A DNA stretch of 42,520 nt from Clostridiales bacterium (GTDB lineage Bacteria > Bacillota > Clostridia > Oscillospirales > CAG-272). This document shows, piece after piece, positions 1-42,520 of this stretch. The DNA is taken from contig DUUJ01000018.1 of the NCBI GenBank assembly GCA_012841635.1, positions 1 to 42,520 on the forward strand, in the 5' to 3' direction. The notes beneath the pieces were generated by a model. It made no database searches and was not told where the DNA came from. It saw nothing but the letters and a program-made list of their open reading frames with translations. Position 1 is the stretch's first letter. The number at the start of each line of letters is the position of its first letter. The position numbers and the translations under genes were made by a program.

Positions 1-103
1 AGTCTTACCTCCTTAGGTTTTTCAGACTAAATGCTACCACTTTTTCTTTGCCAAACTAAGTGCAACTTTAAAAGCTATTGTTGCGTTTACTTTGGAAATT
101 TAC
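1..103 (-). repeat. inverted copy of the ~90 bp repeat seen at the right end; also the leader of an off-window minus-strand gene
   Basis: Reverse complement begins GTAAATTTCCAAAGTAAACGCAACA and ends with AAGGAGG, a Shine-Dalgarno-like sequence at 8-14. Confidence 0.6.
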
Positions 104-139
104 TTTTTTTTAATTTGTTCATTTATAACATTTGCAGCC

Positions 140-168
140 TTGACAATTATCACCGGTTTTGATATAAT
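140..168 (+). promoter_or_regulatory. sigma70/sigmaA-type promoter for alaS: TTGACA-N17-TATAAT
   Basis: TTGACA at 140-145 and TATAAT at 163-168, 17-nt spacer, upstream of alaS. Confidence 0.8.
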
Positions 169-221
169 AATAATTCGGATATAAATTACTGAAAATATTA
201 TATAAAGAAGGTTTTCCCGAT

Positions 222-2879
222 ATGGAATGGATGTCCCTCAACGATATACGCGAAAGTTTCCTCAGCTTTTTTGAAAGCAAGGGCAGCCTGCGCCACAAGA
301 GCTTTCCGCTCGTCCCGCTGCACGACAAGTCGCTGCTGCTGGTAAACGCCGGAATGGCGCCGCTTAAGAAATATTTCACCGGCGAAGAAGTGCCGCCGAA
401 CCGCCGGATGACCACCTGCCAGAAGTGCATCAGAACGCCGGATATCGAGCGGGTCGGCATAACCGCCCGCCACGGCACCTATTTCGAGATGCTCGGCAAC
501 TTCAGCTTCGGCGATTATTTCAAGCTTGAAGCTATCCTCTGGGCGTGGGAATATGTTACCGAATGGCTGAAGCTCCCTAAAGACCGCGTCTGGGCGACGA
601 TATACGAAAACGACGACGAGGCGCGCGATATCTGGAGAGACGAAGTCGGAATGCCGGAAGAACGCATTATCCGTCTCGGCAAAGCGGATAACTTCTGGGA
701 GATAGGTTCCGGTCCCTGCGGCCCCTGCTCCGAGATTTACTTCGACCGCGGTCTTGAATTCGGCTGCGGCTCCCCCGACTGCAAGCCGGGCTGCGACTGC
801 GACCGGTTCATGGAGTTCTGGAACCTCGTCTTCACGCAGTTTGACGGCGACGGAAAGGGTAATTACACCCCCCTCTCCCATCCGAACATCGACACCGGAA
901 TGGGACTCGAGCGGATGGCCTGCATCATGCAGGGGGTGAACAACCTCTTTGAAGTCGACACCGTCCGCAATATCATGCAGAAGATAAGCTCGATTGCCGG
1001 AGTAAAATACGGCGAAGACCCGAAGACGGATATCAGCCTGCGGGTTATCACCGACCATGTCCGCGCCTCGACTTTCCTCATCTCCGACGGCGTCGTGCCG
1101 TCGAACGAAGGCAGAGGCTACGTGCTTCGCCGCCTTATCCGACGCGCCGCCCGCCACGGACGGCTGCTCGGCATAAAGGGAGTCTTCCTCTGCGAAGTCG
1201 TCGAAACCGTCGCGCGCGAAAACTATCCCGAATATTCCGAACTTACCGATAATCTCGATTATATAAAGAAGCTGATGCGGATTGAAGAAGAGCGATTCGC
1301 CGCCACCATCGACGCGGGGCTCGACATCCTCTCGGGAATGATCGCCTCCGCAAAAGAAGCCGGCAAAGACACCCTCGACGGCGCCGATGTCTTCAAGCTC
1401 AGCGACACCTACGGCTTCAACATCGACCTCACCCGCGAAATCGCCGCCGAAAAATCGATCGGCGTCGACGAAGAGGGTTACCGCAAGCTGCTGACCGAGC
1501 AGAAAGAACGCGCCCGAGCCGCCCGCGCGTCCCTCGGAGATTTCGGCTGGGTAGGCGAATCCTTTGATTATTTAGCCGATCTGCCGAAGACCGAATTCCG
1601 CGGATATGAAGAATGCAAAACATCCGGCTGCCGCGTGCTTGCGATAATCAATTCCGCCGACAACGAGGCGGTTGAGATGATAGAAGCCTCCGAAGGCGAG
1701 ACCAAGGCGCTTGTCGTGCTTGACAAAACTCCCTTCTACGCAGAAAGCGGCGGGCAGGTGGGCGATATCGGCGTTATCGAAACCGATTCCGCCCTCTTCC
1801 GGGTAAGTGACACCAAGAAGCACGAAGGCGTTTTCATGATGATCGGAACTGCCGAAAAAGGCGCTCTCCGAATCGGCGATACCGTCACCGCTTCCGTTAA
1901 CACCGAACGCCGCGACGCTATCCGCCGCAATCACTCGGCGACGCACCTGCTTCACGCCGCGCTGAGACGGGTGCTCGGAAATCACGTAGAGCAGGCAGGC
2001 TCATATGTCGACGACAAGGAAGTCCGCTTCGACTTTTCGCATTATCAGGCGCTTACCTCCGATGAGATAAAGCGGGTCGAATCCGAAGTAAACCGCGAGA
2101 TCCTCCGCGGCGACGCGGTCGTTACCCTCGAAACCGACATCGATTCAGCCAGGAAAATGGGCGCCGCCGCCCTCTTCTCGGAAAAATACGGCGATGTCGT
2201 CCGAGTCGTAAAGATGGGTGATTATTCGGCAGAACTCTGCGGCGGAACTCACCTTGACAATACCGCGAAAGCGGGACTTTTCCGGATAATCTCCGAAACC
2301 TCGGTCGCGGCAGGAGTCCGGCGCATAGTTGCGGTTACCGGGCTTAACGTCCTTTCCCTGCTTGATAGCCGGGAGGCGCTTATCGCCGAGACCGCGAAGG
2401 AGCTTAAGTCGGCGTCCCCCTACGACATCGCAAGGCGCGCCGCGGCTGTCGACGGCGATCTTCGCGCCGCCAACCGCAAGATAGAAGAACTCAACGCCAA
2501 ACTCGCCTCCGGCAGCACCGACGGAATAATCTCCGGCGCAAAACAGGTCGGAGCCGTCAGGGTTGCGACAGCGCAGTTCAAGGGCATGTCGCTCGAAGCT
2601 GCCCGCGCTCTCGGCGACGACCTTAAAGCCAAAGCCCCCGACATGGTCGCGGTGCTTGCCGCCGAAAACGACGACAAGACCCAGATAATAGCCGTCTGCG
2701 GCGCCGATGCAGTCAAAGCCGGCGCTCACGCCGGCAACATCCTCAAAGCGGTAGCCGCTCTTACCGGCGGAAAGGGCGGCGGCCGTCCCGACTCCGCGAT
2801 GGGCGGCGCCGGCGACAAATCAAAGGTTGCCGAAGCCCTCGAAAAAGCCGCCGATATCGTCGGCGGAATGCTGAAATAA
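222..2879 (+). CDS. alaS: alanyl-tRNA synthetase
   Basis: 885 aa; class II aaRS N-terminus, HSATHLLHAALR and ELCGGTH editing/zinc motifs, C-terminal GGKGGGRPDSAMGG. Confidence 0.98.
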   Translation: MEWMSLNDIRESFLSFFESKGSLRHKSFPLVPLHDKSLLLVNAGMAPLKKYFTGEEVPPNRRMTTCQKCIRTPDIERVGITARHGTYFEMLGNFSFGDYFKLEAILWAWEYVTEWLKLPKDRVWATIYENDDEARDIWRDEVGMPEERIIRLGKADNFWEIGSGPCGPCSEIYFDRGLEFGCGSPDCKPGCDCDRFMEFWNLVFTQFDGDGKGNYTPLSHPNIDTGMGLERMACIMQGVNNLFEVDTVRNIMQKISSIAGVKYGEDPKTDISLRVITDHVRASTFLISDGVVPSNEGRGYVLRRLIRRAARHGRLLGIKGVFLCEVVETVARENYPEYSELTDNLDYIKKLMRIEEERFAATIDAGLDILSGMIASAKEAGKDTLDGADVFKLSDTYGFNIDLTREIAAEKSIGVDEEGYRKLLTEQKERARAARASLGDFGWVGESFDYLADLPKTEFRGYEECKTSGCRVLAIINSADNEAVEMIEASEGETKALVVLDKTPFYAESGGQVGDIGVIETDSALFRVSDTKKHEGVFMMIGTAEKGALRIGDTVTASVNTERRDAIRRNHSATHLLHAALRRVLGNHVEQAGSYVDDKEVRFDFSHYQALTSDEIKRVESEVNREILRGDAVVTLETDIDSARKMGAAALFSEKYGDVVRVVKMGDYSAELCGGTHLDNTAKAGLFRIISETSVAAGVRRIVAVTGLNVLSLLDSREALIAETAKELKSASPYDIARRAAAVDGDLRAANRKIEELNAKLASGSTDGIISGAKQVGAVRVATAQFKGMSLEAARALGDDLKAKAPDMVAVLAAENDDKTQIIAVCGADAVKAGAHAGNILKAVAALTGGKGGGRPDSAMGGAGDKSKVAEALEKAADIVGGMLK

Positions 2880-2892
2880 GGCTTAAATAATC

Positions 2893-2934
2893 AACCGGCA
2901 TCCCCTCGTTTTCAGGGACGCCGGTTTTGTTTTA
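2893..2934 (+). terminator. rho-independent terminator after alaS
   Basis: AACCGGC ... GCCGGTT followed by TTGTTTT. Confidence 0.75.
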
Positions 2935-3037
2935 ACAATAATTTAATTTTCGGTTCGTATCTGTCCGGCAGCGGTGTGATAATATATTTATAAAGAAGAC
3001 TTAAGTTAAAAGCTATCGCAGATAAGGAGCACAACAC

Positions 3038-4534
3038 ATGAAGAATTCCCTGAAAGCAGCCGCAGCGCTTCTTGCCGCGGTATTTCTATTCGCCGTGATT
3101 TTCACCGCCTGCGCAGACGGCGGCACATCTCCCGCAAACACAACCGAGGCGGCTGCAACGGATGTGACTACGGAAGCGGAAGTTTCCACCCGACTTGAAA
3201 GCGGGCTTGTCGGCCAGCCCGATTACGGCGGGTATGACTATAATATTTATCTGCACGGCGCGCACTGGGTAAACGACTTCAAGGGAGAGGAACAAAACGG
3301 CGAAGTAATAAACGACGCCCAATACGAGCGCACGGCGAAGGTCGAAGAACTTTACAACGTCAAAATCAAATATCAGGAGTATTTTTCGGTCGACAACCGC
3401 GGCGGACAGAAGAATGTTCTGAAATCGGTCGCCGCCGGCTCGAACGACTACGACATCGCCGTCATGAGCGGCTACAGCTGCTGCAACGCAGTGACGTCAA
3501 ACATCCTGCGCAACCTGAATACCGTTCCGAACCTTGATCTTTCGATGCCCTGGTGGGATCAGTACGCCAACTCCGACTTCGCTTTCGGAGATAAGCTGTT
3601 CATGACGACCGGCGATATCAGCACCGCCGACAACGCCTCCACTTACTGCATATATTTCAACAAAAAGATGGCGGAGAACTTCGGTCTGCCGAATCTTTAC
3701 GAAAAAGTCGATACCATGCAGTGGACGATCGACAATCTGAAAAGCTATACCGTCGGCGTTTACGAAGACACAGACGGGGACGGCAGCGGCGAAAACGACA
3801 AGGACGACACCTACGCCATATATATCTGGGACGATATCATGATGGGCATCGTCAACGCCTCCGGCATCAAGTGCTGCGAAGTTAACGCGGACGGACACAT
3901 CGAGCTGACGCTTTATTCGGATCGATTTGTTTCGGTGTTTGAGCAGTTCACGCAGTTTGTGTATGACAAGAACATCACCTGCGCCTATCAGCGCAACGGT
4001 TATGAAGCTGATTACGGTCAGATCGCATTGCGGGAGGACCGCGCCCTCTTCCTGCTCCAGCATCTCGGGACGATAACGACCCTGCGAGAGATGGACACCG
4101 ACTTCGGCGTGCTGCCGCTGCCGCTCTTCTCGGAGGATCAGGAAAGATATTACAACAGCTCCGCCTCCTGGACTTCCGCTTTCTACACAATCCCGAACAA
4201 CGCTTTCGATGACGAAGGCTTTGCCCGCACCGGATATATCCTGCAGGCGCTGGCTTATGAGTCGCTTTACACCCTGACCCCGGCTTATTATGAGATCACC
4301 CTCAAAGGCAAAACTACCCGCGACGAGGAGTCATCCGCGATGCTCGACCTTATCTTCTCGACCCGAAGCTACGATTACGGCTGGTATTTCGAGATCGGCG
4401 GATACAACGAAGGCATAATGAACCTCCTGCGCAGCTATTCGACGAACGTCGCGTCGATGTATGAGAAAGGTCTGAAAAAGGCGGAAAAATTGCTGGATAA
4501 GATAAACGCCGCGGTGGATGAGATAAGCGGATAA
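3038..4534 (+). CDS. extracellular solute-binding lipoprotein (sugar ABC transporter substrate-binding type)
   Basis: Lipobox-like signal (AVIFTACADGG), solute-binding-protein-like body, Ca-loop-like DTDGDGSGENDKDD. Confidence 0.8.
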   Translation: MKNSLKAAAALLAAVFLFAVIFTACADGGTSPANTTEAAATDVTTEAEVSTRLESGLVGQPDYGGYDYNIYLHGAHWVNDFKGEEQNGEVINDAQYERTAKVEELYNVKIKYQEYFSVDNRGGQKNVLKSVAAGSNDYDIAVMSGYSCCNAVTSNILRNLNTVPNLDLSMPWWDQYANSDFAFGDKLFMTTGDISTADNASTYCIYFNKKMAENFGLPNLYEKVDTMQWTIDNLKSYTVGVYEDTDGDGSGENDKDDTYAIYIWDDIMMGIVNASGIKCCEVNADGHIELTLYSDRFVSVFEQFTQFVYDKNITCAYQRNGYEADYGQIALREDRALFLLQHLGTITTLREMDTDFGVLPLPLFSEDQERYYNSSASWTSAFYTIPNNAFDDEGFARTGYILQALAYESLYTLTPAYYEITLKGKTTRDEESSAMLDLIFSTRSYDYGWYFEIGGYNEGIMNLLRSYSTNVASMYEKGLKKAEKLLDKINAAVDEISG

Positions 4535-4583
4535 GTAAAAGAGGGCTGCGCCTATGCGGCTGTAAATAAAATTTTAATACGGA

Positions 4584-4628
4584 ACATCGCCGTAATACCC
4601 CTTTCGGATATTGAACGGCGATGTTTTT
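4584..4628 (+). terminator. rho-independent terminator after the solute-binding protein
   Basis: ACATCGCCGT ... ACGGCGATGT TTTTT. Confidence 0.8.
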
Positions 4629-4662
4629 TGTTATATTTTTTAAAAGCAGGTAAAAAAAGCGC

Positions 4663-5496
4663 TTATCTTCTGTACCGCCTTCCTGTTTTTATAAGGAAAT
4701 CGTTCAGCTCTCCTATCCAGTCGGTCTGGATTATGTCGAAGTTGTCGGCAGGCCAGCCCCAGCCGAACTCCGGGTCGCCGGCAAGCGCGGTATCGTCCGA
4801 ATGAAACGCCGACAGCACCGCTTTGTAGTTGTAGACTATCGTGTTTATCCACAAAAGCTTGCCGTCGCGGCGCAAAATCTCCCGGTATTCCTCCGACGCC
4901 GTCTCGTCGTCCATAGAAGTGAACAGCAGCTCTGAGCCTATGTAATTGATGTTCCGGGCTTTGAGCATCTCATGGACGCCGTTGTCGGCCTTGATTATCG
5001 GCAGAAACTGGATATCCGGGGCGTAGGCTTCGATTATGTCGAGGGCGTCGGGTTTCGGAGCGCACTTGAGGATTATCTGATCCTTCATGTCGTGCCGCTT
5101 TATTTTCGCGATTATCTCGGCGGGATGGTCGCCGAACTTGTCCACGTTGATGTAGCAGCGGCCGCGAAGCTGCTCGAGAATCTCGTCAAGGGTGTTAAGA
5201 CCTATCTCGGTGGGGGCGCCGTCGTAGTTGCAGAGACGCAGCTCCTTTACCTCGGCGGCGCTCATCTGCTCGATATGAACGTCCCGCCCGATATGGCGCT
5301 TCTCCATTCCCGGATGGAAGATAAACAGCTCGCCGTCTCCCGCCATTGTCACGTCTATCTCAATCATGTCGGCGCCGTGGGCAAGGGCTATTTCATATGC
5401 GAGGCTGTTGTTGCAGGGGATATTGCCGCCCCAGACGCCCCGGTGAGCGCAGAGTATAACCCGCTCTGCCGCGGTTTCGCGTATGTCGAATTTCAT
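4663..5496 (-). CDS. glycerophosphodiester phosphodiesterase family protein
   Basis: CAHRGVWGGNIPCNNSLAYEIALAHGADMIEIDVTMAGDGELFIFHP matches the GDPD HRG...E.D..D.....HD-type signature; start chosen at MKFDIRET after GGGAGAAAA (the ORF track extends to 5538). Confidence 0.85.
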   Translation of the reverse strand: MKFDIRETAAERVILCAHRGVWGGNIPCNNSLAYEIALAHGADMIEIDVTMAGDGELFIFHPGMEKRHIGRDVHIEQMSAAEVKELRLCNYDGAPTEIGLNTLDEILEQLRGRCYINVDKFGDHPAEIIAKIKRHDMKDQIILKCAPKPDALDIIEAYAPDIQFLPIIKADNGVHEMLKARNINYIGSELLFTSMDDETASEEYREILRRDGKLLWINTIVYNYKAVLSAFHSDDTALAGDPEFGWGWPADNFDIIQTDWIGELNDFLIKTGRRYRR

Positions 5497-5580
5497 GCTT
5501 ATTTTTCTCCCGTAATTTAATATTTTGTCTTTTTGCACTTTATTTAAACCGTCCGGAGCGGAAAAATAAAAAGCCGTTTT

Positions 5581-5883
5581 TTATTTCATCGCCAGGCTTA
5601 TCCCGATAAGCACCGCGCAGACGGCGGTGAGTGACAGAATCAGCGTCACGGCGGAGAAAATCAGCGACGCCGCAGCAAAGCAGACGACCGACAGCAGAAG
5701 CAGCGCCGCGCCGGATATAAGCTCCGCCATTCCGATAAGCTTTGCGTATCTGCGCTGTTTTTTCGTCGCGCCTTCCCGGGGGAAACCGTTTATCAGGGTG
5801 TATTTTTTCCGGAAATAGATAAAATATCCGAAAACAAGAAACGCAAGCCCGGCAGCCGCGAGCGCGATATTGAGAATGATCAT
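5581..5883 (-). CDS. small membrane protein, DUF3784-like
   Basis: 100 aa with three predicted TM segments and the motif YTLINGFPREGATKKQRRYAKLIG. Confidence 0.65.
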   Translation of the reverse strand: MIILNIALAAAGLAFLVFGYFIYFRKKYTLINGFPREGATKKQRRYAKLIGMAELISGAALLLLSVVCFAAASLIFSAVTLILSLTAVCAVLIGISLAMK

Positions 5884-5912
5884 CGGTCTTCCCTCCTCTC
5901 TTCCGGAAAAAG

Positions 5913-6188
5913 TCAGTTTATCGCTTCCTTCGCCCGCTCAAAGTCCTTCCGCGCCACATAAACCGTGTAGACAAAGAACAGCGGACCTATCCCCGCGTTG
6001 GCGCCGCCCGCGCCGTGACCGATGCCGGCGCTCATCGAACCGTGAAGCATCATTCCGAACGACGACTGGCTTCTTGACGTATGAAGATCATATTTTATCC
6101 CTGCGGCTTTCAGCTTGAGCGTGATGCGGGTGATTTCCTGGCTCGAGGTGTCGACTGCTAATTTTTTTCTGTTGAAAATCGTTATCAT
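5913..6188 (-). CDS. hypothetical protein (DUF2007-like fold possible)
   Basis: 91 aa ORF; start overlaps the upstream stop by 4 bp (ATGA). Confidence 0.6.
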   Translation of the reverse strand: MITIFNRKKLAVDTSSQEITRITLKLKAAGIKYDLHTSRSQSSFGMMLHGSMSAGIGHGAGGANAGIGPLFFVYTVYVARKDFERAKEAIN

Positions 6189-6742
6189 GAGTTGTCCTCC
6201 TCTCCGGCCGGCTCTCCCGGGGTTGAGTCACCTTTGCGTATCTCTTCGAAAATTTCAAATGCGCGATCGAACACCGCTCTCGCTTCCTCCGGAAGTTCCT
6301 GCGAGTATACTATTACCTTTTTTTCGGCTTCATACTCAAAGCAGAGGAAGCGCACGGCAGCGCCGTCGGACGGCGGTTCTTCTTCCGAGACAAACTCGGC
6401 GCCCTCAAAGCCGCCTTCGTCATAAAGATGCGAGAGCGGGTAATACATCGAATTGAATATCTCGCCGGTATCGAAGTCGGTATCACCTTCGGGAGCGCCG
6501 ATTTTGTATCTTACCCGGATTGTGGTGTCGGAAAGCTGCTCCGCTTCGGCTCTGTAATACCAATTTTCGGTTTTGTCGGTATAGATTATCCTTGTCTCCG
6601 GCGGGATATAGACCATCCCCGGATCGCGGTCCAAAACCAAAAACGGGTCTGTATCCCTGCGGGAGATTATAAAGAACACGGCGGCGACGGCTATAATGAC
6701 GGCAACGGCGACAGCGGCGATTATTATTTTCTTTGTATCCAT
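6185..6742 (-). CDS. hypothetical protein with N-terminal TM helix
   Basis: IIIAAVAVAVIIAVAAVFFII TM segment; translationally coupled to the next ORF. Confidence 0.65.
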   Translation of the reverse strand: MDTKKIIIAAVAVAVIIAVAAVFFIISRRDTDPFLVLDRDPGMVYIPPETRIIYTDKTENWYYRAEAEQLSDTTIRVRYKIGAPEGDTDFDTGEIFNSMYYPLSHLYDEGGFEGAEFVSEEEPPSDGAAVRFLCFEYEAEKKVIVYSQELPEEARAVFDRAFEIFEEIRKGDSTPGEPAGEEDNS

Positions 6743-6772
6743 CTGTTCATCCTCTGAAGTCTATATAATCTT

Positions 6773-7795
6773 TTACCGGCTGACCCGGCCGCTGCCGCCG
6801 CTTTCGATGAGCGCGTCGATCTCGGCTTTTGAAGCCGAGGTGAAGTCCCCCTCAACGCTGTGCTTGAAGGCGGCGCAGGCGGCGGCAAATTCCGCCGTCT
6901 TCTGAGGGGAATAACCTTTAAGCATTCCGTATATAACCCCGGCTGCCGCGGCGTCCCCTCCGCCGATCCTGTCGACTATAGTTATATGATATTCGGCGGA
7001 ATCGCAAATCTCGCCGGTTTCGGCGTCGTAAAGCCGGACGGCGTAGTCGTTTTCCGATGAGGATATCGACTTTCTCATCGAAAATACCGTCGTCGATATG
7101 CCGAATCGTTCTTTAAGTTCGGCTCCTATCCTGATATATTTGCCCTCCGGGATGTTGTCCCGGTCGGGAGCGTCGGTTTTTATCCCGAACATCGCGGCCA
7201 AATCGTCAAGCCCACAGGCGAGAACGTCGGTATAACGCAGAAGGCGGCTCATAGTTTTGCCGGCGGTTTCGGCGTCCCAGAGGTTTTTGCGGAAATTTAG
7301 GTCACAGCTTACCTTTACGCCGAGTTGTTTCGCGGTTTTTAAAGCGTCTTCTGTTGCCTGCGCGGCGGATGAGCTTATCGCCGGAGTTATGCCGGTGAAA
7401 TGGAACCGGCGGGCGCCTCGCAATATCTCCTCCCAGTCGTACTCCGACGGGTCGGCAAGCGCGGCGGATGAGCCTTTGCGGTCGTATATCACTCTTGAAG
7501 GGCGCTGAGACGCGCCTTTTTCGTGGAAATATATCCCGACTCTTCCCTCCCGGCGGAGAATTTTGCCGACGCCGACGCCATAGCTTCGCAGGGCATTTAT
7601 CGCCGCCTGACCCAGGTCGCCTTCGGGAAAAGCCGTCACCATGTCGACGGAAATGCCGAGCTGCGCCAGCGCGACGGCGACATTCGCCTCCGCTCCTCCC
7701 CACTCAAGCTCAAAAGAGGAGGCTTGCAGAAACCTCGCGTATCCGGGCGGGGTCAGCCGCATCATAAGCTCGCCGAAGCAGATCACATCAGCCAT
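6773..7795 (-). CDS. kdgK: PfkB-family sugar kinase, 2-dehydro-3-deoxygluconokinase-like
   Basis: FGELMMRLTPP N-terminus, NVAVALAQLG, C-terminal DRIGGGDAAAAG anion-hole/catalytic motif. Confidence 0.8.
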   Translation of the reverse strand: MADVICFGELMMRLTPPGYARFLQASSFELEWGGAEANVAVALAQLGISVDMVTAFPEGDLGQAAINALRSYGVGVGKILRREGRVGIYFHEKGASQRPSRVIYDRKGSSAALADPSEYDWEEILRGARRFHFTGITPAISSSAAQATEDALKTAKQLGVKVSCDLNFRKNLWDAETAGKTMSRLLRYTDVLACGLDDLAAMFGIKTDAPDRDNIPEGKYIRIGAELKERFGISTTVFSMRKSISSSENDYAVRLYDAETGEICDSAEYHITIVDRIGGGDAAAAGVIYGMLKGYSPQKTAEFAAACAAFKHSVEGDFTSASKAEIDALIESGGSGRVSR

Positions 7796-7880
7796 AATAT
7801 ATTGTCGCCGGCAAAACGTTTCGTCCTGCCGCGCTCTCCTTTCCTGTCAAAATTATATCCGATATATCCAATCTGAAACT

Positions 7881-7909
7881 ATTATAACCGTTTTTGCGCG
7901 ATCAGTCAA
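7881..7909 (-). promoter_or_regulatory. promoter of the kdgK-like operon: TTGACT-N17-TATAAT
   Basis: Reverse complement of 7881-7909. Confidence 0.7.
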
Positions 7910-7973
7910 CACCCGGCGGAAATTTTATCCGAAATCACGGAAAAAGCCATATGCCGAGATTTTTGCAAAAGTG

Positions 7974-8002
7974 TTGATTTGAGCCGTTGTTTGTGATATA
8001 CT
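7974..8002 (+). promoter_or_regulatory. promoter of the GH36-like gene: TTGATT-N17-TATACT
   Basis: -35/-10 elements with a 17-nt spacer, about 44 bp upstream of the start codon. Confidence 0.55.
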
Positions 8003-8045
8003 TACAAAAAATATATCTGCGCGGACTTCAAGAGGAAAGGAAATT

Positions 8046-10361
8046 ATGAAAAAGAAAATTCTCTCGTCGATTCTGCTGATTCTGCTCATACTGTTTGCCG
8101 CTGCGCCGGCGTGCACATCAAAAACGGAAAATAGCGAAAGCAAGCAGTCGAACGGCGCCGTGCCCCGGAAAGGAGAAGATATGGAAAATACAAAAAATTA
8201 CGGAACTGACGAGCCGGTCATCGAAGGGGCGGCGGGGATAAAGCCGGATTTCGATTCGCTCGACAAAAACGCGAAATCCTGGGAACTCTCCACGTCGAGC
8301 TGTCATATCAAAATATCCCTCGGCGACGGCGGGAAAGCCGCCGTAACCTCATTTAAATCAGCCGGTTCCGATAACGAATGGATAAAAGAGCCGGCATATT
8401 TCAAGCTTCCGAAAAAATACAGGCTGGAGACAAAATTTACGGATCACGCATGGAAATACGCGGGCGCGTCCTTCACCGGCGCCGCGGGAACCCTCTCTCT
8501 TTACTACGAAGACGAGACCGCCGCCGCGGCTTATATGATCTCCTGCAAGGGCTGCGAAATCGCCGGCCCGTTCGAATTTTCGGCGAAAATCTTCAACTTT
8601 TCGGAAAATGACATCCGCGTCTTCCCCGGCGATTATTTTATTGCGAATGTATGCGCGGACGCAGTTCCCGACGCATGGCGGATCGCCAAGGAGAGCGGCG
8701 AAGCGGAGGGCTTCGACAGATTTCCCGGCAGCGGCATCTACACAGAACCCCTCTCCGCCGGCAAAAAATATGTCGCCGACGTCTCGACTTTTCAGGATCA
8801 CAACTCGGGCGGCTTCATACCGATGATATATATCGACGACAGCTCAGAGCGGGGAGTGTTCGCCGCGATGGAATGGTCGAGCGGCTGCGTTGCGGCAAGA
8901 GGATTTGATTTTGCCGACGGAACGGCGGGCGGCGTTGAACTCAGCGTCAATCTCGGCTCGAACTTCAACACGATTCTTCCTTCGGGAGACGCATTATATA
9001 TACCGACGGTTTATTTCGGCTCGTATACGGGCGATGTCGACGACGGGAGCAATCTGTTCAGGCGCTGGTTCTTCAATGAAAAATCGCCCGCATGCCTTAG
9101 GGAAAACGAAAACGAGCCGCTGACGCAGATGGATATACAGCTGGGGCTTGATGTAGAGGGGCTGGGCATACAGTCTATCAAGTGGGATTACGGCTGGTGG
9201 TCGAACGACCGGGACCCCGATTCATACGAATGGACGAGAACCCTTGAGGGAGACTGGAAGCTCCGCAACACGGCATATCTGGGCGTCCTTAATGCATACA
9301 ACTGCTCAGGTATGGGCGAATTCGGAAGTCTCGCAAAAGAGAGGGGGCTTAACTGGACGCTTTACTGGCTGCTCCACGATTCTCGCTCCGAAACCGAAGA
9401 CGCTCTGACTTCCGTCGGCGAAAACGGTCATCCGGAATGGTTCTCCAACCGCAAGATAACCTCCGGGCACTCCGCCGATCTCGGAAACGAAGACTGCGTG
9501 AAATTCCTGCAGACGACGATGACGAAGCTCTTCAGGGAATACAACATCGGAACCTGGAGAAGCGACTTTGAGCCGATATGCTGTTTTTCGGACAAACAGA
9601 ACCGCCACGATGCCGACGGCAACGACGTTCAGTATTGGTGCACGGTGGGATTTCTTGAGCTTGTCGATCAACTTTACGCGAACGTCGAAGGCTTCCGTTA
9701 CGAATCCTGCAGCAGCGGCGGCAGCATGAAGGATTTTCTGACAATGACGCGCGCGGTTGTCATAAACAACGACGACTCGGCTAATTACAACAGCCTGCGA
9801 ACCACCTTCTACGATTCCTCCTACTGCATTCATCCTGCGCAGCTGCAGCTTCCCTGCAACCCGGACACCTTTTGCCGGGAGAGTCAATTCTACGACGAGC
9901 CGGGCGACAAAGACTACGGCATGCGCAGCGTCATAATCGGCGTTCCGATGTTCGGAAGCTGGTCCGGCCCCGAAGACGGAAAGCTCAGGTTCGGCCTCAA
10001 CGAATATTACGCGAAATATCTCAACATGTATAACGAGAAGATAAAGCCGATACAGCGAGACGGCGAGCTTTATCACATCCTCCCCCGCCCCGATAATGTA
10101 AACTGGGACGGAATTCAATACGCCGACCCCGACAGTCCGAACGAAATCAAGGGCGTTGTCTTCCTGTTCAAGCCGACTGACAGCGAGGGAGCGGTGAAAA
10201 ACATCGTCCTGCGCGGGCTTGACCCCGACGCGGCATATTCGCTCGAATTTGAAGACAGACCGGAACAGAATACATCGAAAACCGGCGCGGAGCTGATGAG
10301 CGCCGGAATTGAAGTTACGATAGAGCAGGAATGCGGCTCGGAGATTATCTGGATAAAGTGA
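8046..10361 (+). CDS. secreted lipoprotein, GH36/melibiase-like glycoside hydrolase
   Basis: Lipobox-like APACTS; IKWDYGWW, FRYESCSSGG and NNDDSANYNSLRTT resemble GH36 active-site blocks. Confidence 0.75.
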   Translation: MKKKILSSILLILLILFAAAPACTSKTENSESKQSNGAVPRKGEDMENTKNYGTDEPVIEGAAGIKPDFDSLDKNAKSWELSTSSCHIKISLGDGGKAAVTSFKSAGSDNEWIKEPAYFKLPKKYRLETKFTDHAWKYAGASFTGAAGTLSLYYEDETAAAAYMISCKGCEIAGPFEFSAKIFNFSENDIRVFPGDYFIANVCADAVPDAWRIAKESGEAEGFDRFPGSGIYTEPLSAGKKYVADVSTFQDHNSGGFIPMIYIDDSSERGVFAAMEWSSGCVAARGFDFADGTAGGVELSVNLGSNFNTILPSGDALYIPTVYFGSYTGDVDDGSNLFRRWFFNEKSPACLRENENEPLTQMDIQLGLDVEGLGIQSIKWDYGWWSNDRDPDSYEWTRTLEGDWKLRNTAYLGVLNAYNCSGMGEFGSLAKERGLNWTLYWLLHDSRSETEDALTSVGENGHPEWFSNRKITSGHSADLGNEDCVKFLQTTMTKLFREYNIGTWRSDFEPICCFSDKQNRHDADGNDVQYWCTVGFLELVDQLYANVEGFRYESCSSGGSMKDFLTMTRAVVINNDDSANYNSLRTTFYDSSYCIHPAQLQLPCNPDTFCRESQFYDEPGDKDYGMRSVIIGVPMFGSWSGPEDGKLRFGLNEYYAKYLNMYNEKIKPIQRDGELYHILPRPDNVNWDGIQYADPDSPNEIKGVVFLFKPTDSEGAVKNIVLRGLDPDAAYSLEFEDRPEQNTSKTGAELMSAGIEVTIEQECGSEIIWIK

Positions 10362-10369
10362 AAATTTAC

Positions 10370-10411
10370 GCCGTTCCCCTCGGAGTTGCTTCCGTGAGGA
10401 ACGGCTTTTTT
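10370..10411 (+). terminator. rho-independent terminator
   Basis: GCCGTTCC ... GGAACGGC TTTTTT. Confidence 0.8.
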
Positions 10412-10442
10412 CGCATTGCGATACATATTCAAAAAATCGGAA

Positions 10443-11030
10443 TTACACATCAATCAAATACGCCCGGCAGGGGGAACCCTCAAATCCGGCTAAATTCAGC
10501 GGGGCTGCGTTCAGAAAATACTTTCCCTCGGCGACATTTTTCAGCGCAACGCCTTCCAGAAGTATTATCCCCGCGCCGAGCAAGATTTTATGAACTTCGG
10601 CGGGCGCGTCTTCCGGTCCGACGGTCTGGCTTTCGTTTCCGATGAGTTTAATTCCCGATTCGGCAAATACCCTCCCAGCTTCGGCGGTAACAACGGCGTC
10701 GCCTGAGATAAGTATCCGCTCCGAAGCCCCCGTATCCGCCGCTTTTTGCAGTATTGCCCGTGCATCTTCCGCCGTAACGTTTCCCTTGTGATATATCACC
10801 GAGCAATCGCCGACGAAAATATCCAAAGGAAGCCGGTCAACCGTCTTTCCGTCTTTGAGAAAATGTGACGGCGCGTCGATATGCGTACCGTTATGCGCGC
10901 ACATGGAAAAACGGGAAAGGTTATACAGCTCTCCGTCTTCGATTGAGCTTATCTTTCCGCCTTCCGGTTTCGGGTCGCCCGGATAAACCTCAGAGGACAA
11001 GACCTCCTGCGATATATCGATGATTTTCAC
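10443..11030 (-). CDS. cyclase family protein (kynurenine formamidase-like fold)
   Basis: YPGDPKPEGG and HNGTHIDAPSHFLKDGKTVDRLPLDIFVG motifs; GTG start at 11030 chosen because the upstream part of the ORF is non-homologous read-in (the track extends to 11405). Confidence 0.8.
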   Translation of the reverse strand: MKIIDISQEVLSSEVYPGDPKPEGGKISSIEDGELYNLSRFSMCAHNGTHIDAPSHFLKDGKTVDRLPLDIFVGDCSVIYHKGNVTAEDARAILQKAADTGASERILISGDAVVTAEAGRVFAESGIKLIGNESQTVGPEDAPAEVHKILLGAGIILLEGVALKNVAEGKYFLNAAPLNLAGFEGSPCRAYLIDV

Positions 11031-11157
11031 CGTGTTAAAGTCTCCAATATGGTTAAATACGGCCAAACAGCGGGTTTGCTTCTTTTGCCGTTTCTTTATA
11101 AAAATTTCCCCCGCCGCAAAGCGCGGCGGCTTCGGGCGGGGGGATATGATGATCAAA

Positions 11158-12231
11158 TTATCTTTTAACTCTTGCGTTGCCTTTCCAGATGCTCCAGACC
11201 TGCTCTTCATCGGCGGGCTGAGCGTAGTCGGTGAGGAAAGTGGTAGCGAGCGCGCCGGTCGCCCAGCCGAACTGCACCCATTTTTCCCTCTCCCAGCCCT
11301 GAAGCATCGCGTAAAGCATTCCGCCGACAAAGCCGTCTCCGCCGCCGATGCGGTCGAGGACATGAATCTCGCGGGGTTCGGCGACGAACCACTCTCCGTC
11401 CGCAAGCAGAATAGCGCCCCAGATATGAGTGTTGACGTCGACGACCTGACGCAGGGTATTCGCGAATACCGAGACGTTCGGGAACGCCGCTTTCGCTGCG
11501 GTGATCATCGCTTTGAAGGTGTCTATCTGATCGATGTCCTTGCCGCCCGCCTCCGGTCCCTTTACTCCGAGGGCAAGCTGGAAATCTTCTTCGTTACCGA
11601 TAAGAACGTCGGCAAGCGAGGCTATTTCGGTAAAGGAAGCGCGGAGCTCCTCTTCGCGGTTCAGCCAGAAAGAGGCGCGGTAGTTGAGATCGAAGCTGAC
11701 GACGGTGCCGTATTTATGCGCCGTCCGGGCAAGCTCAAGGCAGAATTTTGTCGTCTGCTCGGAAAGCGCTGCGATAAGACCGGAGATGTGGAGGATGGCG
11801 ACGCCGTCTTCGGCGAACAGCTTCTGAAGGTCGTAATTCGAAGCGTCGAGGGTGCGGCCGACTTCGCCGGAACGGTCGTTCCAGACGCGGGGACCGCGGG
11901 AGCCGTAGCCGGAATCGGCGACGTTGAACTGATGGCGGTAGCCCCAGGGACCGCCCTGCGGCACTTCCGGACCGTCGTACTCAATGCCGCGGGAACGCAG
12001 GTCGCGCTTGATATAATCGGCTATCGGACTGCCTTTTACAAAGGCGGTAAGCACCTTCGTCCGCTTGCCGAGATAGGACGAGATCGAAAGCACGTTCGTC
12101 TCGGCGGAGGTCGCCTGCATCATGAAAAGGTCGCTCGACTGGACCGGCTGTCCCGACGGAGGGCAGATGCGGACTCCCATCGAGGAAGGCACTACCATTG
12201 CGTATTTTGCGTCCTGTTTTATCTGTTTCAT
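11158..12231 (-). CDS. PfkB-family sugar kinase (KDG-kinase-like)
   Basis: SFDLNYRASFW and DRIGGGDGFVGGMLYAMLQG motifs. Confidence 0.85.
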   Translation of the reverse strand: MKQIKQDAKYAMVVPSSMGVRICPPSGQPVQSSDLFMMQATSAETNVLSISSYLGKRTKVLTAFVKGSPIADYIKRDLRSRGIEYDGPEVPQGGPWGYRHQFNVADSGYGSRGPRVWNDRSGEVGRTLDASNYDLQKLFAEDGVAILHISGLIAALSEQTTKFCLELARTAHKYGTVVSFDLNYRASFWLNREEELRASFTEIASLADVLIGNEEDFQLALGVKGPEAGGKDIDQIDTFKAMITAAKAAFPNVSVFANTLRQVVDVNTHIWGAILLADGEWFVAEPREIHVLDRIGGGDGFVGGMLYAMLQGWEREKWVQFGWATGALATTFLTDYAQPADEEQVWSIWKGNARVKR

Positions 12232-12276
12232 ATAATTTCCACCTTTCGGAATATATATCGGATATCTTACGATATT

Positions 12277-12306
12277 ATTATACTATATATAACACGGAAA
12301 TGTCAA
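12277..12306 (-). promoter_or_regulatory. promoter of the sugar kinase-cyclase operon: TTGACA-N18-TATAAT
   Basis: Reverse complement of 12277-12306. Confidence 0.75.
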
Positions 12307-12369
12307 GCGCGGGCGGAGAAACGGAAAGAATTGTCCGGGAAAAACGAATGAAAAGGCGGGGGATTAAGC

Positions 12370-13707
12370 TTATCTGCTCTCCCGCCGGTTCTTGCCGACA
12401 ATACGAATGCTTCTTGCGACAACGGCGGTCACCGCCATCGACAGCGCCATAAGCCCGGCGCAAATAAGCACCGTCGAGCCCAGAGACAGCGCCATCATCG
12501 GCGCGCCCCGCACCACGCAGAGCATCGTTTCGTAAAGACCCATTCCCGGCACAAGTATGATTATTCCGGGGAAAAGGAATACCGCCGACGGCATCTTTAA
12601 AATCCGCGCCAGCGCTTCCGACGCCGAAGCCGCCAAAAGAGTGCTGAGAAAATAGCCGAGATAAGGCAAGCCGGCCGCCGCTAGCACCGCGTAGACGGTA
12701 TAAACCGCGCCGCCCAATACGGCCGCCGCCGGAATCGCCTTTTTAGGCGCATGCATCATCACCGAATAAGGCGCGACGGCAAGCACCCCGAAAAGCATGA
12801 GGCGCCAGACCGGCATATCCAGCGCCGCCGTCCCTGCCGCGCCTATCTGATGTCCGGTTATGTATATATAGAAATACAGCGACGCGCCCATCCCGCCGGC
12901 AAGCGACAGCGCCGACATTGTCACTTCGGCGAAACGCGCGACGCCGGAGACAAGGTCGCCCATAATGGTATCGCGGATGGCGGAGGTCAGCGCAAGCCCC
13001 GGCAGCAGCGGCACCATCGCGCCGACGGCGATCATATAAATCCCGCTGACGCCCGGAATCGAAAGGGAGGCTGCAGAAATAGCGCCTATCGCCGCGCCGC
13101 CTAAAAGGCAGATGACGAATTGGCTTATGAAAGCGCGGGCGGTTTTGCCGAAAAGGCTCTGGATCAGCACCGTCACCGCCCCGCAGACCGCCGACACCGC
13201 CGCGTCCATCGGCTTTCCGCCGTAAACGAAGGTAAACATCGCCACCGAAAACGCCGCGATAAGCATATTGACAGGCAGGTCGGTTTTCTTTTTCGGTTTG
13301 GGCACCCGAAGCTCGGCAAGGCTTTTTTTCGCTTCCTCCGCTGTGATTTCTCCGGCGATAAAAGCGCGTGAAATGCGGTTGGTCTGCTCAAGCACGGTAA
13401 GGTTGATAACCCTCGCGCTCGTCCGCTGCACGAGCGAAAGCCGTATCGGCGGATCATAGCCGATAAGCGTCATGTAAATGGCGGTCGGGGTCGCCGAAAC
13501 CATCGTTCCGGTAAATCCCGCAGAGCCGCACATCCTTATTATCGTGTCTTCGACGCGTCCGGTTTCTCCTCCGCTTTCAAGGATAAGCGTTCCGGCCGTT
13601 GCCGAAAGCTCAAGTATCTCCCCGGCGGCTTTTATGTCTTCAAGGGACGCCGTGGCTTTGGTTTCCTTTTTTTCGGTTGTTTCGGTTGTTTCGGTTAATT
13701 CAGTCAT
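12370..13707 (-). CDS. threonine/serine exporter (ThrE) family, fused two-domain form
   Basis: LSATAGTLILESGGETGRVEDTIIRMC and SAIRDTIMGDLVSGVARFAEV ... multiple TM helices; start at MTELTETTETTE. Confidence 0.85.
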   Translation of the reverse strand: MTELTETTETTEKKETKATASLEDIKAAGEILELSATAGTLILESGGETGRVEDTIIRMCGSAGFTGTMVSATPTAIYMTLIGYDPPIRLSLVQRTSARVINLTVLEQTNRISRAFIAGEITAEEAKKSLAELRVPKPKKKTDLPVNMLIAAFSVAMFTFVYGGKPMDAAVSAVCGAVTVLIQSLFGKTARAFISQFVICLLGGAAIGAISAASLSIPGVSGIYMIAVGAMVPLLPGLALTSAIRDTIMGDLVSGVARFAEVTMSALSLAGGMGASLYFYIYITGHQIGAAGTAALDMPVWRLMLFGVLAVAPYSVMMHAPKKAIPAAAVLGGAVYTVYAVLAAAGLPYLGYFLSTLLAASASEALARILKMPSAVFLFPGIIILVPGMGLYETMLCVVRGAPMMALSLGSTVLICAGLMALSMAVTAVVARSIRIVGKNRRESR

Positions 13708-13808
13708 GATTTTATACTCTTGATATATGTGGTCAAATCCGGTCTCAGCCGGGCTTATTTGTTCGTCTTTATAAAACCATAAAAATGATTGCTTTAATAA
13801 ATCTGCCG

Positions 13809-15773
13809 TCAATATCCCTCGGTGATGGCGCCGCGGGCGTAAAGTATCCACTTTGCGCGATCGGCCGGGTCTATCCCCCTGAACGGAGTCGTCTTCCCCA
13901 GCTCCGGCGGAATTACCCGGTATCCTCGGAACTCCTGGTAATACGAGCCCTTGCCGGATGTCACGCTTGCAAGCCGTATCGGATAATCGAGCGATTCGGA
14001 GACCGGAAGGATACAGTCAAGCATAAAGCTGCCGTTTACGATCGCCGGGGTTTCTTCAAAGCTGCCGCGCATTTTATCGGTCACGTCGGAGATGACTCTG
14101 CCCAGATATTCCTCCGGAGCGGTTATGCGGGCGTCTACCAGCGGCTCAAGCAGCTCGGTGCCGCAGGCGGCGAATCCGTCCCTCACCGCCATCGGGGTGG
14201 CGACGAAGAAGTCGAGAGGATGGGTGTGTATCGTATGATGCTCGCCGCCGGTCAGCGTCGCTTTGAAGTCGGTCACTTCCCAGCCGTAATTTCCCTGAGA
14301 GATACTCATGAAGAAGGAGCGCCTTATATGCTCCTGATAGCGGTAAAAGAGCTGATTGTTCGGCACCCGGCCTCCGTCCCAGACGACGCCGGAACCGCGC
14401 TCAAGCGGCTCAAAGCGCATCTCAACGACCGCCCAGCAGGGTTTCGGCATGGTATATGAAGCGAAAGCGGTGCCGGGGTTTTTGATTGTTTCTTTATATA
14501 TAACCGCGGGCGGGCTGAATTCCGCTTCGACGCCGTAACGGTTCTTGAGCTCGTCGGATATCACTTCAAGCTGTATCCGGCCGGTAAGGTCGATGTCGAT
14601 CTCCCTCTCCGTCTTTTCCCAGCGGCAGTTTATATGCGGCTCTTCTTCGGAAAGCTCGGTCAGCGCCGCGAGCAGTTCCGGCAGCCTTGATATGTCCTTC
14701 GGCGCCGCTTTTACGGTGAGATACGGCGTCGCAAGCTTAGGAGGCGAGCCGGTTCTTTTTGACGGAGAGCCGATTATATCGCCTATCTTCGCGCCGGAAA
14801 GCCCGCAGAGCCCGGCTATGTCGCCGCACCCGACTTTGCCGGTATCTTCGTATTTTGAGCCGGTGAAACGGCGGATTTGCGTTATCTTGCCGGAATCTTC
14901 GACAGTTTCTCCGCCTCTTATTATATCGGGGCTGTCGCGGGTGACAAGCTCGCCGCCGAAAAGACGGGCGTGGGCTATCTTCCCCGCGGTCCTGTCGTGA
15001 TCGATCCGGAATACGACGGCGGACAAATCGGTTTCCTTCGTCTCGGCGGCGGGGAGACAATGCTCGATCCCCCACAAAACCGCCTCGACTCCGACATCCC
15101 TCGCCGCGGCGCCGGCAAATACCGGAACCGCCCTGCCTTCCGCCGAAGCCTTTTTGAGCCGTTCGAGAAAGAAGGCGTCGTCTGCCATACCGTCAAGATA
15201 TTTTTCCATGAAGATATCGTCGGCAAGGCTGAGCTGCTCCGCCGATTCGGGAGTCATTGAGGCAAGCTCGGCTTTCGCATCGCGGGAACCGCAGCCGGAC
15301 ACCCCGAAAAGACGGACGAAGTTTCCGTCAAGCCAGCCCGACAGTCCCGAAAATACCGCTTCGGGGTCGGCGCCGGCGCGGTCTATCTTGTTTAAAAAGA
15401 TAAATCTCGGCAGATGAAGCCGGTCGAGAGCTTTCCAGATTGCGACGGTGTGCGGCTGAACGCCTTCGAGGGCGTCGATTATCACCGCCGCGCCGTCAAG
15501 CGCCGTCATCGAACGTTCAACTTCGCCGGCGAAATCGACGTGTCCGGGGGTGTCGATAAGGTTTACCCTTACCTTGCCCGACATAAAGGAGATCGCCGCC
15601 GCTTTTACCGATATCCCGCGCCGCCTCTCGATATCCATCGAATCGGCGACGGTATCTCCCGAATCCACCGAACCGGCGGAGCGGATAACGCCGCACCGAC
15701 GGAGTATCTGCTCGGTAAGAGTGGTTTTGCCCGCGTCGACATGGGCGAAGATTCCGATGTTTCTTATATCCAT
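13809..15773 (-). CDS. TetM/TetO-like translation factor GTPase (EF-G superfamily); resistance function unproven
   Basis: NIGIFAHVDAGKTTLTEQIL, DTPGHVDF, NKID, CGTELLEPLVDARITAPEEYLGR. Confidence 0.88.
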   Translation of the reverse strand: MDIRNIGIFAHVDAGKTTLTEQILRRCGVIRSAGSVDSGDTVADSMDIERRRGISVKAAAISFMSGKVRVNLIDTPGHVDFAGEVERSMTALDGAAVIIDALEGVQPHTVAIWKALDRLHLPRFIFLNKIDRAGADPEAVFSGLSGWLDGNFVRLFGVSGCGSRDAKAELASMTPESAEQLSLADDIFMEKYLDGMADDAFFLERLKKASAEGRAVPVFAGAAARDVGVEAVLWGIEHCLPAAETKETDLSAVVFRIDHDRTAGKIAHARLFGGELVTRDSPDIIRGGETVEDSGKITQIRRFTGSKYEDTGKVGCGDIAGLCGLSGAKIGDIIGSPSKRTGSPPKLATPYLTVKAAPKDISRLPELLAALTELSEEEPHINCRWEKTEREIDIDLTGRIQLEVISDELKNRYGVEAEFSPPAVIYKETIKNPGTAFASYTMPKPCWAVVEMRFEPLERGSGVVWDGGRVPNNQLFYRYQEHIRRSFFMSISQGNYGWEVTDFKATLTGGEHHTIHTHPLDFFVATPMAVRDGFAACGTELLEPLVDARITAPEEYLGRVISDVTDKMRGSFEETPAIVNGSFMLDCILPVSESLDYPIRLASVTSGKGSYYQEFRGYRVIPPELGKTTPFRGIDPADRAKWILYARGAITEGY

Positions 15774-15860
15774 ATTGCTTCTCTTTTGATTTTCCGCGCT
15801 TCTCCCGCTTATTCAATTTTCCCATATTTAATTGAACAAAACAACCGGGATATTATGAAA

Positions 15861-15889
15861 ATTATAGCATAAAAAGCCACCTCTGTCAA
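15861..15889 (-). promoter_or_regulatory. promoter of the TetM-like gene: TTGACA-N17-TATAAT
   Basis: Reverse complement of 15861-15889. Confidence 0.8.
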
Positions 15890-15993
15890 CGAAAAAGCAA
15901 TTAAGACGGAAACCGCGGACTTTGACTGAATCCGGTAACAACTATAATTGCAATTATTTAAATATTATGTTAATTTAATCCGAATATATATGG

Positions 15994-16023
15994 TTGACAA
16001 AGCGTTTTTTGTTATGGTATAAT
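15994..16023 (+). promoter_or_regulatory. promoter: TTGACA-N18-TATAAT
   Basis: TTGACA 15994-15999, TATAAT 16018-16023. Confidence 0.8.
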
Positions 16024-16092
16024 TATAAGAGACAGCTTTGTCCGTCTTTCATAATCGGTATGAAAACAGATATTACGTCAAGGGGAAAAATT

Positions 16093-17229
16093 ATGCGCCG
16101 ATCGTCAAGAAAATTCGATTACTCACTTGACACAGTTCTCGGCAGACTGCCGGATCCCTTCGTCATGGACAGCGGGCGGAGAGCCGCATCCGTTTCTGAC
16201 TGGGAAAAACGGCGGCAGGAAATAATCAATACCGCCGTAAAGATCGAATACGGAGAGCTGCCGCCGCAGCCGGAACGTTTCGCCGTCTGGAGAATATATA
16301 TGTCTGACGACAGGCAGCGTGAAGTTTACAGAATTATCTGCGGCAGAAAAGACAGGGGTTTTGTTTTTTCACTGAAATTCTACCGTCCGGCGGCTCCGGC
16401 CTGCGGTATTCTCTTCCCGACGATTGTTTGCGGAGACGACATTCCCGGAGTCATGTCGGAGGAAATAATTTCGCATATCGTCCGCAGAGGATTTATTCTC
16501 GCGCTGTTCAGCCGCGCCGATATTTTCCCCGACATTTCCGGAATCCCCTCCGATTCCGGCGTTCTGCGCGCCTACCACGATATCCCGATGAGCGCGGTGG
16601 GGGCATGGGCGTGGGGTTATATGCGGGCAATCGACGCCATATATCAAATCGAAGGCGTAGACACCGACAAAATAATCGTTACCGGCACCGGAAACAGCGG
16701 CAAAGCCGCGCTTCTTGCCGGCGCTCTCGACAGCCGCGCCGCTATAACTGCCCCCAACGGAAGCGGCAACCACGGTACCGGCTGCTGGCGCTACAAAATG
16801 AGGGAATACGACGAGCACGGAGTTTTGCGCGAATCGCCGGATATTGCCTCAATACTTCTGCACCATCCGGATCACCTTGGCCCCGAGCTTGCGAAATATT
16901 CCGGGCATGAGGATGCGCTGCCGTACGACATGCACTTCTTCAAAGCGCTGGTCGCGCCGCGCTGCTTCTGCGAAACGGAATCATACGGATACATCGAATC
17001 CAACCCGAAAGGAAGCTATCAGACATACCTTGCCGCGCGCCGGGTGTATGATTTTTTGGATGCTCCCGGCCGCATCGCCGCAATTTACCGTGAAGGCGGC
17101 GAGGGACTGCGCCTTTCCGACGTAAAGGCGCTGCTTCGCTTCTCCGAGCGGCAGTTCAACTCTCTGCCGCTTCTTGCCGCGTATCGCCGGGACGTATACC
17201 CGGATATGCCGCGGATATTCGACTTTTAA
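16093..17229 (+). CDS. CE15 (glucuronoyl esterase)-like alpha/beta hydrolase fold protein, probably lacking canonical catalytic residues
   Basis: VTGTGNSGKAALLAGALDSRAAITAPNGSGNHGTGCWR and LPYDMHFFKALVAPR resemble CE15 blocks; ATG at 16093 preceded by AGGGGAA. Confidence 0.75.
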   Translation: MRRSSRKFDYSLDTVLGRLPDPFVMDSGRRAASVSDWEKRRQEIINTAVKIEYGELPPQPERFAVWRIYMSDDRQREVYRIICGRKDRGFVFSLKFYRPAAPACGILFPTIVCGDDIPGVMSEEIISHIVRRGFILALFSRADIFPDISGIPSDSGVLRAYHDIPMSAVGAWAWGYMRAIDAIYQIEGVDTDKIIVTGTGNSGKAALLAGALDSRAAITAPNGSGNHGTGCWRYKMREYDEHGVLRESPDIASILLHHPDHLGPELAKYSGHEDALPYDMHFFKALVAPRCFCETESYGYIESNPKGSYQTYLAARRVYDFLDAPGRIAAIYREGGEGLRLSDVKALLRFSERQFNSLPLLAAYRRDVYPDMPRIFDF

Positions 17230-17261
17230 TTCCCGCCCCGGTCTGCCAACGGCGGGGCTCT

Positions 17262-17285
17262 GCCGTCCTTCGGGTCGGCTTTTTT
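17262..17285 (+). terminator. probable rho-independent terminator
   Basis: GCCGTCC TTC GGGTCGGC TTTTTT. Confidence 0.6.
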
Positions 17286-17329
17286 ATCTTACGATTCAAT
17301 TCGCAAGGCAATTATTAATAAATTAGCTA

Positions 17330-17358
17330 TTGAGATTTTCTCTCTGATGTAGTATAAT
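17330..17358 (+). promoter_or_regulatory. promoter of the NYN gene: TTGAGA-N17-TATAAT
   Basis: About 200 bp upstream of the start codon, implying a long leader. Confidence 0.65.
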
Positions 17359-17504
17359 TAATTGGGAAGGCATTTGTCGTTTTTTGCCGGCTCTTTACGG
17401 GAGGCGCAAATTCCCCGTATTATTTTATTTTTTTATTTTTTCGCGGCATAAAGCCGCAAACTGCATTTCCGGCATAAGCCGCGAAATGCGCCACAACGCC
17501 TGAC

Positions 17505-17536
17505 GCGCCGTCGGGATACTGACACGGCGCTTTTTT
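17505..17536 (+). terminator. intrinsic-terminator-like hairpin inside the NYN leader (possible attenuator)
   Basis: GCGCCGT-N12-ACGGCGC TTTTTT, 23 bp before the NYN start codon. Confidence 0.6.
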
Positions 17537-17559
17537 AAAAGAGGTGATCATCAAAGTAC

Positions 17560-19389
17560 ATGTTTTGGGATCTTTTTTTCAGAAAATCCGCAAAATCGAA
17601 GGAAGAAGGGCGGCTGAAGCCCCGCGCCGTCGCCTTCGTTGACTACGAGCACTGGTATATAGCGCTCGACAATCTTTACGGTATCCGGCCGGATATCAAG
17701 GGCTGGCGCGACGAGCTGGCGCAAAAGTATGACCTGAGCGAAATAATCATCTTCGCTGATTTTTCAAATCCTTCGCTCCGCTCGGAAATAAGCCGCATCC
17801 GCGAAGTGACGAACATCATCATCGAAACGCAGAACAGCTCGCCGACTTACGCCAAGGATTTTACCGACTTCATAATGCTCGACCACATTTATCAGAAGAC
17901 GGTAAGCTCGCCGGATATCGACGTTTACATCATTTTCACCGGCGACGGCCACTTTTCTTCGGCGGTCAGCTTCATTATGAATCGTCTGAACAAGCCGGTG
18001 GTTATTTACGGGGTGCGGAACTCCCTTTCAAATCAGCTCCGCAACACCGCAAGCGAGGTGTATGAAATTCCCGCCGTCGCTCCCGCCGTCCGCCGTGGCT
18101 TTTTCGGAAAAGGCGAGCGTTCAAAGGAGAAACCGCACCCGAGCCGGAACCGGCCGGGCGGCTCTTCCGGAAGCAAGGCAAAAGCCGAGAAATTTAAGGT
18201 AGACAAGGAAAAAACCGAGAAAGCCAAGCTCGAGCGTCAAAGCGGCAAAAAATCCGGGGCCGATAAGGTCAAGCCGGAACCGGCAAAACCGGATAAGGCA
18301 GCCGCCGAACCGGCAAAATCGGCGCCGGCCAAAGCCGAAAAGGAAAACTCCAAAAAAACAAAGGCAAAACAGACAAAGGCGGAAAAAAACAAGGCCAAAA
18401 AAGGCAAGGCGGAAGCTGCCGATGCCGAAAAAGCGAAAGCCGAGCAGTTAAAGGCAGAACAATCGAAGGCGGATAAAGCCAAAGCCGAAAAAGCAAAGGC
18501 GGAAGCTGCTGCCGCGGATAAAGCCAAAGGCAACAACTCCGGCGCGGAAAAGTCGGGGGCAAAAAAGCAAAACGGCGGGCAAGCCAAGCCGGAACCGGCA
18601 AAAACCGAGCCGGACAAGCAGGGGACCGGAAAACAGGACTCCGTGAAAAAGGAACCTGCAAAACAGCAGCCTGTGAAGCAGGAGCCTGTGAAACAGGAGC
18701 CGGCAAAGCAGGAGATGCCGACAGAAACCGCTCGTCCTTCGAGAACAAAACCGAGCCGGACCGACATGGTCGACCGGATAATCGAAAAGCTGGCAAAGGA
18801 AAAAGAAGCGGCGGAAACCGCCGCAGCGACACCCGAACCCGCTCCGGCAGCTGCAGCCGGCGCCGTGGTAAGCGCCGACGCCGTATCCGTTTCGGGAGCG
18901 GCGGCATCCTGGGCTCAAATGCCTGCAAAGCAGGAAAACAACGGTAAGCGGCAGAAGAAAGAAAAGTCTTCCGACAAGGCGGAATCTGTGCCGGAAAACG
19001 CGGCCGCCGAAAAGCCGGCTGCGGAAAGCGCTTCAAACGGACAGAATAACGGCAGCAAAAAGCCGAAACAAAAGGCAAATAAATCGAAAAAAGACGGCGC
19101 CGGCGAAACCGAAACCAAGGTTCCGGAGGACGGCGCGGCAGCCGAAAACGACACGGAATCAAAGGAAAAACGCGAAGAGCGGAAACCGCTGGAATTTGAA
19201 GTAATCGCCGCCAGGATATTCGCAAACCTGCGTTATCTCGACGAGGTGAACAAAACCCGCCAGCGCCCGGCTCAGCCGACTTTCCGCGGCACCGTCGACG
19301 CCGTCGCAAGGGTAAACCGGATGCCGAAATCAGCCGTAGCCGACACGCTTCGGCGGCTTATCGAAAAGGGCGTAATAACACAAAGTTAG
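17560..19389 (+). CDS. NYN-domain (PIN-like) putative ribonuclease with Lys/Ala-rich linker and C-terminal winged-helix-like segment interrupted by TAG
   Basis: RAVAFVDYEHWYIALDNLY, YIIFTGDGHFSSAVSFI, VVIYGVRNSLSNQLRNTASEVYEI; low-complexity AEKAKAE region; VARVNRMPKSAVADTLRRLIEKGVITQS*. Confidence 0.85.
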   Translation: MFWDLFFRKSAKSKEEGRLKPRAVAFVDYEHWYIALDNLYGIRPDIKGWRDELAQKYDLSEIIIFADFSNPSLRSEISRIREVTNIIIETQNSSPTYAKDFTDFIMLDHIYQKTVSSPDIDVYIIFTGDGHFSSAVSFIMNRLNKPVVIYGVRNSLSNQLRNTASEVYEIPAVAPAVRRGFFGKGERSKEKPHPSRNRPGGSSGSKAKAEKFKVDKEKTEKAKLERQSGKKSGADKVKPEPAKPDKAAAEPAKSAPAKAEKENSKKTKAKQTKAEKNKAKKGKAEAADAEKAKAEQLKAEQSKADKAKAEKAKAEAAAADKAKGNNSGAEKSGAKKQNGGQAKPEPAKTEPDKQGTGKQDSVKKEPAKQQPVKQEPVKQEPAKQEMPTETARPSRTKPSRTDMVDRIIEKLAKEKEAAETAAATPEPAPAAAAGAVVSADAVSVSGAAASWAQMPAKQENNGKRQKKEKSSDKAESVPENAAAEKPAAESASNGQNNGSKKPKQKANKSKKDGAGETETKVPEDGAAAENDTESKEKREERKPLEFEVIAARIFANLRYLDEVNKTRQRPAQPTFRGTVDAVARVNRMPKSAVADTLRRLIEKGVITQS

Positions 19390-19717
19390 CAGACCGTCGG
19401 CGGCAACCCGGATGTCAAGGTCATAACGGTAGACTGGGCGGCAGCCGAAAGCTACGAAGCCCCCAACCGTCCGGAACCTTCCGCGGCCGACGCCGAACGG
19501 ACCGGTTAATTGATTCCGCCTTTAATTTTCCGATATCGGTTTTTTAAAGCCTCCCGATAAAACGACAAAAGCTCCGCCTGGATATACCCTCGGCGGAGCT
19601 GCTTACATACGAAGCAAATCGTTTTTTGCCAAAAATGTCAAAATATTCATAGAAATTCAGGCGAAGTTATGTTACAATATTTAGTGTATACAACCGAAAA
19701 ACAAAGGAGAAACCAAT

Positions 19718-20359
19718 ATGGGAATACTTGAAGATATCAGCGCCGCCCTGCAGTCCGGCCGTTCGGCAAAGGTTAAGGAAAACGTGACCCTCGCGCTTGA
19801 ACAGGGCATAAAGCCGCAGACGATCCTTGAAGAAGGCCTTATCGCCGGAATGAATATAATCGGCGAGAAATTCAAGCACAACGAAGTCTTCGTTCCGGAA
19901 GTCCTCGTCGCCGCCCGCGCGATGAACGCGGGAACCGCCCTCCTTCGCCCGCATCTCGTAGCGGAAGGGGTGCAATCGAAAGGCGTAGTCATTATAGGCA
20001 CCGTCAAAGGTGACCTGCATGACATCGGCAAGAACCTCGTCAAAATGATGATCGAAGGCAAGGGCATGACCTGCGTCGACCTCGGAGTCGACGTCTCGCC
20101 GGAAGCTTATGTCGACGCTGCGATCGAGCACGACGCAAAAATCATCTGCTGTTCCGCTCTTCTGACCACCACCATGGTCGAGATGAAAAATGTCGTTGCC
20201 GAATGCAAAAAGCGCGGCATCCGCGACAAAGTCAAGATAATGATCGGCGGCGCGCCGATAACGCAGGCTTTCTGTGATGAAATAGGCGCCGACTGCTACA
20301 CCTCCGACGCCGCTTCCGCATCCGACGCCGCGCTCGCCATCTGCGAAGGCAGATTTTAA
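19718..20359 (+). CDS. methyltransferase cognate corrinoid (B12-binding) protein, MtbC/MtaC-like
   Basis: GDLHDIGKNLV (DxHxxG), helical cap with GMNIIGEKFKHNEVFVPEVLVAARAM. Confidence 0.92.
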   Translation: MGILEDISAALQSGRSAKVKENVTLALEQGIKPQTILEEGLIAGMNIIGEKFKHNEVFVPEVLVAARAMNAGTALLRPHLVAEGVQSKGVVIIGTVKGDLHDIGKNLVKMMIEGKGMTCVDLGVDVSPEAYVDAAIEHDAKIICCSALLTTTMVEMKNVVAECKKRGIRDKVKIMIGGAPITQAFCDEIGADCYTSDAASASDAALAICEGRF

Positions 20360-20403
20360 GCAAAACGATTCGTCTGCGTCGACAATACAAGCAAATTAAA
20401 ACG

Positions 20404-20433
20404 AAAAGCCTCTGCTTCTCCGCAGGGGCTTTT
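20404..20433 (+). terminator. rho-independent terminator, possibly bidirectional
   Basis: AAAAGCCTCTGC TTCTCC GCAGGGGCTTTT. Confidence 0.7.
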
Positions 20434-20478
20434 GCGTATATAAAATCTTTGCTTAAAACTGAAGAAATCTCCGCCGGA

Positions 20479-21105
20479 TCACGCGCCTATAAGAAGCAGG
20501 ATCTGTCCTATCGGATACAGCCACCAGATGTATTTGTCGAATTCGCTGATTCCGCCCAGCCAGTTGAGACCGATGATGAAATCGGAGAGGAAGAAGGACA
20601 TTATGCCGACGGCGGATATCAGCCGCCACTTCCCTTCGGCAAAAGTGAAGGAAAATACCGCAAGCATGGTAAGACCGATCACCATGAGATAGATCATCCC
20701 GAGAATATAGGTAGGGATGTCGCGGTCGGGTCTTAAGATAAAGAGCGCGGTCATTATTACGAACGTCATCGTGCATATCCCGAGCCCATAGAAGGTGCCG
20801 TCGCCGAGGAAACGGTGTCCGCAGCGGTTCAGGAGTATCATGAACGCCCAGAAATACATGAGGTGTCCTATCATGAAAAGGACGGGGCCGGTAAAGCCGA
20901 AGCCGGTAAGCTCGGTCACCTTTGTATCTACGCCGTTCCAGTCCATCATGAAGATATCGCCGACAGAACAGATGAACATCGCTCCTGCCGCGACAAAGCG
21001 GTCGGATGTCCGGAATATCAGCGCCAGTACAAGCGCCAGCAGCGAAATAAGGCAGGTCAGCACAAAGGAGCCGGGCAAGCCGAACCATGCAAAATATTGA
21101 GACAA
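20479..21105 (-). CDS. YhhN/TMEM86-family (lysoplasmalogenase-like) membrane protein
   Basis: Multi-TM; SVGDIFMMDW, GHLMYFWAF and SDFIIGLNWL conserved blocks. Confidence 0.75.
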   Translation of the reverse strand: MSQYFAWFGLPGSFVLTCLISLLALVLALIFRTSDRFVAAGAMFICSVGDIFMMDWNGVDTKVTELTGFGFTGPVLFMIGHLMYFWAFMILLNRCGHRFLGDGTFYGLGICTMTFVIMTALFILRPDRDIPTYILGMIYLMVIGLTMLAVFSFTFAEGKWRLISAVGIMSFFLSDFIIGLNWLGGISEFDKYIWWLYPIGQILLLIGA

Positions 21106-21139
21106 TTTAAACCTCCCGAGTCAACAGCAAATCACAGAA

Positions 21140-21787
21140 CTAAAAACTGCCTCCGAACTCGCTCATGATGCCGGCAAAAGCGGCGGCAAAAACAACGCTC
21201 GAAATAATGCTCAGAACAACTGCGATAAGCGTCCAGATAAGCATTGCGCGGGCGAGATTTTTGCGGTTGATATTGGTTTCGTTAGAGAACGCCCAGACAA
21301 GCAGCATGATAAATCCGACCAGGGGTATCATGGAGATAAGGAAGAAAAGGATATACTGTCCCACCGTCATCGGAGCGTTAAGTTCGTTCATGCCGCCCGG
21401 AATTCCGCCGGGAACGCCGCCCGAAGCGTATATGCCCGGCTGCTGAGGCTGAGGATAGCCGTACTGTCCGCCGGGATTCGGATTCTGATACTGATTCTGG
21501 CCGGGGCTGCCGTATTGGTTCCCCTGCCGATACTGAGCGCCGGCGGGAGCGGCGGGCGGGACATATCCCTGCGGCTGAGTCATCGGCTGACGCTGTGCCT
21601 GCGGCTGAGGCGGTATCGGCTGTTGTTGGGCAGGCTGCTGCTGAGGGGGCGCCGCGGGCGTCACCTGGGGCTGCGCCTGGGGCTGCGCCGAAGGCGCCGG
21701 TTTTTCGTCTTTTGGAAGTCTTTGACCGCAATCGACGCAGAAAACCGCATCATCTGCCATATTTTGTCCGCAATTCGGGCATTTCAT
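21140..21787 (-). CDS. zinc-ribbon protein with Gln/Pro/Gly-rich linker and C-terminal TM segments
   Basis: MKCPNCGQNMADDAVFCVDCGQRL; PQAQPQ... and GQNQYQNPNPGGQYGYPQPQQPG low complexity; TM helices at the C-terminus. Confidence 0.85.
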   Translation of the reverse strand: MKCPNCGQNMADDAVFCVDCGQRLPKDEKPAPSAQPQAQPQVTPAAPPQQQPAQQQPIPPQPQAQRQPMTQPQGYVPPAAPAGAQYRQGNQYGSPGQNQYQNPNPGGQYGYPQPQQPGIYASGGVPGGIPGGMNELNAPMTVGQYILFFLISMIPLVGFIMLLVWAFSNETNINRKNLARAMLIWTLIAVVLSIISSVVFAAAFAGIMSEFGGSF

Positions 21788-21840
21788 GTAAATATACCTC
21801 CGTTTTTTTATCTTTGGTTAAATAATTTCATTATGATATA

Positions 21841-21869
21841 ATTATACCAAAAACCCGATGAGATTTCAA
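21841..21869 (-). promoter_or_regulatory. promoter of the zinc-ribbon gene: TTGAAA-N17-TATAAT
   Basis: Reverse complement of 21841-21869. Confidence 0.65.
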
Positions 21870-21927
21870 TAATTTCGGAAAATTAAATCCGCTTCGCTTC
21901 TGCGGCTCAAAATTCACGTCAAGGCTG

Positions 21928-21956
21928 TTGCAATAAAGAGCCGGATATGATATAAT
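21928..21956 (+). promoter_or_regulatory. promoter of the rbfA operon: TTGCAA-N17-TATAAT
   Basis: Elements at 21928-21933 and 21951-21956. Confidence 0.65.
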
Positions 21957-22060
21957 TAATCATGCTTGTTTAAATAATTTGAAGGCTGCGGCGACGGACG
22001 CCCGGCGCGGTATCCGGCAAAAAAAATAAAGGAGAACCCGAGAGGGCATTTGAATATAAA

Positions 22061-22468
22061 ATGGCAAAATACAGAATCGGACGAATAAACGACGAAATGG
22101 CGCGGCAGCTTGCCGTCATTTTTCGAAACATACGCGATCCGCGGCTCGACTCCTGTCTCGTTTCGGTGACGGCGGTCGACACAAAACCGGATTTGCGGTT
22201 TGCAAAGATATATTATTCGGTGATAAATTACGACAAGACGCTTACCGACGAGGAAAAAGACAAGCAGGTGCAGGAGGCGCTGGAATCCTCCTCCGGTTTT
22301 GTCCGCTCGGAGCTTGCCCGGCTTATCAACCTTCGGCTGACGCCGGAGCTGACCTTCGTCCGCGACGCATCGATGACCCGCGGTGCCGAGATATCGGCGG
22401 TCCTGAAGCGAATCGAACGGGAAGAAGCCAACCGCGCGGAACCGGCCGAGGAAGACGCCGATGAATGA
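22061..22468 (+). CDS. rbfA: ribosome-binding factor A
   Basis: RIGRINDEMARQLAVIFRNIRDPRLDSCLVSVTAV...KIYYSV; LRLTPELTFVRDASMTRGAEISAVL. Confidence 0.93.
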   Translation: MAKYRIGRINDEMARQLAVIFRNIRDPRLDSCLVSVTAVDTKPDLRFAKIYYSVINYDKTLTDEEKDKQVQEALESSSGFVRSELARLINLRLTPELTFVRDASMTRGAEISAVLKRIEREEANRAEPAEEDADE

Positions 22469-23531
22469 GCCGATCGATATAACTCTCGATGCCGCCCGAA
22501 GGATGTTCGAAGCGGCGAAGCGGATAGTGGTTCTGACGCATGAGCGCCCGGACGCCGACTGCCTCGGAGCCGGAGCGGCGCTGGTTCTGGCAGGGCGCAA
22601 GCTCGGCAAAAAGGCATTCGCCCTAAACCCCGACGAGATCCCCGACCGGCTGAAGCCGGCAGCCGGATTTTCCGGCGAAAACGATGAGCAGAAAGACGGC
22701 CGCCTGCCTGTTTATATCACCGGAGAACCCGCCGAAAGCATCGCCGACGCGGTGAGCTGCTTCAACCCGGACCTGATAATCGCCGCAGACACCGCCGAGT
22801 TGTCGCTTTTGGGCGATTACGCCCCCGTTTTTTCCGGCTGTGTCGGGCTTAAGATCGACCACCATCCTCCGCGCGACAATTTCGGCGCTTTTAACTGCGT
22901 CGACGATACCGTTTCCTCCTGCTGCGAGATAATATTCCGGATGCTTCACCCGCTCGGAGTGATCGATAAAGAAATCGCGGCGGCGCTTTACGCCGGGATT
23001 ATAGCCGACTCGGGCAATTTCAAATACCCGGCGGTGACGGCGGATACCCATCTTGCCGCCGCGGCTCTTATCGAAACGGGGATAAGCCATTCGGATATAA
23101 GCGAGCGGATGTTCGGGAAGCGGACGGAGAAGGACCTCGCCGGTCTGCGCGTCGCGCTCGACACCCTTGAGCGCTTTTCCTGCCCCCGCCGCGACGGAAA
23201 AGAGATCGGCTGCGCTTCGATTTTCATCTCAAACGCCGACAAGGAAAAATACTCCCTCGACGACGCCGACTTAAGCGGGCTCCACAGTTTTGCCCGCGAT
23301 ATCGAAGGCGTCGATGTCGGGGTGACGATAAAGCAGATGACCGATGAGCCGACGAAGTTCAAGCTGTCCTTCCGCTCGTCAAAGACCAACGTCTCGCTTA
23401 TCTGCGAGCAGCTCGGCGGCGGGGGACACGCCCGCGCATCCGGCGGCGCCGTCGAAGCGGAAAGCCCCGAAGAAGCGAAGCGCCTGATTCGGGAAGCGAT
23501 AGAGCGGTACGGCGAGCCGATAATTGATTAA
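22461..23531 (+). CDS. nrnA: DHH-family phosphoesterase, NrnA-type oligoribonuclease/pAp phosphatase
   Basis: THERPDADCLGAG, DHHPPRDNFG, GGGGHARASGG motifs; overlaps rbfA. Confidence 0.9.
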   Translation: MNEPIDITLDAARRMFEAAKRIVVLTHERPDADCLGAGAALVLAGRKLGKKAFALNPDEIPDRLKPAAGFSGENDEQKDGRLPVYITGEPAESIADAVSCFNPDLIIAADTAELSLLGDYAPVFSGCVGLKIDHHPPRDNFGAFNCVDDTVSSCCEIIFRMLHPLGVIDKEIAAALYAGIIADSGNFKYPAVTADTHLAAAALIETGISHSDISERMFGKRTEKDLAGLRVALDTLERFSCPRRDGKEIGCASIFISNADKEKYSLDDADLSGLHSFARDIEGVDVGVTIKQMTDEPTKFKLSFRSSKTNVSLICEQLGGGGHARASGGAVEAESPEEAKRLIREAIERYGEPIID

Positions 23532-23532
23532 A

Positions 23533-24570
23533 ATGTCATCTAAATTCAGTATTCCTTATAAATCCATCCGCAACGGTCCTGACCTAACGGCGGGCAGCGG
23601 CGGCGGCATCGTCGTGCTTGACAAACCGGAGGGTTTGACCTCGATGGACTGCGTCAACTACGTCCGCCGCCTTTACCGCACCCAGCAGGTAGGCCATACG
23701 GGAACCCTTGACCCTCTCGCCACCGGCGTGCTCGTCATGCTCGTCGGGCGGGCGGTAAAGGTCTGCGAATACACATCGGGGGAACGCAAGCGCTACCTTG
23801 CCCGATTGCGGCTCGGGATAAAAACGGACAGCGACGACATATCCGGCGAGATAATTTCGAGTTATGACGGAGACTTGCCCGGCATCGGCGGCGTCAGAGC
23901 CGCCGCAGAGAAATTTTTAGGAGAATACGACCAGATACCGCCGATGTATTCCGCGATCAGCCACAAGGGAAAAAGGCTTTACGAGCTTGCCCGCGAAGGC
24001 ATTGAGATCGAGCGCAGGCCGCGCAGGGTAGAAGTTTACAAAATATCGGTAAACCCGACCGACAGCCCCTCCGACTTTGACATCGATATTCTCTGTTCGG
24101 GCGGGACTTACATCCGCACCCTCTGCGGCGATATCGGCGAAGCCCTCGGCTGCGGCGGCACAATGGCGGCGCTGCGCAGGACGGGAGCCGGCAGCTTCGG
24201 CATCGATGAGGCTGACACAATCGAAGCGCTTGTCACTATGACCGACGAAGAACTGAAATCGAAACTCAAGCCGGTCGAACGTGTCTTCGACGACCTCGAA
24301 AACATAATTCTGCCCGACTTTTTCGGCTCTCTCGCCCGGCACGGCAACTCAATTTACTTAAAAAAACTTTCAAGATACAAAAATCGCGGCTTTGCCGTCG
24401 GCGACAGGGTCAGAATGAGCGACAAAAGCGGCTTTTTCGCTCTCGGAGAGCTGCGGATGCGAGAAAATGAGCTTGTAATAAAACCGATCAAGGCGTTCTG
24501 GACAAGCGAAACCCAGGACGGTATCGAAACCAAACCCGCAAACGATAAAGGAGACGGACAAAATGAATAA
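23533..24570 (+). CDS. truB: tRNA pseudouridine(55) synthase
   Basis: VLDKPEGLTSMDCVNYVRRLYRTQQVGHTGTLDPLATGVLVMLVGRAVK. Confidence 0.95.
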   Translation: MSSKFSIPYKSIRNGPDLTAGSGGGIVVLDKPEGLTSMDCVNYVRRLYRTQQVGHTGTLDPLATGVLVMLVGRAVKVCEYTSGERKRYLARLRLGIKTDSDDISGEIISSYDGDLPGIGGVRAAAEKFLGEYDQIPPMYSAISHKGKRLYELAREGIEIERRPRRVEVYKISVNPTDSPSDFDIDILCSGGTYIRTLCGDIGEALGCGGTMAALRRTGAGSFGIDEADTIEALVTMTDEELKSKLKPVERVFDDLENIILPDFFGSLARHGNSIYLKKLSRYKNRGFAVGDRVRMSDKSGFFALGELRMRENELVIKPIKAFWTSETQDGIETKPANDKGDGQNE

Positions 24571-26101
24571 AAACGAACTTCTGATAGGCTGCGACATCGG
24601 CACTTCCGGAACGAAAGCGGTCGTCTTCGACGCTTCCGGCAAAGCCGTTTCGTCGGCGACATATGAATACGGAATGAGCCAGCCGCAGAACGGCTGGGCG
24701 GAACAGGACCCGCTCGACTGGTGGCAGGGCGCCTGCAGCGCGATAAAAGAAGCGGTGGAAAAGTCCGGCGCTTCCCCCGACGCGGTGCGCGGGATAGGGC
24801 TTTCCGGGCAGATGCACGGCCTTGTCATGCTCGACGAAGCCGACAGAGTCATCCGTCCCGCGATTATCTGGTGCGATCAGCGGACAGCGAAGGAATGCGA
24901 AGAGATGACCGCCGATCTCGGGCTTGACACCCTGATGAAGATAACCTGCAGCCCGGCGCTTACCGGATTTACCGCCTCGAAAATCAAGTGGGTTCAGAAC
25001 AACGAGCCGGAAAACTGGGCGCGCTGCGCAAAGCTGATGCTGCCAAAAGACTATATCCGCTACCGGCTGACCGGGGAGTTTGCGACGGAGGTTTCCGACG
25101 CCTCCGGAATGCAGCTGCTCGACGTTCCCAACCGCCGCTGGTCGGACACCATGCTGTCATATTTCGGGATAAAGCCGTCGATGGTCGGCAAAATGTATGA
25201 ATCGCAGGAGGCCACCGGCCGCCTTACCGCCTCCGCCGCCGCGCTCTGCGGGCTTAATCCCGGCGTTGTCGTCGCGGGGGGAGCCGGAGACCAGGCGGCC
25301 TCCGCCGTCGGAAACGGCATCGTAAAGAGCGGCGTTGCAAGCATTACGATGGGCACCTCCGGCGTCGTCTTCGTCCATTCCGATAGCGTCAAGACCGACA
25401 AAGAAGGCCGCGTTCACACCTTCTGCCACGCCGTTCCCGGCGCATGGCACGTTATGGGCGTCACTCAGGGCGCGGGACTCAGCTTCAAGTGGTTCCGCGA
25501 CAACTTCATGGGGGACGCGGCGGCGACAGCCGCGATGTTCGGCGCGCCGCTGAACAAATACCTCGACGACATAGCCGCGACGGTTCCCGCCGGCGCGAGA
25601 GGGCTTTTATATCTGCCCTATCTGATGGGCGAGCGCTCGCCGCATCCGGATCCTTACTGCCGCGGGGTGTTCTTCGGTCTTTCCGCGCTGCACGGCCGCC
25701 CGGAAATGCTGAGGGCGGTGCTCGAAGGGGTGGTATATTCCCTGCTTGACTGCGCCGAAATCATTGAAGAAATGGGTATCCCGGTAAGCGACATTTCCCT
25801 CGCGGGAGGCGGAGCGAACTCCAGGCTCTGGACGCAGATGATGTCCGACGCCTTCGGCAAGACGATGTTCAAGCCGAATTCGTCCGAAAGCGGCGCTTTA
25901 GGCGTCGCCCTGCTCGCCGGAGTTGCGTCGGGAATTTACACCGATGTCGCAAGCGCGGCGGAGACTGTTGTCATAAAAACAATATCGAACAAGCCGGATA
26001 TGAAACTCAACGAACTTTACAGGGGCTATTTCGGACTCTACAAGAATATTTACCTTTCATTGAAAGCTGATTTTAAAACTCTCGCGGTGCTTGACAAATA
26101 A
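24563..26101 (+). CDS. xylB: xylulokinase (FGGY family)
   Basis: GCDIGTSGTKAVVFD, GLSGQMHGLVMLD, GERSPHPDPYCRGVFFGLS; ATG overlaps the truB stop. Confidence 0.93.
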   Translation: MNKNELLIGCDIGTSGTKAVVFDASGKAVSSATYEYGMSQPQNGWAEQDPLDWWQGACSAIKEAVEKSGASPDAVRGIGLSGQMHGLVMLDEADRVIRPAIIWCDQRTAKECEEMTADLGLDTLMKITCSPALTGFTASKIKWVQNNEPENWARCAKLMLPKDYIRYRLTGEFATEVSDASGMQLLDVPNRRWSDTMLSYFGIKPSMVGKMYESQEATGRLTASAAALCGLNPGVVVAGGAGDQAASAVGNGIVKSGVASITMGTSGVVFVHSDSVKTDKEGRVHTFCHAVPGAWHVMGVTQGAGLSFKWFRDNFMGDAAATAAMFGAPLNKYLDDIAATVPAGARGLLYLPYLMGERSPHPDPYCRGVFFGLSALHGRPEMLRAVLEGVVYSLLDCAEIIEEMGIPVSDISLAGGGANSRLWTQMMSDAFGKTMFKPNSSESGALGVALLAGVASGIYTDVASAAETVVIKTISNKPDMKLNELYRGYFGLYKNIYLSLKADFKTLAVLDK

Positions 26102-26103
26102 TC

Positions 26104-27774
26104 ATGCCGAACGGAAGCGAATTTATTGTTGATTTCCTGCTGCGGCAGGGGGTGCGGACGGTTTTCGGCTACCCCGGCGCGCCGCTGCTTGAGTTATACG
26201 AAGCGATTCGGAAGAACAACGAGAGCGGGGATGAGAAACTTAATCACATCCTCGTCCGCCATGAACAGGGGGCGGCTTTCGCCGCCTGCGGCTACGCCCG
26301 CGCGACCGGGTTTCCCGGCGTCTGCATCGCAACCTCCGGCCCCGGCGCGATAAACCTTGCCACCGGTATAGCCGACGCCGATCTCGATTCGGTGCCGATG
26401 CTTATCATTACGGGACAGGTCGGAGTCGCCGAGATCGGCCGCGACGCCTTTCAGGAAGCCGACATCATGGGGATAACCATCCCCATCACAAAGCACAACT
26501 ATCTCGTAAAAAAGCCGGAACTGCTCGCGCCTACCCTTGAAGAGGCGTGGCGGGTGCTCTCCACCGGACGAAAAGGACCGGTTCTGGTCGACATCTCCCA
26601 CGACGTTCTGTCCGCCGAAATTACCGACCGGCGGGAGACGCTCGGCCGCCACGGCGATATACTGCCGAGGATAAGGGAGAACGGAATTCCTCTCTCGGTT
26701 CAGCTGCCGAAGATTGCGGCGCAGCTTGCCCACGCTTACCGCCCGCTTATTTTGGCCGGCGGCGGAGTTGTTTCGGGAGAGGCTTCGGCGGAGCTTTCCC
26801 GCTTTGCCGCGAAATATTCGATCCCGGTCGCCGTAACGCTGCCGGGAATGGGGCTGATACTTGACCGCAAGGTGAATATGCTGGGACTTACCGGTCGATT
26901 CGGCACCCCGGCGGCAAACGCCGCGATGGATCAATGCGATATAGTCATCGCCTGCGGCACCCGATTCTCCGACAGAACGGTGGCGGATTTCGACCGCTTT
27001 TCCCGCTCGCACTTCATAATTCACTGCGACATCGACTACGCCGAGATATCGAAAAACGTAAAAGCCGACCTGGCGGTCGTCTCCGACGCGCGGGAGTTTT
27101 TCGGCGCTCTCAGCGAGTGCGAAATCGAATACGACCCCGCCGCCCGCGAAAGCTGGAACGAACAGCTCCGCGCGATAAAGCAGAAGGCAAAAGCGCCGGC
27201 GGAGGAGCCGGAAAGCCGCCTTTCCTGCGCCGAAGTGCTCCGCGCCCTCGACGTCGTCGGGTGCGAGCGCCGCGACTGCGTTTACATCGCCGACGTCGGC
27301 ACTCACCAGATGACCGCGGCGCAGCGGCTGATGCCGATATTTGAGCGCGGATTCATCACCTCCGGCGGACTCGGCGCGATGGGCTTCGGTCTGCCCGTCG
27401 CCTGCGGCGCTTCTATCGCTCTCTCCGAACGGGAAATGCCGGGAGACCCCCGGCAGATAGTCCTTATCTGCGGCGACGGCGGCTTTCAGATGACGGCGCA
27501 GGAGCTTTCGACGCTGAACCATGCGCCGATGCCGGTAAAGATATTCATTATGGACAACCGCTCTCTTGGCATGATAAGCGAATATCAGAAGAGCCGCTTC
27601 GTCGGAAACGTCTTTGAATCGGAGCTTATAAATCCCGATTTTGTCGGGATCGGCCGCGCCTACGGCATAGAATCCCGCTCGATAGACGTATCGAAGCGCG
27701 CCTCGCTTTTAGAAGAGATCCGGGATATCCTCTCCTTTCCGGATCATATGCTTGTCCGCTTCGACATTGATTAA
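26104..27774 (+). CDS. ilvB: acetolactate synthase large-subunit-like TPP enzyme
   Basis: VFGYPGAPLLELY, RHEQGAAFAACGYARATG, TSGPGAINLATGIADADLDSVPM, CGDGGFQMTAQELSTLNHAPMPVKIFIMDN. Confidence 0.88.
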   Translation: MPNGSEFIVDFLLRQGVRTVFGYPGAPLLELYEAIRKNNESGDEKLNHILVRHEQGAAFAACGYARATGFPGVCIATSGPGAINLATGIADADLDSVPMLIITGQVGVAEIGRDAFQEADIMGITIPITKHNYLVKKPELLAPTLEEAWRVLSTGRKGPVLVDISHDVLSAEITDRRETLGRHGDILPRIRENGIPLSVQLPKIAAQLAHAYRPLILAGGGVVSGEASAELSRFAAKYSIPVAVTLPGMGLILDRKVNMLGLTGRFGTPAANAAMDQCDIVIACGTRFSDRTVADFDRFSRSHFIIHCDIDYAEISKNVKADLAVVSDAREFFGALSECEIEYDPAARESWNEQLRAIKQKAKAPAEEPESRLSCAEVLRALDVVGCERRDCVYIADVGTHQMTAAQRLMPIFERGFITSGGLGAMGFGLPVACGASIALSEREMPGDPRQIVLICGDGGFQMTAQELSTLNHAPMPVKIFIMDNRSLGMISEYQKSRFVGNVFESELINPDFVGIGRAYGIESRSIDVSKRASLLEEIRDILSFPDHMLVRFDID

Positions 27775-27809
27775 CGCTTTTTTATTGAATACCAACATCG
27801 GGTTTTGAT

Positions 27810-28949
27810 ATGGCTAAAATTTTTCACTGCGCCGATCTGCATCTCGACTCGCCGTTTTCCGGGCAGTCAGCGGAAAGATCCCTGCTGCTGCGCCGGGGGG
27901 TCTTTGATACCTTCAAACGCGCCGTCGAGAGAGCTTATGCCGAGCGCTGCGACCTTTTCATTATCGCGGGAGATATGTTCGACTCGGAATTTGCCTCCCC
28001 CGCGACGCTTGAAGCGGTAATGTCGCTTTTTGAATCGCACGGAAAAATGGTCTTCGCCGTTTCGCCGGGCAATCACGACCCCTATTCGCAGAATTCCTTC
28101 TGGAAGCGGGCGAAATTGCCGCAGAATGCGCATGTATTTTCATCGGATCGCCTGACAAAATTCTCAATGCTGTCGGCCGAGGGCGAGAAGCTGTCCGTCT
28201 ACGGCTACGCTTTCACGTCGTCAACCCTTGACCGCTCCCCCTTCGCCGCTCAGACTCCGAAGGATCCCGGCATTATAAACATCGTCTGCGCTCATGCGGA
28301 CATATACAACCCGCTAGCCAAAAACGCATTCATCACTCCCGCCGAAATCGCAAAGACCGGGTTTGACTATATAGCGCTGGGGCATATCCACAATCCCCCG
28401 CCGCCCGCCGAACAGGTGCAGAGAGCCGGAACAACGCATTACGCATACAGCGGCGCGCTCGCCGGACGCGGATTTGACGAATGCGGCGAAAGAGGCGGGC
28501 TTCTGCTCGAGATGAAAAAGATAGACTCGGAGCTGTCGCTCAGTTACAGCTTTATTTCGCTCTCCGAATATATCTTCCTGAATCTTGCCGCCGATGTCAC
28601 CGGCGCCGCCGACATAAACGACGTCCTCGCGAAAATCTCGCCGCTTTCGGTGTCGGTAAGGAATCCGCAGAAGACGGCGCTGCGGCTTACTCTGACGGGG
28701 GACACCGCCCCCGGCTGCAGGATAGGCGGAAACTCGATCGCCGAAACTTTCGGACCCCTCTTTTCCTTTGAGCTGCAGGACTTTACCGCGCCGCTCTTCG
28801 ACGCCGACGCGCTCAGGAACGACAAAACAATCCGCGGCGCCTTCTTCCGCGCGCTTTTGCCGAAGCTTGAGAGCGATGACCTCAAAACCCGCGCCGCGGC
28901 GAGAGAGGCGCTCGAATACGGCCTTCGCGCCCTCGCGGGGAATCTCTGA
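27810..28949 (+). CDS. SbcD/YhaO-like DNA repair metallophosphoesterase
   Basis: FHCADLHLDSPF, IIAGDMFD, SPGNHDPYS, IALGHIHNP calcineurin-like motifs. Confidence 0.9.
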   Translation: MAKIFHCADLHLDSPFSGQSAERSLLLRRGVFDTFKRAVERAYAERCDLFIIAGDMFDSEFASPATLEAVMSLFESHGKMVFAVSPGNHDPYSQNSFWKRAKLPQNAHVFSSDRLTKFSMLSAEGEKLSVYGYAFTSSTLDRSPFAAQTPKDPGIINIVCAHADIYNPLAKNAFITPAEIAKTGFDYIALGHIHNPPPPAEQVQRAGTTHYAYSGALAGRGFDECGERGGLLLEMKKIDSELSLSYSFISLSEYIFLNLAADVTGAADINDVLAKISPLSVSVRNPQKTALRLTLTGDTAPGCRIGGNSIAETFGPLFSFELQDFTAPLFDADALRNDKTIRGAFFRALLPKLESDDLKTRAAAREALEYGLRALAGNL

Positions 28950-28991
28950 GACGCTGTACAATAAATCTTACAAAACCGGGACTTTCACACG

Positions 28992-29696
28992 ATGTATAAA
29001 TTCTTTCTGCTTGACGCCGACATGACCCTTTTCGATTTCGACCGCGCCGAAAAATTCGCGTGGTTCGAGACGATGAAAATCTATTCGACGACTCCTCCCG
29101 ACGACGCGATGTTTGATTTTTACCACGACTTAAACGAGGGGCTCTGGAAAAAGTTCGAGAGGGGCGAGACGACAAAAGACCTGCTTGTCCTTGAGCGGCA
29201 CAGGCGGGTCTTCCGGAAATACGGCGTAGACGCCGATCCCGCCGTTTTTAACGAATGTTATCTCGACAAACTCGGCGACGGCAGCTTTCCGCTTCCGGGG
29301 GCGCTTGATTTTGCAAAAGCGGTAAGAGAAATCGCCGACAGGCGCGGCGGCGGAATTTACATCATCACCAACGGAGTTGAGCGGATACAGACGCGGCGCC
29401 TCAGAGAATCCGTCTTCGCGCCGCTTGCCGATGAGATTTTCGTGTCCGAAACCGCAGGATATCCGAAGCCGGATATGCGGTATTTCGACTATGTGTTTTC
29501 AAGGATAGACGGATTTGACCCCAATCAAGCCGTTATCGTCGGCGATTCGCTTACATCCGACATTCAGGGCGGCAACAACGCCGGGGTGTTCGCCATATGG
29601 TACAATCCCGAAAAAAAGCCGAACGAAACCAAAGCCGTCCCCGACTTCGAGGCGGCCGATTACGATGAGATAATCGGATTTATAGAAGAGCATTGA
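28992..29696 (+). CDS. HAD-family, YjjG-type pyrimidine nucleotidase-like
   Basis: FFLLDADMTLFDFDRAE, ITNGVERIQTRRL, VSETAGYPKPDMRYFDYV, VIVGDSLTSDIQGGNNAG. Confidence 0.88.
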   Translation: MYKFFLLDADMTLFDFDRAEKFAWFETMKIYSTTPPDDAMFDFYHDLNEGLWKKFERGETTKDLLVLERHRRVFRKYGVDADPAVFNECYLDKLGDGSFPLPGALDFAKAVREIADRRGGGIYIITNGVERIQTRRLRESVFAPLADEIFVSETAGYPKPDMRYFDYVFSRIDGFDPNQAVIVGDSLTSDIQGGNNAGVFAIWYNPEKKPNETKAVPDFEAADYDEIIGFIEEH

Positions 29697-29707
29697 GCGA
29701 GGGAATT

Positions 29708-30706
29708 ATGAAAAAAGTCGTAGTTTATATCCCGGTCGAGCCGGAAAACCGCGAGAGAATACAGGCAATCGCAAAGGACTATGAATTCACATATCTGCTG
29801 CCGCCCGAAACGGATATCATGAGTCCCGCAAAGCCGGATTTCCGGGCTTTTGCCGAAGAGCTGAGAGAAGCCGACATTTCCTTCGGCGTTCAGCCGATAA
29901 ATCTGATAAAAAAGATGCCGAAGCTTTCCTGGGTACATCTTTCGATGTCCGGCGCCGACGCATACTGCGTCCCCGGAGTGCTGCCGGAAACGACGGCGCT
30001 TACCTGCTCGACCGGCGCATTCGGTCAGGCGATATCCGAGCATATGCTCGCCTGCACCCTCGCGCTTTATAAAAAGCTGCCGCTTTATCGCGACAATATG
30101 GCGGAAGGTCTCTGGAAAGACAGAGGGACTGTCCGTTCCCCCGAAGGGGCGAGGGTTCTGGTCATCGGTCTGGGAGATATCGGCGGGCGCTACGCAAAAC
30201 TCATGAAGCTGCTCGGAGCGCACGTGACCGGAGTCCGCCGAAGCGGCTTCGGCCTTCCCGACTATATCGACGAATTATATCACAGCGAATCGATAGACAC
30301 GCTGCTGCCGAAAGCCGACATAGTCGCGATGGCGCTGCCGAACACCCCGTCGACGGCGGGAATGATCGACAAGAGACGGCTCGCGCTTATGAAGCCGGGG
30401 GCGATTATACTCAACGTCGGACGCGGAAACGCGATCGACACAGACGCGCTCTGCGACGCGCTTGAATCGGGACATCTCGGCGGATGCGCGCTGGACGTCA
30501 CCGATCCGGAACCGCTGCCGAAGGATCACCGTCTCTGGAAGATTCCGACGGCGCTTATAACCCCGCACATCTCCGGCTTCTTCCATCTTCGCAGGACCTA
30601 TGACAATATAATCGATATCTTCTGCGCCGAGCTTGAAAGATACGTCTCGGGCAGACCGCTTCAGAACACGGTGGACCGCAAGTCCGGCTACCGTAAGACG
30701 ATTTAA
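29708..30706 (+). CDS. D-isomer-specific 2-hydroxyacid dehydrogenase
   Basis: VIGLGDIGGRYAKLMKLLGAHVTGVRR, NVGRGNAID, DVTDPEPLPKDHRLWKIPTALITPHISG. Confidence 0.92.
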   Translation: MKKVVVYIPVEPENRERIQAIAKDYEFTYLLPPETDIMSPAKPDFRAFAEELREADISFGVQPINLIKKMPKLSWVHLSMSGADAYCVPGVLPETTALTCSTGAFGQAISEHMLACTLALYKKLPLYRDNMAEGLWKDRGTVRSPEGARVLVIGLGDIGGRYAKLMKLLGAHVTGVRRSGFGLPDYIDELYHSESIDTLLPKADIVAMALPNTPSTAGMIDKRRLALMKPGAIILNVGRGNAIDTDALCDALESGHLGGCALDVTDPEPLPKDHRLWKIPTALITPHISGFFHLRRTYDNIIDIFCAELERYVSGRPLQNTVDRKSGYRKTI

Positions 30707-30722
30707 AAATCAGAGGATCAAA

Positions 30723-32963
30723 ATGCGGATCGACCGGATTCATATAATGCGTTTCGGAGGGATAGCCGACCTCGACCTTGAGCTGTCCCCCGGCGTCAAT
30801 GTAATCTACGGGCCGAACGAGTCGGGCAAATCGACCGTTATGCGCTTCGTCTGCTTCGTACTTTACGGATTTGCCGACAAGACGGAGCGGGAAAACAATA
30901 TGCCGCCCGGCTTCGACAGCGTTTCCGGCTGGATGGTCGTGACCGACGGCCACGGCGGCAAAGAGCGGGAGTTCCGGCTTGAGCGGGAATGCTTCCGCTC
31001 GGGTCTCGACCGCCTTTCCGTCATAAACACGGCGACCGGAGCGGTTGTTTCGAGGGACAAAGCGCCGGGGATCTCGCTTCTGGGACTGCCGCGGGAGATG
31101 TTTGTCAAAACGGCTTACATCAGCCAGTCGGACGGCCTTTCCTTCGACGGCTCAAAGCTGAACGACAGCATTGAAAACATACTCTTCTCCGGCGACGAGA
31201 CGGTAAACACCTCATCGGCGCTGAAAAAGCTGGATTCCGCCCGGGTCGAGCTGTCTCATAAAAGCGGCGGCGGCGGAAAGATAGGCGAACTGCGCGATAA
31301 ACTTATAACCGAAACCGCCGCCCTCGAAACGGCGGAGAAGAATCACGCGGCGGTACTCGAGCGGCAGATAAGGCTTGAAGATATGAGAGCCAGGCTGGAT
31401 ACCTGCGAAAAGAACGAAGCGAAACTCAGGGAGGGCGCCGACGCGATAGGCGACCTAAAAACGCTCAGATACGCCGAACAGGTCGAGGAATACGGCCGCT
31501 TTCTCGCAACAAAGAAAAAGGAGCTTTCCCAATACCGCGCCGAAGGCACCTGGAAGGGATTTTTGCCGAACCGGCTCTATCTCGAGAAGCTTAAAGAGCT
31601 GAAAAACGACCGCGACAGGCTCGTCGCCGAAAAAGTGACCCCGATCGACACCCGCACGGTGCCGGTAGACGAGACCGCCAAAAAAAGACTCCGCGAATCG
31701 GGCAGGCGGATAAGCGAAGCGGGCGGGCGTCAAAAAGTGCTCGACGGTCTTACCGAACTTGACGCGAAGGTCCGCCGCGCCCAGACCTTTGCTTTACTGA
31801 TGGGACTGCTCTTCCTTTTCGCAGCCGCCGCAACCGTCGCGGACGCGCTGCTGGCGCCGCAGTATATCCTGCCGTTTATCGTCGCGGACGTGCTCTTTTT
31901 AGCGGCGATGCTTGTCTGCTTCTATTTCCGCGCAAAATACCTTTCCGATATCGACAAGTACTTAGCCGAATGGAGCGCCGAAGACTACAACACCCTCTCT
32001 GTCGCCCTCGACTCAGTTATCGAGGAAACGGAAATCGTCGGGCGGGACGAGAGCATAGCCGACGAAAACCGGAAGAAATTCGAAGAAGCCATCGCAAGGC
32101 TGAAAGAAAAAGACACAGAGATATCAAAATGGCTCTCGATGTGGGGGCGGGCTGACCTCGACGCAACCATTGAAGAAGTCGAAGAGCTGCGGACCGGCAT
32201 CGAGAACCGCGAAAAGGAAATTGAAGGATATCAGGCGAAATACGACGCGATGGCGTCGTCGGGATATGTCGAAAGCTCGTCTATCCGCGCGAAGCTTGAA
32301 GCCGCCGGAGTCGATCCCGATAACGCCGACCCGGACGACCTTTCAAGGCGCCTCGAGTTTGCCCGCAAAGCCGCCGATTCTCAGCGGAATCATGTACATT
32401 CGCTCGAGACGGAGCTTGCCGCGCTTACCGCGGTATTTGCCGAACCTGCGCCGATAGCCGAGCGCTGCATCGCCCTGATGGGCGAGATAGAGAAGCTTGA
32501 AGCCAGGCGGGACGCGCTTGCCCTCGCATACGAAACCCTCGAATCCGCCTCCGACGCGCTTCGCGCTTCGGTAGCGCCGGCGCTTACCGAAACCGCCGGA
32601 AAGCTGATGGCGGCGGCAACCGACGGAAGCCTGCGCACGCTCGGAGTTTCCGGCGAACTTTCGCTTAATTACGAGCGAGACGGGCGGACGATGCCCGAGG
32701 AGCTTATGAGCTCCGGCACGAAAGACGCCGCGTATATCTGTCTGCGGCTCAGCCTTCTGCAGCTGCTTGCGGCGAAAGCCGACCCGCCCATTATGACCGA
32801 CGAAGCGTTCAGCCGCCTCGACGACAAGCGGCTTTCGAGGATGATCCGGCTCTTTTATTCGCTCGGAGAGGCGGGGATTCAATCGCTTATCTTCACGGCT
32901 CAGCGGCGGGAAGGAGAGGCTTTATCCGAACTCGACCCGGAAGCTTTGATAATCGAACTCTGA
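30723..32963 (+). CDS. YhaN/SbcC-like AAA ATPase with central TM pair
   Basis: IYGPNESGKSTVMRFVCFVLYGF Walker A; SSGTKDAAYICLRLSLLQLL signature; PPIMTDEAFSRLDDKR Walker B; two hydrophobic helices mid-protein. Confidence 0.85.
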   Translation: MRIDRIHIMRFGGIADLDLELSPGVNVIYGPNESGKSTVMRFVCFVLYGFADKTERENNMPPGFDSVSGWMVVTDGHGGKEREFRLERECFRSGLDRLSVINTATGAVVSRDKAPGISLLGLPREMFVKTAYISQSDGLSFDGSKLNDSIENILFSGDETVNTSSALKKLDSARVELSHKSGGGGKIGELRDKLITETAALETAEKNHAAVLERQIRLEDMRARLDTCEKNEAKLREGADAIGDLKTLRYAEQVEEYGRFLATKKKELSQYRAEGTWKGFLPNRLYLEKLKELKNDRDRLVAEKVTPIDTRTVPVDETAKKRLRESGRRISEAGGRQKVLDGLTELDAKVRRAQTFALLMGLLFLFAAAATVADALLAPQYILPFIVADVLFLAAMLVCFYFRAKYLSDIDKYLAEWSAEDYNTLSVALDSVIEETEIVGRDESIADENRKKFEEAIARLKEKDTEISKWLSMWGRADLDATIEEVEELRTGIENREKEIEGYQAKYDAMASSGYVESSSIRAKLEAAGVDPDNADPDDLSRRLEFARKAADSQRNHVHSLETELAALTAVFAEPAPIAERCIALMGEIEKLEARRDALALAYETLESASDALRASVAPALTETAGKLMAAATDGSLRTLGVSGELSLNYERDGRTMPEELMSSGTKDAAYICLRLSLLQLLAAKADPPIMTDEAFSRLDDKRLSRMIRLFYSLGEAGIQSLIFTAQRREGEALSELDPEALIIEL

Positions 32964-32964
32964 T

Positions 32965-34578
32965 ATGTTCATAAATCTGTATGAAGAAATAATCGCATCA
33001 AAGCCGGACGATTTTTCAAGGCGCGCCGCCGCCTGCGCCCTGCGGCTCTGCCGCGGAAACCGTAAAGCCGATGTCGACGCGGTCTACGCGGCGGCTATGC
33101 TCAGCCGCCTGAATGACGAAGACATCGCGGAGATGCTGAAAAGAAACGAATGGTATGACGACAGGATAAAGAAAGTTTTAGACTGCCTTCATTGCCTTGA
33201 CGGTTTTCTTTATCCGCCGGAATATCCGGCCGATTCCGGCGATGAATCCGACAGCAGCGGCAGCCGGGAGCCGAACCGGGACGACGGCGAAACACAGGGA
33301 ACTTCGCAGGCGCATTTCTCCCTTGAAGCGAAGATACTCTGCGACGCCTTTTGCATCGCCGACAGCGGCATTATCAGCGCCGCCGAAAAACTCGGCGGTT
33401 TTACCGATATTCTCCCGAAAAAAGACGATAAAAAAGCCCGCGCGCTGACAAAACGCGGAGGCGCCGCCATTGCCGAAGCGAAGAAATCCGCCGATGAATG
33501 GCTGAGAGCGCTCGGCGCCGAAATCGACGGGCTTGAAGCGGAACACCGCCGGTTTTACAAAGAGCGGGTCTTCGAAGCGCCGCTGCACCACCGGCTCGGG
33601 CTCATCCGCCCCGGCGCCGGCTTTAAGATGGACGGGTATTTCGTCTGGTGCGCGTCGGTGATAAAACACAAAAACAAATATCACATGCTGGCGTCGCGCT
33701 GGAAATCGGGGCTCTCCTTTCCCGAGGGGTATATGGTCGGCTCCGAGATTGTCCACGCGGTGTCGGACGACCCTTTAGGTCCTTTTTCCTTTACCAACCG
33801 CGTCATTGCTCAGCGCCCCCGCGGCAGCTGGGACAGCCAGATGGCGCATAATCCGCGGATAATCCGCATCCGCGACCTTAAAGGGGAGCTGTTTTTGCTC
33901 TATTACATCGGCACGCCTTACAACGACGCAAATATGCGGCGGATAGGCGCCGCCTCCGCCAGAGCGCCGGAAGGTCCCTGGACGCGGCCGGACAAGCCTA
34001 TTGAATTGGGACTCGGCGGCTGCTTCTGCCCTTCTCCGATGCAGGACGACGACGGGTCTATCCTTATGGCGTTCGGTCACGGCGACTTTCGCATCGGCAT
34101 TGCCCGGGCAAGACGCTGGGACGGCGAATACGAGCTGCTTTCAAATGATATCCTGCCGGGGGTCGAAGCCGAAGACCCTTTCCTTTACAAATACGGCGGC
34201 AGATATTATATGATAGTTTCCGACACCGAGGGAAAACTGCTGGCGGAATTTAACTACAAAACCAACGCCGCCGTATCCGGAACTCATCGGGACGCCGGCG
34301 CCCGACAGAGCGCCGGCGCCCGAAAGGGCGCTATGCTCGTCTCCGACGACGGAATTGACTGGAAGCTTGACGAATATCCGAAAGTCTACGGAAACACGCT
34401 TATGTACAGCGATATGTCGGTCGGGCGGGCGGAACTGAAGATGCATCCTTTCCTGCTCTGCGAATCCGGCAGGCCGAAAGTTTTATACACCGCCGTATTG
34501 AAAGACGGCGGGACAGCAAGCATATCACAGCCGATAAACGATATCCCCCTCCCCGAATATCAGGAGAAACGCCGATGA
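32965..34578 (+). CDS. GH43-like five-bladed-propeller glycosidase domain with N-terminal degenerate HD-hydrolase-like helical region
   Basis: C-terminal WDSQMAHNPRIIRI, AEDPFLYKYGGRYYMIVSDTEG, LVSDDGIDWKL; N-terminal SLEAKILCDAFCIADSGIISAAEKL resembles the HD-family TLEAKILQDADRLDALGAIGIAR. Confidence 0.65.
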   Translation: MFINLYEEIIASKPDDFSRRAAACALRLCRGNRKADVDAVYAAAMLSRLNDEDIAEMLKRNEWYDDRIKKVLDCLHCLDGFLYPPEYPADSGDESDSSGSREPNRDDGETQGTSQAHFSLEAKILCDAFCIADSGIISAAEKLGGFTDILPKKDDKKARALTKRGGAAIAEAKKSADEWLRALGAEIDGLEAEHRRFYKERVFEAPLHHRLGLIRPGAGFKMDGYFVWCASVIKHKNKYHMLASRWKSGLSFPEGYMVGSEIVHAVSDDPLGPFSFTNRVIAQRPRGSWDSQMAHNPRIIRIRDLKGELFLLYYIGTPYNDANMRRIGAASARAPEGPWTRPDKPIELGLGGCFCPSPMQDDDGSILMAFGHGDFRIGIARARRWDGEYELLSNDILPGVEAEDPFLYKYGGRYYMIVSDTEGKLLAEFNYKTNAAVSGTHRDAGARQSAGARKGAMLVSDDGIDWKLDEYPKVYGNTLMYSDMSVGRAELKMHPFLLCESGRPKVLYTAVLKDGGTASISQPINDIPLPEYQEKRR

Positions 34579-34844
34579 ACAAAGAATCAGAAAGACTTGA
34601 CCGCTCACTTCCCCCGCCGGAAAGCAGGGGCGGCAGGATTTTCAGCGCTTACGGCTCGAGGATTTTTGATACCGATGAAGAGATACCGGATATGTTCGCG
34701 CTGTTTTCGAGAACCACCTTCGGCGAGCTTGAGAGCCTGCTGCTTCGCGCCGAATCCCGCGACTCAAAGGCGTTTTACCGGGCGCTGCTCAATCTGAAAC
34801 TCCAGATAGCTCAGGAGAAGGTTGTCGGAGAGGAGCTGCTCTGA
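34575..34844 (+). CDS. 89-aa hypothetical protein, translationally coupled to the zeta-like gene
   Basis: ATG overlaps the upstream stop (ATGA); its stop overlaps the downstream ATG (TGATG). Confidence 0.65.
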   Translation: MNKESERLDRSLPPPESRGGRIFSAYGSRIFDTDEEIPDMFALFSRTTFGELESLLLRAESRDSKAFYRALLNLKLQIAQEKVVGEELL

Positions 34845-35590
34845 TGGCGGAAGAAAGGGTTCCTCCCGTTTACACCCTCATCGCCGGCATAAACGGCGCC
34901 GGAAAGACTTCTCTCTATACGATTTTAAAAGAAGGCGCCGATCTCGGCGTCAGGATAAATACCGACGAAATGATAACCGGCGGCGGAGGCGACTGGCGAG
35001 ACAACCTGGAACAGCTCAAAGCCGGACGGCGGGCGGTGACGCTTATCAACGACTGTATCGACACCGGCGTTTCCTTCCATCAGGAGACCACTCTGCCCGG
35101 CCCGACGATACTAAAATACGTCCGCAAGGCAAAGGCAGTCGGATTTGAGATCCGGCTTTATTACGTCGGCGTCGACTCGCTCGACATCGCAATTGAAAGG
35201 GTAAGACGAAGAGTCGCCCGCGGCGGACACGGCGTTGACGAACGCATCATCTCAAAAAGATACAGAGCGCTGCCGGAAAACCTTTCCGCGCTGCTTCCTC
35301 TCTGCGACCTTGCGGTATTTTACGACAACACCTCCCGCTTTCGTCAGTTCGCCATGATAAGACACGGACGGCTCGTCGACTTCGACCGGGAGATACCCGG
35401 CTGGTTTTTCGGAATACACGGGATTCGCTTCTATGTATCCCCTCAGCTTCCCGAAAGCACCGCGCATGTCGCGTCTCAGTCGCTGCGCTTCGTTCCGGCA
35501 AACGCGGTTCCCGGCGGCACCGTAATCGCCCCGGACGCAAATCAAAGCGCCGGAATGCCGGAAATCAATTCATCCGAGGATGATATATAA
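34844..35590 (+). CDS. zeta-toxin-like P-loop kinase
   Basis: AGINGAGKTSLY Walker A, INTDEMI, GVSFHQETTLPG, FEIRLYYVGVDSLDIAIERVRRRVARGGHGV. Confidence 0.82.
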   Translation: MAEERVPPVYTLIAGINGAGKTSLYTILKEGADLGVRINTDEMITGGGGDWRDNLEQLKAGRRAVTLINDCIDTGVSFHQETTLPGPTILKYVRKAKAVGFEIRLYYVGVDSLDIAIERVRRRVARGGHGVDERIISKRYRALPENLSALLPLCDLAVFYDNTSRFRQFAMIRHGRLVDFDREIPGWFFGIHGIRFYVSPQLPESTAHVASQSLRFVPANAVPGGTVIAPDANQSAGMPEINSSEDDI

Positions 35591-36148
35591 ATGATAGATC
35601 TTTTGGAGCTGCACAAGCATTTCATCGCCCCGCACATCCGCCCCCATGCGGCGGCGATCGACTGCACGATGGGCAACGGCAACGACACCCTCGCCCTTTC
35701 GCGGATGCTGGGCGAAACCGGCCGGGTTTACGCCTTCGACATACAGGAGCAGGCGCTTGAAAACACAAAAAAACTGCTCGAAGCGGAAAACGCGCCGGAA
35801 AATTACATCCTTATACTCGACAGCCACGCGGAAATACTGCGATATATCCCGGAAAATGAAGACGTCTGCTGCGTCATGTTCAACTTGGGCTGGCTGCCCG
35901 GCGCCGATCATTCGACCTTTACCCTGCGCGAATCGACGATGAGGGCGGTTGACGGAGCCGTCCGGCTGCTCGCTCCCGACGGAATAATCCTTGTAGCCGT
36001 ATACCCCGGCCATCCGGAAGGAAAGCTGGAAGGGGAAATGCTTTACGAATACTTCAAAACCTTTGACCGCCGGCAATGGTGCGTCAGCCGGGTGCAGATA
36101 ATCAACTCCCCGACATCGCCCTATTTTTTCGCGGCGGAGAAGAAGTAA
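35591..36148 (+). CDS. mnmM: class I SAM methyltransferase, YtqB/MnmM-like tRNA methyltransferase
   Basis: AIDCTMGNGNDTLALSRML, FNLGWLPGADHS, VAVYPGHPEG, conserved in YtqB (PF06962) proteins. Confidence 0.85.
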   Translation: MIDLLELHKHFIAPHIRPHAAAIDCTMGNGNDTLALSRMLGETGRVYAFDIQEQALENTKKLLEAENAPENYILILDSHAEILRYIPENEDVCCVMFNLGWLPGADHSTFTLRESTMRAVDGAVRLLAPDGIILVAVYPGHPEGKLEGEMLYEYFKTFDRRQWCVSRVQIINSPTSPYFFAAEKK

Positions 36149-36155
36149 AACAGAA

Positions 36156-36195
36156 ATGCCCACGCGCTGAAAAACCGCGCATGGGCATATTTTTA
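36156..36195. terminator. bidirectional rho-independent terminator between convergent mnmM-like and histidine kinase genes
   Basis: ATGCCCACGCGC ... GCGCATGGGCAT ATTTTT. Confidence 0.8.
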
Positions 36196-36209
36196 CGTTT
36201 TGAGCAGGA

Positions 36210-38081
36210 TTAAACCACCGGAAACGACAGCAGCGCCTTGAACAAATCTCCGTCGATTTCTATCCGCAGGCTGCCGCCCATGAGTTCGGCGATACTTTTC
36301 GCTATCGAAAGCCCGAGGCCGTTGCCGTCGGTGTGTCTTGATTCGTCGCCGCGGGTAAAGCGCTCCATCAGCTCCTCCTCGGTCATGTCGAGAGGATCGC
36401 GGCTGGTATTCTTGAAGCTGAACAGCGCGAATCTGCCGACTTTCTCCAGCGTCAGATATACCCTCGTCCCTTCAAGGGCGTATTTTTCGATGTTGTTCAT
36501 CAGGTTGTCGAAGATGCGCATCATCCGCCGTCCGTCCGCCATAACGGTAAGCTTCTCATCCGGCATCCGGACGATAAGAGAGAGACCGGCGGCATCGAGC
36601 CGTTCCTGATATTCCCCCGCCGCCTGAGTTACGAAAGTCTCAGCGTCGCAGGGGGCTTTTATAATCTCAAGACTGCCGCTCTGCGCCTTCGACGCCTCGA
36701 CAAGGTCATCGATAAGCCGCTTCAATTTGTCCGACTGACGGCTGAGCACCTGCGAATATTCAATTATCTTTTCGTTTTCGGTTTTCTCTTTTGAGATAAG
36801 TTCCGTATAATTTATGATCGATGTCAGCGGGGTTTTGATGTCGTGCGAAACGTTGGTGATTAGTTCGGTTTTCATCCGTTCGCTTTTCATCCGCTCATCC
36901 ACCGCCGCAGAAATGGCGCCTGCGATGCCGTTGAGGTTTTCGCCGTGCTTTTTGAAATCAAGGAACATCCCTTTTGTATCGGTGAGGCAGCCGAGGTCGC
37001 CTTTTGCCAGCCGCTCGCCGCTCTTTTGCAGCCGCCGCATCAGCACTGCGACATATAGAATTGCCGGGAAGACGATAAGGCGGCTGAAAAACCAGAGCGC
37101 CGCAAGATTTGGGTATGAGTATACGCCGACATACAGCGCGAACAGCTCAGAAAGCCCGACGCCCAGAAGCAGGAGTATCGTCTTCCAGACAAGCGGCATC
37201 TCGCGCAGAAATCCGCCCAGAAACCTCAAAATTCTTAAAATAAGACTGCCAAAAGAGCAAAAGGTATTCTGGAGAAACCGGATCATCCCCCAGAATACGG
37301 TATTGGTAAACAGCGTCCCCTCTTTCAGCCGCGCCGCCGCCGACATGCAGGTACCGAGAAAGACGGCAATCTCAATTAAAGTGAATACGCCGAGGACGAT
37401 TAAAACGCCGTAATTTGTGCCGGAACCGAAGATTTCGACGGCGACGGCAAGATACACAAAATTCGGCAGCATCAATATATCGAACGGCAGTCGGTTAAGC
37501 GGTCCCATATGCAGCTCGTCGTCTTCCGGACGCCGCCCGGAAACGCTCATCAGCGCGACGAAGAGCAGCACAGCCGACACCGCTGCCGCGGGCGCGATAT
37601 AGAGCACCGCGTATCTCGCCCGATAGCAAATCCGGATTGCTTTGACGCCCAAAGAGATATCGTCCCGAACCGGAAGATCCTCTTTCAGAGAGATTTCGAG
37701 GGTGTATTTTGCCTTGCCTTCGCCGAAATATCTGTTTTGATCTTCGGTGAATTCGTATGACCGCGTGAAGCTGTCGGCGTGTTTCTCGGCGGAGGAGGAA
37801 AGAGTTTCCTTTTTTGTGTCGTTATCGGTCAGCCGCCAGCAAAAGTTTTCGTTGATGTCACTGTTGTCGCCGTTTAATGCGCGATTGAGAAAATAATCGG
37901 CCCTCGAATGCATCTGTCTTTCGATGTATATATCCGCCGAATACTGCTCGGTTTTGACATAAAGTCCGTAATCGTAAAAGAACGCCGCGGCAAGCGCCGA
38001 TCCCGCCGCCGCGATGATCGACAGCGCGCAGAGCAAAAAGAGCAGTGTTTTTCCGATAACGCTTCTTAAAAATCGTTTCAT
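36210..38081 (-). CDS. membrane sensor histidine kinase
   Basis: ITNVSHDIKTPLTSIINYTELI H-box, DNLMNNIEKYA N-box, GNGLGLSIAKSIAELMGG; multiple TM helices. Confidence 0.95.
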   Translation of the reverse strand: MKRFLRSVIGKTLLFLLCALSIIAAAGSALAAAFFYDYGLYVKTEQYSADIYIERQMHSRADYFLNRALNGDNSDINENFCWRLTDNDTKKETLSSSAEKHADSFTRSYEFTEDQNRYFGEGKAKYTLEISLKEDLPVRDDISLGVKAIRICYRARYAVLYIAPAAAVSAVLLFVALMSVSGRRPEDDELHMGPLNRLPFDILMLPNFVYLAVAVEIFGSGTNYGVLIVLGVFTLIEIAVFLGTCMSAAARLKEGTLFTNTVFWGMIRFLQNTFCSFGSLILRILRFLGGFLREMPLVWKTILLLLGVGLSELFALYVGVYSYPNLAALWFFSRLIVFPAILYVAVLMRRLQKSGERLAKGDLGCLTDTKGMFLDFKKHGENLNGIAGAISAAVDERMKSERMKTELITNVSHDIKTPLTSIINYTELISKEKTENEKIIEYSQVLSRQSDKLKRLIDDLVEASKAQSGSLEIIKAPCDAETFVTQAAGEYQERLDAAGLSLIVRMPDEKLTVMADGRRMMRIFDNLMNNIEKYALEGTRVYLTLEKVGRFALFSFKNTSRDPLDMTEEELMERFTRGDESRHTDGNGLGLSIAKSIAELMGGSLRIEIDGDLFKALLSFPVV

Positions 38082-38083
38082 CT

Positions 38084-38785
38084 CTATTTCACCTTCTCCA
38101 TCTTATAGCCCTGACCGAAAATCACCTTGATATAGCGCGGGTCCGAGGGGTTTATCTCGATCTTTTCCCTTATATGCCGGATATGAACGGCGACGGTGCT
38201 TTCCGAACCCAGCGGCTTTTCCCGCCAGACGAGGGAATAAATCTCCTTCGGACTGAATACCTTTCCCGGATTGCGCATGAAAAGCCGGAGTATTTCGTAT
38301 TCCTTCGGCGTAAGCGCGGCTTCTTCTCCGTCGACGCTGACGGTTTTTGCCGCGTCGTCGAGTTCAAGCCCGCCGATTATAAGGGTTTCCCCGCCCGGCT
38401 CGCCGGAGCCTAACCTTATATACCGCCGCAGGGCGGATCTTACCCTCGCGCAGACTTCCGACGGGTTGAAGGGCTTGGTGATATAGTCGTCCGCGCCGCA
38501 GTCAAGGCCGAGAATCTTGTCCGAGTCTTCGCTTTTCGCGGTGAGCATTATAATGGGAACGTTCGAAAACTCGCGTATCTTCGCCATCGCGGCGATGCCG
38601 TCCATCCAGGGCATCATTATATCCATTAAAATTAGGTGCAGCTCCTCGCGGGAGGCGATATCCACCGCTTCAACTCCGTTTTCCGCCTCGAAAATGGCGT
38701 AATCGGGGTTTGAGAGGTAAATTTTCAGCGCCGACAGTATGTCGCGGTCGTCGTCGCAAATAAGTATGTTTGGCATGGCGTTCAT
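38084..38785 (-). CDS. OmpR/PhoB-family response regulator
   Basis: ILICDDDRDI, LILMDIMMPWMDG, GADDYITKPFNP receiver; C-terminal wHTH LTPKEYEILRLFMRNPGKVFS. Confidence 0.95.
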   Translation of the reverse strand: MNAMPNILICDDDRDILSALKIYLSNPDYAIFEAENGVEAVDIASREELHLILMDIMMPWMDGIAAMAKIREFSNVPIIMLTAKSEDSDKILGLDCGADDYITKPFNPSEVCARVRSALRRYIRLGSGEPGGETLIIGGLELDDAAKTVSVDGEEAALTPKEYEILRLFMRNPGKVFSPKEIYSLVWREKPLGSESTVAVHIRHIREKIEINPSDPRYIKVIFGQGYKMEKVK

Positions 38786-38896
38786 CCTTTCCGTATAATA
38801 TTATACCATATCGGCGATTAAGAGTAAACAGCGGCCGGGATTAAGATTTTCTTAAGAAAACAACAATTTAAGTCTTCATTTTTGTTAAAAACATCA

Positions 38897-38925
38897 TTGA
38901 CATACTTTAATTGCCGTGTTATAAT
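38897..38925 (+). promoter_or_regulatory. promoter of surface protein 1: TTGACA-N17-TATAAT
   Basis: 38897-38902 and 38920-38925. Confidence 0.85.
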
Positions 38926-38984
38926 ACTATTATGTTGTAAACGCAACCAACAAGATAAACACTAAAGGAGGCATCTCAATTCTA

Positions 38985-40151
38985 ATGAAGAAACTCATTT
39001 CGATTTTCGCGGTCGCCGCGATGCTGCTCTGCGCATTCACCGCCGCAGCTTCGGCCGCGGAACTGCAGAACTACTGCAAAAAAGCGACGATACTTGAGGT
39101 ATCCGCCGCAGTTGACGCAAACCCCGCGACCAACGCCATCGACGGCAAGGGCGACACCTTCTGGGCTTCCGGAAAGGTAGACACCGCCAACATCGTAGTT
39201 GATCTCGGCAAGCCGATGCCGGTCGGATACATCCAGATCATCTGGGGCGACGATTACGCCGTCAGCTACGGCTTAGGCACATCTTCCAACGCCGAAGCGG
39301 TCGCCGGAACCGACGTGTATGAATCCAAAGGCGGCACCGACGAGATCACCCTCGACAGCATCACCACCATGCGCTGCCTCAACTTTGAGCTTTACAAGCC
39401 CTCCGGCTCAAACGGCTTTGCTATAAAAGAAATCGTTATCAGAAGAACCGCCGACGCGACCGAAGCGGCGGCTTCCGGTTACCCGAGCTCCGGCGTGACC
39501 CCGCCCGACGGCTCATTTATAATCAAAGGCGAGCTCATCGGTCTTGAGGAAGGCTGGGGCGGCAACGCCGACGCCGGCAGAGACGCTGCGTTTGACGGCG
39601 ACATCAACACCTACTTCGACCCGCTCGGCACCGGCGACGGCTACGCCGGCGTTGACGCAGGCGAACAGTATACCCTGACCTACATCGTCATTCATCCCCG
39701 CGACGGTCAGCTTCCCCGCTTCGACGGCGCTGAAATCAACGGCTCCAACGACGGCGAAAACTGGGAGCTTATCTGGATAAGCGAAGGAGAGGCTGAGGAA
39801 TGGACCTGGCAGGAAATTTCCGCCGACAAATTCAAGATTCAGAACCCGACTTTCCGCTACTTCCGCTATTTCAACGAATACACCCACGGCGACGTCGGTG
39901 AGGTTGAGCTTTACGGCGTTCCGGTTGACGGCACCGTCGACTGGCTCCCCGTTGAAGAAGAAATTATAATCGAAGAAGAGGCGCCGGCAGAAGCAGCGCC
40001 GGCAGAAGCAGCGCCGGCAGAAGCAGCGCCCGCGGCAGCGCCGGCTGCCCCCGCGGCTTCCCCGCAGACATCCGATGCCCTTTCGCTTGTCGTCGCGGCG
40101 GCCGTCATGGCGCTCGGTTCCGCAGTTATCGTCTCAAAGAAGAGAAAATAA
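38985..40151 (+). CDS. secreted surface protein, two discoidin (F5/8 type C)-like domains, Ala/Pro/Glu linker, PQTSD-TM-KKRK sorting-like tail
   Basis: Signal peptide; NAIDGKGDTFWASG and AFDGDINTYFDPLG ... GSNDGENWELIW ... FRYFRYFNEYTHGDVGEVELYG; SPQTSDALSLVVAAAVMALGSAVIVSKKRK. Confidence 0.82.
   Translation: MKKLISIFAVAAMLLCAFTAAASAAELQNYCKKATILEVSAAVDANPATNAIDGKGDTFWASGKVDTANIVVDLGKPMPVGYIQIIWGDDYAVSYGLGTSSNAEAVAGTDVYESKGGTDEITLDSITTMRCLNFELYKPSGSNGFAIKEIVIRRTADATEAAASGYPSSGVTPPDGSFIIKGELIGLEEGWGGNADAGRDAAFDGDINTYFDPLGTGDGYAGVDAGEQYTLTYIVIHPRDGQLPRFDGAEINGSNDGENWELIWISEGEAEEWTWQEISADKFKIQNPTFRYFRYFNEYTHGDVGEVELYGVPVDGTVDWLPVEEEIIIEEEAPAEAAPAEAAPAEAAPAAAPAAPAASPQTSDALSLVVAAAVMALGSAVIVSKKRK
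39981..40025 (+). repeat. 15-bp tandem repeat GCGCCGGCAGAAGCA x3 in the linker of surface protein 1 (encodes APAEA)
   Basis: Three exact copies read directly, followed by a degenerate continuation. Confidence 0.95.
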
Positions 40152-40162
40152 GCTCATAACCG

Positions 40163-40207
40163 ATTCAACGAGCCTTAACTTGGTTTAAGGCTCGTTGAAT
40201 TTTTTTC
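40163..40207 (+). terminator. rho-independent terminator after surface protein 1
   Basis: TTCAACGAGCCTTAA CTTGG TTTAAGGCTCGTTGAA TTTTTTT. Confidence 0.9.
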
Positions 40208-40274
40208 GTCAGGCTGCAAATTCAGACAATATTAATAATATACCGGGGTATTTTACAATTCCTCCGAATTTTAA

Positions 40275-40306
40275 CGCAGAAAGTTTCGGCTTTCTGTGTT
40301 TTTTTG
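40275..40306 (+). terminator. second terminator-like hairpin before surface protein 2
   Basis: CAGAAAG TTTCGG CTTTCTG TGTTTTTTT; same layout as the hairpins after surface proteins 2 and 3. Confidence 0.75.
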
Positions 40307-40348
40307 CAATTATCTTAAATTTTAAGTCAAATTAATGTAAATGTATTG

Positions 40349-40377
40349 TTGACATATTGATTTTAATATGATATAAT
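40349..40377 (+). promoter_or_regulatory. promoter of surface protein 2: TTGACA-N17-TATAAT
   Basis: 40349-40354 and 40372-40377. Confidence 0.85.
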
Positions 40378-40428
40378 TATGACAAGCTCAATAAACCGGG
40401 CGTTACATGTATAAGGAGAGAGGACACC

Positions 40429-41193
40429 ATGAAAAAACTAATTGCAATTGCGATCATGCTGGCGCTTGTTCTTACCGTCGCTTCCGCGGCGGAAGGCGTC
40501 GGCGATGCTTATCCGAGCTCCGGCGTGACCCCGCCGGAAGGTTCCGCTATCATTAAAGGCGAGCTTATCGGTCTTGAAGTAGGCTGGGGCGAAAACGCCG
40601 ACGCCGGCAGAGCCGCCGCGTTTGACGGCGATATCTTCACCTTCTTCGACCCGCTCGGCACTGGCGACGGCTACGCAGGCATCGATGCGGGCGAAGAATA
40701 TATTCTAACCTACATCGTTATTCATCCGCGTGACGGCTTTTTGGATCGCTTTGACGGCGCAGAAATCAACGGCTCCAACGACGGCGAGAACTGGGATCTC
40801 ATCTGGATGAACGAAGAAGGTGAGGCTGCCGAATGGGATTGGCAGAAGATTCCCGCCGACCAGTTCAAGATCAAAGACACCGGCTACCGCTACTATCGTT
40901 ACTATAACGAGCTGATGCACGGCGACGTCGGTGAAGTCGAGCTTTACGGTTATTCCAAAGCCGCCGCCGAAGCTGCCGCCGCTGCCGCCGCAGAACCCGA
41001 ACCCGTAATCGAGGAAGCTCCGGTTGAAGCCGCTCCCGAACCCGCTGCCGAACCGGCTCCTGTCGCTGAAGCAGCTCCGGCTGCCGCCGCTCCGGCGCCC
41101 GCTCCGCAGACCTCCGACATTACCGCGCTTGCGGTTGCCGCCGCCGTTATGGCTCTCGGTTCTGCCGCCCTGGTTTCAAAGAAGAGAAGATAA
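40429..41193 (+). CDS. secreted discoidin-like surface protein 2 with PQTSD-TM-KKRR tail
   Basis: Paralogous to the second domain of surface protein 1 and to surface protein 3. Confidence 0.85.
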   Translation: MKKLIAIAIMLALVLTVASAAEGVGDAYPSSGVTPPEGSAIIKGELIGLEVGWGENADAGRAAAFDGDIFTFFDPLGTGDGYAGIDAGEEYILTYIVIHPRDGFLDRFDGAEINGSNDGENWDLIWMNEEGEAAEWDWQKIPADQFKIKDTGYRYYRYYNELMHGDVGEVELYGYSKAAAEAAAAAAAEPEPVIEEAPVEAAPEPAAEPAPVAEAAPAAAAPAPAPQTSDITALAVAAAVMALGSAALVSKKRR

Positions 41194-41226
41194 GCTCCCG
41201 ATCGAGTCAGGCAGGTCTGCCGAAAT

Positions 41227-41364
41227 CTTCACTTAATTAACAGCAGGTTCCGATAATATCAATACGAATTTGCGGTTAGCTTGACAATTCGGATAAAAAT
41301 CGTGAAAAGTTTCGACTTTTCGCGGTTTTTATTATGGTTGTTTTTCGGTTTTCTTAAAATAATT
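41227..41364 (+). repeat. intergenic cassette copy A (terminator hairpin + TTTTTCGGTTTTCTTAAAATAAT)
   Basis: Aligns by eye along its length to 42256-42394. Confidence 0.85.
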
Positions 41365-41385
41365 TCTTTTTTGCGAATATTGTTG

Positions 41386-41414
41386 TTGACATGCCGTTTT
41401 TTGTATGATATAAT
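41386..41414 (+). promoter_or_regulatory. promoter of surface protein 3: TTGACA-N17-TATAAT
   Basis: 41386-41391 and 41409-41414. Confidence 0.85.
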
Positions 41415-41466
41415 TATTGCAAGCTCCGAACAACGGTGCATAAATAATACAAAGGAGTGCATTTCC

Positions 41467-42222
41467 ATGAAAAAATTAATTGCTTTTGCAATTACGCTGG
41501 CGCTTGTTCTTACCGTCGCTTCAATGGCAGAAGGCGTCGGCGATGCTTATCCGAGCTCCGGCTTTACCCCGCCGGAAGGCTCCGCCATTATAAAGGGCGA
41601 GCTTATCGGAAACGAAGTCGGCTGGGGCGAAAGCGACGCAGCCGGCAGAGCCGCTGCGTTTGACGGCGATATCTTTACCTTCTTTGACCCGCTCGGCGTC
41701 GGAGACGGCTATGCAGGCATTGATGCCGGCGAAGAGTATGTTCTTACCTACATCGTCATTCATCCCCGTGAAAACTGGAACGCTCGCTACGACGGCGCTG
41801 AAATAAACGGCTCCAATGACGGCGAAAACTGGGATCTCATCTGGATGAACGAAGAAGGTGAGCCCGCCGAATGGGAATGGCAGTACATTCCCGCCGATCA
41901 GTTCAAGATCAAAGAACCGAGCTATCGCTACTATCGTTACTACAACGAACTGCAGCACGGTGACGTAGGCGAAGTCGAGCTTTACGGTTATTCCAAAGCC
42001 GCCGCCGCAGCTGCCGCCGCAGAACCCGAACCCGTAGTCGAGGAAGCTCCGGTTGAAGCCGCTCCCGAACCCGCTGCCGAACCGGCTCCGGTCGCCGAAG
42101 CAGCTCCGGCTGCCGCCGCGCCGGCTCCCGCTCCGCAGACCTCCGACATGACCGCGCTCGCGGTCGCTGCCGCAGTTATGGCTCTCGGTTCCGCCGTTGT
42201 CATATCGAAGAAAAGAAAGTAA
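41467..42222 (+). CDS. secreted discoidin-like surface protein 3 with PQTSD-TM-KKRK tail
   Basis: Start at MKKLIAFAITLALVL (the ORF track extends upstream to 41281, across the promoter); close paralog of surface protein 2. Confidence 0.85.
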   Translation: MKKLIAFAITLALVLTVASMAEGVGDAYPSSGFTPPEGSAIIKGELIGNEVGWGESDAAGRAAAFDGDIFTFFDPLGVGDGYAGIDAGEEYVLTYIVIHPRENWNARYDGAEINGSNDGENWDLIWMNEEGEPAEWEWQYIPADQFKIKEPSYRYYRYYNELQHGDVGEVELYGYSKAAAAAAAAEPEPVVEEAPVEAAPEPAAEPAPVAEAAPAAAAPAPAPQTSDMTALAVAAAVMALGSAVVISKKRK

Positions 42223-42255
42223 TAATCTTTACACTGCGCCGAAGTCCGCTTAATT

Positions 42256-42394
42256 CTTCACATAATTAACGGCTGATACCGATAATATCAATACGGATTT
42301 GCGGTTAATTTGACAATTCGGAAAAAGTTCACGGAAAGTTATGGCTTTCCGTGATTTTTTATTGCAGTTATTTTTCGGTTCTCTTAAAATAATC
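42256..42394 (+). repeat. intergenic cassette copy B
   Basis: Direct repeat of 41227-41364; stem differs by compensatory changes. Confidence 0.85.
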
Positions 42395-42480
42395 GTAAAT
42401 TTCCAAAGTAACTGCAACACATAATAAAAGCTGCAATTAGGCTGAAAAACCGGTGCAATTACATTGAAAAATACAGGTAT
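42395..42480 (+). repeat. right copy of the ~90 bp repeat, opposite orientation to the left copy
   Basis: GTAAATTTCCAAAGTAACTGCAACA (23/25 identical to the left copy) followed by GCAATTAGGCTGAAAAACC-type repeats. Confidence 0.6.
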
Positions 42481-42520
42481 AAAAGAACAGAACAGGGTAA
42501 AAACGAGATAAAAACAGAAA

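Follow-up and report, generated by a model that had tools for sequence, protein, structure and literature searches.

Three consecutive genes on the forward strand, at positions 38985-42222 of the window (the whole stretch analysed, 42,520 nucleotides, which is the entire contig C109 of a draft genome of 1.71 Mb and 73% completeness), encode related proteins with a discoidin module, an Ala/Pro/Glu-rich stalk and a PQTSD-hydrophobic-basic tail. A coat of stalked, CBM62-like lectins, made from this array and anchored by a class B sortase, is the best explanation for these genes and, in our judgement, a probable one. Strong consensus promoters would drive high expression of non-catalytic, glycan-binding surface proteins from the array; a signal peptide would secrete each precursor, with the C-terminal hydrophobic segment and basic tail holding it in the membrane; a class B sortase would cut after the Thr of [AP]-Q-T-[SGFA]-D and link the protein to the cell wall; and the acidic Ala/Pro/Glu stalk would cross the wall and display the CBM62-like lectin domain. 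The same stalk-tail cassette would bear CBM9-, CBM6- and other domains genome-wide.

The open reading frames are real and laid out as an earlier note on this DNA had described: the identities between the proteins and their common C-termini (PQTSD, a hydrophobic segment and SKKR[KR]) bear out a trio with a shared module, stalk and tail, and the additional, divergent N-terminal discoidin-like domain ascribed to protein 1 was recovered by profile. The features are listed here; the functions of the kinase and regulator, and the name of the U32 peptidase mentioned below, were read from their sequences.

36210-38081, - strand: histidine kinase, divergent from the array
38084-38785, - strand: response regulator, pairs with the kinase
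38897..38925, + strand: promoter-like site of gene 1, TTGACA-17-TATAAT, 12/12
38985..40151, + strand: gene 1 (388 aa); signal peptide, two discoidin-like domains, Ala/Pro/Glu stalk, SPQTSD-TM-SKKRK
39114..39422, + strand: divergent N-terminal F5/8 type C domain of gene 1, profile match 41.6 bits
39480..39917, + strand: second discoidin (CBM62-like) module of gene 1, common to genes 2 and 3
40062..40076, + strand: PQTSD motif of gene 1, then TM segment and SKKRK up to 40148
40162..40201, + strand: terminator-like hairpin after gene 1, 17 bp stem and T tail
40273..40300, + strand: second terminator-like hairpin in the gap between genes 1 and 2
40349..40377, + strand: promoter-like site of gene 2, 12/12, ATG 51 nt downstream
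40429..41193, + strand: gene 2 (254 aa); signal peptide, one discoidin module, stalk, PQTSD-TM-SKKRR
40510..40950, + strand: discoidin (CBM62-like) module of gene 2
41104..41118, + strand: PQTSD motif of gene 2
41292..41333, + strand: terminator-like hairpin in the gap between genes 2 and 3
41386..41414, + strand: promoter-like site of gene 3, 12/12, ATG 52 nt downstream
41467..42222, + strand: gene 3 (251 aa), layout as gene 2
41548..41988, + strand: discoidin module of gene 3, fold predicted
42133..42147, + strand: PQTSD motif of gene 3
42329..42354, + strand: terminator-like hairpin past gene 3

Proteins 2 and 3 are 88% identical (86% within the module), and the second module of protein 1 shares ~75% identity with protein 2. 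The values for genes 2 and 3 (dN 0.07, dS 0.42) led to the rejection of positive selection. The mechanically called frame of gene 3 starts with TTG at 41281; the ATG at 41467 is most likely the true start, since an AGGAG site precedes it and this start fits the paralogues.

There is support for the suggestion that the array extends past the window: the contig ends where the window does, and contig C75 has one more copy, the fourth, with 76% identity to protein 2. It is followed by a U32 peptidase gene, a neighbour that the array also has in a related genome. No exact overlap was found between the window end and contig C75; the fourth copy is therefore placed by synteny and not by assembly, and the gap between C109 and C75 may hide further copies. 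The syntenic relative G003 has, in this order, the regulator/kinase pair, gene 1, a gene 3-like copy, a C75-like copy and the U32 peptidase gene; a second relative, G002, has the same array genes split over two contigs. Given the G003 gene order and the C75 copy likewise adjoining a peptidase gene, the local array probably comprises at least four genes, with gene 2 as an extra copy; no counterpart of gene 2 was found in G002 or G003, so it is probably a lineage-specific duplicate. The kinase/regulator pair (36210..38785) flanks the array in both syntenic relatives and is a possible regulator of it.

All three array promoters are of the sigma-70 type, with TG ahead of the -10 box. At the sequence level, these individual 12/12 sites and the hairpins between the genes agree with the earlier description of the genes as separately promoted. 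The array region holds 16 promoter-like sites against 3.3 expected from shuffles, and seven perfect sites occur in the whole window, three of them in the array, so such promoters are not unique to it. In G002 and G003, the orthologues of gene 3 and of the C75 copy retain 12/12 promoters, and those of gene 1 have TTGACT as -35 box, with one mismatch. Perfect promoters were rejected as a mark of all tail genes, several others having 2-4 mismatches.

The tail reaches well beyond the array. A profile built from 15 tails of the source genome, which match by construction, detected 17 tails in that genome, 15 of them its training members, and 24, 18 and 21 tail proteins in three genus mates. Beyond the array trio, the source genome thus holds 14 further proteins with stalk, motif, TM and basic tail; the expansion that had been proposed is larger than the array, and the other PQTSD-like tails sought in the genome are present. 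Across the order, 14 of 245 genomes had a tail match at E <= 1e-4, with at most three each outside the source genome, so that the expansion is genus-specific as far as sampled. Among 53 distinct genus tails, a collection that includes a few ordinary LPxTG or PQTGD tails, Thr is invariant (53/53, through three synonymous codons), Gln is found in 52 and the P2' Asp in 47; the first motif position is Ala in 31 (~60%) and Pro in 22, and Ala stands at P4 (-1) in 48/53 (Ser in gene 1, Ala in genes 2 and 3). The genus signal reads [AP]-Q-T-[SGFA]-[DNS], which is broader than PQTSD, and more distant named relatives have P-[NAQ]-T-[FSA]-D or AQT[FG]D at the C-terminus. A literature search met the PQTSD string in three papers, none of them on sortases as judged by title or abstract.

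A scan of 54 tail proteins identified 21 CBM9_1, 10 F5/8C and 3 CBM6 domains, some proteins having no family match, and no catalytic family at E <= 0.001. Two homologous members of the tail set, encoded near a class C sortase (L162:3453-4865 versus L161:5752-6867), differ in that one has the discoidin module: the G002 protein carries it and its G003 counterpart does not, a difference suggestive of module transfer among tail proteins.

The earlier note had made the sorting reading depend on a sortase in the genome, and three were found in this 73% complete draft, from which further sortases may be absent: a class B sortase on contig C67 (ORF 7054-8148; TIGR03064, 191.5 bits against a cut-off of 153.75) and two more, one of class C and one its unclassified partner, that surround an LPQTG protein on C129. 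The class B-type sortase, an open frame of 362-364 aa, is present in all four genus genomes with 65-93% identity; no tail protein is encoded next to it on C67, which makes it an orphan. This orphan enzyme, encoded elsewhere in the genome than the array, is likely the one that acts on the tails. A class B sortase match was present in 14/14 tail-positive genomes of the order versus 157/231 others (Fisher 0.0055), and tail and class B sortase co-occurred within the family (6/10 vs 0/8; Fisher 0.011), both tests ignoring phylogeny and tail matches outside the genus being weak. All 13 named genomes that share the module have a sortase. Eight of them have a single one, which is class B-type by profile in seven (some slightly below the curated cut-off) and by sequence in one, and most of these eight have P-x-T-x-D tails.

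PQTSD is not canonical LPXTG, as the earlier note recognized: Ala or Ser precedes it, and the TIGR01167 and PF00746 scores are below cut-off. The motif-TM-basic layout is like that of Rumino_NPXTG (NF033846) and LPXTG_anchor (TIGR01167), whereas the array tails fall below both cut-offs (gene 1, 13.5 bits against 23.5 for NF033846). The class B substrate pattern x-P-x-T-x, with Asp at P2', a TM segment and a basic tail, is found in all three proteins as [AS]PQTSD; the N, S or P expected at P4 is replaced in the genus predominantly by Ala. B. anthracis SrtB requires Asp at P2' (PMC11987632), and since the conserved Asp of the array tails lies two residues after Thr, we read PQTSD as class B-like. 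In C. difficile, SrtB is the sole sortase and cuts (S/P)PXTG after Thr, leaving NPQTN and LPETG uncut (PMC4155245); comparison of the two enzymes indicates that class B specificity varies between species. The array-type tails resemble B. anthracis IsdC (DNPKTGDE) and the C. difficile (S/P)PXTG proteins in their [PA]-x-T-x-D, hydrophobic segment and basic tail and in the class B sortase of the genome; they further share the P2' Asp with the B. anthracis signal and, with what was proposed for C. difficile, many substrates per class B enzyme. They differ in having mostly Ala before the motif and often Ala for Pro, in allowing Ser, Phe or Ala at P1', and in forming a set of 17-24 proteins with mostly carbohydrate-binding domains. 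Known class B signals have N, S or P first and retain the Pro. The Ala-for-Pro tails thus exceed the class B motifs of the cited papers and would be a variant. More tentatively, a single class B sortase could have a housekeeping role, anchoring throughout the genus a coat of ~20 non-catalytic carbohydrate-binding proteins; its signal would be a relaxed one that can do without Pro but needs Thr and the P2' Asp.

Discoidin lectins and class B sorting are both known components of such a system; the relaxed signal and a coat of binding domains without enzymes would be a novel variation on them. If true, this would give an orphan class B sortase of uncultured Clostridia many substrates, extend the class B signal to proline-less forms and reveal a surface coat of sugar-binding domains without enzymes, by which bacteria living on plant fibre or in biofilms, in digesters and the rumen, could plausibly grip polysaccharides. 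Current anchor models miss these proteins, and a tail model would let annotators recognise them.

The discoidin fold is borne out by structure prediction and by the PF00754 profile (F5_F8_type_C, cut-off 28.2 bits), which protein 1 matches with 70.7 bits over two stretches and protein 3 with 30.1 bits, protein 2 lying just under the cut-off at 26.8 bits. The AlphaFold2 model of the gene 3 module, made with 49 sequences, is a discoidin beta-sandwich (pLDDT 95.4, pTM 0.90); a full-length model of protein 1 from three sequences (pLDDT 35) was discarded. Foldseek returned 179 PDB matches for the gene 3 module at E <= 0.001, headed by discoidin or CBM32/62 entries; CBM62 gave the best TM-scores near the top of the list (0.78-0.82), and many galactose-binding CBM32s were matched as well. 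The best PDB match of the module profile is CtCBM62 (E 1.5e-28, whole module covered). By profile and predicted fold, the closest solved relative of the module is therefore CBM62, a galactose-binding family. Fold and profile similarity recall the CBM62 of Clostridium thermocellum Xyl5A (2yfu, 2yg0), but CtCBM62 sits within a large arabinoxylanase of many domains, whereas the array module is on a stalk without an enzyme. Searching the genome contigs with protein 2 alone found no relative, and a search with the module alignment found 57 loci. One discoidin paralogue in the source genome (G000:C94; L005:1354-2451), kept in G002 and G003, has 49% module identity, followed by a Listeria-Bacteroides repeat and TM-KKKRK without the QT motif.

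D-galactose in the side chains of xylan has been associated with CtCBM62 (PMC5063996). The most likely ligands of the array modules would be galactose-bearing plant or microbial polysaccharides. Binding of another glycan, a lipid or a protein is a serious, though not the favoured, possibility, as F5/8 type C domains have varied ligands and the module is only ~24% identical to CtCBM62; the nearest sequences and folds, however, are galactose-binding CBM62 and CBM32 modules, and two Arg that are near-invariant in the module family align with Arg of CtCBM62.

The tail, for its part, might be a plain membrane anchor, with QT-D inherited through recent copying of the stalk-tail cassette and no enzyme acting. 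This would fit a class B sortase gene unlinked to the tail genes and a tail that fails curated anchor models. Yet motif-less plain anchors do exist in the source genome, as the TM-KKKRK end of the C94 paralogue shows, QT is invariant where the membrane segment diverges strongly, Thr is fixed over its synonymous codons, and P-x-T-x-D is kept in distant relatives with different flanks, which makes a plain anchor unlikely. Processing by a class C (pilus) sortase or its partner instead of the class B enzyme is very improbable: class C sortases are present in the genus, and one tail protein lies within a few kb of one in G002 and G003, but the C129 substrate adjoining the class C enzyme carries a different signal (LPQTG), and the eight single-sortase genomes with the module pair a class B-type enzyme, for the most part, with P-x-T-x-D tails. 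The sortase-substrate-like, glycan-binding coat of the earlier note is supported by the fold, the tail set and the class B sortase, from which we infer processing and binding.

Other tails and arrays were observed alongside. Two large LPxTGG-type proteins of the source genome (G000:C43:1-4500, L156), one with a von Willebrand-like start, form a separate tail class and are probably pilins. Rumen relatives with the discoidin module (L181:10-2085, L183:4612-6711) have a different C-terminal tail, GCGSMIGGGFIVLVTxLGSAWIAKRK. The arrays of UBA3953 and AS04akNAM_119 (L167:5398-7849, L168:4186-8246) contain two and three tail genes, adjoined by an ABC transporter-like pair, and are without perfect promoters. 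In the upstream regions within 38830-41469 of the window, CTTAAAATAAT, located before the -35 box, is common to the array genes except gene 1, less clearly so in gene 2, and AAGCTCCGAA-AACGGTGCAT is common to the leaders of the array genes, again except gene 1.
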